Shown piece after piece: positions 1 through 64,000 of a stretch of DNA of 64,000 bases. Under the pieces are notes generated by a model. The model saw only the letters and a program-made list of their open reading frames with translations, was not told where the DNA came from and did no database searches. Each line of letters begins with the position of its first letter. Within the stretch, counting starts at the first letter, position 1. The DNA is taken from NCBI RefSeq assembly GCF_016658865.1, contig NZ_CP067992.1, positions 701,001 to 765,000 on the forward strand, read 5' to 3'. A program made the translations under genes and the position numbers. This DNA comes from Streptococcus mitis (GTDB taxonomy: Bacteria > Bacillota > Bacilli > Lactobacillales > Streptococcaceae).

Positions 1-1
1 A

Positions 2-490
2 GCTATGGATAAGACCTTGACTCCACACTATAGTGCAATTAAGTCTAAAAACTTGACAGTTAATGAATTGCTAACCATTGCTTCTCTTGTTGAAAAAGAA
101 GGTGCTAAGACTGAAGATCGTAAGTTGATTGCAGGTGTTTTCTACAATCGCTTGAACCTTGGTATGCCACTTCAAAGCAATATTGCAATCTTGTATGCCC
201 AAGGCAAACTCGGTCAAAATATTAGCCTAGCAGACGATGCTGGAATTGACACATCGATTAATTCACCATACAATGTTTATACAAAACCTGGTTTGATGCC
301 TGGTCCAGTAGATAGTCCAAGTCAGGACGCGATTGAAGCAAGTATCAACCAAACTAAGAGTGAGAACCTCTACTTTGTAGCCAATGTTACAGATGGTAAA
401 GTCTATTACGCAGTTACTCAGGAAGAACATGATCGCAATGTAGCTGAGCACGTTAATAGTAAACTTACTCAAAATAGTAGTTCAAACTAA
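2..490 (+). CDS. mltG: Endolytic murein transglycosylase MltG, C-terminal part (gene runs in from the left edge)
   Basis: Carboxy-terminal ~160 residues of an MltG/YceG endolytic transglycosylase, a membrane-anchored enzyme that cleaves nascent glycan strands near the cell-wall synthesis machinery. The segment LASLVEKEG holds the conserved catalytic glutamate, and later conserved family motifs include GVFYNRL, LQSN (usually LQSD), SPYNVY and GLMPGPVDSP. The reading frame is open to the first base of the window, so the Met at position 5 is internal and not the start. greA follows 60 bases after the stop, the arrangement I remember from pneumococcus. The N-terminal cytoplasmic and transmembrane parts lie outside the window. 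Confidence 0.93.
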   Translation, partial: AMDKTLTPHYSAIKSKNLTVNELLTIASLVEKEGAKTEDRKLIAGVFYNRLNLGMPLQSNIAILYAQGKLGQNISLADDAGIDTSINSPYNVYTKPGLMPGPVDSPSQDAIEASINQTKSENLYFVANVTDGKVYYAVTQEEHDRNVAEHVNSKLTQNSSSN

Positions 491-550
491 GACTACAAAC
501 TTGAGAATCTCAGATAGAGATTCAATACTATCGAAAGAAAGTTGAGAAAT

Positions 551-1033
551 ATGGCAGAAAAAACATATCCTATGACCCTTGAGGAAAAGGAAAAACTTGA
601 AAAAGAATTAGAAGAATTGAAATTGGTCCGCCGACCAGAAGTGGTAGAACGCATTAAGATTGCCCGTTCATACGGTGACCTTTCAGAAAACAGTGAGTAT
701 GAAGCAGCTAAGGATGAACAAGCCTTTGTCGAAGGACAAATCTCTAGCTTGGAAACAAAAATCCGTTATGCTGAAATCGTCAATAGCGACTCAGTTGCCC
801 AAGACGAAGTAGCGATTGGTAAAACAGTTACTATCCAAGAAATTGGTGAGGACGAAGAAGAAGTTTATATTATCGTAGGTTCAGCTGGTGCGGATGCCTT
901 TGCAGGTAAGGTTTCAAATGAAAGCCCGATTGGACAAGCCTTGATTGGCAAGAAAACAGGTGATACAGCAACCATTGAAACACCTGTTGGTAGCTATGAT
1001 GTAAAAATCTTGAAGGTTGAAAAAACAGCCTAA
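551..1033 (+). CDS. greA: Transcription elongation factor GreA
   Basis: 160 residues, the usual GreA length. GreA enters the RNA polymerase secondary channel and stimulates cleavage of backtracked transcripts. The N-terminal coiled coil is rich in Glu/Lys and contains the acidic tip region [17 protein letters not shown]; the C-terminal FKBP-like domain ends the protein ([14 protein letters not shown]). I start at the ATG at 551 ([13 protein letters not shown]) rather than the in-frame codon at 542, because this fits the family N-terminus. The Shine-Dalgarno is weak. It probably shares transcription with mltG and ends at a strong hairpin just downstream. Confidence 0.95.
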
Positions 1034-1040
1034 GAGCAGA

Positions 1041-1085
1041 AAAAAGGAGTGGGGAGGCAATGCGCTTCACTCACTCCTTTTTCCA
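1041..1085 (+). terminator. Rho-independent terminator after greA
   Basis: Perfect 11-bp stem: AAAAAGGAGTG (1041-1051) pairs with CACTCCTTTTT (1072-1082), with a T-rich 3' side. It separates greA from the amino-acid permease. Confidence 0.85.
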
Positions 1086-1108
1086 TTTTAAATTGAATTG
1101 GAGACGAT

Positions 1109-2473
1109 ATGAGTTCAAAGAAGAAAAAAAATAAGATGGAGCGTGGTCTGACCAATCGTCATGTGCAGGTTATGGCCATTGCAGGAACAATCGGAACAGG
1201 ACTCTTTTTGGGAGCAGGTCGCTCTATCAGCCTAACAGGTCCTTCTATTGTACTGATTTATATGATTACTGGGGCTTTCATGTTCCTCATGATGCGTGCG
1301 GTTGGGGAAATGCTCTACCAAGACCCTGAGCAACATACCTTTATCAACTTTATCACGCGCCATTTAGGCAAGGGCTGGGGTTATTTCTCGGTTTGGTCTT
1401 ACTGGCTATCCGTTGTCTTTATCGGTATGGCGGAAATCACAGCCATCTCTCACTATGTTCAGTTTTGGTTCCCTAGCTGGCCAAGTTGGATGATTGAGAT
1501 TGGATTTTTGACCATTCTAGCCTTGGTTAATCTGATTGCGGTTAAGCTCTTTGGAGAAGTTGAGTTTTGGTTTGCGATGGTCAAGATTGTGGCTATTTTA
1601 GCCATGATTGCCACAGGAGTCTTTATGGTCTTGACAGGCTTTAAGACACCTCATGGCGTAGCAAGTTTGGCCAATATTACTGATAATTTCTCTCTCTTCC
1701 CAAATGGTGGAGTGAACTTTGTCATGGCCTTCCAGATGGTGTTCTTTGCCTACCTCATGATTGAGTTTATCGGGGTCACAACTTCTGAAACCAAAAATCC
1801 ACGTCAGGTCTTGCCAAAAGCCGTTAAGGAAATTCCTTTGCGTATCGTCTTTTTCTATGGTGGAGCTCTCTTAGCCATTATGTCCATTATTCCTTGGCGT
1901 GAACTTGCATCCGCTGATTCACCTTTTGTTACTGTATTTGAATTGGCCGGTATCAAGTGGGCGGCAGCCTTGATTAATTTCGTCGTTTTGACCTCAGCAG
2001 CATCTGCTCTTAACTCAACTCTTTATTCAACAGGACGTCATTTGTACCAGATTGCCCATGATTCGCCAAATCCATTCCTAAAAGCAATCAAGGCAGATAC
2101 CCTTTCTCGCCATAATGTGCCACAAAATGCTATCATAGCTTCAGCAATCTTGATTGCCCTAGCGGCCTTTATCAATGTCTTGCCTGGAGTTTCGGATGCA
2201 TTTGCTTTGATTACGGCATCATCATCAGGTGTTTATATCGCCATTTATATCTTGATTATGGTGGCTCACCTCAAGTATCGCAAATCACCAGACTTTATGG
2301 CGGATGGCTATCTCATGCCCCATTATCGTTTCCTAAATCCTTTAACCATGCTCTTCTTTGCCTTTGTCTTTGTGACTCTCTTTTTACAAGAGTCTACATT
2401 TGTAGGAGCAATTGGTTCAGCTATCTGGATTATCGGTTTTGGTATTTATAGCCAGTGGAAATTTAGAAAATAG
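1109..2473 (+). CDS. APC-superfamily amino-acid permease
   Basis: 454-residue polytopic membrane protein of the amino acid/polyamine/organocation superfamily, about 12 helices. The N-terminal block GLTNRHVQVMAIAGTIGTGLF is the family signature (unwound helix 1, substrate binding), followed by GAGRSISLTGPS and, later, EFIGVTTSETKNPRQVLPKA, typical of the AAT subfamily (D-serine/D-alanine/glycine, aromatic, GABA and lysine permeases). Substrate cannot be decided from sequence; the resemblance to CycA/AapA-type permeases suggests small neutral amino acids. It stands alone between two terminators, with a GGAG ribosome site ahead of the ATG. Confidence 0.87.
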   Translation: MSSKKKKNKMERGLTNRHVQVMAIAGTIGTGLFLGAGRSISLTGPSIVLIYMITGAFMFLMMRAVGEMLYQDPEQHTFINFITRHLGKGWGYFSVWSYWLSVVFIGMAEITAISHYVQFWFPSWPSWMIEIGFLTILALVNLIAVKLFGEVEFWFAMVKIVAILAMIATGVFMVLTGFKTPHGVASLANITDNFSLFPNGGVNFVMAFQMVFFAYLMIEFIGVTTSETKNPRQVLPKAVKEIPLRIVFFYGGALLAIMSIIPWRELASADSPFVTVFELAGIKWAAALINFVVLTSAASALNSTLYSTGRHLYQIAHDSPNPFLKAIKADTLSRHNVPQNAIIASAILIALAAFINVLPGVSDAFALITASSSGVYIAIYILIMVAHLKYRKSPDFMADGYLMPHYRFLNPLTMLFFAFVFVTLFLQESTFVGAIGSAIWIIGFGIYSQWKFRK

Positions 2474-2479
2474 ATTTGA

Positions 2480-2509
2480 AACTCATCAACTTAGGTTGGT
2501 GGGTTTTTG
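2480..2509 (+). terminator. Terminator after the permease
   Basis: AACTCATCAAC (2480-2490) pairs with GTTGGTGGGTT (2495-2505, one or two G-T pairs) across a 4-base loop and runs into T5. Confidence 0.8.
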
Positions 2510-2514
2510 CTAGT

Positions 2515-2543
2515 TTGACAGTCCATTGAAATAAGACTATAAT
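2515..2543 (+). promoter_or_regulatory. Sigma-A promoter of the GNAT gene
   Basis: TTGACA (2515-2520), 17-base spacer, TATAAT (2538-2543): consensus hexamers at ideal spacing, 30 bases before the start codon of the next gene. Confidence 0.88.
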
Positions 2544-2573
2544 CAAGCTGTATCAGTTTTCGAGGAGGTTTAG

Positions 2574-2984
2574 ATGTACTTTAGATTGGAAAATGAGAAA
2601 TCCCAGAAAGCACAAGAAATTGGGAATTTGATTCGTGCTTATAACCGTTCCAAAAGAGAAGAGGCTGAAAGTGTGCCACTTAATCTTTATGTAGAAGATG
2701 AAGACGGCAATCTTATGGCTGGCTTGGTTGCTGAGACTTTCGGAAATTGGTTGGAAATCGAGTATTTGTTTGTAAAAGAGGAACAGCGAGGGCAAGGAAT
2801 CGGTTCAAAACTATTGCAACAGGCAGAAAGTGAAGCCAAGAATCGAAACTGTCGTTTTGCATTTGTCAATACTTACCAGTTTCAGGCACCAGACTTTTAT
2901 CTAAGCCATGGCTACAAGGAAGTTTTTACCTTGCAAGACTATCCCTACACAGGACAAAGATTTTATTACCAAAAGAATTTGTAA
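2574..2984 (+). CDS. GNAT-family N-acetyltransferase
   Basis: 136-residue acetyl-CoA-dependent acetyltransferase. The acetyl-CoA binding motif A is visible as VKEEQRGQGIGSKLLQQAE (R/QxxGxG/A type), followed by the C-terminal strand region FYLSHGYKEV. A GGAGG ribosome site lies just before the ATG, and the gene has its own consensus promoter. The substrate is unknown. A decayed HAD phosphatase frame begins immediately after the stop, so the gene may once have been followed by a second member of an operon. Confidence 0.85.
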   Translation: MYFRLENEKSQKAQEIGNLIRAYNRSKREEAESVPLNLYVEDEDGNLMAGLVAETFGNWLEIEYLFVKEEQRGQGIGSKLLQQAESEAKNRNCRFAFVNTYQFQAPDFYLSHGYKEVFTLQDYPYTGQRFYYQKNL

Positions 2985-3176
2985 GTAGAAGATGAAAGCA
3001 TAAGGCAAAGAGGGGAGCTTGACATAAGTCTCGATAAATACCAGTTAAATCCTACAAATTGTGTCTTTCTAGGCGATATGGAGGACAATATAATCGCAGC
3101 TGAGAAGGTGGGCATCAAGGCTTATCAGGTTAAGAAAAGAAATGATGTCGTCGAAATTTTGAAATCATATATTTAG
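2985..3176 (+). pseudogene. Remnant of a HAD-family phosphatase (C-terminal end only)
   Basis: An open frame without a start codon follows the GNAT stop and ends at 3176. From about 3060 it reads CVFLGDMEDNIIAAEKVGIK, which is the conserved motif III/IV region (GD...DN, then A..AG) of HAD-IA hydrolases such as phosphoglycolate phosphatases, and continues to YQVKKRNDVVEILKSYI before the stop. The catalytic DxD N-terminus is absent, so only the last ~60 codons survive. This is a deletion scar rather than a gene. Confidence 0.75.
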
Positions 3177-3183
3177 ATTCAAC

Positions 3184-3217
3184 ACTCTCTATTTTTTATG
3201 GTAGAGAGTTTTTTTTG
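3184..3217 (+). terminator. Terminator after the HAD remnant
   Basis: ACTCTCTA (3184-3191) pairs with TAGAGAGT (3202-3209), followed by a run of eight T. It is probably the original terminator of the vanished HAD gene. Confidence 0.8.
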
Positions 3218-3249
3218 TTAATAAAATTTTACAAAATGACATTTATATA

Positions 3250-3277
3250 TTGCATTAGGTTAGATATATGATATAAT
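3250..3277 (+). promoter_or_regulatory. Promoter of the orphan ABC transporter operon
   Basis: TTGCAT (3250-3255), 16-base spacer, extended -10 TGATATAAT ending at 3277. An AT-rich leader of about 75 bases leads to TGGAGGAA and the ATG at 3357. Confidence 0.75.
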
Positions 3278-3356
3278 AATGTTGAAAAGAGGCGCAACTT
3301 TTTAAAATTAATGAGAATCAAAGAGAAAACCAAGAATATTAATGGAGGAATAAAAA

Positions 3357-4202
3357 ATGGAAGTTATAAATGTAAGTAAGCATTATGGTCATTCAACCAT
3401 TCTCAAAGATATAAATTTCGCACTTAATAAGGGTGAAATTGTTGGTCTAGTAGGGAGAAACGGAGTTGGTAAGAGTACATTGATGAAAATTATTGTTCAG
3501 AATAATCAACCGACTGCAGGGAATATTATAAGTAGTGATAATGTTGGGTATTTAATCGAAGAACCAAAGTTATTTTTATCTAAAACAGGTTTAGAGAATT
3601 TAAAATATTTGTCAAATTTATATGGTGTTGACTACAATCAAGAAAGATTTGGGAGTTTGATTCAAGAGTTAGATTTGACTCAGTCTATTAATAAAAAAGT
3701 AAAGACCTATTCTTTGGGTACAAAACAAAAATTAGCTTTGCTTCTAACTCTCGTTACGGAACCTGATATATTGATTTTAGATGAACCGACTAATGGTTTA
3801 GATATTGAATCATCACAAATAGTTTTAGCGGTTCTAAAAAACTTAGCTTTACATGAAAATGTGGGAATTTTAATATCGAGTCATAAATTAGAAGATATTG
3901 AAGAAATTTGTGAAAGGGTTCTTTTCTTGGAGAACGGGCTTTTGACATTTCAAAAAGTAGGAAAAGATAGTCATAATTGCTTGTTTGAGATAGCTTTTTC
4001 ATCAGCTACAGATAGAGACATTTTCATTACCAAACAAGAATTTGGGGATATTGTTCAGGAAGAGGGACTGAGAATTACTATGTCTGGGAATATTCAAAGT
4101 AGTGAGCTTTTTAAATTTTTTAACGAAAACTCTATTAAAGTAGTTGATTTTGAAACTAAAAAAGAGACGCTTAAAGATATTTATCTAAATCGTTCAAAAT
4201 AA
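3357..4202 (+). CDS. ABC transporter ATP-binding protein, antibiotic/bacteriocin-immunity type
   Basis: 281-residue ABC ATPase. Walker A GRNGVGKST, a degenerate signature motif SLGTKQKLAL (in place of LSGGQ), Walker B ILILDEPTNGLD and the switch His region (ISSHKLEDIEE) are all present. The SLGTKQK form is typical of the single-nucleotide-domain exporters that include lantibiotic self-protection and bacitracin-type transporters. The gene is strikingly AT-rich beside greA and pncB, suggesting acquisition from elsewhere. It is followed after 15 bases by its membrane partner. No precursor peptide, processing protease or two-component system is adjacent, so it may act as an orphan immunity or detoxification pump. 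Confidence 0.85.
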   Translation: MEVINVSKHYGHSTILKDINFALNKGEIVGLVGRNGVGKSTLMKIIVQNNQPTAGNIISSDNVGYLIEEPKLFLSKTGLENLKYLSNLYGVDYNQERFGSLIQELDLTQSINKKVKTYSLGTKQKLALLLTLVTEPDILILDEPTNGLDIESSQIVLAVLKNLALHENVGILISSHKLEDIEEICERVLFLENGLLTFQKVGKDSHNCLFEIAFSSATDRDIFITKQEFGDIVQEEGLRITMSGNIQSSELFKFFNENSIKVVDFETKKETLKDIYLNRSK

Positions 4203-4217
4203 AGGAAGGTTATAAGC

Positions 4218-4946
4218 ATGAAATTAAATAAATTAAATTTTCTTAAGGAAAATATAAGAGATTTATATTCATCAGGCGTAATATATCTTGGATTGTTTAT
4301 CTCGTTTATACCGCCGATACTGGTTACATTCTTTATTCTAAAGAGTCAAGGGACATCACTTGGTATTAAGCATATTTCAAATTTTTATGCTATGCTCGGT
4401 ATGTTAATGGCTGTTATACATGCTAACCGAATTATTAGTAGGGATTTTTCCCACAATGCTATAAGTTTATTTTATAATCAACAGAAAAATCGGATGATTT
4501 ACGTTTTGTCCAATTTTCTATATGCCATCTCAGTTTCCATTATTTATGCTTTGAATGGCATTGTATTACTAGTCATCGTAAGTAAATTGGGTGTTCCAGG
4601 TGATTTAGGATTAGATTTTATAGTAGCCATTGTAGTCAATACAATTTTGTTAGTTCTATTTTATTTTCTATTATCTTACACTTTCTATTTATACAAATTG
4701 AAAAGTGGCTTGGTATTTGGTATTTTAGTAGCTTTACTACTATTTATCCCTAATATATTAAATACGATTATGATGAACACTAGTAATGATTTGTTTATCA
4801 AAGCAATTGAACTTCTTCCTTTTTATTCCTTACCTGTATTTGTTGCTTCAAATACGATGTCTATTAGTCAGTATCTTGTGGTAATCACTACAATCATTTT
4901 ATTATATTTTTTCACTCTTAAGAAAAGCAAGGAGTATTCATTTTAG
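4218..4946 (+). CDS. ABC-2 type permease partner of the upstream ATPase
   Basis: 242-residue integral membrane protein with about six hydrophobic helices, the size and layout of ABC-2 type permeases of peptide-immunity transporters (NukE/LctE-like, or phenol-soluble-modulin exporter subunits). The first helix follows a short cytoplasmic stretch (residues 1-20), and a loop with NRIISRDFSHNAISLF lies between helices 2 and 3. It has AAGGAAGG ahead of its ATG and almost certainly shares the ATPase transcript. Base composition is as AT-rich as that of the ATPase. Specificity cannot be read from sequence. Confidence 0.8.
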   Translation: MKLNKLNFLKENIRDLYSSGVIYLGLFISFIPPILVTFFILKSQGTSLGIKHISNFYAMLGMLMAVIHANRIISRDFSHNAISLFYNQQKNRMIYVLSNFLYAISVSIIYALNGIVLLVIVSKLGVPGDLGLDFIVAIVVNTILLVLFYFLLSYTFYLYKLKSGLVFGILVALLLFIPNILNTIMMNTSNDLFIKAIELLPFYSLPVFVASNTMSISQYLVVITTIILLYFFTLKKSKEYSF

Positions 4947-5079
4947 TTTCGTTTAGTATTATTTTGCAGACTTAAAATCTAGTAAAAAAATCAGTCATCT
5001 TGCTATGCCCCTGCTCTTGCAGTGTACACGTTTTTGTCTTATGCTAGACTCATTTCCAAAAGCATTATATAATAGTGAT

Positions 5080-5175
5080 ATGAAAGCAACTAAACAAGAA
5101 ATACAAGAAATACAAGCAATTAAAACTTGTTTAAAAGATCCTACTAAAGCTAATACTAAACAAAAAATCAAATAG
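5080..5175 (+). CDS. Possible 31-residue basic peptide, unknown
   Basis: Frame of 31 codons beginning MKATKQEIQEIQAIKTC and ending in KQKIK, very rich in Lys, Gln and Ile. A good promoter precedes it: TAGACT (5045-5050), 17 bases, TATAAT (5068-5073), with the ATG only seven bases after the -10 box, so translation would be leaderless. There is no Shine-Dalgarno. It may be a real small protein or the head of a lost gene; the promoter is the better supported part. Confidence 0.3.
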   Translation: MKATKQEIQEIQAIKTCLKDPTKANTKQKIK

Positions 5176-5233
5176 CAAGCTAGGGAGTTTATTTCAAACA
5201 ATCCAACATACTGATTTTAGGCTGAAGATAATA

Positions 5234-5261
5234 TTGGAGTGCTAATTAATGAGGTTATAAT
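5234..5261 (+). promoter_or_regulatory. Promoter of the HTH/membrane protein pair
   Basis: TTGGAG (5234-5239), 16-base spacer, TATAAT (5256-5261), with a short palindrome AGCTGACAGCT immediately downstream that may bind the HTH product itself. Confidence 0.6.
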
Positions 5262-5335
5262 AAATAGCTGACAGCTTGTAATAGTTTTGGATTTTTTAAG
5301 AGCAGATGAGTATTAAAACTATAAGGAGGATGCAG

Positions 5336-5545
5336 GTGGCTAAAAATTTAAAATTAAAATTAGCTCGTGTGGAGCTTGATTTAACACAAGGTCAACTGGC
5401 AGAGGCTGTTGGGGTAACGCGTCAGACTATTGGTTTGATAGAGGCGGGAAAATACAATCCCAGTCTCTCGCTCTGCCAGTCCATTTGCAGATGTTTAGGG
5501 AAAACACTAGACCAACTATTTTGGGAGGAAGAAGATGATAACTAA
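5336..5545 (+). CDS. Small Cro/CI-type (XRE) HTH regulator
   Basis: 69-residue one-domain transcription regulator. The helix-turn-helix is clear: LTQGQLAEAVGVTRQTIGLI followed by EAGKYNPSLSLC, the pattern of YozG/Xre-like proteins. I place the start at the GTG at 5336 because AAGGAGG (5323-5329) stands six bases before it; the upstream in-frame ATG at 5306 has no ribosome site. The next gene, a membrane protein, overlaps its end by 11 bases, so the two are translated together. Such HTH/membrane pairs often sense an envelope signal, but no target is evident here. Confidence 0.85.
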   Translation: MAKNLKLKLARVELDLTQGQLAEAVGVTRQTIGLIEAGKYNPSLSLCQSICRCLGKTLDQLFWEEEDDN

Positions 5546-6023
5546 ATTCATTCATTATCAATTACTTGACGAAAGAGAAGAACAACTAATCAATAAAGCT
5601 GGGGCGGAATCCTTTTCCCTCTTTATTGGGCTGGTGCTTCTAAGCTATTTGGTGGCTGTATTGGCTCCATCTCTTTTTAATCCGAATTTTCTAGTCTATA
5701 CTCTGATAGTAGGAATTTTCTTCTTTTTCAATCGTGCCCGTTATCTGGGAGTGACCTACTATAGTCGTTTTCATTTTACGATTTTGGGTTGTTTTTTCCT
5801 AACCTTGGCTATTACGGCTCTTTTGATGTTACAGAATTATCAATTCAACATAGAAATTTATCAGCACAATCCTTTGAACGTTAAATACCTGTCTGCTTGG
5901 GCTATTACTTATATCATTTACCTTCCCTGGGTCTTTATTGGCAATCTTGGTCTTAAGAGCTATGGTGAATGGGCTCAGAAAAAGTTTGAACAAGATATGG
6001 ATGAACTGGAGAGTGGAGAATAG
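5535..6023 (+). CDS. Four-helix membrane protein of the HTH pair, unknown function
   Basis: 162 residues with about four hydrophobic segments (residues ~27-45, 52-66, 82-100 and 125-146) and charged ends. The start overlaps the HTH gene, with GGAGGAAG as ribosome site inside that gene. I do not recognise a named family; proteins of this layout commonly accompany small Xre regulators in Firmicutes. Base composition is ordinary for the host. Function unknown; anti-regulator or membrane sensor is only an inference from the pairing. Confidence 0.7.
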   Translation: MITKFIHYQLLDEREEQLINKAGAESFSLFIGLVLLSYLVAVLAPSLFNPNFLVYTLIVGIFFFFNRARYLGVTYYSRFHFTILGCFFLTLAITALLMLQNYQFNIEIYQHNPLNVKYLSAWAITYIIYLPWVFIGNLGLKSYGEWAQKKFEQDMDELESGE

Positions 6024-6055
6024 CTTGTTACTCTTTTCGCAATCCAGCTAAAATG

Positions 6056-6113
6056 TGATATAATAGTACTAATTTATTGGGATACATGAAAGTTTTTGAA
6101 AATTTTCATGTAT
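6056..6113 (+). promoter_or_regulatory. pncB promoter and leader inverted repeat
   Basis: Extended -10 TGATATAAT (6056-6064) with a poor -35. The leader contains a perfect inverted repeat, ATACATGAAA (6082-6091) and TTTCATGTAT (6104-6113), with a 12-base loop. There is no T-run after it, so it is not a standard terminator; it could be an operator or an mRNA hairpin controlling NAD salvage. Confidence 0.55.
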
Positions 6114-6138
6114 TTCTAGCTAAGGAAGTAGGAAAAGT

Positions 6139-7599
6139 ATGTATCCAGATGATAGTTTGACATTGCACACGGACTTGTACCAGATTAACATGATGCAGGT
6201 TTACTTTGACCAAGGGATTCACAATAAAAAGGCGGTCTTTGAGGTTTATTTCCGCCAACAGCCTTTTAAGAATGGCTATGCGGTTTTTGCTGGTTTGGAA
6301 AGAATTGTGAACTATCTTGAAGATTTGCGTTTTTCAGATAGTGATATTGCCTATTTGGAGTCGCTTGGCTATCATGGGGAATTCTTGGACTATCTTCGCA
6401 ATTTCAAGTTGGAGTTGACCGTTCGTTCTGCCCAAGAAGGGGATTTGGTTTTTGCTAATGAACCGATTGTGCAGGTGGAAGGCCCTCTAGCCCAATGTCA
6501 GTTGGTTGAAACGGCCCTTTTGAACATCGTCAACTACCAGACCTTGGTGGCGACTAAGGCAGCTCGTATTCGTTCGGTTATCGAAGATGAACCCTTGATG
6601 GAGTTTGGGACACGTCGGGCTCAAGAAATGGATGCGGCTATCTGGGGAACACGCGCAGCGGTGATTGGTGGTGCCAATGGAACCAGCAATGTGCGTGCTG
6701 GTAAACTCTTTGACATTCCTGTCTTGGGGACCCATGCCCATGCCTTGGTACAGGTTTATGGTAATGACTATGAGGCCTTCAAGGCTTACGCTGCGACCCA
6801 TAAAAATTGCGTCTTTCTTGTGGATACTTATGACACCCTTCGCATCGGTGTGCCAGCTGCCATTCAGGTGGCGCGTGAGTTGGGTGACCAGATTAACTTT
6901 ATGGGTGTGCGGATTGACTCTGGGGATATTGCTTACATTTCCAAGAAAGTTCGTCAGCAACTGGACGAGGCTGGATTTACAGAGGCTAAGATTTATGCTT
7001 CAAATGACCTAGATGAAAATACTATCCTCAACCTCAAGATGCAAAAGGCTAAGATTGATGTCTGGGGTGTGGGAACTAAGCTGATTACAGCCTATGACCA
7101 GCCAGCGCTTGGGGCAGTTTATAAGATTGTGGCCATCGAAGATGAAAATGGTCAGATGCGCAACACCATCAAGCTGTCTAATAATGCGGAAAAAGTGTCT
7201 ACGCCAGGTAAGAAGCAGGTGTGGCGCATTACTAGTCGTGAAAAAGGTAAGTCAGAGGGTGACTACATCACCTATGATGGTGTGGATGTGAGCGACATGA
7301 CAGAAATCAAGATGTTCCATCCGACTTATACCTACATCAAGAAGACTGTTCGTAATTTTGATGCTGTTCCTCTCTTGGTGGATATTTTCAAGGACGGGCA
7401 ATTGATTTACAACCTGCCTAGCTTGACTGAGATTCAGGCTTATGCCCGTAAGGAATTTGACAAGTTGTGGGATGAGTACAAGCGCGTGCTCAATCCTCAG
7501 CACTATCCAGTAGATTTGGCGCGTGATGTATGGCAAGACAAGATGGACTTGATTGACAAGATGCGCAAGGAAGCACTCGGTGAAGGAGAAGAAGAATGA
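6139..7599 (+). CDS. pncB: Nicotinate phosphoribosyltransferase
   Basis: 486-residue cytoplasmic enzyme converting nicotinate, PRPP and ATP to nicotinate mononucleotide, the first step of Preiss-Handler NAD salvage. Family features: [13 protein letters not shown] near the N-terminus, [46 protein letters not shown] and [20 protein letters not shown], which form the type II PRTase barrel and phosphate-binding sites. Full length. The nadE start codon overlaps its stop (ATGA), so the first and last steps of the salvage route are coupled. Many streptococci cannot make NAD de novo and depend on this route. Confidence 0.96.
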
Positions 7600-8420
7600 G
7601 TTTGCAAGAAACGATTATCCAAGAACTGGGCGTGAAACCAGTGATTGATGCCCAAGAAGAAATCCGTCGTTCTATTGATTTCTTAAAGAGATACCTGAAA
7701 AAACATCCCTTCCTAAAAACCTTTGTATTAGGGATTTCTGGAGGTCAGGACTCAACCTTGGCAGGTCGCTTGGCTCAATTAGCTATGGAAGAACTGCGAG
7801 CAGAAACGGGAGATGATAACTACAAATTTATCGCTGTCCGCCTGCCATACGGAGTGCAAGCTGATGAAGCAGATGCTCAAAAAGCTCTAGCCTTTATCCA
7901 GCCAGATGTCAGCTTAGTGGTTAATATCAAGGAATCAGCCGACGCTATGACGGCAGCAGTTGAAGCGACAGGAAGCTCTGTTTCAGACTTCAATAAGGGA
8001 AATATCAAGGCACGTTGCCGTATGATTGCCCAATATGCCCTTGCTGGTGCCCATAGCGGAGCGGTCATTGGGACAGACCATGCTGCGGAAAATATCACAG
8101 GTTTCTTTACCAAGTTTGGCGACGGTGGTGCAGATATTTTACCCCTTTTCCGTCTCAATAAACGACAAGGAAAGCAACTTTTGAAGGAACTTGGTGCAGA
8201 CCCAGCCCTTTATGAAAAAATCCCAACAGCAGACCTAGAAGAAGACAAACCAGGCCTAGCTGATGAAGTTGCACTTGGAGTCACTTACAATGAAATTGAT
8301 GACTACCTGGAAGGCAAAACAATCAGCCCAGAAGCCCAAATGACTATTGAAAACTGGTGGCACAAAGGCCAGCACAAACGCCACCTACCAATCACCGTAT
8401 TTGATGACTTTTGGGAGTAA
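7596..8420 (+). CDS. nadE: NH3-dependent NAD synthetase
   Basis: 274 residues, the ammonia-dependent form with no nitrilase domain. It adenylates and amidates nicotinate adenine dinucleotide to NAD. The PP-loop SGGQDS (in [13 protein letters not shown]) binds ATP pyrophosphate; [20 protein letters not shown] and [17 protein letters not shown] are the conserved C-terminal family motifs. Overlaps pncB by four bases. The middle enzyme, NadD, is not in this window. Transcription probably ends at the first hairpin directly after the stop. Confidence 0.96.
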
Positions 8421-8664
8421 AAACCTCCAGTGGAGGTTTTTACCCTGAGCCTAGAAATAAGAAAGCGAAGAAGGTCCGGGGGACCTTTTTAGCTTGAGCC
8501 TAGAAACTGGGAAGCAAGAATAACCTCCAGTGGAGGTTTTCAGACTGAGTCTAGAAATAAGAAAACGAGGAAGGTCCTGGAACTTGAATCCCGAGTCTAG
8601 AAACGAGAAAGTAAAACAAGTTTCAATGGAGATTGGACATAGAATCATCTATCAGAAAGCGAGG
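8421..8664. repeat. Tandem ~50-bp hairpin repeat array
   Basis: Five degenerate units starting at 8422, 8471, 8522, 8571 and 8621. Units 1 and 3 open with AACCTCCAGTGGAGGTT, units 2 and 4 with AAGGTCC..GGACCTT-like arms (unit 4 decayed), so the true period is ~100 bp. Each hairpin is followed by a conserved tail resembling GAGYCTAGAAAtaaGAAARCG. The first hairpin, with its T-run, serves as the nadE terminator. The last, decayed unit runs into the ribosome site of the next gene. I cannot match it with confidence to BOX, RUP or SPRITE. Confidence 0.75.
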
Positions 8665-8671
8665 TAGCGTC

Positions 8672-9220
8672 ATGAAAGCAATCGGTACGCAAATATTACA
8701 CACAGATCGTTTAATCTTGCGAAGATTTGTGGAAAGTGATGCAGAAGCCATGTTTCAGAATTGGGCTTCATCCGCTGAGAATCTGACCTATGTCACTTGG
8801 GATCCCCATTCTGATGTCGATGTGACTCGAAATTCCATTCGTAATTGGGTTGCCTCTTATACAAATCCCAACTATTACAAATGGGCCATTTGTCTCAAAG
8901 AAAAGCCAGAGCAGGTGATAGGAGATATCAGCATCGTTGCAATAGATGAGAACGATTCTTCTTGTGAAATTGGCTATGTTCTAGGCAAGAAATACTGGGG
9001 TCATGGTATGATGACAGAGGCCTTGAAAGCTATCTTGGACTTCTGTTTTACTCAAGCAAGCTTTCAAGAAGTCAAGGCACGTTATGCCAGTCTCAACCCA
9101 GCTTCAGGTCGTGTCATGGAGAAGGCTGGAATGTCCTATCTAAAGACTATTACCAATGGTGTAGAGAGAAAAGGCTATCTTGCGGACCTTATTTATTATC
9201 AGATAAGTAGGGAAGACTAG
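8672..9220 (+). CDS. RimJ/RimL-type GNAT acetyltransferase
   Basis: 182-residue acetyltransferase of the RimJ/RimL group. The N-terminus LHTDRLILRRF is the classic family opening; EIGYVLGKKYWGHGMMTEAL holds the acetyl-CoA binding loop, and NPASGRVMEKAGM is the conserved C-terminal segment. The ATG at 8672, with GAGG ten bases upstream, fits the family better than the in-frame ATG at 8633, which lies in the repeat array. Substrate unknown: ribosomal protein N-termini, small molecules or antibiotics are all possible in this family. Confidence 0.87.
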   Translation: MKAIGTQILHTDRLILRRFVESDAEAMFQNWASSAENLTYVTWDPHSDVDVTRNSIRNWVASYTNPNYYKWAICLKEKPEQVIGDISIVAIDENDSSCEIGYVLGKKYWGHGMMTEALKAILDFCFTQASFQEVKARYASLNPASGRVMEKAGMSYLKTITNGVERKGYLADLIYYQISRED

Positions 9221-9244
9221 TGAATTTTCTTTTCAGTTTCCATC

Positions 9245-9271
9245 AAAGTCAGACTGTGTCTGGCTTTTTTG
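9245..9271 (+). terminator. Terminator after the RimL-like gene
   Basis: AAGTCAGAC (9246-9254) pairs with GTCTGGCTT (9258-9266) around a 3-base loop, followed by six T. Confidence 0.82.
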
Positions 9272-9384
9272 TAAGATTTCTAAATAACCTGATTAAATTC
9301 CTATTTTTCCCTATCATTGCCCCTGTTTTTTCTGGAGTTTTGGGGCTATAATAGTCCTATCAAATCAAAGAATGGAGGAAGGCA

Positions 9385-10095
9385 ATGGATAATATAATCT
9401 TTTTTATCAGTGTTTTTCTGGCTGGAATTCTTTCCTTCTTTTCTCCTTGTATTTTACCCTTGTTACCGGTTTATGCAGGGGTCTTGTTGGATGATAAAGA
9501 TGGTGCTCAGGCTTCTAGTGGCAAATTTTCAATCTCATTTGTTAGTTTATTGCGAACTCTGGCCTTTATAGCGGGTATTTCTTTTATCTTTATCTTACTA
9601 GGCTATGGAGCTGGTTTTTTAGGCAATTTGTTGTATGCTTCTTGGTTTCAGTATGTGACGGGTGCGGTTATCATTCTTTTGGGCTTGCACCAGATGGAAG
9701 TCTTACATTTTCAAGGGCTTTACAAGGAAAGAAGGTTACAATTAAAGAGACAGGGGCAAAAGGGTAAGGGCTATAGTCAGGCATTTTTACTGGGCTTGAC
9801 CTTTAGTTTTGCTTGGACGCCTTGTGTAGGGCCAGTTCTGGGCTCTGTTTTGGCCTTGGCGGCTTCAGGTGGCTCAGGTGCTTGGCAGGGAGCTGGTCTC
9901 ATGTTAATCTATACGCTGGGTTTGGCGCTACCATTTTTGGTTCTAGCTCTAGCCTCCAGCTATGTTTTGAAACATTTCCGAAAACTCCATCCTTATCTAG
10001 GAACCCTCAAAAAAGTGGGTGGTTTCCTCATCATCGTGATGGGAATCTTGGTACTTTTGGGAAATGCTTCTATTTTAACAAGATTATTTGAATAG
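9385..10095 (+). CDS. ccdA: CcdA-type thiol-disulfide transmembrane electron carrier
   Basis: 236-residue protein with six helices. It carries reducing equivalents from cytoplasmic thioredoxin to extracytoplasmic partners. The two redox cysteines sit in matching positions of the two half-repeats: FFSPCILPLLP (helix 1) and WTPCVGPVLG (helix 4). GGAGG precedes the ATG; a TATAAT at 9347-9352 is the likely -10. The next two genes encode a thioredoxin-like lipoprotein and MsrAB, so the three form a pathway for repairing oxidised methionine on surface proteins. This matches the pneumococcal ccdA1-etrx1-msrAB arrangement. Confidence 0.93.
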   Translation: MDNIIFFISVFLAGILSFFSPCILPLLPVYAGVLLDDKDGAQASSGKFSISFVSLLRTLAFIAGISFIFILLGYGAGFLGNLLYASWFQYVTGAVIILLGLHQMEVLHFQGLYKERRLQLKRQGQKGKGYSQAFLLGLTFSFAWTPCVGPVLGSVLALAASGGSGAWQGAGLMLIYTLGLALPFLVLALASSYVLKHFRKLHPYLGTLKKVGGFLIIVMGILVLLGNASILTRLFE

Positions 10096-10108
10096 AGAGG
10101 AAGAAGAA

Positions 10109-10672
10109 ATGAAAAAATGGCAAACATGTCTCCTTGGAGTAGGATCAATCTGTTGTTTGGCAGCCTGTTCGGCTAAAAATATGTCAGACGAAGCTACTAT
10201 GAAGGAGCAAACAAAAACAGAACAAGTTAGTTCGCAAACTGCGACTAAAGGTCAGGCAGTTGCTGATTTCGAACTGACAGGAGTAGATGGCAAGACCTAC
10301 CGCTTGTCTGATTACAAGGGCAAGAAAGTCTATCTCAAATTCTGGGCTTCTTGGTGTTCCATCTGTCTAGCTAGTCTTCCTGACACGGATGAAATTGCTA
10401 AAGATGCTGGTGATGATTATGTGGTCTTGACGGTAGTGTCACCTGGACATAAGGGGGAACAAGCAGAAGCAGACTTTAAGAACTGGTACAAGGGTTTGGA
10501 TTATAAAAACTTCCCAGTTCTAATTGACCCATCAGGTAAACTTTTGGAAAGTTATGGTGTCCGTTCTTACCCAACTCAAGCCTTTATAGACAAGGAAGGA
10601 AAGCTGGTCAAAACGCAACCTGGTTTTATGGATAAGGATATGATTTTAAAAACATTGAAAGAAATGGGGTAG
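10109..10672 (+). CDS. etrx1: Extracellular thioredoxin-like lipoprotein (Etrx1/TlpA family)
   Basis: 187 residues. A lipoprotein signal peptide ends in LAAC (Cys-20), to be processed by Lgt and the lipoprotein signal peptidase. A Ser/Thr/Lys/Gln-rich linker is followed by a TlpA-like thioredoxin fold with the redox motif WASWCSIC and the cis-Pro segment SYPTQAF. It receives electrons from CcdA and should reduce the adjacent MsrAB outside the membrane. I start at the ATG at 10109, where MKKWQTC gives a proper signal peptide and GAGAGGAAG lies upstream; the ATG at 10088 would add an acidic tail unsuited to export. Confidence 0.92.
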   Translation: MKKWQTCLLGVGSICCLAACSAKNMSDEATMKEQTKTEQVSSQTATKGQAVADFELTGVDGKTYRLSDYKGKKVYLKFWASWCSICLASLPDTDEIAKDAGDDYVVLTVVSPGHKGEQAEADFKNWYKGLDYKNFPVLIDPSGKLLESYGVRSYPTQAFIDKEGKLVKTQPGFMDKDMILKTLKEMG

Positions 10673-10681
10673 AGAAAGGTC

Positions 10682-11794
10682 ATGAATGATAAAGTAAAAT
10701 TGTTTGTCTTGGCAGGGATTTTTTTCCTAGCCATAACCGGTTTCTATTTTCTATTGATGCGAAATGCAGGGCAGACAGATAGCTCGCAAATTGAGAAAGC
10801 AGCAGTTAGCCAAGGAGGAAAAACAGTGAAAAAAACAGAAGTGAGTAAAGATGCAGACTTGCACGAAATTTATCTGGCTGGGGGATGTTTCTGGGGAGTT
10901 GAGGAATATTTCTCACGCGTTCCCGGTGTGACAGATGCCGTATCAGGCTATGCAAATGGTAGAGGGGAAACAACCAAGTACGAATTGATTAACCAAACAG
11001 GACATGCAGAGACTGTCCATATTACCTATGATGCTAATCAAATTTCTCTCAAAGAAATCCTGCTTCATTACTTCCGAATTATCAATCCAACCAGCAAAAA
11101 TAAACAAGGAAATGATGTGGGGACCCAATACCGTACGGGTGTTTATTACACAGATGACAAGGATTTAGAGGTGATTAACCAAGTTTTTGATGAAGTTGCT
11201 AAGAAATACGATCAACCTCTAGCAGTTGAAAAGGAGGCCTTGCAGAATTTTGTAGTGGCTGAGGATTACCACCAAGACTATCTCAAGAAAAATCCAAATG
11301 GCTACTGCCATATCAATGTTAATCAGGCGGCCTATCCTGTCATCGATGCCAGCAAATACCCCAAACCAAGTGATGAAGAATTAAAAAAGACCTTGTCACC
11401 TGAGGAGTATGCAGTTACCCAAAAAAATCAAACAGAACGAGCTTTTTCAAACCGCTACTGGGATAAATTCGAATCCGGTATCTATGTGGATGTGGCAACT
11501 GGCGAACCCCTCTTTTCATCAAAGGATAAGTTCGAGTCTGGTTGTGGCTGGCCTAGTTTCACCCAACCCATCAGTCCAGATGTTGCCACCTACAAGGAAG
11601 ATAAGTCCTACAATATGACACGCATGGAAGTGCGGAGCCGAGTTGGAGATTCTCACCTTGGCCATGTCTTTACGGACGGCCCACAGGACAAGGGGGGCTT
11701 ACGCTACTGTATTAATAGTCTCTCTATCCGCTTTATTCCTAAAGACCAAATGGAAGAAAAAGGCTACGCTTATTTACTAGATTATGTAGATTAA
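10682..11794 (+). CDS. msrAB: Membrane-anchored peptide-methionine sulfoxide reductase MsrA/MsrB fusion
   Basis: 370-residue fusion repairing both diastereomers of methionine sulfoxide. The N-terminal hydrophobic stretch (residues ~6-25) anchors it outside the membrane. MsrA follows ([13 protein letters not shown], catalytic Cys in [25 protein letters not shown]), then MsrB from about residue 230 ([25 protein letters not shown], and [11 protein letters not shown] with the catalytic Cys). MsrB metal-type CxxC pairs are absent. It is ten bases from the thioredoxin lipoprotein gene and is the expected electron acceptor of that system. A separate regulator operon follows. Confidence 0.95.
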
Positions 11795-11826
11795 GAGGTC
11801 TTTCCTAAGCAGTTAGAGGAGAATTT

Positions 11827-11835
11827 TGCTATACT
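11827..11835 (+). promoter_or_regulatory. Extended -10 promoter of the zmpRS operon
   Basis: TGCTATACT, an extended -10 box, about 30 bases before the response-regulator start. No convincing -35 is visible. Confidence 0.55.
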
Positions 11836-11864
11836 GATACTAGTAAGTGACAAAGGAGAGAAGC

Positions 11865-12602
11865 ATGACCTACACAATCTTAATCGTAGAAGATGAGTAT
11901 CTGGTAAGACAAGGCTTGACCAAGCTGGTCAATGTAGCAGCCTACGATATGGAAATCATCGGTCAAGCTGAAAATGGAAGGCAGGCTTGGGAGCTGATTC
12001 AAAAGCAAGTGCCAGACATTGTTTTAACTGATATCAACATGCCCCAGCTAAATGGTATCCAGTTAGCCAGTCTGGTCCGAGAAACCTATCCTCAGGTTCA
12101 TCTAGTTTTTTTGACAGGCTACGATGATTTTGATTATGCCTTGTCTGCTGTCAAACTCGGTGTGGACGACTATCTGCTTAAACCCTTTTCTCGTCAGGAT
12201 ATTGAGGAAATGTTGGGGAAAATAAAGCAAAAACTAGACAAGGAAGAGAAAGAAGAGCAGTTACAAGGTTTACTGACCGATAAGTTTGAAGGAAACTTGG
12301 CCCAGAAAATCCATTCTCATCTAGCTGATAGCCAATTTAGTTTAAAATCTTTAGCCAGTGACTTGGGATTTAGCCCGACTTATCTGAGTTCTTTGATTAA
12401 GAAAGAGTTGGGCCTGCCTTTTCAGGATTATCTGGTGAGAGAACGTGTTAAACAAGCCAAAATCTTGCTTTTAACTACAGATCTGAAGATTTACGAGATT
12501 GCAGAGAAGGTTGGCTTTGAAGATATGAACTACTTTACCCAACGTTTTAAACAGATTGCGGGTGTGACACCTCGTCAGTTTAAGAAGGGAGAAGGTCGAT
12601 GA
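11865..12602 (+). CDS. zmpR: Response regulator, AraC-type output (RR09/ZmpR-like)
   Basis: 245-residue response regulator. The receiver domain (1-120) has the acidic pair after ILIVEDE, phosphoacceptor Asp-56 in VLTDINMP, the switch Thr in FLTGYDDFDYA and Lys in LLKPF. The C-terminal AraC/XylS DNA-binding domain (~140-245) has two HTHs (SLKSLASDLGFSPTYLSSLI and IYEIAEKVGFEDMNYFTQRF). The ATG at 11865 with AAAGGAGAG upstream is preferred to the one at 11847. The kinase gene overlaps by ATGA. In pneumococcus the equivalent pair stands before zmpB and was linked to it by position; the same layout is kept here. Confidence 0.93.
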   Translation: MTYTILIVEDEYLVRQGLTKLVNVAAYDMEIIGQAENGRQAWELIQKQVPDIVLTDINMPQLNGIQLASLVRETYPQVHLVFLTGYDDFDYALSAVKLGVDDYLLKPFSRQDIEEMLGKIKQKLDKEEKEEQLQGLLTDKFEGNLAQKIHSHLADSQFSLKSLASDLGFSPTYLSSLIKKELGLPFQDYLVRERVKQAKILLLTTDLKIYEIAEKVGFEDMNYFTQRFKQIAGVTPRQFKKGEGR

Positions 12603-14290
12603 AGCGTTCGTCTCTTCTAGTTAGAATGGTTATTTCCATCTTTCTGGTTTTTCTCATTCTCCTAGCTGTTGTTGGGACTTTCTACTATCGATCTAGTTCA
12701 TCAGCCATTGAGGCTACCATTGAAGGCAATAGCCAGACGACTATCAGCCAAACTAGCCACTTTATCCAGTCTTATATCAAAAAATTAGAAACCACCTCGA
12801 CTAGTTTGACCCAGCAGACGGATGTCCTAGCCTATGCTGAGAATCCCAGTCAAGACAAGGTCAAGGGAATCCGAAATCTGTTTTTGACCATCTTAAAGGC
12901 AGACCAAGACTTGAAAACGGTAGTTCTGGTCACCAAATCAGGTCAGGTCATTTCTACGGATGATAGTGTGCAAATGAAAACCTCCTCAGATATGATGACT
13001 GAGGATTGGTACCAAAAGGCTATTCATCAGGGAGCCATGCCAGTTTTGACCCCAGCTCGTAAATCGGACAGTCAGTGGGTCATTTCTGTCACTCAGGAAC
13101 TTGTTGATGCAAAGGGAGCCAATCTGGGTGTACTTCGTTTGGATATTTCTTATGAAACTCTGGAAGCCTATCTTAACCAACTTCAGTTGGGTCATCAGGG
13201 CTTTGCCTTTATCATCAATGAAAACCATGAATTTGTTTATCATCCTCAACACACAGTTTATAGTTCGTCTAGCGAAATGGAGGCCATGAAACCCTATATT
13301 AAGACAGGGCAGGGTTACACTCCAGACCACCAATCCTATGTCAGTCAAGAAAAGATTGCTGGAACTGATTGGACGGTGCTTGGCGTGTCTTCGTTGGAGA
13401 AGTTAGACCAGGTTCGGAGTCAACTCATGTGGACCTTGCTTGGAGCCAGTTTCACATCTCTTCTTGCCTGTCTCTGCTTGGTGTGGTTTAGTCTTAAACG
13501 CTGGATTGCTCCTCTGAATGACTTGAGAGAAACTATGCTGGAAATTGCTTCTGGTACACAAAATCTGCGTGCCAAGGAAACTGGTGCATATGAGTTGAGA
13601 GAAGTGACTCGTCAGTTCAATGCCATGTTGGATCAGATTGATCAGCTGATGGCAGATGTGCGCAAGCAGGAAGAAACGACCCGTCAGTATGAACTTCAAG
13701 CCTTGTCGAGCCAGATTAACCCCCATTTCCTCTACAATACTTTGGACACCATCATCTGGATGGCTGAATTTCAGGATAGTCAGAGAGTGGTGCAAGTGAC
13801 CAAGTCCTTGGCGACTTATTTCCGCCTAGCGCTCAATCAGGGTAAAGATTTGATTTGCCTGTCTGACGAAATCAATCATGTCCGCCAGTATCTTTTTATC
13901 CAGAAACAACGCTATGGGGATAAACTGGAATATGGAATTGATGAAAATCCTGCCTTTGATAATCTAGTCTTGCCCAAGTTGGTGTTACAACCTCTTGTAG
14001 AGAATGCTCTTTACCATGGCATTAAGGAAAAGGAAGGTCAGGGACATATTAAGGTTTCTGTTCAGAAACAGGATTCAGGACTAGTCATCCGCATTGAGGA
14101 TGACGGCGTTGGATTTCAAAATGCTGGCGATAGTAGTCAGAGTCAGCTCAAACGTGGAGGAGTAGGTCTTCAAAATGTTGACCAACGACTCAATCTTCAT
14201 TTTGGAGAACATTATCAGATGAAGATTGATTCTGCACCCGACAAAGGGACGACGGTTGAAATATACATAAATAGAATAGAAACTAGCTAA
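12599..14290 (+). CDS. zmpS: Sensor histidine kinase, LytS/YesM type (HK09/ZmpS-like)
   Basis: 563 residues. Helix at 8-30, a large extracellular dCache-like sensor (~35-280), second helix near 282-302, HAMP domain, then the HisKA_7TM/His_kinase core with SSQINPHFLYNTLDTIIWM. The phosphorylated His is residue 376 in NPHFLYN. The ATPase domain has PLVENALYHGI (N box), EDDGVGF (G1) and KRGGVGLQNV (G2). Extracellular sensing plus an AraC-type partner is the usual layout of sugar- or peptide-responsive systems. A terminator follows, so zmpB and the DUF436 gene have their own promoter. Confidence 0.93.
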   Translation: MKRSSLLVRMVISIFLVFLILLAVVGTFYYRSSSSAIEATIEGNSQTTISQTSHFIQSYIKKLETTSTSLTQQTDVLAYAENPSQDKVKGIRNLFLTILKADQDLKTVVLVTKSGQVISTDDSVQMKTSSDMMTEDWYQKAIHQGAMPVLTPARKSDSQWVISVTQELVDAKGANLGVLRLDISYETLEAYLNQLQLGHQGFAFIINENHEFVYHPQHTVYSSSSEMEAMKPYIKTGQGYTPDHQSYVSQEKIAGTDWTVLGVSSLEKLDQVRSQLMWTLLGASFTSLLACLCLVWFSLKRWIAPLNDLRETMLEIASGTQNLRAKETGAYELREVTRQFNAMLDQIDQLMADVRKQEETTRQYELQALSSQINPHFLYNTLDTIIWMAEFQDSQRVVQVTKSLATYFRLALNQGKDLICLSDEINHVRQYLFIQKQRYGDKLEYGIDENPAFDNLVLPKLVLQPLVENALYHGIKEKEGQGHIKVSVQKQDSGLVIRIEDDGVGFQNAGDSSQSQLKRGGVGLQNVDQRLNLHFGEHYQMKIDSAPDKGTTVEIYINRIETS

Positions 14291-14315
14291 CTCCCAGTTA
14301 ATTCTGGGAGTTTTA
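14289..14315 (+). terminator. Terminator after the histidine kinase gene
   Basis: AACTCCCAG (14289-14297) pairs with CTGGGAGTT (14304-14312) around a 6-base loop; only a short T-run follows. Confidence 0.75.
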
Positions 14316-14349
14316 TGCGTAATTGAGCAAGCTTTCTAGGTTGTCTATC

Positions 14350-14378
14350 TTGCTAAAAACAAGAAAAAACGATATGAT
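14350..14378 (+). promoter_or_regulatory. Promoter of the DUF436-zmpB unit
   Basis: TTGCTA (14350-14355), 17-base spacer, TATGAT (14373-14378), 26 bases before the ATG of the DUF436 gene. No other promoter was seen before zmpB. Confidence 0.65.
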
Positions 14379-14404
14379 AGATAGTGACAAAAGAGGTATC
14401 AAGT

Positions 14405-14968
14405 ATGAAGGAAAAAGACATTCAAAGAGAAACAAGCCAGATTGTAGAAGATGTGTTGGAAAAGGCCAATTTGAAGCAAGGATCTATCTTTGTTTTGGGC
14501 CTTTCTTCTAGTGAAGTGATAGGTGGTCAGATTGGCAAGGAATCCAGCAAAGAAATTGGGGAAATCATTGTGAAAACCATTCTAGATATCCTAGAGGAAA
14601 AAGGAATTCATCTAGCCGTTCAAGGTTGTGAACATGTCAATCGGGCTCTCGTTGTTGAACGTCAGGTTGCAGAGCAGTTTGGTCTGGAAATCGTCAGTGT
14701 CCTTCCTACTCTTCATGCAGGAGGTTCGGGTCAATTGGCGGCCTTCAAGTTTATGCAGGATCCAGTTGAGGTTGAATTTATCAAGGCCCATGCTGGATTG
14801 GATATCGGAGACACTGCAATTGGTATGCATGTCAAGCATGTTCAAGTTCCGATTCGCCCTCTTTTGAGAGAAATTGGGCATGCCCATGTAACGGCTCTTG
14901 CAAGTCGTCCCAAATTAATCGGAGGTGCGCGTGCGCATTATCCGCAAGATTCTATTAGAAAGTCGTGA
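14405..14968 (+). CDS. TIGR01440 / DUF436 (YwlG-like) protein
   Basis: 187-residue cytosolic protein of the UPF0340/YwlG family. Conserved stretches include [27 protein letters not shown] and the His-rich end [17 protein letters not shown] followed by [12 protein letters not shown]. The family is structurally known but has no assigned reaction. The start at 14405 (MKEKDIQRE) follows AAGAGGT; the ATG at 14384 is less likely. Its stop overlaps or nearly touches the zmpB start, which couples a housekeeping-type gene to a giant surface protease, the same neighbour as in pneumococcus. Confidence 0.85.
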
Positions 14969-14970
14969 GA

Positions 14971-17900
14971 ATGAGAAAAACAAAACAACAACTAGAAAAA
15001 ATCACCAAATATTCGATTCGTAAGCTCACTGTTGGGGTAGGTCCTGTAGCAATCGGGGCCTTCCTTTTTGGTGCCAGTGCCCTTTCAGTAGATAAGGTAC
15101 AAGCCAATGAAGTTGGTGGAGCTCATAGCGTTCATTATCGTTATTTGGCGGAGCAGGAATTGACCGAGTCTGAAAAAGCCCTGATTCATCATGAGGTTCC
15201 AACAGAATTTCAAGATGATGATATTCTCTATGTAGTTTATCGCAAGAAAGCTAGTACCTACCAAGAACTTCCTTATACAGGGAGTAAAGAATTAGCCTTG
15301 GCTGGTATAGGGTTGGCTACGGCTTCTTTGGCTGTTTTATTAATCTCTAAAAAACATCGTGGTAAGGTGCTTGGTGTCTTATTAATTAGTTCGATTGGTG
15401 CAAGCAACTTTGTTCCTTTCACCACATTTGCGTTTGAAAATAAAGAATTGCTTTCTTATAACCAAACTATTTCGGCTTCTACACATGAAGGTTTGGCTGA
15501 AGGGATTATCCACATTGATGGCTATGAATATATTGGTTACTTCAAGGAAGCAGAACTTCACCCATCAAGACCAGCTTCAGCTGAGAAGCCTCAGTTGCCA
15601 GTAGAAAAGCAAAGTGCAAATGAAATCGAGAAGACAGAAGTAGTTCAAGAAACACCAGTTTCTGAGAAACATCAGACAAGACTGGAAGAGAGCTTGGTGG
15701 AGATTCCTTTTGAAACAATCACAAGTCCAGATGCGAATCTAGCAGAAGGACAGACTCGTATCGTCACAGCTGGAGTAAATGGTCAGCGTCGCATTGTAAC
15801 CAAAGTATCGATGGTTAATGGTCAAGAAGTTAGAGAAGTCATCGAAGACCAAGTGGTTCAAAATCCTGTTTCGCAAGTCATTGCAGTCGGAACTAAGAAA
15901 GAAGAGCAACCTGCCCCAACTCCAGTACCACAAGCTGAACCAACGCATCAGGTAGCTAAAGGAACGCAAGAGGCAGGCAAAGAAGGTCAAGCCTTAACGC
16001 AACCAACCTTACCAGAGGTTCCAGTTGAAGCAAAAGGAACCAAAGAGGCAGGCAAAGCAGGTCAAGCTCTAACACAACCAGAACTACCAGAGGCTCCAGT
16101 TGAAGCAAAAGGAACCCAAGAGGCAGACAAAGCAGGTCAAGCTCTAACACAACCAGAACTACCAGAGGCTCCAGTTGAAGCAAAAGGTACCCAAGAGGAA
16201 GGCAAAGCAGGTCAAGCTCTTACACAGCCAAAATTACCAGAAGCCCAAGTAGAAGTAAAAGGTACACAAGAGGAAGGTAAAGCAGGTCAAGCCCTTATAC
16301 AAGAACAGTTACCTGAGTACAAAGTAACTGAGGGAGCGGTTACGAAAGAAACTACTACTGAGATTGACTATAAGACAGAAATTATCGAGGATCCAACCAA
16401 ATATACGGATGAAGAAACTGTAGTTCAAGATGGAGAAAAGGGCAGTAAAATTACCAAAACGACTTATAAGACTCTCGAAGGTGTTGAGACTGAGCAAGTT
16501 TTAAATACAACAACTACTGTTGTCAAAGAACCAGTCACTAAAAAAATAAGCCGTGGGACAAAACCAATTGAAGGAACTCTGGTGGAAGAAAGTCTTGAAA
16601 AGATTCCATTTAAGGAAGTTCTTAAAGAAGATGACCAACTGAAAAAGGGTGAAAGAGTTACTGTCCAAGAAGGAAAAGATGGGCAGAAAAAAGTTACCAA
16701 GACTTACAAAACTCTCAAAGGTTTAAAAACTGAAGAAGCACCTAAAATTGTGGAACAGGTTCTGGAGTTAGACCAAGATCGTATCGTCAAATTAGGAACT
16801 AAAAACTTTGAAAAACCAATCTTAAGTTTGTCACTTGTTGATGTTAATGATTTGAAACGATCATCTCAAATTCGTTATAATTTGGAAAATCCAAGTAAGG
16901 CAGCCATTAAATCTATTACCTTAACTCTGAAAAAAGGTGATGAGATTGTCAAAACCTTGAATGTTTCACCAGACGACTTGACAACGACCCTGACAGATTT
17001 GCAGTACTACAAGGATTATAAACTTGAAACGAAGATGGTTTATGACCGTGGTGAGGGTGATGAGGAAGAAGTTCTGAAGGAAGAACCTCTAAGAATTGAC
17101 CTCAAAAAAGTTGAAATCAAAAACATCAAAGAAACAAGCTTGATGAGTGTGGACGCTGATGGTAACGAAACAGATACTAGTTTGCTTACAGAAAAACCAG
17201 CTGATGTTGCCCCACTTTATCTACGAGTGACCGCTCACGACAACAAGGTTACACGACTTGCTGTTGACAAAATTGAAGAAGTCACAGTTGATGGCAAGAC
17301 CCTGTATAAGGTCACTGCCAAAGCACCAGACTTAGTTCAACGGAATGCTGACAACACACTGAACGAAGAGTATGTTCATTACTTTGAAAAACAAAAAGCA
17401 CACGATGGTGATGTATATTATAGCTTTAACGACCTAGTAACGGCTATGAAAGCTAATCCAAGTGGTACCTTTAAACTTGGTGCAGATTTGAATGCAGCAA
17501 ATGTACCAACTCCGAATAAACAATATGTACCTGGTAAATTTAGCGGAACTTTAACAAGTGTTGACGGTAAACAATATACCATTCATAATATGGCTCGTCA
17601 GTTATTCGATAACGTTGAAGGCGGTACAGTTAAAAACATTAACTTAGGTAATGTTAATATTAATATGCCTTGGATTGAAAATATTTCCGCACTATCAAGA
17701 GTAATTAAAAATGCCACAGTTGAAAATGTTAAGGTAACTGGTAGTATCCTTGGTAAAGATGGTATTGCTGGTATCGTAAATAAAGGAGATACTGGTGGAC
17801 TTCTTAAAAATGTTGCTTTCATCGGTAAACTAACAGGTGTCGGTAATAAAGGTTGGGATCTTGGTGGTATCGCCGGAGAACTTTGGCGTGGTAATATTAA

Positions 17901-20868
17901 ACATGCATACGTAGATGCTGATATTGTTGCAGATAGAGCACGTGTTGGTGGTCTTGTTGCTAGAACAGATAATGGTTCTGATCCTAATGGTATTGATAAA
18001 TACGCTTCTGTTCGTAACGCTGTTACTAAAGGAACTATTGATGTGAAGAACCCTGTTGAGGTAGGTGGTTTCATTAGTAAAAACTGGACATGGGGGCGTG
18101 TTGCTGACACAGTTTCAATGATGAAAGTCAAAAACGGTGAAGAATTCTACGGTTCTAGAGATTTAGAAGCAGAAGGTGGATATTACACAAAAAACTGGAT
18201 TGAAAGAAACTACGTTGTTAAAGATGTGAGTGAAGGTTCTCACTCATTTAACGGTTCTCGTAGTAATCGAATCCAAGAAATCAGCCTAGAAGATGCAAAT
18301 AAAAAAATAGAATCATTCGGAATTACAGCTGATAAGTTTGAAATTAAACCTCTTGTTGAAGATGCACTTAATAACGTAAAACCAAAAACAGATACTTATA
18401 AAGATACTCAAGATTATGACGTATCTCGCGAACTTGCTTATCGTAACATCGAAAAACTTCAACCATTCTACAATAAAGAATGGATTGTCAACCAAGGGAA
18501 CAAGATTCCTGCAGATTCTAAATTACTAACTACTGAAGTTTTATCTGTTACAGGTATGAAAGATGGACAATTTGTGACCGACTTATCAGATGCTGACCAT
18601 ATTATGATTCATTATGCTGATAAGACGAAAGAAATTAAGGCTATTACACAAAAAGAATCTAAGGTTCAACAAGTTCGTGAATATAGTATTGAAGGATTGG
18701 GTGATATTGTCTATACACCAAATATGGTTGTTAAAGATAGGACACAATTGATCAGCGATATCAAAGCTAAATTAGCTTCTGTTGAACTTGATTCAGATGA
18801 AGTTCGTAAGATTAATAACAATCCTAAGATGTTATACATGGAAGAAAGCTTCAAAGAAGTAAAAGATAATCTTGATGCTTTAGTTAAAGCTTTAGTTGAA
18901 AATGAAGACCATCAATTAAATACGGACGAAGCAGCTAAACGTGCATTGATTAAAAAAGTTGAAGATAACAAAGCTAAAATCATGTTAGCTCTGGCTTACT
19001 TAAACCAATACTATGGAATTAAATTTGACGGATTAAATATCAAAAATATGATGACCTTCAAACCTGATTTCTACGGTAAGAACGTTAACGTACTTGATAG
19101 ATTAATCAGCTTCGCATCAAATGGTAATAACCTAAAAGGTGATCAATCACATGATGCATTTAACAGAGCTCTTGCAAGTGCTACTGGTAAAGCTAACTTA
19201 CACGAATTCCTGAAGTACAACATGGAATTATTCACTAGTGAAACAGATATGAATACTTGGTTCAAGAACAACATTGCAGATAACGCTTATGTTGTTGAGA
19301 AACAATCATCAAATCCTGATTTTGCGAATAAGAAACATAAATTGTATGAAGTAATTAATAATGGACATCACGGACGTTATATTCTACCACTTCTGAACCT
19401 GAAGAAAGCGCATATGATCTTAATTACGACCTATAATACCATTGCGTTTAGTTCATTTGAGAAATATGGTAAGAATACGGCAGAAGAACGTGAAGCGTTC
19501 AAGAAGCAAGTTGATTTACGTGCGCAAGAACAAATTAATTATTTAGACTTCTGGTCAAGACTTGCTGCTGATAATGTACGAAATAATCTTCTTAAGAGTG
19601 AGAATATGGTACCATCTGCCATTTGGGATAACCATGATGTACCAGGTTTGGGATGGGTTGACCGTATGGGACATACGAAGAAAGGCGATTTTGCTCCAAT
19701 TCGTGAATTCTATGGTCCGACTGATAAGTGGCACGGATACAATGGAATGGGTGCATACGCTTATATCTTCCAAAATCCACAACCACAAGAGGCTGTATAT
19801 TACATTATCTCTAGCATGATTAGTGATTTTGGTACATCTGCATTCACTCACGAAACAACTCACATCAATGACCGTATGGCCTACTTAGGAACATGGCGTC
19901 ACCGTGAAGGAACAGATGTTGAAGCCTTTGCTCAAGGTATGTTACAATCACCATCAGTTTCCAATCCAAATGGTGAATATGGTGCCTTAGGATTAAACAT
20001 GGCTTACGAACGTCAAAATGATGGAAATCAAATTTACAACTATAATCCGAATGTGTTAAATAGTCGTGAGAAAATCGACCACTACATGAAGAATTACAAT
20101 GAATCCATGATGATGCTTGATTACTTAGAAGCTGAGTCTGTAATCAAGAAAAATACTGGAACAAATGATAAGTGGTTCAAGAAGATCGATAAGAAATATC
20201 GTGAAAAAGCGGATCGCAATGGCTTAGTTGGTGAGCCACATCAATGGGATTTAGTTCGTGATTTGAATGATGACGAAAAGAATACGAAGCTGACAAGTAT
20301 TGATCAACTGGTTGATGGAAACTTTGCAACGAAACATGGATTACCAGGAAATGGTCATTACCGTACTGAAGGATTTGATTCTGCTTATACTGTAGTAAAT
20401 ATGATGACAGGTATTTATGGTGGTAATACAAGTAAGAGTGCGGTTGGTTCAATCTCATTCAAACATAATACCTTCCGTATGTGGGGATACTTCGGTTATT
20501 TAGACGGATTCTTAGGTTATGCATCAAACAAATACAAGCAAGAATCTAAAGCTGCTGGTAATGTAGGTCTTGGTGATGACTTTATTATTAATAAAGTTTC
20601 TAACGGCAAATTCCAAAGCTTAGAAGCATGGAAGAAAGCATGGTATCATGAAGTACACGAAAAAGCCCAAAGAGGTTTTGTTGAAATTGAAATCGATGGT
20701 CAAAAGATTTCAACTTACGCACAACTTCAGACCTTATTTGATGCCGCTGTCGAAAAAGATCTTCAAGGCAATGATTTCAAGAATACTGTAGATCTTAAAT
20801 GGAAGGTTTACAAACAACTCTTGCAAAAATCAGATGGATTTGCTGGTGATTTATTCACTAAAGCATAA
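14971..20868 (+). CDS. zmpB: ZmpB-type cell-surface zinc metalloprotease, peptidase family M26
   Basis: 1965-residue surface protease. YSIRK signal region at 14-35 and an unusual N-terminal sorting motif LPYTG (residues 100-104) followed by two hydrophobic stretches, the M26 layout in which the protein is anchored by its N-terminus. Then come a 25-residue repeat block (15955-16329), G5-type domains (segments such as GQRRIVTKVSMVNGQEVREV), a GLUG-like Gly-rich region near residue 900, and the M26 domain with HETTH at 1627-1631 and a Glu about 20 residues on (DVEAF) as third zinc ligand. A GTG at 14965 overlapping the upstream stop is an alternative start. Host glycoprotein or IgA-like substrates are inferred from the family. 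Confidence 0.93.
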   Translation: MRKTKQQLEKITKYSIRKLTVGVGPVAIGAFLFGASALSVDKVQANEVGGAHSVHYRYLAEQELTESEKALIHHEVPTEFQDDDILYVVYRKKASTYQELPYTGSKELALAGIGLATASLAVLLISKKHRGKVLGVLLISSIGASNFVPFTTFAFENKELLSYNQTISASTHEGLAEGIIHIDGYEYIGYFKEAELHPSRPASAEKPQLPVEKQSANEIEKTEVVQETPVSEKHQTRLEESLVEIPFETITSPDANLAEGQTRIVTAGVNGQRRIVTKVSMVNGQEVREVIEDQVVQNPVSQVIAVGTKKEEQPAPTPVPQAEPTHQVAKGTQEAGKEGQALTQPTLPEVPVEAKGTKEAGKAGQALTQPELPEAPVEAKGTQEADKAGQALTQPELPEAPVEAKGTQEEGKAGQALTQPKLPEAQVEVKGTQEEGKAGQALIQEQLPEYKVTEGAVTKETTTEIDYKTEIIEDPTKYTDEETVVQDGEKGSKITKTTYKTLEGVETEQVLNTTTTVVKEPVTKKISRGTKPIEGTLVEESLEKIPFKEVLKEDDQLKKGERVTVQEGKDGQKKVTKTYKTLKGLKTEEAPKIVEQVLELDQDRIVKLGTKNFEKPILSLSLVDVNDLKRSSQIRYNLENPSKAAIKSITLTLKKGDEIVKTLNVSPDDLTTTLTDLQYYKDYKLETKMVYDRGEGDEEEVLKEEPLRIDLKKVEIKNIKETSLMSVDADGNETDTSLLTEKPADVAPLYLRVTAHDNKVTRLAVDKIEEVTVDGKTLYKVTAKAPDLVQRNADNTLNEEYVHYFEKQKAHDGDVYYSFNDLVTAMKANPSGTFKLGADLNAANVPTPNKQYVPGKFSGTLTSVDGKQYTIHNMARQLFDNVEGGTVKNINLGNVNINMPWIENISALSRVIKNATVENVKVTGSILGKDGIAGIVNKGDTGGLLKNVAFIGKLTGVGNKGWDLGGIAGELWRGNIKHAYVDADIVADRARVGGLVARTDNGSDPNGIDKYASVRNAVTKGTIDVKNPVEVGGFISKNWTWGRVADTVSMMKVKNGEEFYGSRDLEAEGGYYTKNWIERNYVVKDVSEGSHSFNGSRSNRIQEISLEDANKKIESFGITADKFEIKPLVEDALNNVKPKTDTYKDTQDYDVSRELAYRNIEKLQPFYNKEWIVNQGNKIPADSKLLTTEVLSVTGMKDGQFVTDLSDADHIMIHYADKTKEIKAITQKESKVQQVREYSIEGLGDIVYTPNMVVKDRTQLISDIKAKLASVELDSDEVRKINNNPKMLYMEESFKEVKDNLDALVKALVENEDHQLNTDEAAKRALIKKVEDNKAKIMLALAYLNQYYGIKFDGLNIKNMMTFKPDFYGKNVNVLDRLISFASNGNNLKGDQSHDAFNRALASATGKANLHEFLKYNMELFTSETDMNTWFKNNIADNAYVVEKQSSNPDFANKKHKLYEVINNGHHGRYILPLLNLKKAHMILITTYNTIAFSSFEKYGKNTAEEREAFKKQVDLRAQEQINYLDFWSRLAADNVRNNLLKSENMVPSAIWDNHDVPGLGWVDRMGHTKKGDFAPIREFYGPTDKWHGYNGMGAYAYIFQNPQPQEAVYYIISSMISDFGTSAFTHETTHINDRMAYLGTWRHREGTDVEAFAQGMLQSPSVSNPNGEYGALGLNMAYERQNDGNQIYNYNPNVLNSREKIDHYMKNYNESMMMLDYLEAESVIKKNTGTNDKWFKKIDKKYREKADRNGLVGEPHQWDLVRDLNDDEKNTKLTSIDQLVDGNFATKHGLPGNGHYRTEGFDSAYTVVNMMTGIYGGNTSKSAVGSISFKHNTFRMWGYFGYLDGFLGYASNKYKQESKAAGNVGLGDDFIINKVSNGKFQSLEAWKKAWYHEVHEKAQRGFVEIEIDGQKISTYAQLQTLFDAAVEKDLQGNDFKNTVDLKWKVYKQLLQKSDGFAGDLFTKA
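15955..16329 (+). repeat. Five 75-bp in-frame repeats inside zmpB
   Basis: Five units of 25 codons starting at 15955, 16030, 16105, 16180 and 16255. Each reads approximately AKGTQEAGKAGQALTQPELP followed by EAPVE; units 2 and 3 are nearly identical and units 1 and 5 diverge. The block is a flexible Pro/Glu/Lys spacer between the membrane-proximal anchor and the G5 domains and is a likely site of length variation between strains. Confidence 0.9.
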
Positions 20869-20889
20869 TCAATAGTAAGAAAATAATAA

Positions 20890-20925
20890 AAAGGTAGATC
20901 AGCTTTGTCTGGATCTGCCTTTTTA
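20890..20925 (+). terminator. Terminator of zmpB
   Basis: AAAGGTAGATC pairs with GGATCTGCCTTT (G-T pair and one bulge) followed by T5. The T-run directly abuts the next promoter, so terminator and promoter share the same few bases. Confidence 0.8.
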
Positions 20926-20934
20926 TGCTATACT
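20926..20934 (+). promoter_or_regulatory. Extended -10 of pabB
   Basis: TGCTATACT, ending six bases before the pabB start codon at 20941. Transcription should start at or next to the A of ATG, giving a leaderless message. No Shine-Dalgarno exists upstream. Confidence 0.65.
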
Positions 20935-20940
20935 TGAAAT

Positions 20941-22662
20941 ATGCATAGAAAAACAGTAATTGATTTTAGGGCTTTGGGGGAGAGATACACCTTTACCCAG
21001 CCGATTAAAGAGTTGAAAACGAGAAATGTAGCAGAAGTGGCAGACTTGCTGGCACAAGTGGAAAGCTACCAAGAGCAGGGCTACTATGTGGTGGGCTATG
21101 TCAGCTACGAGGCTGCACCTGCTTTTGAGGAGAAATTAGCAGTTCATAAAGCTCCTTTACTGGCAGAGTACCTGCTATTTTTTACCGTTCATGATAGGGT
21201 AGAAACATCCCCTATTCCTCTGACTTATGATGAGGTTGATTTGCCTTCAAACTGGCAGGAAGTAACGTCTGCAGCGGACTATGAAAAGGCTGTTGCCCAG
21301 ATTCATCATCATTTGCGGCAGGGGGACACCTACCAGGTCAACTACACCGTCCAACTCAAGCAAGACTTAAGTGCCAATCCTTTTGCCATCTACAATCGTA
21401 TGGTAGTAGAGCAGGAGGCGGGCTACAATGCTTATGTTGAACATGACGAGATGGCAGTGATTTCCATGAGCCCAGAGCTCTTTTTTGAGCAAAATGACCG
21501 CGAGTTGACAACACGACCAATGAAGGGAACGACTCAGCGGGGAGTGACTGACCAAGAAGATCTTGAACAGGCTAGTTGGTTGGAGCAGGATCCTAAAAAT
21601 CGCTCTGAAAATATGATGATTGTGGACCTCTTGCGCAATGATATGAATCGTATTTCTGAGGTGGGGAGTGAGCATGTGGAGCGTTTGTGTCAAGTGGAGC
21701 AGTATTCAACTGTCTGGCAGATGACTTCGACCATCAAGAGTCGGTTGCGAGAGGATGTTGACCTTGTAGAAATATTCCGTTCTCTCTTTCCTTGCGGTTC
21801 CATAACGGGAGCACCGAAAATTGCGACTATGGAGATTATCAAGGACTTGGAGCCACAACCGCGTGGAGTCTACTGTGGAACGATTGGTCTCTTGCTTCCA
21901 AATGGACGCCGGATTTTTAATGTTGCTATCCGGACTATTCAACTGTATCAAGGGAAAGCCATCTATGGAGTTGGCGGAGGAATTACATGGGATAGCACCT
22001 GGGAGTCTGAATACCGTGAAGTTCATCAAAAGGCAGCTGTTCTCTATCGTAAACAAGCTCGTTTCCAACTGATTACTACAGGGAAAATCAGCCAGAAAAC
22101 CTTGCTCTTTGAAAATCAACATCTAGAAAGACTACAAAAGGCTAGTCGTTACTTTGCCTTTCCATTTGATCAAGATGGATTGAGACAAAAGATAGAGGAA
22201 GAGTGTCAGGCTTGTGCTGCTAGTCAAGATTACCGCTTGCGTATTTCTCTCAGCAAGTCTGGAGAGATAGAAGTTGAACGCCAAGTATTGACACCCCTCA
22301 GTACAAGCTTTTGTCAGGCCAAACTTTGTCTGCAAGAAGCGGATTTGAATCAATCCTTTACCTACTTCAAAACGACTCACCGACCGCATTTGAACCTAGG
22401 GGAGCAAGAGATCATTTACCACAATAAGTCTGGAGAACTTCTTGAAACCTCTATCGGAAATTTGGTTCTGAAAATCGATGGGAAACTCTATACACCGCCA
22501 GTCCGACTTGGAATCTTACCAGGCATTTACCGTCAGCATTTGCTGGAAACAGGACAGATAGAAGAGAAAGTCTTGACCTTGGCAGATTTTGCCCAAGCAG
22601 AAGCTATCTATGGCTGTAATGCAGTCAGGGGCTTGTATGAGCTGTCAGTAAGGGAGAACTAA
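20941..22662 (+). CDS. pabB: PabB-PabC fusion: aminodeoxychorismate synthase component I with ADC lyase
   Basis: 573 residues, two enzymes in one chain for p-aminobenzoate (folate) synthesis. Residues ~1-370 are the chorismate-binding domain (YQVNYTVQLKQ, MSPELFF, PMKGTTQRG, and the signature CGSITGAPKIATMEII). Residues ~385-573 are a class IV aminotransferase fold matching 4-amino-4-deoxychorismate lyase (HNKSGELLETSIGNLVLKID, LGILPGIYRQHLLE). The glutamine amidotransferase PabA is not fused and not adjacent. Starts at 20941 directly after an extended -10, apparently leaderless. The next gene begins at the base after its stop. Confidence 0.92.
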   Translation: MHRKTVIDFRALGERYTFTQPIKELKTRNVAEVADLLAQVESYQEQGYYVVGYVSYEAAPAFEEKLAVHKAPLLAEYLLFFTVHDRVETSPIPLTYDEVDLPSNWQEVTSAADYEKAVAQIHHHLRQGDTYQVNYTVQLKQDLSANPFAIYNRMVVEQEAGYNAYVEHDEMAVISMSPELFFEQNDRELTTRPMKGTTQRGVTDQEDLEQASWLEQDPKNRSENMMIVDLLRNDMNRISEVGSEHVERLCQVEQYSTVWQMTSTIKSRLREDVDLVEIFRSLFPCGSITGAPKIATMEIIKDLEPQPRGVYCGTIGLLLPNGRRIFNVAIRTIQLYQGKAIYGVGGGITWDSTWESEYREVHQKAAVLYRKQARFQLITTGKISQKTLLFENQHLERLQKASRYFAFPFDQDGLRQKIEEECQACAASQDYRLRISLSKSGEIEVERQVLTPLSTSFCQAKLCLQEADLNQSFTYFKTTHRPHLNLGEQEIIYHNKSGELLETSIGNLVLKIDGKLYTPPVRLGILPGIYRQHLLETGQIEEKVLTLADFAQAEAIYGCNAVRGLYELSVREN

Positions 22663-23280
22663 ATGAAATTAATATTTTTACATGGCCTAGGTCAGTCAGC
22701 AGATAGTTGGAAAGAAGTGCAAGAGTTGCTTGTAGATTATCCTTCTGAAGCCCTAGAGTTATTTCCTTCCGGAGTTGCTACCTATCAAGAAGCTAAGGAG
22801 CGCATTTATCAGCACTTGTCAGAGGAGACAGAACCTTTTGTCCTAATCGGTTTGTCCTTAGGAGCTGCACTTGCATTAGAGCTGTCAAGTTACGATTTGC
22901 CAAATCTTCAGGCCTTGGTTTTGTCAGGCTGTCCATTGAAACTAGCTGGCAATATCCCTTTTTACATTCAGTTGCTGATATTTAAACTACTCCCCAAAAG
23001 GGTATTTGAAAAACAGGGAGCAGATAAATCGCTTTTGGTTGGAGTTTCTGAGGAATTAAAAACACTTGATTTAAGAGAGATTGCAAAGAATTGTCCCTAT
23101 CCAACTTTGTTAATTTGTGGTAGTCAAGATAAGCCTAATCTCAGTTCAATGAAAGCTATTCAAGAACTGATGCCAAATTCCCAGTTCCAGATTATCCCTG
23201 ACGGTCCTCATGTCTTGAATAGAGCCAAACCAAAAGAGTTTGCAGCAATAACTAGAAGTTTTCTTGAATTGCTGAAATAA
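22663..23280 (+). CDS. Small alpha/beta hydrolase
   Basis: 205-residue alpha/beta-fold hydrolase. The oxyanion segment FLHGLGQS, the nucleophile elbow GLSLGAA (Ser in GxSxG form) and a C-terminal acid/His pair (LICGSQDKPN ... DGPHVLN) are visible, so the catalytic triad looks intact. It is co-transcribed with pabB with no gap, using AAGGGAGAA inside the end of pabB as ribosome site. Substrate unknown; carboxylesterase or thioesterase activity is the general expectation for the family. Confidence 0.85.
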   Translation: MKLIFLHGLGQSADSWKEVQELLVDYPSEALELFPSGVATYQEAKERIYQHLSEETEPFVLIGLSLGAALALELSSYDLPNLQALVLSGCPLKLAGNIPFYIQLLIFKLLPKRVFEKQGADKSLLVGVSEELKTLDLREIAKNCPYPTLLICGSQDKPNLSSMKAIQELMPNSQFQIIPDGPHVLNRAKPKEFAAITRSFLELLK

Positions 23281-23282
23281 GT

Positions 23283-23312
23283 TTGATAAAATAATATTGA
23301 AAACGATATCAT
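23283..23312 (+). promoter_or_regulatory. Promoter of the CbpL-like gene
   Basis: TTGATA (23283-23288), 18-base spacer, TATCAT (23307-23312), then GGGAGAAAG before the ATG at 23330. Confidence 0.55.
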
Positions 23313-23329
23313 AATTATGGGAGAAAGAA

Positions 23330-24259
23330 ATGAACAAACGTCTATTTTTTAAAATGAGTCTGGCTACCTTGCCAGTTTTAGCCTTGTTTTCACAGCCTGT
23401 GTTAGCGGAAGAAAACATTCATTTTTCTAGCTGTAAGGAAGCTTGGGCGAATGGATATGCGGATATTCATGAGGGAGAACCTGGTTATTCTGCCAAGTTA
23501 GACCGTGATCATGATGGTGTGGCGTGTGAATTGAAAAATGCTCCAAAAGGTGCTTTCAAAGCAAAGCAATCAACTTCGGCTCAAAACAATACAAGTTCAG
23601 CAACAACAAGTGGCTGGGTTAAGCAGGATGGTGCATGGTATTACTTTGATGGAAATGGAAATCCAGTGAAAAATGCTTGGCAGGGAAGCTATTATCTGAA
23701 AGCGGATGGTAAAATGGCACAGAGCGAATGGATTTATGACTCTTCTTATCAAGCTTGGTATTATTTGAAATCAGATGGTTCTTATGCAAAAAATGCATGG
23801 CAAGGAGCTTACTACCTTAAATCAAATGGTAAGATGGCTAAAGGTGAGTGGGTCTACGATAGTAGCTACAAATCATACTACTACTTGACATCAGAAGGCA
23901 GTTACGCTCGTAACACTTGGTCAGGTAATTATTATCTCAAATCAGATGGTAAGATGGCTAAAGGTGAGTGGGTCTACGATAGTAGCTACAAATCATACTA
24001 CTACTTGACATCAGAAGGCAGTTACGCTCGTAATACTTGGTCAGGTAATTATTATCTCAAATCAGATGGTAAGATGGCTAAAGGTGAGTGGATATATGAT
24101 AGTAACTACAAATCATATTACTACTTGACATCAGAAGGCAGTTACGCTCGTAACACTTGGGTAGGCAATTACTATCTTAAATCAAACGGTAAAATGGCTG
24201 TTAATGAACGTACACCAGATGGTTATCGTGTAGATGGTTCAGGTAAATGGGTTAAATAA
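23330..24259 (+). CDS. Choline-binding protein with N-terminal Excalibur domain (CbpL-like, lacking the Ltp module)
   Basis: 309-residue secreted protein. Signal peptide ~1-26 (cleavage near VLAEE). Residues ~30-65 form an Excalibur calcium-binding domain with CKEAWANGYADI and DRDHDGVACE. A short Ser/Thr linker is followed by about nine choline-binding repeats (SGWVKQDGAWYYF, then [23 protein letters not shown] units), ending in the usual RVDGSGKWVK tail. It should sit on phosphocholine of teichoic acids. Pneumococcal CbpL (the positional counterpart) is known as Excalibur plus repeats plus a C-terminal Ltp domain; here the Ltp part is absent and occurs in the next two genes. Two 120-bp repeats (23841-23960 and 23961-24080) are nearly identical. 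Confidence 0.88.
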   Translation: MNKRLFFKMSLATLPVLALFSQPVLAEENIHFSSCKEAWANGYADIHEGEPGYSAKLDRDHDGVACELKNAPKGAFKAKQSTSAQNNTSSATTSGWVKQDGAWYYFDGNGNPVKNAWQGSYYLKADGKMAQSEWIYDSSYQAWYYLKSDGSYAKNAWQGAYYLKSNGKMAKGEWVYDSSYKSYYYLTSEGSYARNTWSGNYYLKSDGKMAKGEWVYDSSYKSYYYLTSEGSYARNTWSGNYYLKSDGKMAKGEWIYDSNYKSYYYLTSEGSYARNTWVGNYYLKSNGKMAVNERTPDGYRVDGSGKWVK

Positions 24260-24379
24260 GAAATTAAAAAATAGGATAATAGGTAATATCAGATGAACAT
24301 GTCTTTTGTGTTGCACTTCATTTTAAAATAGGGCTTTCATAAATAGTTGTTATTTTAATATAAAAAAAGATTAAGGATA

Positions 24380-24388
24380 TGGTATACT
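24380..24388 (+). promoter_or_regulatory. Extended -10 promoter of the first Ltp choline-binding gene
   Basis: TGGTATACT about 32 bases before the ATG, within ~75 bases that are almost identical to the region before the paralog at 26671, including AAAAGGAGATTTTT before the start codon. Confidence 0.65.
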
Positions 24389-24420
24389 ATAAGTGTAAAT
24401 CATAAGAAAAGGAGATTTTT

Positions 24421-26253
24421 ATGAGAAGATCAAAAAAAATTTTGGTTACAAGTTTAGCAGCAACTACTTTTGCACTTGTTTCTCTTTCAGATACAATGGG
24501 GATGTTGCCTTTCTCATCTCAGAAAGTATCTGCTCAAGAAAAGGATGCGTCTAAAAATGGTAAAATTGTAAAAGAGAATACAAAACCCGCACCAAAACCT
24601 GCGCCGAAGCCGGCACCAAAACCCGCACCAAAACCTGCGCCGAAGCCAGCATCAAAACCTGCGCCGAAGCCGGCACCAAAACCTGCGCCGAAGCCAGCAT
24701 CAAAACCTGCGCCGAAGCCAGCACCAAAACCCGCGCCGAAACCGGCACCAAAACCGGCACCAAAACCCGCGCCAAAACCTGCGCCGAAGCCAGCACCAAA
24801 ACCCGCGCCGAAGCCGGCACCAAAACCGATTGAAAAAGCTAAAGAAACAACTCCTAAACAGGATAAATCAAAATCTAAAGCTCAGTCTGGCTGGGTAGGG
24901 TCTTCGTACTATGAAAATGGTGCTAAAGTTACTAATAAGTGGATTTTTAATAAAAAGGTTAACGCCTACTTCTATTTAAATGCATCGGGAAATTATGTCC
25001 AAAATGCCTGGGTCGGTAATTACTATCTAAAATCTGATGGTAAGAGAGCTAAGAACGAATGGATTTATGATAAGAAATACTCTGCACATTATTATTTAAC
25101 AGCAGAAGGTAGCTATGCTCGTAACACCTGGGTAGGAAATTACTACCTTAAATCAGATGGTAAGAGAGCTAAGAACGAATGGGTTTATGATAAGAAATCG
25201 AGTTCATATTTTTATCTAACATCAGAAGGAAGTTCAGCTCGTAACACTTGGGTAGGCAATTACTATCTTAAATCAGATGGTAAAATGGCTAAGAGTGAAT
25301 GGATTTATGATAAAAACTATGGCTCATATTATTATCTAACCGCAGAAGGTAGCTACGCTCGAAACGCATGGGTAGGTAATTACTATCTAAAATCAGACGG
25401 GAAAAGAGCTAAAAATGAATGGTTTTATGACAATAACTATGGGTCATACTATTATTTAACAGGAGAAGGTAGCTACGCTCGTAATACTTGGGTAGGGAAT
25501 TATTATCTCAAATCAGATGGAAAGATGGCCAAGAATGAATGGATTTATGACAAAAACTACGGTTCATATTATTATCTAACAGGAGAAGGAAGCTACGCAC
25601 GTAACAAATGGGTAGGTAATTACTATCTAAACTCAAACGGTAAGATGGCCAAAAATGAGTGGGTAGATGGTGGTAATTATTATGTTGATTCTGACGGAAA
25701 AATAGTTAAAAGTGACTGGATTTATGATAAAAACTATGGTTCATATTATTATCTAACATCAGAAGGCACCTATGCTCGCAACAAATGGATAGGAAATTAC
25801 TATCTTAAATCAGACGGTAAGATGGCCAAGAATGAATGGGTAGATGGCGGTCGTTACTATGTTAAATCAGATGGTGAAATGGTTTGGGGCAAATGGGTAG
25901 ATGGTGGCCGTTACTATGTAGGATACGACGGTGTCTGGCAACCAAAACCAGCAGACGGGAATCCATACTCAGCAGCTTTAAAGGAAGCACAAGGTTATAA
26001 TAGGATTCATTTGTCAAAAAAAGGAATTTATGAGATGTTAATTTATAAAGGTTTTAATAGTGACGCTGCACAATATGCTATCAATCATTTGCAAGCAGAC
26101 TATAAGGCGAATGCATTAGCTACAGCAAGAGAATACCGAAAGATTCTCCATTTATCAAAGACAGAAATTTATGAGAGGCTAACTTCTCCTTATTATTTAA
26201 AAAAATTTACCAAAGAAGAAGCAAACTATGCAATTCAACATTTGGGTGACTAA
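24421..26253 (+). CDS. Choline-binding surface protein with Lys-Pro-Ala-Pro spacer and C-terminal Ltp repeats (paralog 1)
   Basis: 610 residues. Signal peptide ~1-40 ([20 protein letters not shown], cleavage near VSAQE). Residues ~55-138 are an uninterrupted (A/S)PKP repeat, a rigid wall-spanning spacer. Residues ~155-510 hold some 18 choline-binding repeats of the [18 protein letters not shown] type. Residues ~514-610 form two Ltp (PF07553-like) helical repeats, each with the pattern LSKxxIYExL ... F..xAAxYAIxHL. Ltp of Streptococcus thermophilus phage TP-J34 blocks DNA injection by other phages. No lipobox: wall attachment is by choline. The promoter and first ~60 codons match paralog 2, so the pair arose by duplication. 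Confidence 0.88.
   Translation: MRRSKKILVTSLAATTFALVSLSDTMGMLPFSSQKVSAQEKDASKNGKIVKENTKPAPKPAPKPAPKPAPKPAPKPASKPAPKPAPKPAPKPASKPAPKPAPKPAPKPAPKPAPKPAPKPAPKPAPKPAPKPAPKPIEKAKETTPKQDKSKSKAQSGWVGSSYYENGAKVTNKWIFNKKVNAYFYLNASGNYVQNAWVGNYYLKSDGKRAKNEWIYDKKYSAHYYLTAEGSYARNTWVGNYYLKSDGKRAKNEWVYDKKSSSYFYLTSEGSSARNTWVGNYYLKSDGKMAKSEWIYDKNYGSYYYLTAEGSYARNAWVGNYYLKSDGKRAKNEWFYDNNYGSYYYLTGEGSYARNTWVGNYYLKSDGKMAKNEWIYDKNYGSYYYLTGEGSYARNKWVGNYYLNSNGKMAKNEWVDGGNYYVDSDGKIVKSDWIYDKNYGSYYYLTSEGTYARNKWIGNYYLKSDGKMAKNEWVDGGRYYVKSDGEMVWGKWVDGGRYYVGYDGVWQPKPADGNPYSAALKEAQGYNRIHLSKKGIYEMLIYKGFNSDAAQYAINHLQADYKANALATAREYRKILHLSKTEIYERLTSPYYLKKFTKEEANYAIQHLGD
24583..24831 (+). repeat. Lys-Pro-Ala-Pro coding repeat, paralog 1
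   Basis: About 250 bases built from a 12-base unit (AAACCTGCGCCG / AAGCCGGCACCA type) encoding KPAP, with occasional KPAS variants. Synonymous third-base differences alternate between adjacent units, pointing to expansion of 24-base or longer blocks. Such arrays change length readily by slippage or recombination. Confidence 0.92.
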
Positions 26254-26333
26254 TTATTTAGAATAACTATTTTAACACCAATTGACAAGTCAAGTACAAC
26301 AAAGTTGTTCCTCTGATTAAGAGAGTATCTTTC

Positions 26334-26366
26334 AAGCTGTTTGAGTGAGCTCAAACAGCTTTTTTG
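26334..26366 (+). terminator. Terminator after paralog 1
   Basis: Perfect 12-bp stem AAGCTGTTTGAG (26334-26345) with CTCAAACAGCTT (26350-26361), 4-base loop, then T5. Confidence 0.9.
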
Positions 26367-26480
26367 CGGACTATAGCCAAGTTCAAAATAGAAGGTTCTC
26401 TGATTGTCTGTCCACCCAGAACAGAATGGATTTTCCAATTTCAAAAAGGGGTTGGAGTTTATAGGTGTGAACAAAGGCAT

Positions 26481-26582
26481 CTATGCTATGTCCCGTTGGT
26501 TTCTCCCCAGTCTATGAGCAAACTCAGCCGGTTTGAGTCCTACGTTTAAATAAGCTTCAATTTCTACTCGCTCAGCTTCAGA
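26481..26582 (-). pseudogene. IS30-like transposase remnant (HTH segment only)
   Basis: A 33-codon minus-strand frame, open upstream to a stop and closed at 26481, reads SEAERVEIEAYLNVGLKPAE followed by FAHRLGRN. This is the N-terminal helix-turn-helix of IS30-family transposases (ER..IE..L..G.....A..LGR). No catalytic domain or terminal inverted repeats are present. It is debris of an insertion sequence between the tandem paralogs and may mark how the duplication arose. Confidence 0.5.
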
Positions 26583-26629
26583 TTAGTGCTTGTATAGTTA
26601 TTATTTTAATGTAAAAAAGATTAAGGATA

Positions 26630-26638
26630 TGATATACT
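26630..26638 (+). promoter_or_regulatory. Extended -10 promoter of the second Ltp choline-binding gene
   Basis: TGATATACT, copy of the paralog 1 promoter with one base changed in the spacer position, 32 bases before the ATG. Confidence 0.65.
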
Positions 26639-26670
26639 ATAAGTGTAAATCATAAGAAAAGGAGATTTTT

Positions 26671-28563
26671 ATGAGAAAATCAAAAAAAATTTTGGTTACA
26701 AGTTTAGCAGCAACTACTTTTGCACTTGTTTCTCTTTCAGATACAATGGGGGTGTTGCCTTTCTCGCCTCAGAAAGTATCTGCTCAAGAAAAGGATGCGT
26801 CTAAAAATGGTAAGATTGTAAAAGAGAATAAAAAAACCGCGCCTAAGCCGGCACCAAAACCCGCGCCTAAGCCGGCACCAAAATCTGCGCCTAAGCCGGC
26901 ACCAAAACCCGCTCCGAAGCCAGCACCAAAACCCGCGCCGAAGCCGGCACCAAAACCCGCACCAAAACCCGCGCCGAAGCCGGCACCAAAACCCGCACCA
27001 AAACCTGCGCCGAAGCCGGCACCAAAACCTGCGCCGAAGCCAGTATCAAAACCCGCGCCGAAGCCAGTATCAAAACCTGCGCTTAAGCCGGCACCAAAAC
27101 CTGCGCTGAAGCCAGCATCAAAACCTACGCCGAAGCCAGCACCAAAACCTGCGCCGAAGCCGGCACCAAAACCTGCGCCGAAGCCGGCACCAAAACCCGC
27201 GCCGAAGCCAGCACCAAAACCCGCGCCGAAGCCAGCACCAAAACCTGCGCCAAAACCGGCACCAAAACCCACACCAAAGCCCACGCCAAAGCCGGCACCA
27301 AAACCGACTGAAAAAGCTAAAGAGACAACTCCTAAACAGGATAAATCACAATCTAAAGTTCAGTCTGGCTGGGTAGGAAATTACTACCTCAAATCAGATG
27401 GGAAGAGAGCTAAAAATGAATGGGTAGATGGTGGTCGTTATTATGTTGATTCTGATGGAAAAAAGGTTAAAAGTGACTGGATTTATGATAAAAACTATGG
27501 ATCCTATTATTATCTAACAGCAGAAGGAAGCTCTGCTCGCAATAAATGGGTAGGAAATTATTACCTCAAATCAGATGGAAAGATGGCCAAGAATGAATGG
27601 GTAGATGGTGGCCGTTATTATGTTGAATCAGATGGTAAAATGGCTAGGGATAAATGGGTAGATGGTGGCCGTCACTATGTAGGATACGATGGTGTGCGGC
27701 AACCAAAACTAGATGGGAAGCAGTACAATGCTGCTTTAAATATAGCGAAAAGCTATAATTCGGTTTTTCATAAGTCAAAAAAAGCTCTCTATGACTCATT
27801 AACGTGGTATGGTTTTTCAAGTTCAGCAGCGCAGTATGCCATCGATCACTTGAATGCAGATTACAAAGCAAATGCCTTAATTACAGCAAGAGAATACCGA
27901 AAATATAACAATCTCTCAAAGACAGAAATTTATGAGAGGCTAACTTCTCCTTATTTTAGAAAATTTACCAAAGAAGAAGCCGACTATGCCATTCAAAAAC
28001 TTAATCTACCATCAGAAGGCAGCCAAGCTCGCAATAAATGGGTAGGAAATTATTATTTCAAATCAGATGGAAAGATGGCCAAGAATGAATGGGTAGATGG
28101 TGGCCGTTACTATGTTGATTCTGAAGGCAAAATGGTAAGGGGCAAATGGGTAGATGGTGGCCGTTATTATGTTGAATCAGATGGTAAAATGGCTAGGGAT
28201 AAATGGGTAGATGGTGGCCGTCACTATGTAGGATACGATGGTGTGCGGCAACCAAAACTAGATGGGAAGCAGTACAATGCTGCTTTAAATATAGCGAAAA
28301 GCTATAATTCGGTTTTTCATAAGTCAAAAAAAGCTCTCTATGACTCATTAACGTGGTATGGTTTTTCAAGTTCAGCAGCGCAGTATGCCATCGATCACTT
28401 GAATGCAGATTACAAAGCAAATGCCTTAATTACAGCAAGAGAATACCGAAAATATAACAATCTCTCAAAGACAGAAATTTATGAGAGGCTAACTTCTTCT
28501 TGGATTGGAAAATTTACAAAAGAAGAAGCAAACTATGCAATTCAAAAACTAGGGGATAAATAG
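26671..28563 (+). CDS. Choline-binding surface protein with long Lys-Pro-Ala-Pro spacer and two Ltp pairs (paralog 2)
   Basis: 630 residues. Signal peptide and first ~55 residues are nearly identical to paralog 1. The (A/S/T/V)PKP spacer is about twice as long (~55-213). Choline-binding repeats are few (about seven at 231-345), then an Ltp pair at ~350-446, a second short choline-binding stretch (~450-530) and a second Ltp pair at ~533-630. Each pair carries [20 protein letters not shown] and [12 protein letters not shown] motifs. The second half was created by an internal duplication of 549-bp offset with a ~353-bp perfectly identical core, so it is recent. Role as for paralog 1: wall-bound, possibly phage-blocking. 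Confidence 0.87.
26833..27310 (+). repeat. Lys-Pro-Ala-Pro coding repeat, paralog 2
   Basis: About 480 bases of the same 12-base unit as in paralog 1, nearly twice as long, with some KPVS, KPAL and KPTP variants toward the middle and end. The opposite strand therefore shows long glycine-rich open frames that are artefacts. Confidence 0.92.
27596..27948 (+). repeat. Direct repeat, copy 1 of internal duplication in paralog 2
   Basis: About 353 bases identical to 28145-28497 (offset 549). It covers the last two choline-binding repeats and most of an Ltp pair. The upstream flanks are similar but not identical. Confidence 0.92.
28145..28497 (+). repeat. Direct repeat, copy 2 of internal duplication in paralog 2
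   Basis: Identical to 27596-27948 over ~353 bases. After the repeat the copies diverge: copy 2 continues to TSSWIGKF and the gene end, copy 1 to TSPYFRKF and a further choline-binding stretch. Confidence 0.92.
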
Positions 28564-28591
28564 TTATTAATTATTAGATGTAACTTTTTCA

Positions 28592-28629
28592 TGCAAAGCT
28601 TTGCACAAATCTAACGATTTTGTTATACT
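28592..28629 (+). promoter_or_regulatory. gki promoter with palindrome over the -35
   Basis: TTGCAC (28601-28606), 17-base spacer, extended -10 TGTTATACT (28621-28629). A perfect 14-bp palindrome TGCAAAGCTTTGCA (28592-28605) overlaps the -35 and may be an operator. Confidence 0.75.
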
Positions 28630-28677
28630 ATATCTGTAAGCATTTTCAATTACTACACAATGAAAAAGGAGAATATG

Positions 28678-29637
28678 ATGAGTCAAAAGATTATTGGGAT
28701 TGACCTTGGTGGAACTTCTATCAAATTTGCAATTTTAACTCAAGAGGGAGAAATCCAAGAAAAATGGTCTATCAAGACAAATATTTTGGATGAAGGAAGC
28801 CACATTGTAGATGATATGATTGAGTCTATTCAGCATCGTTTGGACTTGCTTGGATTGGCAGCAGCGGACTTCCAAGGAATTGGGATGGGATCACCAGGTG
28901 TGGTTGACCGTGAAAAAGGGACTGTTATCGGTGCCTACAACCTCAACTGGAAAACTCTTCAACCAATTAAAGAAAAAATTGAAAAAGCCTTGGGCATTCC
29001 ATTCTTCATCGATAATGATGCCAACGTAGCTGCTCTTGGTGAGCGTTGGATGGGGGCTGGTGATAACCAACCAGATGTTGTCTTTATGACACTTGGTACA
29101 GGTGTTGGTGGCGGTATCGTCGCAGAAGGAAAATTGCTTCATGGTGTTGCTGGTGCAGCAGGGGAGCTTGGCCACATCACTGTTGACTTTGACCAACCAA
29201 TCGCATGTACTTGCGGTAAGAAAGGCTGTCTTGAGACAGTTGCTTCAGCAACAGGGATTGTCAACTTGACTCGTCGTTATGCTGATGAATACGAAGGTGA
29301 TGCAGCCTTGAAACGCTTGATTGATAATGGAGAAGAAGTAACCGCTAAGACTGTCTTTGATCTCGCAAAAGAAGGAGACGACCTTGCTTTGATTGTTTAC
29401 CGTAACTTCTCACGTTACTTGGGAATCGCTTGTGCTAACATCGGATCAATCCTAAACCCATCAACCATCGTCATCGGTGGTGGTGTATCAGCTGCAGGAG
29501 AATTCCTTCTACAAGGTGTTCAAAAAGTTTACGACGAAAATACCTTCCCACAAGTACGCACAACAACTAAATTGGCTCTTGCAACTCTAGGAAATGACGC
29601 TGGAGTTATCGGAGCAGCATCACTTGTATTGCAATAA
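28678..29637 (+). CDS. gki: Glucokinase, ROK family
   Basis: 319-residue ATP-dependent glucokinase that phosphorylates free cytoplasmic glucose. N-terminal ATP site GIDLGGTSIKFA, glucose-binding region IDNDANVAALGERW and GTGVGGGIV, and the ROK zinc-type motif CTCGKKGCLETVASATGI are present. I use the ATG at 28678 (MSQKIIGID) because AAAAGGAGA lies six bases before it; the ATGs at 28660 and 28675 are in frame but less likely. A consensus promoter precedes it, and a long hairpin separates it from thyA. The gene is used in streptococcal sequence typing. Confidence 0.95.
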   Translation: MSQKIIGIDLGGTSIKFAILTQEGEIQEKWSIKTNILDEGSHIVDDMIESIQHRLDLLGLAAADFQGIGMGSPGVVDREKGTVIGAYNLNWKTLQPIKEKIEKALGIPFFIDNDANVAALGERWMGAGDNQPDVVFMTLGTGVGGGIVAEGKLLHGVAGAAGELGHITVDFDQPIACTCGKKGCLETVASATGIVNLTRRYADEYEGDAALKRLIDNGEEVTAKTVFDLAKEGDDLALIVYRNFSRYLGIACANIGSILNPSTIVIGGGVSAAGEFLLQGVQKVYDENTFPQVRTTTKLALATLGNDAGVIGAASLVLQ

Positions 29638-29641
29638 AATA

Positions 29642-29697
29642 GAAAAAGGAGAAAATTGCTTTCCAGAAGCGAGTGATTTTCCTCCTTTCTTTTTTTA
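29642..29697 (+). terminator. Terminator of gki
   Basis: A long imperfect hairpin: AAAAAGGAGAAAATTGCT with AGTGATTTTCCTCCTTTCTT, followed by seven T. The thyA -10 box starts right at its end. Confidence 0.75.
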
Positions 29698-29706
29698 TGC
29701 TATACT
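29698..29706 (+). promoter_or_regulatory. Extended -10 of thyA
   Basis: TGCTATACT overlapping the tail of the gki terminator; GAGGTGAGAG precedes the ATG at 29735. Confidence 0.6.
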
Positions 29707-29734
29707 AGTTAGGAAATAAATGAGGTGAGAGTAA

Positions 29735-30574
29735 ATGACAAAAGCAGATACGATTTTTAAAGAGAATATTGAACGCATTCTAAAGGAAGGTGTTTTCTCA
29801 GAGCAAGCACGTCCCAAGTACAAGGATGGGACAGTTGCCAACTCTAAGTACGTAACGGGTGCCTTTGCAGAGTATGACTTAGCAAAAGGGGAATTCCCCA
29901 TTACAACCTTGCGTCCCATTGCAATCAAATCAGCTATCAAAGAAGTTCTCTGGATCTACCAAGACCAGTCTAATAGCCTAGAAGTGCTGAATAGCAAGTA
30001 CAATGTTCACTACTGGAATGACTGGGAAGTGGGAAATACGGGAACCATTGGTGAGCGCTATGGTGCTGTTGTTAAGAAACACGACATTATCAATAAGCTT
30101 CTCAAGCAGTTGGAAGTCAACCCTTGGAACCGTCGCAATATCATTTCGCTCTGGGATTACCAAGCTTTCGAAGAAACAGAAGGACTACTCCCATGCGCCT
30201 TTCAGACCATGTTTGATGTCCGCCGTGTAGATGGAGAAATCTATCTGGATGCGACCTTGACCCAGCGTTCGAATGACATGTTGGTGGCCCACCACATCAA
30301 TGCTATGCAGTACGTGGCTCTTCAAATGATGATTGCCAAGCATTTCGGCTGGAAGGTTGGGAAGTTCTTCTACTTCATCAACAATCTCCATATCTATGAC
30401 AATCAATTTGAACAAGCTCAGGAATTGCTCCGTCGTGAGCCATCAAACTGCCAACCACGTTTGGTCTTGAATGTGCCAGATAAGACCAATTTTTTTGATA
30501 TTAAAGCAGAGGACTTTGAGTTGGTGGATTATGACCCTGTCAAGCCACAGTTGAAGTTTGACCTAGCTATTTAA
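29735..30574 (+). CDS. thyA: Thymidylate synthase
   Basis: 279-residue enzyme making dTMP from dUMP with methylene-tetrahydrofolate. The active-site Cys is residue 154 in LLPCAFQT, preceded by [10 protein letters not shown] (phosphate-binding arginines) and followed by [30 protein letters not shown]. Length and motifs are standard. It is monocistronic, ending at a bidirectional hairpin shared with the convergent DUF3042 gene. Confidence 0.96.
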
Positions 30575-30584
30575 AAGAATAGAA

Positions 30585-30620
30585 AAAAGAAGTTGAGACA
30601 ATAAATCCCAACTTCTTTTG
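30585..30620. terminator. Bidirectional terminator between thyA and the DUF3042 gene
   Basis: AAAAGAAGTTG (30585-30595) pairs with CAACTTCTTTT (30609-30619), 13-base loop; A-run on one side and T-run on the other serve both strands. Confidence 0.85.
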
Positions 30621-30624
30621 TTTC

Positions 30625-30795
30625 TTAACGTGATACGCGGCGACGAGCTGCTTTTTTACGGTTTTCTTCGATGAAAGCTGCTTTTTGCTCTTCTGGTTCG
30701 ATCACTTTCTTTTTAAATGCGTATACTGCACCTGCAACTGCAGCGACAGTTCCTGCGACACCTGTTACAAGACCTTTAGCGAATCCTTTAGCCAT
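30625..30795 (-). CDS. DUF3042 small membrane protein
   Basis: 56-residue protein on the minus strand, too short for common length cut-offs. It begins MAKGFAKGLVTGVAGTVAAV with one Gly/Ala/Val-rich membrane helix (residues ~8-27), then a basic and acidic tail KKKVIEPEEQKAAFIEENRK ending in AARRRVSR. GGAGGAAG stands before the ATG on the minus strand. This is the DUF3042 family of lactic-acid bacteria; function unknown. Convergent with thyA and divergent from miaA, as in pneumococcus. Confidence 0.85.
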   Translation of the reverse strand: MAKGFAKGLVTGVAGTVAAVAGAVYAFKKKVIEPEEQKAAFIEENRKKAARRRVSR

Positions 30796-30867
30796 GAGTC
30801 TTCCTCCTTTATCTTCTTAATCAGCCAGCCCCTTCAAGAGGTCACATTTTTCTGACTGACCTTTTTG

Positions 30868-30876
30868 TGTTATAAT
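30868..30876 (+). promoter_or_regulatory. Extended -10 of the miaA operon
   Basis: TGTTATAAT, 39 bases before the miaA ATG. The -35 region (TTTCTG at 30848) is poor. Confidence 0.65.
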
Positions 30877-30915
30877 AATAGTAACGAAAAAATGGGAATT
30901 TTTCAAGGAAAAAAG

Positions 30916-31800
30916 ATGAAAACAAAAATAATTGTGATTGTTGGACCGACTGCAGTTGGAAAAACAGCCCTTGCCATCGAAGTTGCAAAGCGTTTTAATG
31001 GCGAAGTGGTTAGTGGAGATAGCCAGCAAGTCTATCGAGGTCTGGATATAGGGACGGCTAAGGCTAGTCCAGAAGAGCAGGCAGCTGTTCCTCATCATTT
31101 AATCGATGTTAGAGAGGTAACCGAGTCTTACTCGGCTTTTGATTTTGTTTCAGAAGCTAAGATGGCTATTGAGGATATTCACAGTCGTGGCAAGCTAGCT
31201 ATTATTGCTGGTGGGACTGGACTGTATATCCAGAGCTTATTAGAAGGCTACCATTTAGGTGGGGAGACACCTCATGAGGAGATTTTGGCCTATCGGGCTA
31301 GTTTGGAGCCCTATACAGATGAGGAATTAGCGCATCTGGTGGAGCAAGCTGGCCTTGAGATTCCCCAGTTTAATCGTCGTCGTGCTATGCGTGCCTTGGA
31401 AATTGCCCATTTTGGTCAGGATTTGGAAAATCAAGAGAGTCTATATGAACCGTTGATTATCTGCTTGGATGATGAGCGCAGTCAACTTTACGAGCGCATT
31501 AACCGCCGCGTGGATCTAATGTTTGAGGCTGGGCTTTTGGATGAAGCCAAGTGGCTCTTTGAACATTACCCTAATGTACAAGCGGCTAAAGGAATTGGTT
31601 ACAAGGAACTCTTTCCTTATTTCCGTGGAGAGCAATCCTTGGAAGAAGTCAGTGAGAGTCTCAAACAAGCGACTCGTCGTTTTGCTAAGCGTCAGTTGAC
31701 CTGGTTCCGTAATCGCATGCAGGTGACCTTTTATCAGATTGGAGAAGCTGGTGTGCAAGACCGCATTTTAAGCCAGATAGAGGAGTTTTTAGATGATTGA
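30916..31800 (+). CDS. miaA: tRNA dimethylallyltransferase
   Basis: 294 residues; adds the isopentenyl group to A37 of tRNAs reading UNN codons. P-loop [11 protein letters not shown], then [17 protein letters not shown] (substrate-binding DSxQVY) and [11 protein letters not shown] are all typical; the C-terminal helical part includes GIGYKEL and [14 protein letters not shown]. The start is placed at ATG 30916 with AAGGAA upstream, giving the normal N-terminus [12 protein letters not shown]. First gene of a five-gene operon; overlaps hflX by eight bases. Confidence 0.95.
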
Positions 31801-33031
31801 AACGGAGAAAAAAGAGGAGCGAGTCCTGCTGATTGGTGTGGAATTGCAGGGCATGGACAATTTTGACCTCTCCATGGAAGAATTGGCCAGTTTAGCGAAA
31901 ACGGCTGGGGCAGTCGTTGTAGATAGTTACAGACAAAAACGTGAAAAATATGATTCCAAGACCTTTGTTGGCTCTGGAAAGTTAGAAGAAATTGCGCTCA
32001 TGGTGGATGCAGAAGAAATTACCACTGTCATTGTCAACAACCGCTTGACTCCACGGCAAAATGTCAATCTAGAAGAAGTTCTCGGTGTCAAGGTTATTGA
32101 CCGTATGCAGTTGATTTTGGATATCTTTGCCATGCGAGCTCGAAGCCATGAAGGGAAGCTCCAAGTCCACCTAGCCCAGCTCAAATACCTCTTGCCTCGT
32201 TTGGTTGGTCAGGGAATTATGCTCAGTCGTCAGGCAGGGGGAATTGGTTCCCGTGGACCTGGTGAAAGCCAGCTGGAACTGAACCGTCGTAGCGTTCGCA
32301 ATCAAATCACGGATATCGAGCGTCAGCTCAAGGTGGTTGAGAAAAATCGGGCGACTGTCAGAGAAAAACGTCTGGAGTCTAGCACCTTTAAGATTGGTTT
32401 GATTGGTTATACCAATGCTGGGAAGTCAACCATTATGAACACCTTGACCAGTAAGACCCAGTATGAAGCAGATGAGCTCTTTGCGACTCTGGATGCGACG
32501 ACTAAGAGTATCCATCTGGGAGGCAATCTCCAAGTAACTTTGACTGATACCGTTGGCTTTATCCAGGATTTGCCGACCGAGTTGGTGTCCAGCTTCAAGT
32601 CAACCTTGGAAGAAAGCAAGCATGTTGATCTTCTAGTGCATGTTATCGATGCCAGCAACCCTTACCACGAAGAGCATGAAAAAACAGTTCTGTCTATTAT
32701 GAAAGATTTGGATATGGAGGACATTCCTCGCCTGACCCTTTATAATAAAGCGGATTTGGTAGAGGATTTCACGCCTACCCAAACGCCTTATGCACTCATT
32801 TCTGCCAAGTCTGAGGATAGTCGTGAGAACTTGCAGGCTTTATTTTTAGAGAAAATCAAGGATATTTTTGAGAGATTTACCTTGCGCGTGCCTTTTTCTA
32901 AGTCCTACAAGATTCATGATTTAGAAAGTGTTGCGATTCTGGAAGATCGTGACTACCAAGATGATGGAGAAGTTATTACAGGCTACATTTCCGAGAAAAA
33001 TAAATGGAGGTTAGAGGAATTTTATGACTGA
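31793..33031 (+). CDS. hflX: Ribosome-associated GTPase HflX
   Basis: 412-residue GTPase that binds the 50S subunit and can split stalled or stressed ribosomes. The N-terminal HflX domain contains [12 protein letters not shown] and the Gly-rich [18 protein letters not shown], followed by a coiled coil; the G domain has GYTNAGKST (G1), DTVGFI (G3) and NKADLV (G4). Translationally coupled with miaA upstream and the next gene downstream. The miaA-hflX pairing is widespread in bacteria. Confidence 0.95.
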
Positions 33032-33647
33032 TATTAAAGCGTTGGCTCTAAAATATGGGGGCTATACAAGTCTGGACAAGGTCTATCTGGATCAGCTTCT
33101 AGCTGAAAAGACAGAGCAGGAGCAGTTGGCTATTATCACCCCTCCGCCCAGCGTAGTTAATGCTTACTTTGCAGAACTCTACCAGAAAAAGAGTCCTGAG
33201 GCTGCGACGGATTATTTTTCAGAACTCAGTCAGGAACTGAATTTCTACAATGCGGAGCCAAGTTTCACTCTCGAAAACAAGCCTTTTATTCGTCTTAACC
33301 TATCTGGTAAATCCTTTGGTTTTTGCTATGAGAGTGAGGGTCTGGGTCGAATTTTCTCTGAAAATAAAGAGATTATTTCAGAAGACTTGCTTTTTGAGAT
33401 TGCGCAAATTTTCCCCCATCAGCTAGTCTTTGAGAAGTCTGGAAAGATTTACATGAAGGCTGTAGGGGACGAGGAAGTTGTTAGTGTAGAGAGTCTTACA
33501 ACTTTGACGGATTTGGAAAGCTTGGCTGATGGTCGTAAACGTCTCAAAGGTTACAGCCAAGAGGATTTACTGCAAGAAGTTACTGCTTTTTCTGGCAAGC
33601 GCTATTTCCGATCGGAAAACCGCACAGCCATGTTATATATTGATTAA
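33024..33647 (+). CDS. Conserved hypothetical protein of the miaA operon
   Basis: 207-residue soluble protein of unknown function. It starts [19 protein letters not shown] and carries the conserved stretches [19 protein letters not shown] and [20 protein letters not shown]. No catalytic motif or membrane helix is visible. Some databases label relatives cystathionine beta-lyase, but no PLP-binding lysine motif is present, so I do not adopt that name. Overlaps hflX by eight bases and lies 14 bases before rnz, so it is expressed with RNA-processing genes. Confidence 0.75.
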
Positions 33648-33661
33648 TTAGAAAGTATCGA

Positions 33662-34591
33662 ATGGATATTCAATTTTTAGGAACGGGGGCTGGTCAGCCC
33701 TCTAAAGCCCGCAACGTTTCAAGTCTCGCCCTGAAACTCTTGGACGAGATTAACGAAGTTTGGCTCTTTGACTGTGGAGAAGGAACGCAAAATCGCATTC
33801 TGGAAACCACAATTCGACCACGTAAGGTCAGCAAAATCTTTATCACTCACTTGCATGGAGACCATATCTTTGGCCTGCCAGGATTCCTTTCTAGCCGTGC
33901 CTTTCAAGCCAATGAAGAGCAGACAGATTTGGAAATCTATGGACCGCAAGGGATCAAGTCCTTTGTCTTAACCAGTCTTCGTGTGTCAGGTTCTCGTTTG
34001 CCCTACCGCATTCATTTTCATGAGTTTGACCAAGATTCTCTAGGAAAAATCCTTGAGACCGATAAATTCACTGTGTATGCAGAGGAGCTGGACCACACTA
34101 TTTTCTGCGTTGGTTATCGTGTCATGCAAAAGGACCTAGAAGGAACGCTAGATGCTGAAAAACTCAAGGCTGCTGGTGTCCCATTTGGCCCACTTTTTGG
34201 AAAAATCAAGAACGGTCACGATGTTGTTTTAGAAGACGGTACTGAAATCAAAGCAGCAGACTATATCTCAGCGCCACGTCCTGGTAAGATTATTACCATT
34301 CTAGGCGATACGAGAAAAACCAATGCTAGTGTGCGTCTGGCTGTCAATGCCGATGTCCTAGTCCATGAATCGACTTATGGCAAGGGTGATGAAAAAATTG
34401 CTCGTAACCATGGCCACTCTACTAACATGCAAGCTGCACAAGTAGCGGTAGAAGCAGGAGCCAAACGCCTCTTGCTCAACCATATCAGTGCTCGTTTCCT
34501 CTCAAAAGATATCAGCAAACTCAAGAAAGATGCGGCTACAATTTTTGAAAATGTGCATGTGGTCAAAGACTTGGAAGAAGTGGAAATCTAA
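33662..34591 (+). CDS. rnz: Ribonuclease Z
   Basis: 309-residue metallo-beta-lactamase-fold endonuclease that trims the 3' end of tRNA precursors. N-terminal [17 protein letters not shown], zinc motif [12 protein letters not shown] (HxHxDH), and the downstream ligands in GDTRKT and [18 protein letters not shown] are all in place. Length is normal. Fourth gene of the miaA operon, 14 bases after the preceding stop. Confidence 0.95.
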
Positions 34592-34611
34592 AAGATTGAG
34601 AAAGGATAAGT

Positions 34612-35367
34612 ATGCGTACGATTCTTATTACCGGAGCTAGCGGGGGTCTAGCCAAAGAAATGGTTAAACTCCTGCCAGATGACCAACTCATCTTGCTTGG
34701 TAGAAATAAGGAAAAATTAGCCCAACTCTATGGAAACCATCTACAAGCAGAATTGGTTGAAATCGATATTACCGATGACTCAGCCCTAGAAACTCTGCTA
34801 GCAGACCTCTATCTCCGCTATGGCAAGATTGATGTCTTGATTAATAACGCTGGTTATGGGATTTTGGAGGAATTTGACCAGATTTCTGACCAAGATATTC
34901 ACCAGATGTTCGAGGTCAATACTTTTGCCCTGATGAATCTATCTCGTCGCCTTGCGGCAAGAATGAAGGAAAGTCGAAAAGGCCATATCATCAATATTGT
35001 TAGCATGGCAGGTTTGATCGCTACTGGCAAGTCCAGTCTGTACTCAGCTACCAAGTTTGCGGCTATTGGTTTTTCAAATGCCTTACGCCTCGAACTGATG
35101 CCTTATGGTATTTACGTAACGACTGTCAATCCAGGACCAATCCGTACAGGATTTTTCGACCAAGCCGACCCAGATGGAAGCTATCTCAAGTCGGTTGAAC
35201 GCTTCCTGCTGGAACCAGATGCAGTGGCTAAAAAGATTGTCAAGATTATAGGAAAAAATAAACGAGAACTCAATCTCCCAGTTTTGTTGAACCTAGCCCA
35301 TAAGTTTTACACCTTCTTTCCCAAGCTAGCTGATAAGTTGGCAGGGGGAATCTTTAATTATAAATAG
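34612..35367 (+). CDS. Short-chain dehydrogenase/reductase
   Basis: 251-residue classical SDR oxidoreductase. The Rossmann nucleotide site ITGASGGL (TGxxxGxG form), the NNAGYG structural motif, catalytic Ser in NIVSMAG, the YSATK pair of Tyr and Lys, and the NPGPIRTGF segment are visible. The residue after the second strand (GRNK) favours NADPH. Physiological substrate unknown. Last gene of the miaA operon; a terminator follows three bases after the stop. Confidence 0.88.
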   Translation: MRTILITGASGGLAKEMVKLLPDDQLILLGRNKEKLAQLYGNHLQAELVEIDITDDSALETLLADLYLRYGKIDVLINNAGYGILEEFDQISDQDIHQMFEVNTFALMNLSRRLAARMKESRKGHIINIVSMAGLIATGKSSLYSATKFAAIGFSNALRLELMPYGIYVTTVNPGPIRTGFFDQADPDGSYLKSVERFLLEPDAVAKKIVKIIGKNKRELNLPVLLNLAHKFYTFFPKLADKLAGGIFNYK

Positions 35368-35370
35368 AAG

Positions 35371-35396
35371 AAGTTCCTTTTAAAGGGACTTTTTTG
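35371..35396 (+). terminator. Terminator of the miaA operon
   Basis: AAGTTCCTTT (35371-35380) pairs with AAAGGGACTT (35382-35391), then T-run. Confidence 0.82.
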
Positions 35397-35513
35397 GTGC
35401 TCAAGATTTAGATGTTAGTAAGTATTTTTTCTTTTGAAACAACATTCAGATTTTTAATTCTTCTACAAATTTTAGAAAAAACAATCAAAAATATTATTTT
35501 ATATGCTAGAGTA

Positions 35514-35542
35514 TTGAAAATTCCTATATTATTTAATAAAAT
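35514..35542 (+). promoter_or_regulatory. bgaA promoter
   Basis: TTGAAA (35514-35519), 17-base spacer, TAAAAT (35537-35542) in a very AT-rich region; expected transcription start near 35549, just before the cre pair. Confidence 0.65.
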
Positions 35543-35562
35543 AAGGGTAAAAGACTATTAAA

Positions 35563-35596
35563 AGTAATCGCTTACATAAAAATGAAAGCGATTACT
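35563..35596. promoter_or_regulatory. Inverted pair of cre (CcpA) sites before bgaA
   Basis: ATGAAAGCGATTACT (35582-35596, plus) fits the cre consensus WTGNAANCGNWNNCW at every fixed position. Its inverted mate on the minus strand, ATGTAAGCGATTACT (35577 to 35563), fits too. Together they form a perfect palindrome with arms AGTAATCGCTT and AAGCGATTACT. They lie downstream of the predicted start of transcription and just before GGAGG, a roadblock position for CcpA bound with HPr-Ser-P. Confidence 0.8.
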
Positions 35597-35610
35597 AAAA
35601 GGAGGATTTT

Positions 35611-38600
35611 ATGGAAAAAAGCCATTGGAATCGTAAAAGAGTCTATAGCATTCGTAAATTTGCTGTAGGAGCTTGCTCAGTAATGATTGGAACTTGTGCA
35701 GTTCTATTCGCAGGAAATATAGCTGGAGAATCTGTAGTTAATGCGGATGAAACACCTATTACTCGTACTGCTGAGAAACCTAATGAGGAAAATCCTATAG
35801 TAGAAGAAAAGGTTGATCAAGCTTTGGAAACTAAAAATGTAGTCGAAAGTACAGCACAAAAACAATCTAGTGCCACTGAGTCTATTTCATCTGAGAAGAA
35901 AGAAGATAAAGCAGTAACTCCAAAAGAGGAAAAAGCTCCAAAGATAGAATCACAAGCTTCAAGTCAAGAAAAACCGCTCAAGGAAGATGTTAAAGCTGTG
36001 ACAAATGAAGAAGTCAATCAAATGATTGAAGACAGAAAAGTGAATTTTAACCAAAATTGGCACTTTAAACTCAATGCGAATTCTAAAGAAGCCATTAAAC
36101 CGGATGCAGATGTATCTACGTGGAAAAAATTAGATTTACCGCATGACTGGAGTATCTTTAACGATTTTGATCATGAATCTCCTGCACAAAATGAAGGTGG
36201 ACAGCTTAACGGTGGGGAAGCTTGGTATCGCAAGACTTTCAAACTAGATGAAAAAGACCTCAAGAAAAATGTTCGCCTTACTTTTGATGGCGTCTACATG
36301 GATTCCCAAGTTTATGTCAATGGTCAGTTAGTGGGTCATTATCCAAATGGTTATAACCAATTTTCATATGATATCACTAACTATTTGAACAAAGATGGAC
36401 GTGAGAATGTAATTGCTGTTCATGCAGTCAACAAACAACCAAGCAGCCGTTGGTATTCAGGTAGCGGTATTTACCGTGATGTGACTTTACAAGTGACAGA
36501 TAAAGTTCATGTTGAGAAAAATGGGACAACCATCTTAACGCCAAAACTAGAACAACAGCAACACGGCAAGGTTGAAACTCATGTGACCAGCAAAATTGTC
36601 AATACGGACGACAAAGACCATCAACTTGTAGCAGAATATCAAATCGTTGAACGTGGTGGTCAGGCTGTGACAGATCTAGTACGTACAGAGAGCCGTACCT
36701 TGAAAGCACATGAAGTAACTAGTCTTGATGCGATTTTAGAAGTTGAAAGACCAAAACTCTGGACCGTTTTAAATGACAAACCGGCCTTGTATGAATTAGT
36801 TACACGTGTTTACCGGGACGGTCAATTAGTTGATGCTAAGAAAGATCTGTTTGGTTACCGATATTATAACTGGACTCCAAATGAGGGCTTCTCTTTGAAT
36901 GGTGAACGCATTAAATTCCATGGAGTTTCCTTGCACCATGACCACGGAGCGCTTGGAGCAGAAGAAAACTACAAGGCTGAGTATCGTAGACTGAAACAGA
37001 TGAAGGAAATGGGAGTGAATTCGATTCGTACGACTCACAACCCAGCAAGTCCTCAGACCTTACAGATTGCAGCTGAACTTGGTTTGTTGGTTCAGGAAGA
37101 AGCTTTTGATACTTGGTATGGCGGTAAGAAACCATACGATTATGGTCGTTTCTTTGAAAAAGATGCTACCCATCCTGAGGCTAAAAAAGGTGAAAAATGG
37201 TCTGACTACGATCTACGTACTATGGTAGAGAGAGACAAAAATAATCCTGCTGTTTTTATGTGGTCAATCGGAAATGAAATCGGTGAAGCAAATGGGGATC
37301 CCCATTCTCTAGCGACTGTTAAACGTCTAGTCAAAGTTATCAAGGATGTTGATAAGACTCGTTACGTTACCATGGGAGCAGATAAGTTCCGTTTCGGTAA
37401 TGGTAGTGGTGGGCATGAAAAAATTGCTGATGAACTCGATGCTGTTGGATTTAACTACTCTGAAGATAATTACAAAGCCCTTAGAGCTAAGCATCCAAAC
37501 TGGTTGATTTATGGGTCAGAAACATCTTCAGCAACGCGTACAAGAGGAAGTTACTTCCACCCAGAGCGTGAGTGGGTACAAAGTAATCAGTCATGGCGTA
37601 ACTATGAACAGTCAGATTATGGAAATGACCGTGTTGGTTGGGGTAAAACGGCAACTGCTTCATGGACATTTGACCGTGACAATGCTGGCTATGCTGGTCA
37701 ATTCATTTGGACAGGTACGGACTATATCGGTGAACCAACTCCATGGCACAACCAAAACAACACGCCAGTTAAAAGCTCTTACTTTGGTATCGTAGATACT
37801 GCAGGTATTCCAAAAAACGACTTTTATCTTTACCAAAGTCAATGGGTTTCTGCAAAGAAAAAACCAATGGTTCACCTTCTTCCTCACTGGAACTGGGAAA
37901 ACAAAGAGTTGATAGACAATGTAGCAGACGCGGAAAATAAAATCCCTGTACGTGCTTATTCTAATGCTGCAAGTGTAGAATTGTTCTTGAATGGAAAATC
38001 TCTTGGTCTGAAGACTTTCAACAAAAAACAAACTAGCGATGGACGCACTTACCAAGAAGGTGCTAATGCTAATGAACTTTATCTTGAATGGAAAGTTGCT
38101 TATCAACCAGGTACCTTGGAAGCAATTGCTCGTGATGAAGCTGGTAAAGAAATTGCACGTGACAAGATTACGACTGCTGGTAAGCCAGCGGCTGTTCGTC
38201 TTATCAAGGAAGACCATGCAATTGCAGCAGATGGAAAAGACTTGACATATATCTACTATGAAATTGTTGACAGCCAAGGGAATGTAGTACCAACTGCCAA
38301 TAATCTGGTTCGCTTCCAATTGCACGGACAAGGCCAACTTGTCGGTGTCGATAACGGGGAACAAGCCAGCCGTGAACGCTATAAGGCGCAAGCAGATGGT
38401 TCTTGGATTCGTAAAGCATTTAATGGTAAAGGTGTTGCCATTGTCAAATCAACTGAACAAGCAGGTAAATTCACACTGACAGCCCATTCAGATCTCTTGA
38501 AATCTAGTCAAGTAACTGTCTTTACTGGTAAAAAAGAAGGACAAGAGAAGACTGTTTTGGGGACAGAAGTAGCAAGAGTTCGTACATTAATCGGTAAAGA

Positions 38601-41600
38601 TCCAAAAATGCCGAAAACAGTAGGTTTTGTATACAGCGATGGTAGTCGTGAAAAACTTCCAGTAACTTGGTCTCAAGTCGATGTTAGTCAAGCAGGAGTT
38701 GTGACTGCTAAAGGTACAGCAAATGGACGTGAGGTAGAGGCTCGTGTCGAGGTTCTAGCAATTGCGAAAGAATTACCAACAGTTAAACGTGTTGCTCCAG
38801 GAGCAGATTTGAACACTGTAGATAAATATGTGTCAATACTTGTAACCGATGGAAGTGTACAAGAGTACGAAGTAGATAGTTGGGAGATTGCGGAAGCGGA
38901 TAAAGCCAAACTTTCAGTAGCTGGATCACGTATTCAAATGACTGGTCAGTTAGCTGGAGAAACTATTCATGCAACCCTTGTGGTAGAAGAAGGAAAAGCT
39001 GCAGCATCTGTAGTGCCAACTGTTACTGTTGGCGGTGAGGCAGTAACAGGGCTTACTAGTCAACAACCAATGCAATACCGCACTCTTGCTTATGGTGCCC
39101 AATTGCCAGAAGTCACAGCAAGTGCTGAAAATGCTGATGTTACAGTTCTTCAAGCAAGCGCAGCAAACGGCATGCGTGCGAGCATCTTTGTTCAGCCTAA
39201 AGATGGTGGCCCTCTTCAAACCTATGCGATTCAATTCCTTGAAGAAGCACCGAAAATTGACCACTTGAGCTTACAAGTTGAGCAAGCTGACGGTCTCAAA
39301 GAAGACCAAATAGTCAACTTGTCGGTTCGAGCTCACTATCAAGATGGAACGCAAGCTGTATTACCAGCTGATAAGGTGAGCTTCTCTACAAGCGGTGAAG
39401 GGGAAGTTGCAGTCCGAAAAGGAATGCTTGAGTTGCATAAACCAGGAGCACTTACTCTGAAAGCTGAATATGAGGGTGCTACAGGTCAAATCAATCTCAC
39501 TATACAAGCCAATACTGAGAAGAAGATTGCGCAATCCATCCGTCCTGTAAATGTAGTGACAGATTTACACCAAGAACCTACTCTTCCGTCAACAGTAACG
39601 GTTGAGTATGACAAAGGTTTCCCTAAAGCTCACAAAGTCACTTGGCAAGCTATTCCGAAAGAAAAACTAGACCACTATCAAAGCTTTGAAGTGTTAGGTA
39701 AAGTTGAAGGAATTGACTTGGAAGCGCGTGCTAAAGTATCTGTAGAAGGCATCGTTTCAGTTGAAGAAGTTAGTGTGACAACTCCAATCGCAGAAGCACC
39801 ACAATTACCAGAAAGCGTTCGTACATATGATTCAAATGGTCACGTTTCATCAGCTAAGGTTGTATGGGATGCGATTCGTCCAGAGCAATACGCTAAGGAA
39901 GGTGTCTTTACAGTTAATGGTCGCTTAGAAGGTACTCAATTAACAACTAAACTTCATGTTCGCGTATCTGCTCAAACTGAGCAAGGTGCAAACATTTCTG
40001 ACCAATGGACCGGTTCAGAATTGCCACTTGCCTTTGCTTCAGATTCAAATCCAACCGACCCTGTTTCAAATGTCAACGATAAATTGATTTCCTTTAATGA
40101 CCGACCAGCCAATCGTTGGACAAACTGGAATCGTAGTAATCCAGAAGCTTCAGTCGGTGTTCTGTTTGGAGATTCAGGTATCTTGAGCAAACGCTCCGTT
40201 GATAATCTAAGTGTCGGATTCCACGAAGACCATGGAGTTGGCGCACCGAAGTCTTATGTGATTGAGTATTATATTGGTAAGACTGTTCCAACAGCACCTA
40301 AAAACCCTAGCTTTGTAGGTAATGAAGAACATGTCTTTAACGATCCTGCAAACTGGAAAGAGGTAAGCAATCTCAAAGCTCCAGCTCAACTCAAGGCTGG
40401 AGAAATGAACCACTTTAGCTTTGATAAAGTTGAAACCTATGCTGTTCGTATTCGCATGGTAAGGGCAGACAACAAACTTGGAACTTCTATCACAGAAGTA
40501 CAAATCTTTGCGAAACAAGTTGCGGCAGCCAAACAAGGACAAACAAGAATCCAAGTTGACGGTAAAGACTTAGCAACCTTTAACCCTGATTTGACTGACT
40601 ACTACCTTGAGTCTGTCGATGGAAAAATTCCTGCAGTAACAGCAAGTGTTAGCAACAATGGTCTAGCGACTGTTGTTCCAAGTGTTCGTGAAGGTGAGCC
40701 AGTTCGTGTTATCGCGAAAGCTGAAAATGGCGACATCTTAGGAGAATACCGTCTGCACTTCACTAAGAATAAAGACTTACTTTCTCGTAAACCAGTTGCT
40801 GCAGTTAAACAAGCTCGCTTGTTGCAACTAGGCCAACCACTTGAATTGCCAACTAAGGTTCCAGTTTACTTCACAGGTAAAGACGGTTACGAAGCAAAAG
40901 ACATGACAGTTGAATGGGAAGAAGTTCCAGCAGAAAATCTGACAAAAGCAGGTCAATTTACTGTTCGAGGTCGTGTCCTTGGTAGCAATCTTAATGCTGA
41001 GTTCACTGTACGAGTGACAGACAAACTTGGTGAGGCTCTTTCAGATAACCCTAACTATGATGAAAACAGTAACCAGGCCTTTGCTTCAGCAACTAATGAT
41101 ATTGACGACAGTTCTCATGACCGTGTAGACTATATCAATGATAGAGATCACTCTGAAAATCGTCGTTGGACAAACTGGTCTAAAACGCCATCTTCTAATC
41201 CAGAAGTATCAGCAGGTGTGATCTTCCGTGAAAATGGTAAGATTGTAGAGCGGACTGTTGCGCAAGCCAAACTTCACTTCTTTGCAGATAGTGGTACGGA
41301 TGCGCCTTCTAAACTTGTTTTAGAGCGCTATGTCGGTCCAGACTTTGAAGTGCCAACCTACTATTCAAACTACCAAGCTTACGAATCAGGACATCCATTC
41401 AACAACCCAGAAAATTGGGAAGCTGTTCCTTATCGTGCGGATAAAGACATTGAAGCTGGTGATGAAATAAACGTAACATTTAAAGCTGTCAAAGCCAAAG
41501 CCATGAGATGGCGTATGGAGCGTAAAGCAGATAAGAGCGGTGTTGCGATGATTGAGATGACTTTCCTTGCACCAAGCGAATTGCCTCAAGAAAGCACTCA

Positions 41601-42825
41601 ATCAAAGATTCTTGTAGATGGAAAAGAACTTGCTGATTTCGCTGAAAATCGTCAAGACTATCAAATTACCTATAAAGGTAAACGGCCAAAAGTTGCAGTT
41701 GAAGAAAACAATCAAGTAGCTTCAACTGTGGTAGATAGTGGAGAAGACCGCCTTCCAGTACTTATTCGCCTCGTTTCAGAAAGTGGAAAACAAGTTAAGG
41801 AATACCGTATCCAGTTGATCAAGGAAAAACCAGTTTCTGAGAAAACAGTTGCTGCTGTACAAGAAGAACTTCCAAAACTTGAATTTGTTGAAAACGATTT
41901 GGCCTACAAGACAGTTGAGAAAAAAGATTCAACACTTTATCTAGGTGAGACTCGTGTAGAACAAGAAGGAAAAGTTGGTAAGGAACGTATCTTTACAGCA
42001 ATTAATTCTGATGGAAGTAAGGAAGAAAAACTCCATGAAGTGGTAGAGGCACCGACAGACCGCATCGTCTTGGTTGGAACGAAACCAGGCACCGCCCTTC
42101 CAGAAGATGAAGTGAAGAATCTTGTGCTTAACAGACCAGAACTTGTGGTCGAAGAAGAAACCATTGATTTCAAGGTTCAGGAACGTAAGTCTGATAAGTT
42201 GTATCTAGGTGAAACCCGTGTTCTTCAAGAAGGAAAACAAGGAGTCCGTGTTCGCTTGATCGAAGTGGAAAACGGAAAACGCCAACTTAAAGAAACTTAT
42301 GATAAAGTTGTTGCTCAAGATCGTATCCTAGAAGTTGGAACGAAACCAGGCACCTCTCTTCCAGAAGACGAAGTTAAGAATCTTGTGCTTAACAGACCAG
42401 AACTTGTAATTGAAGAAGAAACAATCGATTTCAAAGTTCAGGAACAAAAGAACGATAAACTTCCAGTAGGTCAAACTCGAGTCCTCCAAGAAGGAAGACA
42501 AGGAGTCCGTGTTCACTTAATCGAGGTTGAAAATGGTAAGCGAACTGAAAAGGATAGCTATGATAAAGTTATGGCTCAGGATCGCATCGTAGAAGTCGGT
42601 ATGGCTGGTGAAGCAACTAAACCAGTACAGCCGGTAGATACAAAACCACAAGTGTCAGAAAAAGCAGAAACAAAACCAATTGCTCCAAGTGAAGCTAATC
42701 AAACTAATAAAGCCCAGTTACCAAATACAGGTAATGCGGCAAGCCAAGCAACAGTAGCAGCAGGTTTAGCTCTACTCTGTTTGAGTGCAGGATTAGTAGC
42801 CACTAAAGGTAAAAAAGAAGACTAG
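35611..42825 (+). CDS. bgaA: Cell-wall-anchored beta-galactosidase BgaA (GH2)
   Basis: 2404-residue surface exo-beta-galactosidase. YSIRK signal (~11-40), GH2 sugar-binding, Ig-like and TIM-barrel domains (~140-750) with acid/base Glu-556 in WSIGNEIG and nucleophile Glu-637 in YGSETSSA, then DUF4982 and Ig-like domains, two CBM71-type modules (QWTGSELPLAF... and the second copy near residue 1830 with RRWTNWSKTP), three G5-like repeats (~2090-2330) and an LPNTG sorting signal with hydrophobic tail. The protein is longer than the ~2230 residues I recall for pneumococcal BgaA. It removes terminal beta-1,4 galactose from host N-glycans. Controlled by the cre pair in its leader. Confidence 0.95.
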   Translation: MEKSHWNRKRVYSIRKFAVGACSVMIGTCAVLFAGNIAGESVVNADETPITRTAEKPNEENPIVEEKVDQALETKNVVESTAQKQSSATESISSEKKEDKAVTPKEEKAPKIESQASSQEKPLKEDVKAVTNEEVNQMIEDRKVNFNQNWHFKLNANSKEAIKPDADVSTWKKLDLPHDWSIFNDFDHESPAQNEGGQLNGGEAWYRKTFKLDEKDLKKNVRLTFDGVYMDSQVYVNGQLVGHYPNGYNQFSYDITNYLNKDGRENVIAVHAVNKQPSSRWYSGSGIYRDVTLQVTDKVHVEKNGTTILTPKLEQQQHGKVETHVTSKIVNTDDKDHQLVAEYQIVERGGQAVTDLVRTESRTLKAHEVTSLDAILEVERPKLWTVLNDKPALYELVTRVYRDGQLVDAKKDLFGYRYYNWTPNEGFSLNGERIKFHGVSLHHDHGALGAEENYKAEYRRLKQMKEMGVNSIRTTHNPASPQTLQIAAELGLLVQEEAFDTWYGGKKPYDYGRFFEKDATHPEAKKGEKWSDYDLRTMVERDKNNPAVFMWSIGNEIGEANGDPHSLATVKRLVKVIKDVDKTRYVTMGADKFRFGNGSGGHEKIADELDAVGFNYSEDNYKALRAKHPNWLIYGSETSSATRTRGSYFHPEREWVQSNQSWRNYEQSDYGNDRVGWGKTATASWTFDRDNAGYAGQFIWTGTDYIGEPTPWHNQNNTPVKSSYFGIVDTAGIPKNDFYLYQSQWVSAKKKPMVHLLPHWNWENKELIDNVADAENKIPVRAYSNAASVELFLNGKSLGLKTFNKKQTSDGRTYQEGANANELYLEWKVAYQPGTLEAIARDEAGKEIARDKITTAGKPAAVRLIKEDHAIAADGKDLTYIYYEIVDSQGNVVPTANNLVRFQLHGQGQLVGVDNGEQASRERYKAQADGSWIRKAFNGKGVAIVKSTEQAGKFTLTAHSDLLKSSQVTVFTGKKEGQEKTVLGTEVARVRTLIGKDPKMPKTVGFVYSDGSREKLPVTWSQVDVSQAGVVTAKGTANGREVEARVEVLAIAKELPTVKRVAPGADLNTVDKYVSILVTDGSVQEYEVDSWEIAEADKAKLSVAGSRIQMTGQLAGETIHATLVVEEGKAAASVVPTVTVGGEAVTGLTSQQPMQYRTLAYGAQLPEVTASAENADVTVLQASAANGMRASIFVQPKDGGPLQTYAIQFLEEAPKIDHLSLQVEQADGLKEDQIVNLSVRAHYQDGTQAVLPADKVSFSTSGEGEVAVRKGMLELHKPGALTLKAEYEGATGQINLTIQANTEKKIAQSIRPVNVVTDLHQEPTLPSTVTVEYDKGFPKAHKVTWQAIPKEKLDHYQSFEVLGKVEGIDLEARAKVSVEGIVSVEEVSVTTPIAEAPQLPESVRTYDSNGHVSSAKVVWDAIRPEQYAKEGVFTVNGRLEGTQLTTKLHVRVSAQTEQGANISDQWTGSELPLAFASDSNPTDPVSNVNDKLISFNDRPANRWTNWNRSNPEASVGVLFGDSGILSKRSVDNLSVGFHEDHGVGAPKSYVIEYYIGKTVPTAPKNPSFVGNEEHVFNDPANWKEVSNLKAPAQLKAGEMNHFSFDKVETYAVRIRMVRADNKLGTSITEVQIFAKQVAAAKQGQTRIQVDGKDLATFNPDLTDYYLESVDGKIPAVTASVSNNGLATVVPSVREGEPVRVIAKAENGDILGEYRLHFTKNKDLLSRKPVAAVKQARLLQLGQPLELPTKVPVYFTGKDGYEAKDMTVEWEEVPAENLTKAGQFTVRGRVLGSNLNAEFTVRVTDKLGEALSDNPNYDENSNQAFASATNDIDDSSHDRVDYINDRDHSENRRWTNWSKTPSSNPEVSAGVIFRENGKIVERTVAQAKLHFFADSGTDAPSKLVLERYVGPDFEVPTYYSNYQAYESGHPFNNPENWEAVPYRADKDIEAGDEINVTFKAVKAKAMRWRMERKADKSGVAMIEMTFLAPSELPQESTQSKILVDGKELADFAENRQDYQITYKGKRPKVAVEENNQVASTVVDSGEDRLPVLIRLVSESGKQVKEYRIQLIKEKPVSEKTVAAVQEELPKLEFVENDLAYKTVEKKDSTLYLGETRVEQEGKVGKERIFTAINSDGSKEEKLHEVVEAPTDRIVLVGTKPGTALPEDEVKNLVLNRPELVVEEETIDFKVQERKSDKLYLGETRVLQEGKQGVRVRLIEVENGKRQLKETYDKVVAQDRILEVGTKPGTSLPEDEVKNLVLNRPELVIEEETIDFKVQEQKNDKLPVGQTRVLQEGRQGVRVHLIEVENGKRTEKDSYDKVMAQDRIVEVGMAGEATKPVQPVDTKPQVSEKAETKPIAPSEANQTNKAQLPNTGNAASQATVAAGLALLCLSAGLVATKGKKED
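42061..42605 (+). repeat. In-frame 261-bp repeats in the bgaA 3' end
   Basis: Two strongly similar units start near 42061 and 42322 (87 codons apart), each beginning VGTKPGT.LPEDEVKNLVLN and containing TRVLQEG.QGVRV; a third diverged unit precedes them from about 41864. They encode G5-like domains between the catalytic part and the sorting signal. Confidence 0.85.
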
Positions 42826-42887
42826 AAATTTTGATACTTTCGTTATCATTAAAGAGTGGAGAGAAACTCTTGTCTTAGATAGAAGAT

Positions 42888-42924
42888 AAATCCCTTGGAA
42901 TATAAGTTTCTAAGGGATTTTCTT
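42888..42924 (+). terminator. Terminator of bgaA
   Basis: AAATCCCTT (42888-42896) pairs with AAGGGATTT (42912-42920), followed by TCTTT. Confidence 0.8.
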
Positions 42925-42974
42925 TGTATAAAATTGTATAGTGTTATTATCTACCTTATTTTGTAGAGAAAGCA

Positions 42975-43001
42975 AAAATCCCTAGAAAATGTTTAGGGAT
43001 T
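42975..43001 (-). terminator. Terminator of the minus-strand DUF3397 gene
   Basis: On the minus strand AATCCCTA pairs with TAGGGATT (42994-43001 and 42977-42984) and runs into T5, immediately after the stop codon of the gene. Confidence 0.8.
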
Positions 43002-43004
43002 CAA

Positions 43005-43358
43005 TTATTTCATTAAGAACAATTCAACAATCATCTCGATATACATGACAAGGGTTACTAAAAATCCTGCACGCCAGAAAAATTTGATGAATTTAGGATA
43101 GTAAAAACTGCGTTTTTTCAGAAGGAAGAAAAAAACGAGAATAATAGCTAGGAGTGAGAGGGCTAGGCCTAGTCTAGGGAGGAAATTATGGGTAAAGGTT
43201 TTAGCTGTAATCAAGTAATACTCAAATACCAAGACTGGAAAAGCCAAATCCGCAAAGTTTCGTCCTAGTTTTTTTAATCTAAAAAGTTTGGTTATGATAA
43301 TGCAGACTACTAAGGTCAGTATCAATAATAAAATAGATGCTAATTTCATTAAAATCAT
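43005..43358 (-). CDS. DUF3397 membrane protein
   Basis: 117-residue integral membrane protein with four hydrophobic helices, basic loop KLFRLKKLGRN after the first and FLLKKRSFYY after the third. This is the DUF3397 layout; function unknown. The predicted -10 box (TGATACAAT, 43373-43365 on the minus strand) leaves only six bases before the ATG at 43358, and no Shine-Dalgarno exists, so translation from a leaderless mRNA is likely. The in-frame ATG at 43364 touches the -10 and would not be transcribed. Divergent from mnmL. Confidence 0.75.
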   Translation of the reverse strand: MILMKLASILLLILTLVVCIIITKLFRLKKLGRNFADLAFPVLVFEYYLITAKTFTHNFLPRLGLALSLLAIILVFFFLLKKRSFYYPKFIKFFWRAGFLVTLVMYIEMIVELFLMK

Positions 43359-43364
43359 ACCCAT

Positions 43365-43373
43365 ATTGTATCA
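43365..43373 (-). promoter_or_regulatory. Extended -10 of the DUF3397 gene
   Basis: TGATACAAT on the minus strand, directly before the gene; a -35 is not obvious. Confidence 0.55.
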
Positions 43374-43428
43374 TAAAAAATCGCTAATGGAAACGAGAAA
43401 CAGAGGAATTTATAGGAAAGTCAGGCTT

Positions 43429-43457
43429 TTGAGATTGTGGGTGTTTTTTGTTATAAT
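43429..43457 (+). promoter_or_regulatory. Promoter of the mnmL operon
   Basis: TTGAGA (43429-43434), 17-base spacer, TATAAT (43452-43457). The start codon at 43465 is seven bases after the -10, at the expected transcription start. Confidence 0.8.
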
Positions 43458-43464
43458 GAAAGTT

Positions 43465-44394
43465 ATGAAATCTTATAACACCTTGAATGATTATTATCGA
43501 AAACTCTTTGGAGAAAAGACCTTTAAAGTCCCTATTGACGCGGGGTTTGACTGTCCCAATCGTGATGGAACTGTGGCTCATGGAGGCTGTACTTTTTGTA
43601 CGGTTTCAGGTTCTGGAGATGCTATTGTCGCACCGGATGCGCCTATTCGTGAGCAATTTTATAAGGAAATTGACTTTATGCACCGTAAGTGGCCGGATGT
43701 TCAGAAGTATCTGGTTTATTTTCAAAATTTTACCAACACCCATGAAAAGATGGAAGTCATCCGAGAGCGCTATGAGCAAGCTATCAATGAGCCAGGTGTA
43801 GTAGGAATCAATATTGGAACGCGCCCAGACTGTTTACCAGACGAAACCATCGAATATTTGGCTGAGTTGTCGGAACGCATGCATGTGACGGTTGAATTGG
43901 GCTTGCAGACCACTTATGAAACAACCTCTGACCTGATTAATCGTGCCCATTCTTATGAATTGTACGTGGAAACGGTCAAGCGTTTGAGAAAGTATCCCAA
44001 GATTGAGATTGTTTCCCATCTTATTAATGGCTTGCCTGGTGAAACCCATGAGATGATGATTGAAAATGTCCGCCGTTGTATCACGGATAACGATATTCAA
44101 GGAATTAAACTGCACTTGCTTCACCTGATGACCAATACGCGTATGCAACGAGATTATCACGAAGGACGTTTACAGTTGATGAGTCAGGATGAATATGTTA
44201 AGGTCATCTGTGACCAACTGGAAATCATTCCCAAGCATATCGTCATCCATCGAATCACAGGAGATGCGCCTAGGGATATGCTGATTGGGCCTATGTGGAG
44301 CCTCAATAAATGGGAAGTGCTAAATGCTATTGAAACTGAAATGCGACGTCGTGGAAGTGTTCAAGGATGCAAGTCTGTAAAACAGGAGTTTTGA
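43465..44394 (+). CDS. mnmL: Radical SAM protein YtqA/MnmL (TIGR01212), tRNA wobble uridine modification
   Basis: 309-residue radical SAM protein. The iron-sulfur cysteines lie in CPNRDGTVAHGGCTFC, the characteristic pattern of the TIGR01212/YtqA group; GINIGTRPDCLPDE and ELGLQTTYETT are further family motifs. YtqA of Gram-positive bacteria has been assigned as MnmL, acting in the conversion of cmnm5s2U to nm5s2U, with YtqB/MnmM adding the methyl group; the next gene is that partner. The start at 43465 (MKSYNTLNDYY) matches the family N-terminus and coincides with the predicted transcription start, so the mRNA seems leaderless. Confidence 0.88.
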   Translation: MKSYNTLNDYYRKLFGEKTFKVPIDAGFDCPNRDGTVAHGGCTFCTVSGSGDAIVAPDAPIREQFYKEIDFMHRKWPDVQKYLVYFQNFTNTHEKMEVIRERYEQAINEPGVVGINIGTRPDCLPDETIEYLAELSERMHVTVELGLQTTYETTSDLINRAHSYELYVETVKRLRKYPKIEIVSHLINGLPGETHEMMIENVRRCITDNDIQGIKLHLLHLMTNTRMQRDYHEGRLQLMSQDEYVKVICDQLEIIPKHIVIHRITGDAPRDMLIGPMWSLNKWEVLNAIETEMRRRGSVQGCKSVKQEF

Positions 44395-44395
44395 T

Positions 44396-44953
44396 ATGAA
44401 AAGACCACTTGAGATGGCACATGATTTTTTGGCTGAGGTTGTAACTCAGAGTGATATCGTAGTGGATGCGACCATGGGAAATGGTCATGACACGCTTTTT
44501 CTAGCCAAGCTAGCCAAGAAAGTCTATGCCTTTGATATTCAGGAACAAGCCTTGGAAAAGACTCAGGAGCGTTTGGACCAGGCTGGAATGACAAATGCCC
44601 AGTTGATTTTACAAGGGCACGAGACACTGGACCAGTTTGTGACAGAAGCCAAGGCAGGGATTTTTAATCTGGGCTATTTGCCGTCAGCTGATAAGTCAGT
44701 CATCACCCGACCTCAGACAACGATTGAAGCATTAGAAAAGCTGTGTCATTTGCTTGTCAAAGGTGGACGAATTGCTATCATGATCTACTATGGTCATGAA
44801 GGAGGCGATCTAGAGAGGGATGCTGTCTTGGATTTTGTTAGCCAGTTGAACCAACAAGAGTACACAGCTGCCATTTACCGAACTTTAAACCAAGTCAACA
44901 ACCCACCATTTTTAGTGATGATTGAGAAATTAGAGAGATATAGACATGGATAA
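44396..44953 (+). CDS. mnmM: SAM-dependent methyltransferase YtqB/MnmM
   Basis: 185-residue class I methyltransferase (rRNA methylase-like PF06962 group). SAM-binding motif I is VVDATMGNGHDTLFLA, motif II YAFDIQE, followed by FNLGYLPSADK, the family's distinctive NLGYLPxxDK segment. The family has been shown to methylate nm5s2U to mnm5s2U at the tRNA wobble position. It follows mnmL after a single base gap and overlaps the next small gene, so the pathway is organised as an operon. Confidence 0.88.
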   Translation: MKRPLEMAHDFLAEVVTQSDIVVDATMGNGHDTLFLAKLAKKVYAFDIQEQALEKTQERLDQAGMTNAQLILQGHETLDQFVTEAKAGIFNLGYLPSADKSVITRPQTTIEALEKLCHLLVKGGRIAIMIYYGHEGGDLERDAVLDFVSQLNQQEYTAAIYRTLNQVNNPPFLVMIEKLERYRHG

Positions 44954-45200
44954 ACAATACCTACGTGAAAAGCTGGATGCCATGCGCCAGAATTTTGTTG
45001 AATCAACTCACCACGAACGAGCGGTGGGAGTGCTAGACCAAGCGCGTATGAGCAAAAAAATGCTTAAAATCAAGAAAAAATTAGTTGCTCTTGAAATGGA
45101 ACGGTGCCAGAGAAAAATTGAGCACAAAGATTGTTCCAAGATTGACCAAAAAATCAAAGAGCAGAAGGAGATTTTTGAATCCTGCTGTAAAAAAGATTAA
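44946..45200 (+). CDS. Small coiled-coil protein of the mnmL operon, unknown
   Basis: 84 residues, strongly charged (Lys, Glu, Gln) and helical throughout; four cysteines (RCQRKIEHKDC, and ESCCKKD at the end). A conserved-looking N-terminal stretch LDAMRQNFVESTHHERAVGV precedes the coiled coil. I know no named family or function. It overlaps mnmM by eight bases, and its stop overlaps the ribosome site of the antiporter gene, so it is coupled to both. Ordinary base composition suggests a native gene. Confidence 0.7.
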   Translation: MDKQYLREKLDAMRQNFVESTHHERAVGVLDQARMSKKMLKIKKKLVALEMERCQRKIEHKDCSKIDQKIKEQKEIFESCCKKD

Positions 45201-45211
45201 GGAGGAATTGC

Positions 45212-47266
45212 GTGGAATTACTGATTTACCTCATCCTATTTTTACTGGTCTTGATTGTTTCAAGTACAACCAATAAGCTCCTGCCCTTTTTGCCGCTTCC
45301 ATTGGTTCAAATTCTTTTGGGAATTGTGATTGGTCTCTTTTTACCAAATACTGACTTTCATCTCAATACGGAGTTGTTTTTGGCTCTGGTTATCGGGCCC
45401 TTGCTTTTCCGAGAGTCCGAAGAAGCAGATATTACGGCTATTTTAAAACACTGGCGAATCATTGTCTATCTCATATTTCCAGTGATTTTCATCTCGACCC
45501 TGAGTTTGGGTGGCTTGGCTCATCTTCTTTGGCTCAGCCTTCCCTTGGCAGCTTGCTTGGCTGTTGGGGCAGCCCTTGGCCCTACGGACTTGGTGGCCTT
45601 TGCCTCTCTTTCGGAGCGCTTTAGCTTTCCTAAGCGCGTGTCCAATATTCTCAAAGGTGAAGGACTCTTGAATGATGCTTCTGGCTTGGTGGCCTTTCAG
45701 GTTGCCTTGGCCGCTTGGACAACAGGAACCTTTTCACTTGGGCAAGCGGGTAGCTCGCTCATCTTTTCAATTCTAGGTGGTTTTCTGATTGGCTTTTTAA
45801 CAGCCATGACCAATCGTTTCCTCCATACTTTTTTGTTAAGTGTGCGCGCAACGGATATAGCTAGTGAGCTCCTTCTGGAATTGAGTTTGCCTCTAGTGAC
45901 CTTCTTTCTAGCAGAAGAAGTACACGTTTCTGGGATTATTGCCGTTGTAGTTGCGGGGATTTTAAAGGCAAGTCGCTTTAAGAAAATCACGCTTCTCGAA
46001 GCCCAAGTGGATACGGTGACCGAGACAGTCTGGCATACAGTAACCTTTATGCTCAACGGTTCTGTCTTTGTGATTTTGGGAATGGAGTTGGAAATGATAG
46101 CAGAGCCTATCTTGACCAATCCGATCTATAATCCCTTACTTTTATTGGTATCTCTTATAGCCCTTACCTTTGTCCTCTTTGCTATTCGTTTTGTCATGAT
46201 TTATGGCTATTATACCTATAGGACTAGACGTCTCAAGAAAAAGCTAAATAAGTATATGAAGGACATGCTTCTCTTGACCTTCTCAGGTGTTAAGGGAACG
46301 GTGTCGATTGCTACGATTCTTCTGATACCAAGTAATTTAGAGCAGGAGTATCCTCTCTTGCTTTTCCTTGTCGCAGGTGTGACGCTTGTCAGCTTTTTAA
46401 CAGGTCTCTTGGTCTTGCCTCATCTTTCTGATGAACAGGAAGAAAGCAAGGACTATCTCATGCATATCGCTATTTTGAATGAAGTGACGCTAGAGTTGGA
46501 GAAAGAGTTGGAAGATACCAGGAATAAGCTCCCTCTCTATGCAGCCATTGACAATTATCATGGACGTATTGAAAATCTCATCCTGAGTCAGGAAAATAAG
46601 GGGGCTCAAGAAGACTGGGAGGCCTTGAAACTTCTTATCCTCAGTATTGAAAGTGATGGATTGGAACAGGCTTATGAAGAAGGCAAGATGAGTGAGCGTG
46701 CTTATCGGGTCTACCAACGTTATTTGAAAAACATGGAACAAGGTATTAATCGCAAATTTGCTTCACGGTTGACCTATTATTTCCTTGTTTCCTTGCGGAT
46801 TTTACGTTTTCTCCTTCACGAAGTATTTACCTTTGGCAAGACCTTTCGCAGTTGGAAAAATGAAGAATCACAGAAACTCAGAGCCCTTGACTATGACCAA
46901 ATTGCAGAGCTCTATCTAGAAAATACAGAGATGATTATCGAAAGTTTGGAGAACCTAAAAGGGGTTTATAAGAGTTCTTTGATCAGCTTCATGCAGGATT
47001 CTCGTCTCCGAGAAACAGCTATTATCACCAGTGGTGCTTTTGTCGAACGGGTTATCAACCGTGTCAAACCCAACAATATCGATGAAATGCTGAGAGGCTA
47101 TTATCTGGAGCGCAAGTTGATTTTCGAATATGAAGAAAAACGATTGATTACGGCCAAGTATGCCAAGAAATTACGACAAAATGTGAATAACTTAGAGAAC
47201 TATTCTCTGAAGGAAGCTGCCAATACTCTGCCTTATGATATGATGGAATTGGTAAGAAGAAATTAA
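45212..47266 (+). CDS. CPA1-type Na+/H+ (cation/proton) antiporter
   Basis: 684-residue membrane transporter. Residues ~1-410 hold 11-12 helices including the core motif GEGLLNDASGLVAFQ (ion-binding Asp) and FTFSGVKGT-like LTFSGVKGTVSIAT, typical of NhaP/CPA1 exchangers. Residues ~415-684 form a long hydrophilic, mostly helical tail, probably regulatory. GTG start at 45212 with AAGGAGG six bases upstream. It should expel Na+ or K+ in exchange for protons and help with alkaline or salt stress. Continues the mnmL transcript. Confidence 0.87.
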   Translation: MELLIYLILFLLVLIVSSTTNKLLPFLPLPLVQILLGIVIGLFLPNTDFHLNTELFLALVIGPLLFRESEEADITAILKHWRIIVYLIFPVIFISTLSLGGLAHLLWLSLPLAACLAVGAALGPTDLVAFASLSERFSFPKRVSNILKGEGLLNDASGLVAFQVALAAWTTGTFSLGQAGSSLIFSILGGFLIGFLTAMTNRFLHTFLLSVRATDIASELLLELSLPLVTFFLAEEVHVSGIIAVVVAGILKASRFKKITLLEAQVDTVTETVWHTVTFMLNGSVFVILGMELEMIAEPILTNPIYNPLLLLVSLIALTFVLFAIRFVMIYGYYTYRTRRLKKKLNKYMKDMLLLTFSGVKGTVSIATILLIPSNLEQEYPLLLFLVAGVTLVSFLTGLLVLPHLSDEQEESKDYLMHIAILNEVTLELEKELEDTRNKLPLYAAIDNYHGRIENLILSQENKGAQEDWEALKLLILSIESDGLEQAYEEGKMSERAYRVYQRYLKNMEQGINRKFASRLTYYFLVSLRILRFLLHEVFTFGKTFRSWKNEESQKLRALDYDQIAELYLENTEMIIESLENLKGVYKSSLISFMQDSRLRETAIITSGAFVERVINRVKPNNIDEMLRGYYLERKLIFEYEEKRLITAKYAKKLRQNVNNLENYSLKEAANTLPYDMMELVRRN

Positions 47267-47293
47267 TCAAGATTGTAAGTGAAGGAGTGTGAC

Positions 47294-48154
47294 ATGAAGA
47301 AGTGGTGGAAAGAGCTGATAGACAAGCCTTTAGTAAAAGCTTTTTTGCATTATTATCAAGCATCAGATAGTGAGTTGACCAGCGTCGCAGTGGCCTACTA
47401 TTGGTTGATTTCGATTTTCCCCCTGCTTTTGGTGGTGGTCAATATCCTCCCCTATTTTCAGATTCCAGTTTCTAATTTTTTAAAGGTTGTCAGTGAATTC
47501 TTGCCAGATACGGTTTATGATGTGGTCGCAAAGATTATTACAGAGGTGCTGACCCAACCTTCAACGGGTTTGTTGAGTTTTGCGGTTTTGTCAGCCCTCT
47601 GGACCTTTTCAAAATCCATGAACTTCTTGCAGAAAGCCTTTAATAAAGCTTACGGAGTAGCTAAAAATCGTGGAATGATTTCTCATCAGCTCATGAGTTT
47701 GTTTGTCAGTTTTGGTCTGCAGATTCTCTTTGCTTTAGCTCTCTTTCTGAGTGTCTTTGGTCGCATGCTCCTCAACCTTATCAAAAGCTACTGGCAATCG
47801 GATAGTCCTCTCTTTGCTTATCTGCAAGACCTGACAGGCCCCTTGGTCTATGCCTTGATTTTTGCCATCTTGGTTATGATTTATTATTTCCTGCCCAATG
47901 TTAAGGTGCGACGAATTCGAAATGTATTACCAGGTAGTACCTTTGTCTTGTTGACTCTGGTATTACTGCTCAATATTTTTTCAGTCTATGTCAACAACTA
48001 TGTTAATCACCTCGTGGACGTCCGTTTCTTCAGTTCCATCGTCGTGGTGGTTATGATGTTTTGGTTTATTCTCATCGCTAAGATTTTGATTGTCGGAGCA
48101 GTGATCAATGCCAGTGTTCAGAGTTTGAAAGATCCGAGTTTGAGAACAGACTAA
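47294..48154 (+). CDS. YihY/BrkB-family membrane protein
   Basis: 286 residues with about six helices, matching the YihY/virulence factor BrkB family (formerly mislabelled ribonuclease BN). Visible landmarks are SVAVAYYWLISIFPLLLVVV, LWTFSKSMNFLQKAFNKAY and YYFLPNVKVRRIRNVLPGS. The start at 47294 (MKKWWKELIDK) has AAGGAG upstream and is preferred to 47279. The family's function is unsettled; transport or envelope roles have been proposed. It ends the operon; accessory DNA begins right after it. Confidence 0.85.
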   Translation: MKKWWKELIDKPLVKAFLHYYQASDSELTSVAVAYYWLISIFPLLLVVVNILPYFQIPVSNFLKVVSEFLPDTVYDVVAKIITEVLTQPSTGLLSFAVLSALWTFSKSMNFLQKAFNKAYGVAKNRGMISHQLMSLFVSFGLQILFALALFLSVFGRMLLNLIKSYWQSDSPLFAYLQDLTGPLVYALIFAILVMIYYFLPNVKVRRIRNVLPGSTFVLLTLVLLLNIFSVYVNNYVNHLVDVRFFSSIVVVVMMFWFILIAKILIVGAVINASVQSLKDPSLRTD

Positions 48155-48189
48155 CGAATTTTTAATTCATTACAAAACGCATAATATGA

Positions 48190-48456
48190 AAATTCCACGA
48201 GGTCAACTATAGTCAGAAAGCTGAACAACAAGCCAAAACGCCCAAAAAAGGCGGCAAAAAGCAAGCACCTTCAAGCAACGTGCCGAAATGGTCAAATCCT
48301 GATTATGTCAACGAATTAGACCCAAAAATCGTTGATATGCTAGTAGAATTTCACAAGTCGCAAGGCACTTTGGAAACTCCCGAGGTGCAAGCAGAAATTG
48401 CCCAAAAACGTGAAGAAATCAAGCAAAGGAGAGCTAAGCTTGAGGCTAAAAAATAA
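48190..48456 (+). pseudogene. Remnant of a mobile-element replication initiator (C-terminal end)
   Basis: A frame with no start codon (stop at 48187-48189) runs for 88 codons. It has a Lys/Gln-rich linker (KAEQQAKTPKKGGKKQAP), then SSNVPKWSNPDYVN, and a charged helical end (EIAQKREEIKQRRAKLEAKK). The NVPxWSNPxY motif followed by a helical Glu/Lys tail is what I know from C-termini of replication initiator (RepA/DnaD-like) proteins of streptococcal phages and integrative elements. Another short frame after it (to about 48522) also looks like gene debris. Confidence 0.5.
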
Positions 48457-48534
48457 GAACTTTTGAACCGCTTGAACAAATAGAGTTTCGCAAGTATTAT
48501 GCTTACAAATTACTTGAATAATTAACTAAAACAT

Positions 48535-48569
48535 AAACCCTGCCTTTATATCTAGGCAGGGTTTTTATT
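48535..48569. terminator. Strong hairpin closing the accessory locus
   Basis: AAACCCTGCCT (48535-48545) pairs with AGGCAGGGTTT (48554-48564), perfect 11 bp, with T-rich sequence on both strands. On the minus strand it lies one base past the second stop codon of the secreted-protein gene (48570). Confidence 0.88.
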
Positions 48570-49229
48570 TTAGAAATTCACGTAGGTTGTTTCGGTTTTT
48601 ACATACCCAGTATAGTCTGAGTTTCTATAGTATTCAGTGATAAACTTCTATTTTCTTTGAGCAACATGGATATAAGTACTTGTTATGTAGTATGGATATG
48701 GGCTTTGTGAATCCAAGTAAGACTGATAAGCTTGTATACCAAAATATGCTTCACCAACTATTGTACCCCATGGACCCCCTAATACAGAAGCTATTTTACC
48801 AATCGCATAACTTATTCCAGAACCAATCATGAAGTTAGCGAATGTGTTAGCTTGTTTATTCCCATATATTGTGTTGACGTAATTCCAAACATTAGGATCG
48901 TATGATCTAAAAGATATATTTAGGTCGATTTCATTCTTTTGATAAGCCATATAAAATACCCCATTGATATAGACGCCGTCAGCACGTCGTTCAATAGTGT
49001 CTACACTTCCATCTGGATTGACAACCTCAAGAACTTCATCGCTTAAAATATTTACTTGCGCATCTCCGAACCGCACTGATGAGCCATTCTCAAACTGAGC
49101 CTCACCAGATACAACTTTAGAGTTTGCCGATAAGCTATCATCAGCAAAAACAACAAGCGACGGGGAAATGCTAGACATACAGAAAACAGACATAACTAGC
49201 AAACACATGCATTTAAACATCTTAGACAT
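48570..49229 (-). pseudogene. Secreted protein, unknown, with in-frame amber codon (193 + 25 codons)
   Basis: Minus-strand gene for an exported protein: signal peptide residues 1-29 (MFKCMCLLVMSVFCMSSISP region, cleavage near VFADD). The mature part has a beta-rich segment FENGSSVRFGDAQVNILSDE, VVNPDGSVDTIERRADGVYI, and a Gly/Ala-rich hydrophobic helix (SGISYAIGKIASVLGGPWGT). Translation stops at a TAG (48650-48648) after HVAQRK, but the same frame stays open for 25 codons (KFITEYYRNSDYTGYVKTET then TYVNF) to a TAA at 48570, one base before the terminator. The intact protein was thus probably ~219 residues. It resembles secreted bacteriocin-like proteins (geobacillin-26 type is possible, unproven). 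Confidence 0.7.
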
Positions 49230-49250
49230 AACGGAAACTCTTTTGTATTT

Positions 49251-49279
49251 TTGATTTTTTTCAACTTTTATTATACAAT
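49251..49279. promoter_or_regulatory. Overlapping divergent promoters of the accessory pair
   Basis: Plus strand: TTGATT (49251-49256), 17-base spacer, TACAAT (49274-49279). Minus strand: TATAAT at 49275-49270. The two -10 boxes overlap by two bases, so polymerase can occupy only one side at a time. Confidence 0.6.
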
Positions 49280-49309
49280 AAAACCAAATAAAAAGAAGGC
49301 GGTAACAAT

Positions 49310-49504
49310 ATGCTTAATGTGAAAATTTTTTATATATTTTTATTTTTGATCGTTGTCGAAACTACAGGCTTGTTGTTGAAAAACGGTCTTGAAAGAGGTT
49401 ATTTAGATACAGGATCTATCATCCTTGCAGTTTTTTCATTTGCTTTCTACAACTTATGTTCATTCGGTTGGGTCTACTTTACAATAAAAAACAATAAAAA
49501 ATAA
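49310..49504 (+). CDS. Small two-helix membrane protein, possible immunity protein
   Basis: 64 residues: short basic start, helix 1 (IFYIFLFLIVVETTGLLL), polar loop KNGLERGYLDTG, helix 2 (SIILAVFSFAFYNLCSFGWV) and a basic tail KNNKK. The ribosome site is GAAGGCGG, seven bases before the ATG. No family recognised. Divergent from the secreted protein and sharing its promoter region, it has the size and shape of bacteriocin immunity peptides; that role is inference only. A terminator follows. Confidence 0.65.
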   Translation: MLNVKIFYIFLFLIVVETTGLLLKNGLERGYLDTGSIILAVFSFAFYNLCSFGWVYFTIKNNKK

Positions 49505-49545
49505 ATAGACGTATTTTCAAAAAAAGATTACATATTTATATCAGT

Positions 49546-49574
49546 AAAACAACGATTTAAATCGTCGTTTTTTT
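49546..49574 (+). terminator. Terminator after the small membrane protein
   Basis: Hairpin centred on the palindrome CGATTTAAATCG with flanking pairs (AACAA / TCGTT, one mismatch) followed by seven T. Confidence 0.7.
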
Positions 49575-49741
49575 GTATAACTCCCCCTGAAATTTATTTT
49601 AATTATGCAAATTTCACGTATTTTTGGTGCTGAGACGGCAATTCTGAGAGCTTTTCAGACTTTTTTGCGACTGTCTACATTAGAAAAGCTTAGAGCACCA
49701 AAGGATAATGCCTGATAATATGCGTTTTTTGATTTTGGAAA

Positions 49742-50770
49742 TTAATAGATAAACATGGCATCACCAAAACTAAAGAAGCGGTAGTGTTCTTGGATGGCAT
49801 GGTGGTAAGCATCTAAGACTAATTCACGGCCGGTAAAGGCAGAAACCAACATGACCAGAGTTGATTTTGGCAGGTGGAAGTTGGTTGAAAAGGCATCTAC
49901 AACCTTCCATTGGTATCCAGGTTTGATAAAGATATTGGTCCAGCCAGAATCTGCTTGGATTTGCCCATCAAATTTGGAACCGATAGTCTCCAGTGTGCGG
50001 ATTGAAGTGGTTCCAACAGCGATGACACGACCACCATTTTCCTTAACAGTGCGAAGGGTGGCCGCTGCTTCCTCAGAAAGTTGATAGAATTCTGAGTGCA
50101 TTTCGTGTTCGTCCAGATTATCCACAGAAACAGGTCTAAAGGTTCCGAGCCCGACATGGAGAGTCAAATAGACCAGATGAACACCTTTAGCTTGGATTTC
50201 TGTCAGCAGTTCTTTGGTGAAGTGCAATCCAGCAGTCGGTGCAGCAGCAGAGCCACTTTCTTTAGCGTAGACGGTTTGATAGCGTTCACGGTCATCCAGT
50301 TTTTCATGGATATAAGGTGGTAGAGGCATTTCTCCCAGACTTTCCAAGACTTCTAGGAAAATTCCTTGGTATTCAAAGCAGACAATACGGCCCCCGTGGG
50401 TCAATTCTTCCGTAACGACAGCGCTGAGACGACCATCACCAAAGCTGACGCGAGTACCGACCTTGAGGCGTTTGGCAGGTTTAGCCAGCACTTCCCACTC
50501 ATCTCCAGCAGTGTTTTTTAGGAGGAGAAGTTCCACATGGCCTCCTGTCTCCTCTTTTTGACCATAGAGACGAGCAGGGAGAACACGGGTGTCGTTCATT
50601 ACAAGGGCATCACCAGGTTCCAGCATATCAATAATAGAGTGGAAGTGTTTATCCTGCATTTCTCTCGTCTCACGATTGACGATAAGGAGTTTAGAGGCAT
50701 CTCGTTTTTCAAGAGGTGTTTGGGCAATCAATTCTTCTGGCAAGTGGAAATCAAAATCAGCTGTATTCAT
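49742..50770 (-). CDS. queA: S-adenosylmethionine:tRNA ribosyltransferase-isomerase
   Basis: 342 residues; transfers the ribosyl part of SAM to preQ1 in tRNA, the step before queuosine. Conserved parts: [19 protein letters not shown] at the start, [45 protein letters not shown] and [15 protein letters not shown]. Standard length. Minus strand, monocistronic, with extended -10 TGTTATAAT (50815-50807). It backs onto the nagB promoter. Together with miaA and mnmL/mnmM it makes this window rich in tRNA-modification genes. Confidence 0.96.
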
Positions 50771-50806
50771 ATATCTCTTTATTCTTTCTAAGTTCTAATC
50801 CTATCC

Positions 50807-50815
50807 ATTATAACA
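50807..50815 (-). promoter_or_regulatory. Extended -10 of queA
   Basis: TGTTATAAT on the minus strand, 37 bases before the queA ATG. Confidence 0.65.
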
Positions 50816-50847
50816 TGTTTCAAGTTTGGACGCTCTTTTTTTAGAAA

Positions 50848-50862
50848 TTAAATCGTTTTCAC
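50848..50862 (-). promoter_or_regulatory. Imperfect cre-like site before nagB
   Basis: Minus-strand GTGAAAACGATTTAA agrees with WTGNAANCGNWNNCW except at two positions (first W and the C). It abuts the nagB -35 box. A CcpA role is possible but weaker than at bgaA. Confidence 0.35.
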
Positions 50863-50891
50863 TTGACAAAAATTGGTCTATACCATATAAT
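50863..50891 (+). promoter_or_regulatory. nagB promoter with NagR-type operator in the spacer
   Basis: TTGACA (50863-50868), 17-base spacer, TATAAT (50886-50891). The spacer carries ATTGGTCTATACCAT (50872-50886), a TGGT-N4-ACCA dyad like the operators of GntR-family NagR/DasR regulators of amino-sugar genes. Binding there would block polymerase directly. Confidence 0.75.
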
Positions 50892-50920
50892 AAATATAGA
50901 TTAAAACGGAGGATAAAAAG

Positions 50921-51628
50921 ATGAAAGTTATTAAAGTTGAAAACCAAATCGAAGGTGGAAAAGTTGCTTTTGAGATTTTGAAGGAGAAATTAGCCAATGG
51001 CGCTCAAACATTGGGACTTGCGACAGGAAGCAGCCCACTTGAATTTTACAAGGAAATCGTTGAAAGTGACCTTGATTTTTCAAATCTAACCAGTGTAAAC
51101 CTTGATGAGTATGTAGGACTTGATGGCGACAACCCACAGTCTTATCGTTACTTCATGCAAGAAAACTTGTTTAACCAAAAACCATTTAAAGAAAGTTTCT
51201 TGCCTCGTGGGGTTAAGGATAATGCTGAAGCTGAAGTTGAACGCTACAACCAAATTTTGGCTGATCATCCAGTGGACCTTCAAATCTTGGGAATCGGTCG
51301 CAATGGACATATCGGCTTTAATGAACCTGGTACTCCATTTGACAGTCAAACACACCTAGTCGAACTTGACCAGTCTACTATCGAAGCCAATGCTCGCTTC
51401 TTTGAAAAGATTGAAGATGTTCCAACCCAAGCCATCTCAATGGGAATTAAAAATATCTTGGATGCCAAGTCAATTATTCTCTTTGCTTACGGTGAGTCGA
51501 AAGCAGAAGCCATTGCCGGAACAGTGTTTGGACCAGTGACTGAGAGTCTACCAGCAAGTAGCCTGCAAAATCACCCTGATGTGACGATCATTGCAGATGC
51601 TGAAGCCCTCAGCTTACTTGAAAAATAA
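50921..51628 (+). CDS. nagB: Glucosamine-6-phosphate deaminase
   Basis: 235 residues, the short Firmicute form. Converts glucosamine-6-phosphate to fructose-6-phosphate and ammonia, feeding amino sugars into glycolysis. [16 protein letters not shown] binds phosphate; NLDEYVGL has the catalytic acid pair; [15 protein letters not shown] contains the active-site His. Monocistronic with GGAGG before the ATG. Its promoter carries a dyad typical of NagR operators, so induction by amino sugars is expected. Confidence 0.96.
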
Positions 51629-51703
51629 AAAGTAATGTTCTATTGAACGCTTTCAACTCTTGTATAAATGGAAGAAAAAATCAAAATTAAACCGCATTTT
51701 TTC

Positions 51704-51732
51704 TTGACAATTATTCCTTTTACGTGTAAAAT
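51704..51732 (+). promoter_or_regulatory. rpsU promoter
   Basis: TTGACA (51704-51709), 17-base spacer, TAAAAT (51727-51732), 35 bases before the rpsU ATG. Confidence 0.8.
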
Positions 51733-51766
51733 AGAATAGATCTTGAACTTGAAGGGAGTGAAAAAA

Positions 51767-51943
51767 ATGTCTAAAACAGTAGTACGTAAGAATGAATCTC
51801 TTGACGACGCACTTCGTCGTTTCAAACGTGCGGTTACTAAAGCTGGTACTCTTCAAGAAACACGCAAACGTGAATTCTATGAAAAACCTTCTGTAAAACG
51901 TAAACGTAAATCAGAAGCAGCTCGTAAACGTAAAAAATTCTAA
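51767..51943 (+). CDS. rpsU: 30S ribosomal protein S21
   Basis: 58 residues, the normal bacterial S21 length: [20 protein letters not shown], then a long basic tail ([20 protein letters not shown]). S21 binds near the anti-Shine-Dalgarno end of 16S rRNA and aids initiation. GAAGGGAGTG precedes the ATG at 51767; the upstream in-frame codon at 51743 is not used. Strong own promoter; an imperfect hairpin with T-run follows at about 51949-51983, just before a RUP element. Confidence 0.96.
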
Positions 51944-51985
51944 TTAGAAATGAAAGGCTGGAGAAATCTAGTCCTTTTTCTTTTA

Positions 51986-52090
51986 ATACTCTTCGAAAAT
52001 CAAATTCAAACCACGTCAACGTCGCCTTGCCGTACTCAAGTACAGCCTACGGCTAGTTTCCTAGTTTGCTCTTTGATTTTCATTGAGTAT
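51986..52090. repeat. RUP repeat element, copy 1
   Basis: 105-bp element with terminal inverted repeats ATACTCTTCGAAAATC and GATTTTCATTGAGTAT. It is the RUP of mitis-group streptococci, a MITE thought to be moved by the IS630-Spn1 transposase. About 95 percent identical to the copy at 61116. It lies between rpsU and hprK, upstream of the hprK promoter. Confidence 0.88.
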
Positions 52091-52139
52091 AAATAAATAC
52101 TCCAAAGCCTGCAAAAATCTCAAATATCCTTCTACAATT

Positions 52140-52148
52140 TGATATAAT
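52140..52148 (+). promoter_or_regulatory. Extended -10 of the hprK operon
   Basis: TGATATAAT, 31 bases before the hprK ATG; -35 weak. Confidence 0.6.
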
Positions 52149-52179
52149 AGAGAGAAGAACTCATTTGAAGGAGGAAATG

Positions 52180-53115
52180 ATGTCGGTTTTAGTAAAAGAA
52201 GTGATTGAAAAGCTTAGACTAGATATTGTCTATGGCGAACCAGAATTGCTTGAAAAGGAAATCAATACAGCGGATATTATGCGACCTGGTCTTGAAATGA
52301 CAGGCTATTTTGACTACTATACACCAGAGCGAATCCAACTCTTGGGAATGAAGGAGTGGTCCTATCTCGTTTCGATGTCCTCTCACAACCGTTACCAAGT
52401 CTTGAAAAAAATGTTTCTACCTGAGACACCTGCGGTTATTGTTGCCCGTGGTTTGGTGGTTCCGGAGGAGATGCTAAAGGCAGCTAGAGAATGTAAGATT
52501 GCCATCTTAACTAGTCGTACAGCAACCAGTCGTTTATCTGGAGAGTTATCTAGTTATCTGGATTCACGTTTAGCAGAACGTACTAGTGTGCACGGTGTCT
52601 TGATGGATATTTATGGAATGGGTGTCTTGATTCAGGGAGATAGTGGTATCGGTAAGAGTGAGACAGGTTTAGAGCTTGTCAAACGTGGTCACCGCTTGGT
52701 AGCTGATGACCGTGTCGATATCTTTGCCAAGGATGAGATTACTCTTTGGGGTGAACCAGCTGAAATCTTGAAACACTTGATTGAAATTCGTGGTGTTGGG
52801 ATTATCGATGTTATGAGTCTCTACGGTGCGAGTGCGGTCAAGGATTCTTCACAAGTCCAGCTAGCCGTTTACCTGGAAAATTACGATACGCATAAGACTT
52901 TTGATCGTCTTGGAAACAATGCCGAGGAAATAGAAATTTCTGGCGTAGGCATTCCTCGTATCCGCATTCCAGTTAAAACTGGTCGTAATATCTCTGTCGT
53001 GATTGAGGCAGCTGCCATGAATTATCGTGCCAAGGAAATGGGCTTTGATGCGACTCGTTTGTTCGAAGAACGTTTGACAAATCTCATTGCTCAGAACGAG
53101 GTGCCTAATGCTTGA
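52180..53115 (+). CDS. hprK: HPr kinase/phosphorylase
   Basis: 311-residue bifunctional sensor of catabolite repression: phosphorylates HPr at Ser-46 when glycolytic intermediates are high and removes the phosphate when phosphate is high. C-terminal domain has P-loop [22 protein letters not shown] and the HprK signature [17 protein letters not shown]. Start at 52180 has AAGGAGG five bases upstream. HPr-Ser-P is the CcpA corepressor, so this gene is the likely upstream control of the bgaA cre sites. Overlaps lgt by eight bases. Confidence 0.96.
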
Positions 53116-53896
53116 TCCAATTGCTATTCATCTAGGCCCTCTAGCCATTCGTTGGTATGCCTTGTGTATTGTGACAGGCTTGATTCTTGCGGTTTATTTG
53201 ACCATGAAAGAAGCACCTAGAAAGAAGATCATACCAGACGATATTTTAGATTTTATCTTGATTGCTTTTCCTCTGGCAATTTTAGGAGCTCGTCTCTATT
53301 ATGTTATTTTCCGTTTTGATTACTATAGTCAGAACTTGGGAGAGATTTTTGCCATTTGGAATGGTGGTTTGGCCATTTATGGTGGTTTGATAACTGGGGC
53401 TATTGTCCTCTATATCTTTGCTGATCGTAAACTCATCAATACTTGGGATTTTCTAGATATTGCGGCGCCTAGCGTCATGATTGCTCAAAGTCTGGGACGA
53501 TGGGGTAATTTCTTTAACCAAGAAGCTTATGGTGCAGCAGTGGATAATCTGGATTATCTACCTGGCTTTATTCGTGACCAGATGTATATTGAGGGGAGCT
53601 ACCGTCAACCGACCTTCCTTTATGAGTCTCTATGGAATCTACTTGGCTTTGCCTTGATTTTGATTGCCAGACGAAAATGGAAGAGTCTCAGACGAGGTCA
53701 CATTACTGCTTTCTATTTGATTTGGTATGGTTTCGGTCGTATGGTCATCGAAGGCATGCGGACAGATAGCCTCATGTTCTTTGGTCTTCGAGTATCTCAA
53801 TGGCTTTCAGTTGTTCTTATCGGACTGGGTATTTTTATCATTCTTTATCAAAATCGAAAGAAGGCCCCTTACTATTTTACTGAGGAGGAAAACTAA
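53108..53896 (+). CDS. lgt: Prolipoprotein diacylglyceryl transferase
   Basis: 262-residue membrane enzyme with about seven helices; it attaches diacylglycerol to the lipobox Cys of lipoproteins, such as the thioredoxin lipoprotein and PstS in this window. Signature [18 protein letters not shown] and the earlier [11 protein letters not shown] are intact; the C-terminal [13 protein letters not shown] is typical. ATG at 53108 inside the end of hprK, with GAGGTG as ribosome site. The hprK-lgt pair is standard in Firmicutes. Confidence 0.95.
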
Positions 53897-54280
53897 ATGT
53901 TAGAAGTTGCATATATTCTTGTCGCACTAGCTTTGATTGTCTTTTTGGTCTATCTGATTATCACTGTACAAAAGCTTGGTCGTGTTATCGATGAAACAGA
54001 GAAGACGATTAAAACCTTGACTTCAGATGTGGATGTGACCTTGCATCATACCAATGAATTACTGGCTAAGGTTAATGTCTTGGCAGATGATATTAATGTC
54101 AAGGTGGCAACGATTGATCCGCTCTTTAGCGCTGTTGCAGATTTATCTCTATCTGTTTCAGACCTCAATGACCATGCGCGTGTCTTGAGCAAGAAAGCTT
54201 CATCAGCTGGTTCAAAAACACTTAAGACTGGTGCAAGTTTATCAGCTCTTCGTGTAGCAAGTAAATTTTTCAAAAAATAA
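53897..54280 (+). CDS. DUF948 membrane-anchored coiled-coil protein
   Basis: 127 residues with one N-terminal helix (residues ~4-25) and a long amphipathic region KLGRVIDETEKTIKTLTSDV typical of DUF948 (YtxG-like general stress) proteins, ending in a short basic helix. It begins at the base after the lgt stop, with GGAGGAAAA inside lgt. Function unknown; YtxG/YtxH pairs in Bacillus are stress-induced. Co-transcribed with the following YtxH-like gene. Confidence 0.82.
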   Translation: MLEVAYILVALALIVFLVYLIITVQKLGRVIDETEKTIKTLTSDVDVTLHHTNELLAKVNVLADDINVKVATIDPLFSAVADLSLSVSDLNDHARVLSKKASSAGSKTLKTGASLSALRVASKFFKK

Positions 54281-54295
54281 AAAAGGAGAATTCTT

Positions 54296-54685
54296 ATGGG
54301 TAAACTATCCTCAATCCTTTTAGGAACCGTTTCAGGTGCAGCTCTTGCCTTGTTTTTAACAAGCGACAAGGGCAAACAAGTTTGCAGTCAAGCTCAAGAT
54401 TTTCTAGACGATTTGAGAGAAGATCCTGAGTATGCCAAGGAGCAGGTCTGTGAAAAACTGACAGAAGTCAAGGAGCAGGCTACAGATTTTGTTCTTAAAA
54501 CCAAAGAACAGGTTGAGGCAGGAGAAATCACTGTGGACAGCGTACTTGCTCAAGCCAAATCATGTGCTCGTCAAGCGACAGAAGCATCAAAAGAACGATT
54601 CAATAATCTCAAAGAGCAATGGCAAGAAAAGGCCGAAACTCTTGATGAATCAGAAGAGATTGTTATTGACATAACAGAAGAATAA
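54296..54685 (+). CDS. YtxH-like protein
   Basis: 129 residues. N-terminal hydrophobic segment with the YtxH hallmark GTVSGAALALFLTSDKGKQV, followed by an acidic and basic helical tail. Predicted to be membrane-attached and paired with the DUF948 protein encoded 15 bases upstream. AAAAGGAGA precedes the ATG. Function unknown. End of the hprK operon; a strong hairpin follows. Confidence 0.82.
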   Translation: MGKLSSILLGTVSGAALALFLTSDKGKQVCSQAQDFLDDLREDPEYAKEQVCEKLTEVKEQATDFVLKTKEQVEAGEITVDSVLAQAKSCARQATEASKERFNNLKEQWQEKAETLDESEEIVIDITEE

Positions 54686-54688
54686 ACC

Positions 54689-54736
54689 ATCACCATCTCT
54701 GGACGGACTATGTATCTGGGGATGGTGATTTTTTTC
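54689..54736 (+). terminator. Terminator of the hprK operon
   Basis: ATCACCATC (54689-54697) pairs with GATGGTGAT (54721-54729) with a 23-base loop, then seven T. Confidence 0.78.
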
Positions 54737-54752
54737 TCGTATCCTGTCTTTA

Positions 54753-54761
54753 TGGTATAAT
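54753..54761 (+). promoter_or_regulatory. Extended -10 of hemW
   Basis: TGGTATAAT ends seven bases before the hemW ATG at 54769, so the transcript should begin at the start codon. Confidence 0.7.
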
Positions 54762-54768
54762 AATTACT

Positions 54769-55899
54769 ATGCAGAAAAAACCAACGTCAGCCTATGTGCA
54801 CATCCCATTTTGTACCCAGATTTGTTATTATTGTGACTTTTCAAAGGTGTTTATCAAGAATCAGCCGGTAGATAGTTATTTAGAGCATCTGTTAGAAGAG
54901 TTTCGTTCTTATGATATTCAAAAGTTGCGAACCCTCTACATTGGTGGTGGGACACCAACAGCCCTGTCAGCTCCGCAACTGGAGGTGCTATTGAAGGGCT
55001 TGACTAAAAACTTGGACTTGTCTGCCTTGGAAGAGTTGACCATTGAGGCCAATCCAGGCGACTTGGATGCGGATAAGATAGCTGTTTTGAAAAACTCGGC
55101 TGTCAATCGTGTTTCGCTAGGTGTGCAGACCTTTGATGATAAGATGCTGAAAAAGATTGGGCGCAGTCATTTGGAGAAAGATATTTATGAAAATATCGAC
55201 CGCCTGAAACTGGCTGGTTTTGACAATATTTCTATTGATTTGATTTATGCACTGCCTGGTCAGACCATGGATCAGGTCAAGGAAAATGTGGCTAAGGCCA
55301 TTGGACTGGATATTCCCCACATGAGTCTCTATAGCTTGATTTTAGAAAATCACACGGTCTTTATGAATCGAATGCGACGAGGGAAATTACCTCTGCCTAA
55401 GGAGGAACTAGAAGCTGAGATGTTTGAGTACATCATTGCAGAGCTGGAGCGAGCTGGTTTTGAGCATTATGAGATTTCCAATTTCTCAAAGCCTGGTTTT
55501 GAAAGTCGCCACAATCTCATGTACTGGGACAATGCAGAATACTATGGCATCGGTGCTGGGGCATCTGGTTATGTCAACGGAGTGCGCTATAAAAATCATG
55601 GTCCCATTCGTCATTATCTAAATGCGGTTGAGGAAGGCGATGCGCGCATCACAGAAGAGCACCTGAGTCAAAAGGAGCAAATGGAAGAAGAAATGTTCCT
55701 AGGTCTCCGCAAGAAATCAGGAGTCTCCATGGTGAGATTTGAGGAAAAATTTGGACGGTCGTTTGAGGGACTTTATGGAGAAATTGTTAAAGATTTGGTT
55801 CAACAGGGTCTCATGCAAATAGAGGGTGACCGCGTGCGCATGACAAAAAGAGGTCTCTTTTTAGGAGACACTGTAGCAGAACGATTTATTTTGGAGTAG
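54769..55899 (+). CDS. hemW: HemW-type radical SAM protein
   Basis: 376 residues, often annotated as oxygen-independent coproporphyrinogen oxidase but matching HemW, a heme-binding radical SAM chaperone. Cluster motif CTQICYYCDF (CxxxCxxC), YIGGGTPTAL, EANPGDLD, NRVSLGVQTFDD and SIDLIYALPGQT follow. The first residue is preceded by an extended -10 only seven bases away and no Shine-Dalgarno, suggesting leaderless translation. First gene of a four-gene operon with a thioesterase, a HAD phosphatase and a TIGR01906 protein. Confidence 0.9.
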   Translation: MQKKPTSAYVHIPFCTQICYYCDFSKVFIKNQPVDSYLEHLLEEFRSYDIQKLRTLYIGGGTPTALSAPQLEVLLKGLTKNLDLSALEELTIEANPGDLDADKIAVLKNSAVNRVSLGVQTFDDKMLKKIGRSHLEKDIYENIDRLKLAGFDNISIDLIYALPGQTMDQVKENVAKAIGLDIPHMSLYSLILENHTVFMNRMRRGKLPLPKEELEAEMFEYIIAELERAGFEHYEISNFSKPGFESRHNLMYWDNAEYYGIGAGASGYVNGVRYKNHGPIRHYLNAVEEGDARITEEHLSQKEQMEEEMFLGLRKKSGVSMVRFEEKFGRSFEGLYGEIVKDLVQQGLMQIEGDRVRMTKRGLFLGDTVAERFILE

Positions 55900-55903
55900 G
55901 ATG

Positions 55904-56641
55904 ATGGGCTTAACTTATCAAATGAAAATGAAAATTCCTTTTGATATGGCTGATATAAACGGTCATATCAAGCTTCCAGATGTGATTTTGCTATCCCTGC
56001 AAGTTTCAGGGATGCAGTCGATTGAACTGGGAGTTAGTGATAAAGCCATTTTGGAAGAGCATAATCTGGTCTGGATTATCACAGAATACGATATTGAGGT
56101 GGTTCGTTTGCCTCGTTTTGCGGAAGAAATTACCATCGAAACGGAAGCCTTGAGCTACAATAGACTCTTTTGCTACCGTCGCTTTACTATCTATGATGAC
56201 GCAGGTCAGGAACTCATCCACATGATGGCGACCTTTGTTCTCATGGATCGAGACAGTCGAAAAGTTCATGTTGTCGAGCCTGAGATTGTGGCTCCTTACC
56301 AGTCTGATTTTGATAAAAAACTTATCCGCGGGCCAAAGTATGAGTCCTTGGAAGAGCCAATCAGCAAGGATTACCATGTCCGTTTTTACGATTTGGATAT
56401 GAATGGTCATGTCAATAACAGTAAATACTTGGACTGGATTTTTGAGGTCATGGGAGCGGATTTTTTGACCCACTATATTCCCAAGAAAATCAACCTCAAG
56501 TATGTCAAGGAAGTTCGACCAGGTGGGGTGATTACATCGGCTGTTGAACGGACTGGACTGGAAAGCAAACATGAGATTACAAGTGACGGGGCTACCAATG
56601 CCCAAGCTATCATCACTTGGCAAGAAATGAAGAAGGATTAG
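55904..56641 (+). CDS. Acyl-ACP thioesterase
   Basis: 245-residue double hot-dog protein of the bacterial FatA-like acyl-ACP thioesterase family (PF01643), which releases fatty acids from acyl carrier protein. First half has EEHNLVWIITEYDIEVVRLP, second half YHVRFYDLDMNGHVNNSKYL, the HVNN-type catalytic segment. I choose the ATG at 55904 (MGLTYQMK) with GGAG at 55893; the ATG at 55901 is equally in frame. It begins four bases after hemW. Confidence 0.88.
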   Translation: MGLTYQMKMKIPFDMADINGHIKLPDVILLSLQVSGMQSIELGVSDKAILEEHNLVWIITEYDIEVVRLPRFAEEITIETEALSYNRLFCYRRFTIYDDAGQELIHMMATFVLMDRDSRKVHVVEPEIVAPYQSDFDKKLIRGPKYESLEEPISKDYHVRFYDLDMNGHVNNSKYLDWIFEVMGADFLTHYIPKKINLKYVKEVRPGGVITSAVERTGLESKHEITSDGATNAQAIITWQEMKKD

Positions 56642-56651
56642 GGAGAAATAG

Positions 56652-57425
56652 ATGAAATATAAAGGCTATTTAATTGATTTAGACGGAACCATTTATAAGG
56701 GGAAGGATCGAATTCCAGCAGGAGAGACTTTTGTCCACGAATTGCAAAAGCGGGACATTCCCTATCTCTTTGTAACCAACAATACAACCCGCACTCCAGA
56801 GAGTGTTCAGGAGATGCTGGCTCAGAATTTTAATATTGATACGCCTCTGTCTACTGTCTACACAGCGACTTTGGCAACGATCGACTATATGAATGACTTG
56901 GGACTGGAAAAGACGGTCTATGTCATCGGAGAAGCAGGGCTCAAGGAAGCCATCAAGGCGGCTGGTTATGTGGAAGACAAGGAAAATCCAGCCTATGTGG
57001 TAGTAGGACTGGATTGGCAAGTTGACTATGAAAAATTTGCCACAGCAACTCTGGCTATCCAGAAGGGAGCTCACTTTATCGGAACCAATCCTGACCTCAA
57101 CATCCCGACGGAACGCGGTCTTTTGCCAGGTGCTGGTTCACTGATTACACTAATTGAAGTAGCGACACGAGTGAAGCCTGTTTATATTGGAAAACCAAAT
57201 GCCATCATCATGGACAAGGCAGTTGAGCACTTAGGCTTGGAACGTGAAGAGTTAATCATGGTTGGGGACAACTACTTAACAGATATCCGAGCAGGGATTG
57301 ACAATGGCATTCCAACGCTCTTGGTGACGACAGGTTTTACCAAAGCGGAAGAAGTAGCAGACCTACCAATCGCACCGACTCATGTGGTTTCTAGCCTTGC
57401 GGAGTGGAACTTTGATGAAAACTAA
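56652..57425 (+). CDS. HAD-family sugar phosphatase, NagD-like (TIGR01457)
   Basis: 257-residue HAD phosphatase of the NagD/p-nitrophenyl phosphatase group (subclass IIA). Motif [12 protein letters not shown], motif [10 protein letters not shown], the Lys of motif III in [10 protein letters not shown] and motif [12 protein letters not shown] are complete. The natural substrate is unknown; a housekeeping sugar- or nucleotide-phosphate is likely. It overlaps the next gene by 11 bases and sits in the hemW operon. Confidence 0.9.
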
Positions 57426-58032
57426 ACTGACCTTTTGGGGCTCTATGCTCTTTCTCCTCTCCCTCTCAATCCTTTTGACCATTTATTTGGCTTGGATTTT
57501 TTATCCTCTGGAAATTCAGTGGCTGAATTTAACAGATCGAGTTTATCTAAAACCAGAAACCATTCAGTACAACTTTCATATCTTGATGGATTACCTGACC
57601 AATCCTTTTAGTCAGGACTTGCAGATGCCTGATTTTCGTTCGTCAGCAGCTGGTCTGCACCACTTTGCGGTGGTCAAGAATCTCTTCCACTTGGTTCAGA
57701 TAGTAGCTCTAGTGACACTGCCAAGTTTCTATTTCTTTGTCAAAGGGATTGTGAAAAAGTGCTTTTTATCTTTATTCAGTAAGGGGCTTTTGACTCTAGT
57801 AGTTTTGCCTTTGGTGATTGGTCTTGGGGGAGTTTTGATTGGTTTTGACCAATTTTTTACTCTTTTCCATCAAATTCTCTTTGTGGGAGATGATACCTGG
57901 CTTTTTGACCCAGCCAAGGATCCAGTTATTCTGATTTTGCCAGAGACCTTTTTCCTCCATGCCTTCCTCCTCTTTTTTGCCCTCTATGAAAGCTTCTTTG
58001 GTTTTCTGTACCTGAAAAGTCATAGGAAATAA
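57415..58032 (+). CDS. TIGR01906-family integral membrane protein
   Basis: 205 residues with about four to five helices, matching the TIGR01906 family found next to the NagD-like phosphatase in streptococci and lactobacilli. Conserved-looking elements: [10 protein letters not shown], the extracellular stretch [19 protein letters not shown], and the loop [19 protein letters not shown]. Function unknown. The start at 57415 (MKTKLTFWG) is inside the upstream gene and preferred to 57382. Confidence 0.83.
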
Positions 58033-58135
58033 TACTAAAGATATTCTTATTTTGCATAAATAAATTAGGTATGTGATCCGAAACTATTGTCAAGAATGAA
58101 TTAATCAAATCCAAAAAGGGTTAATCGTTCGCAAA

Positions 58136-58169
58136 CAGTCTATTTTTCTTGAAAAAATAGGCTTTTTTT
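58136..58169 (+). terminator. Terminator of the hemW operon
   Basis: AGTCTATTTTT pairs with AAAAATAGGCT (one G-T) around CTTGA, followed by seven T. Confidence 0.78.
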
Positions 58170-58180
58170 CTAAAAATCCC

Positions 58181-58209
58181 TAGTCAAGCGCTTTATTTTT
58201 TTGTATAAT
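58181..58209 (+). promoter_or_regulatory. spx promoter
   Basis: TAGTCA (58181-58186), 17-base spacer, TATAAT (58204-58209), 35 bases before the spx ATG. Confidence 0.7.
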
Positions 58210-58243
58210 AGAATTAGCAAAGTATAGATAAGAAGAGAAAAGC

Positions 58244-58645
58244 ATGATTACATTATTTCTATCACCGAGCTGTACTTCATGTCGTAAGGCGAAGGCCTGG
58301 TTAGAAAAGCATAAGGTTCCCTTTGAGGAACACAATATTATGACCAGTCCCTTAACAAGAAAAGAATTGCAACACATCCTTTCCTTGACCGAAAATGGTA
58401 CTGATGACATCATTTCAACTCGTTCAAAAATTTTTCAAAAATTAGATATTGATGTAGAAAGTATTTCGGTATCGGAATTGCTTCATTTGATTGAGCAGTA
58501 CCCTAGTCTTTTGCGTCGTCCAATTATTATCGATGCTAAACGCATGCAAATCGGTTTTAATGAAGATGAGATTCGTGCTTTTCTCCCTCGTAGTTACCGT
58601 AAGCAAGAACTAAAAGAAGCAAGAATGAGAGCTGGTATTAGTTAA
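58244..58645 (+). CDS. spx: Spx-family redox regulator
   Basis: 133-residue ArsC-like protein that binds the alpha C-terminal domain of RNA polymerase and switches on thiol-stress genes. The CxxC redox switch is Cys-10/Cys-13 ([11 protein letters not shown]), and the RPI motif is present (LLRRPIIID). Streptococci often have two Spx paralogs; which one this is cannot be settled here. The next gene starts on the stop codon (TAATG). Its redox role fits with the extracellular Msr pathway elsewhere in the window, but no direct link is visible. Confidence 0.92.
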
Positions 58646-58923
58646 TGAACAAACAGTATAGTTACCCACTAGATTTGTCGTGGAGCACTGAAGAACTTGC
58701 TTCAGTGCTTTCTTTTTTTAATGATGTTGAAACTGCCTATGAAGGTAAGGTAGAGGCTAGAAAACTACTGAACTCTTATAAGGGATTCAAATTGGTTGCG
58801 CCAAGCAAGAGTGAAGAGAAACGTTTGGGACGAGAATTTGAAACAGTGAGTGGCTATTCACTTTATCGAGCAGTTCAGGCTGCCAAGGAAAAAGGGGAAG
58901 GAAAGATTTCTCTTGGAAAGTAA
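58645..58923 (+). CDS. UPF0223-family protein
   Basis: 92-residue cytosolic helical protein of the UPF0223 family (YktA-like): [20 protein letters not shown] at the start and [18 protein letters not shown] in the middle. Function unknown. Starts on the spx stop and contains the start codon of suhB near its own end, so spx, this gene and suhB are tightly coupled. Confidence 0.87.
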
Positions 58924-59686
58924 ATTTGAATTTGCTAAAGAGCTAGTTAAGAAAGCAGGCCAGTACATCCTTGACCACATGCAGGAAGACTTGCAGGTTG
59001 AGACCAAGTCCTCTCCTACAGACTTGGTGACCAGGCTGGACAAGGAAGTTCAGGAACTCTTGGTTAGTGAGATTTTGTCCCGTTATCCTGAGGATAAGAT
59101 TTGTGCTGAAGAGAGCTGTTTGCGAGCCTCGGTTCAAGATGGCAAGGTTTGGGTCATTGATCCCATTGATGGTACCAATAACTTTGTAGCCCAGCAGGAA
59201 GATTTTGCTGTTATGATGGCTTATTTTGAAAATGGTCAGGGCCAGTTTGGTCTGATTTATGATGTGGTCAAGGGGGATTGTTATCACGGTGGTGGTAAGT
59301 TTCCAGTCTGCCGAAATAATCAGCCCCTAGCTCCCTTTAAAGCCAAACCACTTGGAGATTTTCTCATTGCAGGAAATAGTGGTATGTTGGAAACCAATGA
59401 ATGGGGCTTGGCTGACTTGAGCCGAGCGGTTCTTGGTGTTCGTGTCTATGGGAGTGCGGCCATTAGTTTTGCCAAGATCTTGTCAGGGCGTTTGTTGACC
59501 TATATCACCTATTTACAACCATGGGATTATGCTGCCGCTAGTATTTTAGGAGAAGGTCTGGGCTATCGGGTGGTGACCCTTTCTGGTGAAACTCCTGATT
59601 TTCAAACCAGACAGCCTGTTATGATGGTCCCTCTTGAGATGCAGGAGGAAATTCAGTCCTATATTTACGAAAGGAAAAGAACTTAA
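58913..59686 (+). CDS. suhB: Inositol monophosphatase-family protein
   Basis: 257 residues, Mg-dependent phosphatase fold. Metal-site motifs: EES (DKICAEESC), [13 protein letters not shown] and the C-terminal [10 protein letters not shown] place the start at the TTG at 58913, inside the UPF0223 gene, because GAAGGAAAG precedes it and the frame then begins [16 protein letters not shown] as in the family; an ATG at 58850 would add 21 residues read in another frame of the UPF0223 coding sequence. Followed directly by rsmF. Confidence 0.88.
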
Positions 59687-60991
59687 ATGCAATTTCCAGA
59701 AGGATTTGTTGAAAAATATGAAAAGATACTAGGAGATGAGGCAAGAGATTTTCTTGCCTCTTTTGAGGAGGGAGCGGTTTCGGCCTTTCGGATCAATCCT
59801 TTAAAAGAATCCCCAGCTTCCTTTCCTGATTCCATTCCTCAAACCCCTTGGGGTCACTATGGGAAGGTTTCAGGAAAATCGCCTGAGCATGCTACTGGTT
59901 TGGTTTATTCGCAAGAACCTGCTGCTCAAATGGTGGCTCAGGTAGCCCAACCCAGTCCTGGAATGAAGGTCTTGGATTTGGCCGCTGCTCCAGGTGGTAA
60001 ATCAACTCAGCTAGCAACCTATCTAGCAGGAGAGGGTCTCCTTGTTTCCAATGAAATTTCAAGCAAACGTGCTAAGATTTTAGTAGAAAACATGGAGCGC
60101 TTTGGAGCGACAAATGTCGTAGTGACTAATGAATCTGCCGACCGCTTGGCTAAGGTCTTTAAAGGCTATTTTGACCTCATTGTCCTTGATGCTCCTTGCT
60201 CTGGGGAAGGAATGTTTCGTAAGCAGCCAGATGCTATGGACTATTGGAGCTTAGATTATCCAAGTCAATGTGCTAGCTTGCAAAGAGAAATTCTGGAAGA
60301 TGCAGTAACCATGCTAGCTGAAGGTGGTCGCTTGGTTTATTCAACCTGTACCTGGGCACCTGAGGAAAACGAAGAGATTGTCAAGTGGTTGCTGGAAGAG
60401 TATAATTTTGATTTGTTGCCAGTAGAGCATATCAATGGAATGGTAGCTGGAATTGACCTGCCAGAAACGGCTCGGATGTATCCTCATCATTTTAAGGGAG
60501 AGGGGCAGTTTGTAGCTCATCTACAATTTAAAGGTGAAAATCCAGTTCCTAAATTTAAGGCAAGTAAGAGCAATCTCAGCCGAGAACAAGTTGCCTTGTG
60601 GCAGGAATTTGCCCAAAAACATTTGAAGGTCAATCTAAGGGGTATCTTGCAGACTTTTGGAGACCAGCTTTATCTCTTGCCAGAACTTTTGCCAGATTTA
60701 GGGAAACTCAAGATAGCTCGGAATGGCCTGCATCTGGGTACCTTTAAGAAGAAACGCTTTGAGCCTAGTTTTGCTCTTGGTCTAGCCTTGAAACCGATTC
60801 AGGTCAAGCAGTCGGTTGAAATTGACCAAGAAGCGTTTGTAAAGTATGTGGCTGGAGAAACCGTTCAGCTGGCGAAAAGTATGCCAAATGGTTGGTACCA
60901 AGTTTTGGTTCAAGGCAATGGTTTGGGCTTTGCTAAGGTGACTGGAAATGTTTTGAAAAATTATTTTCCAAAAGGTCTCAGATTCAAGTGA
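59687..60991 (+). CDS. rsmF: rRNA cytosine-C5 methyltransferase, RsmF/NOL1 type
   Basis: 434-residue RsmB/RsmF-family m5C methyltransferase. SAM site LDLAAAPGGKSTQLA, catalytic cysteines in DAPCSGEGMFRK and YSTCTWAPEENE, and a C-terminal PUA-like region ending in GNVLKNYFPKGLRFK. Starts at the base after the suhB stop, with GGAAAAGAA as ribosome site. Last gene of the spx operon; no strong terminator found after it. Confidence 0.92.
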   Translation: MQFPEGFVEKYEKILGDEARDFLASFEEGAVSAFRINPLKESPASFPDSIPQTPWGHYGKVSGKSPEHATGLVYSQEPAAQMVAQVAQPSPGMKVLDLAAAPGGKSTQLATYLAGEGLLVSNEISSKRAKILVENMERFGATNVVVTNESADRLAKVFKGYFDLIVLDAPCSGEGMFRKQPDAMDYWSLDYPSQCASLQREILEDAVTMLAEGGRLVYSTCTWAPEENEEIVKWLLEEYNFDLLPVEHINGMVAGIDLPETARMYPHHFKGEGQFVAHLQFKGENPVPKFKASKSNLSREQVALWQEFAQKHLKVNLRGILQTFGDQLYLLPELLPDLGKLKIARNGLHLGTFKKKRFEPSFALGLALKPIQVKQSVEIDQEAFVKYVAGETVQLAKSMPNGWYQVLVQGNGLGFAKVTGNVLKNYFPKGLRFK

Positions 60992-60998
60992 AAATGCT

Positions 60999-61026
60999 AG
61001 TCAAAGTAGCTTGTCTATGTTATAGT
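60999..61026 (+). promoter_or_regulatory. Candidate promoter of the pst operon
   Basis: TAGTCA (60999-61004), 16-base spacer, extended -10 TGTTATAGT ending at 61026. If used, the mRNA leader would contain the whole RUP. Confidence 0.5.
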
Positions 61027-61115
61027 GGAAGTATGGATTTTTTCAAATTGTCTTTCATTTTAAGTCAAAATTGGTGGAAACGGTAACTAAGCAAATTTCT
61101 AGTTAAACCAAGCTA

Positions 61116-61219
61116 ATACTCTTCGAAAATCTCTTCAAACCGCGTCAACGTCGCCTTGCCGTACTCAAGTACAGCCTGCGGCTAGTTTCCTAGTTTGCTC
61201 TTTGATTTTCATTGAGTAT
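61116..61219. repeat. RUP repeat element, copy 2
   Basis: 104 bp with the same terminal inverted repeats as copy 1 (ATACTCTTCGAAAATC ... GATTTTCATTGAGTAT), differing by a handful of bases near the left arm. Located between rsmF and pstS. Confidence 0.88.
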
Positions 61220-61315
61220 AAGAACTTTAGTTGGCTCCCAATTTTCAAAAGAAAAACATAAATAAATAGTTGAAAAAATTCATAGCATTCACCATTATTT
61301 TCAAGGAGAAAAACA

Positions 61316-62194
61316 GTGAAAAAAAGGAAAAAACTCGCTCTATCCCTTGCAGCTCTTTTGCTAGCAGGTTCTTTGGCGGGATGTGCTAGCTGGATTGATC
61401 GTGGAGAATCCATGACAGCTGTTGGCTCAACGGCTCTTCAGCCCTTGGTCGAAGCAGCAGCAGATGAATTTGGCTCTATGCACGTTGGAAAAACAGTTAA
61501 CGTTCAAGGTGGAGGATCTGGTACAGGTCTGTCTCAGGTTCAATCTGGAGCCGTTGATGTAGGAAATTCAGACGTATTTGCCGAGGAAAAAGACGGTATC
61601 AACGCTTCTGCTCTAGTGGACCACAAGGTTGCGGTAGCGGGCTTGGCGGTGATTGTAAACAAGGAAGTTGATGTTGAAAATCTGACAACTGAGCAACTCC
61701 GTAGCATCTTCACAGGTCAAGTGACCAACTGGAAAGAGGTTGGGGGGAAAGACCTAGCCATTTCTATTATCAACCGTGCGGCAAGTTCTGGTTCGCGTGC
61801 AACCTTTGATAGTGTCATCATGGATGGACAATCTGCCATTCAGAGTCAAGAACAGGATTCAAATGGGATGGTCAAAAATATTGTTTCCCAGACACCAGGA
61901 GCCATTTCTTACCTAGCCTTTGCCTATGTGGATGACTCGGTTAAACGCATGAAGTTGAACGGCTATGAGCCGATTGCAGAAAATGTTACCACTAATAACT
62001 GGCCTTTGTGGTCTTATGAACACATGTACACCCTAGGCCAACCAAATGAATTGGTGGCAGAATTCCTCAACTTTGTCCTCTCTGATGAAGCGCAAAGCGG
62101 AATCGTTAAGGGAATGGGCTATATTTCTGTCAAGGAAATGAAGGTTGAAAAAGATGCTGTAGGAACGGTAACAGCACTAGAAGGGAGTCACTAA
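61316..62194 (+). CDS. pstS: Phosphate ABC transporter substrate-binding lipoprotein
   Basis: 292 residues. Lipoprotein signal ends in LAGC (Cys-23). The mature part is a type II binding protein: [29 protein letters not shown] and [13 protein letters not shown] carry the phosphate-binding Ser/Thr/Arg residues. GTG start with AAGGAG seven bases upstream. Overlaps pstC by one base. Pneumococcus has two Pst systems; this position matches the one encoded without an adjacent two-component system, as far as I recall. Confidence 0.94.
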
Positions 62195-63111
62195 TGAATC
62201 AAGAAGAATTAGCTAAAAAATTACTTTCTCCCTCAAAGAACTCTCGTCTAGAGAAACTAGGAAAAGGCTTGACCTTTGCCTGTCTGTCTTTGATTGTCAT
62301 TATTGTGGCCATGATTTTGATCTTCGTAGCCCAAAAAGGTTTGTCGACCTTCTTTGTCAATGGAGTCAATATCTTTGATTTCCTCTTTGGACAAACTTGG
62401 AATCCTTCAGGTAAACAATTTGGTGCCCTTCCTATGATTTTGGGTTCCTTTATTGTCACAATCTTGTCAGCTCTTATCGCAACTCCTTTTGCCATTGGTG
62501 CGGCAGTCTTTATGACCGAAGTCTCACCAAAAGGTGCGAGAATCTTGCAACCAGCCATTGAATTGCTGGTTGGGATTCCTTCAGTTGTGTATGGATTTAT
62601 TGGTTTGCAAGTCGTAGTTCCCTTTGTCCGCAGTGTCTTTGGTGGAACTGGTTTTGGGATTTTGTCAGGTATTTTCGTTCTCTTTGTCATGATTTTACCG
62701 ACGGTAACCTTTATGACAACGGATAGCTTGCGTGCGGTGCCTCGTCACTACCGCGAAGCTAGTTTGGCTATGGGAGCCACTCGTTGGCAAACCATCTGGC
62801 GCGTGACCTTAAAGGCGGCGCGTTCAGGGATTTTCACAGCAGTGGTCTTTGGGATGGCACGTGCCTTTGGTGAAGCCTTGGCCATTCAGATGGTGGTCGG
62901 AAACTCAGCCGTTGTTCCAACTTCATTGACAACACCTGCTGCGACCTTGACCTCTGTTTTGACCATGGGTATCGGAAATACCGTTATGGGAACAGTTGAC
63001 AATAACGTTCTCTGGTCACTGGCCTTAGTCTTGCTCTTGATGAGTTTGGCCTTCAACAGTGTGATTAAATTGATTACGAAAGAAAGAGGAAAGAAAAACT
63101 ATGCACGCTAA
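62194..63111 (+). CDS. pstC: Phosphate ABC transporter permease PstC
   Basis: 305-residue inner membrane subunit with six helices. N-terminal cytoplasmic stretch, then LIFVAQKGLSTFFVNGVNIF typical of PstC, and the EAA loop YREASLAMGATRWQTIWRVT contacting the ATPase. Begins on the last base of the pstS stop (TAATG) and overlaps pstA by 11 bases. Confidence 0.94.
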   Translation: MNQEELAKKLLSPSKNSRLEKLGKGLTFACLSLIVIIVAMILIFVAQKGLSTFFVNGVNIFDFLFGQTWNPSGKQFGALPMILGSFIVTILSALIATPFAIGAAVFMTEVSPKGARILQPAIELLVGIPSVVYGFIGLQVVVPFVRSVFGGTGFGILSGIFVLFVMILPTVTFMTTDSLRAVPRHYREASLAMGATRWQTIWRVTLKAARSGIFTAVVFGMARAFGEALAIQMVVGNSAVVPTSLTTPAATLTSVLTMGIGNTVMGTVDNNVLWSLALVLLLMSLAFNSVIKLITKERGKKNYAR

Positions 63112-63985
63112 GAAATTAGATAAAATTGCAACAGCTGTCCTCTACTCGATTGCAGGAATTATCGTTGCCATCTTGGCATCCTTGATTCTTTATATCTTGC
63201 TTCGTGGGTTGCCCCACATCTCTTGGTCTTTCTTGACTGGTAAATCATCTTCTTACCAAGCTGGTGGAGGGATTGGAATTCAGCTCTATAATTCCTTCTT
63301 CCTTTTGGTCATCACCTTGATAATCTCTGTTCCCTTATCTATGGGGGCTGGGATTTTCCTAGCTGAATATGCTAAAAAAGGTCCTGTAACCAATTTTGTC
63401 AGAACCTGTATTGAAATCTTGTCTTCACTGCCATCAGTGGTTGTGGGTCTCTTTGGTTACTTAATCTTTGTAGTTCAGTTTGAGTATGGATTTTCAATCA
63501 TTTCAGGTGCCTTGGCCTTGACAGTCTTTAACCTGCCTCAGATGACTCGTAATGTTGAAGACAGCTTGAAACATGTTCACCATACGCAACGTGAGGCTGG
63601 TCTGGCTCTTGGGATTTCTCGTTGGGAGACTGTGGTCCATGTGGTCATTCCAGAAGCTCTTCCAGGTATTGTGACTGGGGTCGTCTTGGCCTCTGGTCGT
63701 ATCTTTGGTGAGGCTGCTGCTCTGATCTATACAGCAGGACAATCCGCTCCAGCCCTAGACTGGTCTAACTGGAACATTCTCAGTGTGACTAGCCCAATCT
63801 CTATCTTCCGTCAAGCAGAAACCTTGGCTGTTCACATCTGGAAAGTCAATAGTGAAGGAACTATTCCAGATGGAACTATCGTATCAGCAGGTTCTGCCGC
63901 CGTGCTCCTCATCTTTATCCTCATCTTTAACTTTGGAGCCCGCAAACTCGGAAGCTACCTACATAAGAAATTAACCGCTGCCTAA
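63101..63985 (+). CDS. pstA: Phosphate ABC transporter permease PstA
   Basis: 294 residues, six helices; partner of PstC in the phosphate channel. GIFLAEYAKKGPVTNFVRTC, SLPSVVVGLFGYL and the EAA loop REAGLALGISRWETVVHVVI are characteristic. AAGAGGAAAG inside pstC is the ribosome site. Followed by AAAGGAG and the ATPase gene. Confidence 0.94.
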   Translation: MHAKKLDKIATAVLYSIAGIIVAILASLILYILLRGLPHISWSFLTGKSSSYQAGGGIGIQLYNSFFLLVITLIISVPLSMGAGIFLAEYAKKGPVTNFVRTCIEILSSLPSVVVGLFGYLIFVVQFEYGFSIISGALALTVFNLPQMTRNVEDSLKHVHHTQREAGLALGISRWETVVHVVIPEALPGIVTGVVLASGRIFGEAAALIYTAGQSAPALDWSNWNILSVTSPISIFRQAETLAVHIWKVNSEGTIPDGTIVSAGSAAVLLIFILIFNFGARKLGSYLHKKLTAA

Positions 63986-63995
63986 AGGAGAAGCC

Positions 63996-64000
63996 ATGTC
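63996..64000 (+). CDS. pstB: Start of the next gene, presumably pstB (cut by the window edge)
   Basis: AAAGGAG at 63984-63990 and an ATG at 63996 mark the next start codon; only ATGTC is inside the window. pstB, the ATPase, is expected from operon order, but nothing of its coding sequence can be read. Confidence 0.5.

Follow-up and report, generated by a model that had tools for sequence, protein, structure and literature searches.

What role might be played by two adjacent Streptococcus mitis genes whose products join choline-binding repeats to the Ltp domain known from phage exclusion? The window analysed here comprises 64,000 nucleotides and contains open reading frames at exactly 24421-26253 and 26671-28563, both on the forward strand, encoding proteins of 610 aa (P1) and 630 aa (P2). 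P1 has a signal peptide, a Lys/Pro/Ala spacer of 83 residues, choline-binding repeats and one Ltp module (residues 514-610; 25963..26250). In P2 a signal peptide and a spacer of 155 residues are followed by choline-binding repeats, a first Ltp module (residues 350-446; 27718..28014), further choline-binding repeats and a second Ltp module (residues 533-630; 28267..28560). The Ltp family (PF07553) was matched in two stretches of P1 (E=3.7e-27) and four of P2 (E=1.6e-51), and Choline_bind_2 (PF19085) in eight stretches of P1 (E=6e-78) and five of P2 (E=1.8e-61). These matches bear out the architecture given in a preliminary description of the locus, with two Ltp repeats in P1 and four in P2, and agree with the residue ranges it had assigned to them. 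The choline repeats of both proteins are most naturally read as a means of display on the wall. Neither protein contains a cysteine, and their net charges past residue 40 are +43 and +64. A search with PADLOC gave no matches.

Both genes are located between pabB and gki, as is the gene of CbpL (SP_0667 / SPD_0579 of Streptococcus pneumoniae). On one side they are flanked by a CbpL-like gene (23330..24259, forward strand) encoding an Excalibur domain (PF05901) and choline-binding repeats without Ltp, on the other by gki, thyA, miaA and hflX in conserved order. The glucokinase gene gki (28660..29637, forward strand), named by synteny with PMC5137146, forms the right border of what in related genomes is a variable slot, holding an Excalibur-type gene, a spacer-type gene, both or neither. 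Carriage of PF07553 was found in 23 of 95 mitis-like genomes; 21 of these have it at the pabB-gki locus (19 fetched loci, the window and one pair of coordinates) and two elsewhere, judged by coordinates. Among 20 loci chosen for PF07553, the Ltp gene was positioned between pab and gki in 18, at a contig end beside gki in one and elsewhere in one. PF07553-negative genomes were sampled as 20 of 72 mitis-like ones, drawn largely from the upper end of the gki list, and the 19 readable ones had an Excalibur protein beside gki (17, with or without a hydrolase gene), a hydrolase only (1) or nothing (1). A total of 3107 relatives was reported, and all 120 of those listed carry choline-binding and Ltp domains.

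The combination of choline binding and Ltp is less novel than first described, since it has been published as CbpL, at the same pabB-cbpL-gki site and already compared with the Ltp of phage TP-J34 (PMC5137146). A tandem pair of spacer-type genes as in the window was present in none of the 20 fetched PF07553 loci. According to the accessible part of PMC5137146, CbpL is not a lipoprotein and is released by choline chloride, and its mutants are attenuated and phagocytosed more. In that same part the contribution of the Ltp domain is not told apart from that of the other modules, and a phage test of CbpL does not appear. As P1 and P2 lack PF05901, they are CbpL-like rather than CbpL proper, and the phenotypes of CbpL may not carry over to them.

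The preliminary description regarded P1 and P2 as paralogs that arose by duplication, which appears too simple. The 84 bp upstream of P1 (24337..24420, with a ribosome-binding site and a promoter-like stretch) and of P2 (26587..26670) are 91% identical (77/85 aligned columns), and the opening 165 nt of the two genes are 96% alike. The first Ltp repeats, however, are just 54.5% alike, and the modules of P1 and P2 sit in separate subclades of the tree described below. Given such near-identical starts and diverged repeats, the pair looks like two diverged alleles joined. The intergenic spacer between them (26254..26586) belongs to a stretch, 26254-26620, that is single-copy in the genome. Within P2, positions 27596-27948 and 28145-28497 are identical over 353 bp at an offset of 549 (internal duplication 27596..28497, forward strand), and judged by this identity the two Ltp pairs of P2 are a recent copy. 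Conservation between genomes is lower in the first repeat (0.69) than in the second (0.80), over 16 modules and in 92/120 pairs, with dN/dS values of 0.48 and 0.33. The idea that the first repeat is a specificity face under fast diversification was rejected, since the gap stems from two discrete types, one carried by P1 and the other by P2, which are conserved inside (0.90 and 0.83). As far as these alignments go, the variation of the first repeat is kept solely as a two-type polymorphism.

The identity of the module was upheld by its PF07553, PHROG and structure matches. The predicted structure of the P1 module (pLDDT 97) fits 4EQQ, the TP-J34 Ltp, with a TM score of 0.86 and an rmsd of 1.2 A; among the solved folds listed, RecX comes next (TM 0.62, E about 1). 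Isolated Ltp segments match phrog_4980, annotated "superinfection exclusion", with E values of 2e-30 to 3.3e-31. A match to phrog_7854 ("endolysin") raised the candidate of a lysin with an Ltp tail, but the isolated segments give no such match, which shows that it comes from the choline repeats.

The modules of P1 (pI 9.2) and P2 (both pI 9.4) are basic, as are all 29 P1/P2-like wall modules measured (net charge +2 to +7), whereas acidic modules make up 72 of 72 non-streptococcal and 12 of 14 phage modules. Of the 16 acidic positions of TP-J34 Ltp, 5-6 are still acidic in P1 and P2 and 2-4 are basic. Five alignment columns hold K/R in 29/29 P1/P2-like modules as against 0-36% of the 14 phage modules. 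Basic charge is not exclusive to the mitis wall proteins: a module was obtained from 17 of the 18 further Ltp loci of streptococci that were inspected, and five of the 15 non-mitis proteins with a module match have a positive first module. For this reason, the charge of the heads may be a mere consequence of residing in an anionic wall. Furthermore, phage SW18 encodes a slightly basic Ltp that its lipobox marks as a lipoprotein, and among three modules from viral contigs one reaches a pI of 8.1. Among the other streptococcal loci the lipobox pattern flagged seven Ltp proteins, plus one Excalibur protein (G007) with a basic Ltp remnant. Five of the seven are acidic throughout, including one from a mitis-like genome (G067); the other two (G037 and G061) have basic first modules and carry the motif at residues 7-10, where it is probably no true lipobox.

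In the tree, 28 wall-Ltp rows (25 P1/P2-like and three of another wall type) form one side of a branch with 98/96 support, and this side includes none of 14 phage and none of 42 non-streptococcal rows, as placed from few columns and a midpoint root. The rows are unique modules only, with 42 of the 72 non-streptococcal relatives (thinned by number) and the phage Ltps fetched for 14 of 77 matching records; streptococcal Ltp outside the wall type is represented by phages only, with the 15 non-mitis proteins absent. The search for relatives covered the best 80 of 496. On this sampling, the P1 and P2 modules belong to a streptococcal wall lineage distinct from the 14 phage Ltps. The view that the same module is displayed in a new place holds for its identity, but its charge is opposite to that of TP-J34 Ltp and of most relatives measured, and the lineage is separate.

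We favour the explanation, at a probability of about 0.5 and ahead of phage exclusion, that the CbpL locus here encodes two accessory surface proteins, P1 and P2, which attach to choline and whose Ltp head binds an extracellular ligand. The proteins would be exported through an ordinary signal peptide and held non-covalently by their repeats to the phosphorylcholine of teichoic acids; this anchoring is inferred, as are the class of ligand and the role in surface binding, whereas the anatomy, predicted fold, locus, lineage, charge and lack of cysteine are shown. The C-terminal tandem helix-turn-helix Ltp module would then act as a binding head, as a member of a streptococcal wall lineage that has become basic. 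CbpL has the same choline and Ltp layout with an Excalibur domain in place of the spacer. For the head of P1 and P2 the most likely ligand is an extracellular one of the commensal, be it a matrix or serum protein of the host or a polymer with negative charge, in line with what has been suggested for CbpL. The two head types would have come to lie side by side in this strain through duplication and exchange of alleles within the slot.

The preliminary description had instead proposed a TP-J34 type of exclusion at the wall. Choline-held Ltp heads would catch the incoming tape-measure protein or tail tip and stop DNA entry, as TP-J34 Ltp does but without a lipid, and two head types would widen the phage spectrum. 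We regard this as possible but doubtful. It is supported by the 4EQQ-like fold, by the phrog_4980 class and by UsLtp1, a secreted non-lipoprotein derivative of TP-J34 Ltp, which in the accessible text of PMC3952083 is at least as active as the lipoprotein on 14 of 14 listed lactococcal phages and blocks 8 of 8 listed 936 and P335 phages in L. lactis with an e.o.p. <1e-9. Phage exclusion is therefore compatible with the loss of the lipid anchor. The same text states that the Ltps of TP-J34 and TP-778, whose spectra differ, are distinguished mainly by the first repeat, and in P1 and P2 too the first repeat comes in two types; these are conserved inside, however, and do not resemble open-ended diversification. 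The patchy presence at the locus (21/95 mitis-like genomes) and CwpV of Clostridioides difficile, a wall protein blocking phage DNA entry (PMC4737114, accessible part), are also consistent with this proposal. Against it, negative charges are said to matter in TP-J34 Ltp for its contact with a positive C-terminal region of the tape-measure protein (PMC3952083, same part), while P1 and P2 are cysteine-free and their modules are basic and of a separate lineage that holds 0/14 phage Ltps. A charge swap on both sides was hinted at by six reference tape-measure proteins, in which the mitis-group ones are acidic. These references and 60 proteins from 60 of 73 PF10145 matches (20 mitis-like and 40 other, with two short ones of 443 and 696 aa among the 60) were grouped into 16 mitis-like and 31 other clusters. 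Net negative proteins, which would suit a basic head, make up 14/16 of the mitis-like and 18/31 of the other clusters (Fisher p=0.052), but the groups do not differ in rank for net charge per length (p=0.28), the last 100 residues (p=0.63) or the last 200 (p=0.18), where the medians are positive in both. The charge swap is thus unsupported but not dead. Furthermore, PF10145 is carried by 3/21 genomes with Ltp at the locus and 15/74 without (p=0.75), all eight phage Ltp proteins scanned lack choline repeats, so that no phage-borne choline-binding Ltp was seen among them, and the three relatives from viral contigs are short and show no such repeats in their printed sequences. Should P1 and P2 act on phages nonetheless, a tentative picture is that of a host-encoded, choline-anchored blocker of DNA entry displaying both heads, which would make contact by something else than the acidic face used by TP-J34 Ltp. 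Equally speculative is its derivation, as a wall Ltp lineage that shed its lipid, changed its charge and gained a locus with two head types directed at mitis-group phages.

The charge of the modules and of the proteins past residue 40, together with the conserved K/R columns, could also indicate that basic head and spacer bind extracellular DNA or another polyanion such as teichoic acid and keep it at the wall, thereby serving biofilm formation, uptake or the cohesion of the wall. This is unlikely; the distant likeness to RecX that speaks for it is weak (E about 1). Least probable is that P1 and P2 mainly cover the phosphorylcholine, with the Ltp head incidental. Choline-containing teichoic acid is required for pneumophage adsorption (PMC4652380, accessible part) and choline repeats are numerous in both proteins, but any other choline-binding protein would act alike, and the Ltp modules compared have dN/dS <1, as if kept for use.

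Should P1 and P2 not act on phages, a phage-type fold would have been put to new use as a surface binder; if they do, a prophage exclusion system would have an equivalent that is encoded by the chromosome and held at the wall. In both cases, a widespread annotation is tied to the CbpL locus and the head has changed its charge. Under the NCBI name "Ltp family lipoprotein", S. oralis and S. mitis have the same kind of protein as P1 and P2, for which the name is misleading because neither has a cysteine. A paper search on Ltp with choline binding and S. mitis, and on PF07553, found no literature.

Compared with known systems, CwpV resembles P1 and P2 by description, as a large repeat-bearing wall protein, but it is of a different family of cell-wall proteins and has a phase-variable switch. 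The Ltp of TP-J34, a Streptococcus thermophilus phage, shares the tandem three-helix fold and the PF07553 repeats. It is, however, a 142-aa acidic lipoprotein, phage-encoded beside an integrase, whereas P1 and P2 are large, basic, chromosomal choline-binding proteins in which the lipid-anchored cysteine, the acidic domain and the phage lysogeny module are absent. CbpL shares the choline-binding module, the C-terminal Ltp, the lack of a lipobox and the pabB-gki site. It differs in its Excalibur domain and its one Ltp stretch (residues 283-332, pI 5.99 in the accessible part of PMC5137146). In P1 and P2 the place of Excalibur is taken by a long Lys/Pro/Ala spacer, the Ltp repeats number two or four, and the modules are basic.

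P1 (24421-26253, plus strand, 610 aa) and P2 (26671-28563, plus strand, 630 aa) are neighbouring open reading frames (ORFs), with an ORF matching the domains of an Excalibur choline-binding protein (23330-24259) to the left of P1 and a glucokinase ORF (28660-29637) to the right of P2. Profile searches identified PF19085 choline-binding repeats in both proteins and PF07553 (Ltp) repeats, two in P1 and four in P2, all far over the curated cut-offs. The six PF07553 matches in the entire genome all fall within this pair. Furthermore, the Ltp segments of both proteins matched PHROG 'superinfection exclusion' families, and that of P1 matched the sequence of the phage lipoprotein TP-J34 Ltp (4EQQ) with E=2e-10. 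An AlphaFold model of the P1 segment (pLDDT 97) resembled 4EQQ with TM 0.86; the next solved fold, RecX, also helical, gave TM 0.62-0.67 with E above 1. The adjacent choline-binding Ltp proteins of the preliminary description are thus borne out at the level of ORFs, both repeat families and the predicted TP-J34 Ltp fold.

The spacers of P1 and P2, 83 and 155 residues long, consist almost solely of Lys, Pro and Ala. Two long minus-strand ORFs, 26784-27284 and 24551-24823, run antisense across them and are most likely by-products of the repeat. Neither P1 nor P2 contains a cysteine. The name 'Ltp family lipoprotein' carried by their relatives is therefore wrong for these two proteins, which are not lipoproteins. 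The same name appears in a daptomycin-exposure study of S. oralis, which reports substitutions near residue 770 of such a protein (PMC10376253).

P1 and P2 are 91% alike over the upstream 84 bp and 96% over the first 165 nt. For the Ltp repeats the figure is 54.5% in the case of the first and about 80% in that of the second, and in the tree P1 falls in one subclade (100/100) and P2 in another (99/94). Similar 5' parts combined with diverged repeats and subclades point to an origin of the pair by duplication plus exchange between alleles. Within P2, as at 5 of 12 two-module loci, the first repeats of both modules are identical even at silent sites. P2 also contains an exact 353-bp repeat, and both features point to copying within the gene.

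All 29 P1/P2-like modules measured (three from the window and 26 from 14 loci) have a pI of 8.8-9.7, and five alignment columns are K/R in every one of them, compared with 0-36% of phage modules. Four full-length modules of the other wall type have a pI of 6.3-7.1; two belong to Excalibur proteins, one to a 647-aa protein lacking Excalibur and one to a fragment. The pI is below 7 in 12 of 14 full-length phage modules and in 72/72 non-streptococcal modules, the latter drawn from the 80 top-scoring loci among 496, with eight streptococcal ones excluded. In a tree based on few columns, a 98/96 branch sets the mitis wall-Ltp sequences apart from 42 non-streptococcal and 14 phage sequences. However, a positive first module also occurs in streptococci outside the mitis group, in 5 of their 15 Ltp proteins, and a basic charge may therefore accompany life away from the membrane. 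Choline repeats were found by Pfam scan in none of eight phage Ltp proteins, and a scan of viral contigs gave three Ltp relatives, all short proteins in which such repeats were not visible. Some streptococcal genomes encode a classical short acidic Ltp lipoprotein (locus L032 in genome G067, L028 in G143); in G067 it lies on a different contig from gki.

Genus-wide, 59 of 247 genomes carry PF07553, including 23 of the 95 mitis-like genomes (gki 95-100% identical). In 21 of these it was placed at the locus (19 loci read, the window itself and one from coordinates) and in two elsewhere. Among 20 fetched PF07553 loci, the Ltp gene lies between pab and gki in 18, adjoins gki at a contig end in one and lies elsewhere in one. 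Eleven of the 20 encode an intact two-module P2-like protein, and none has a tandem spacer-type pair as in the window. In two related genomes the gene at this site, P2-like in L052 and Excalibur-Ltp in L054, is broken into two reading frames, and the locus therefore also decays. Twenty of the 72 PF07553-negative mitis-like genomes were fetched, predominantly those ranking highest by gki; the 19 readable loci contain an Excalibur protein (17), a hydrolase alone (1) or neither (1), and Ltp in no case. Given these mixed contents, the pab-gki site is a variable slot. The 23330-24259 protein is itself CbpL-like, having an Excalibur domain and choline repeats without Ltp, and it is a protein of this kind that adjoins gki in those 17 genomes. 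Further left, 14965-20868 encodes a very large surface protein that combines the zinc-protease motif HETTH with an LPYTG-like motif close to the N-terminus; it looks like a candidate for the ZmpB-type metalloprotease placed here by PMC5137146.

The preliminary description had also considered it plausible that P1 and P2 block phage injection in the manner of TP-J34 Ltp. According to PMC3952083, negative charges in the repeat domain of TP-J34 Ltp matter for meeting the positive C-terminal region of the tape-measure protein; this feature is not conserved in the basic P1/P2-like modules. No rank difference was found between tape-measure proteins of mitis-like and other clusters, net-negative ones showed a borderline excess in the former (14/16 vs 18/31, p=0.052), and tape-measure carriage, scored by PF10145 only, was not associated with Ltp at the locus (3/21 with vs 15/74). 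On the other hand, the same paper reports that UsLtp1, the secreted non-lipidated derivative, was no weaker than TP-J34 Ltp against any of 14 phages, and CwpV is a precedent for a wall protein able to stop DNA entry (PMC4737114). Taken together, these observations make phage exclusion the main rival, albeit a less likely one, and CbpL-like surface binders the most likely reading of P1 and P2, with a probability of about 0.5.

The combination of choline binding with Ltp, and the locus, are already published (PMC5137146). There, CbpL of S. pneumoniae comprises Excalibur and a choline-binding module and has at its C-terminus an Ltp domain, which was already likened to TP-J34 Ltp; the lack of a lipobox was noted, and cbpL mutants were attenuated and phagocytosed more. 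Searches of open-licence papers turned up neither the spacer-type architecture, in its one-module or two-module form, nor the tandem pair, nor the basic wall lineage. cbpL and the P1/P2 locus share their genomic place; in that account zmpB and pabB precede cbpL, and gki and thyA follow it. CbpL as described there unites Excalibur and Ltp in one protein, whereas in the window the Excalibur protein is without Ltp, which resides in P1 and P2.
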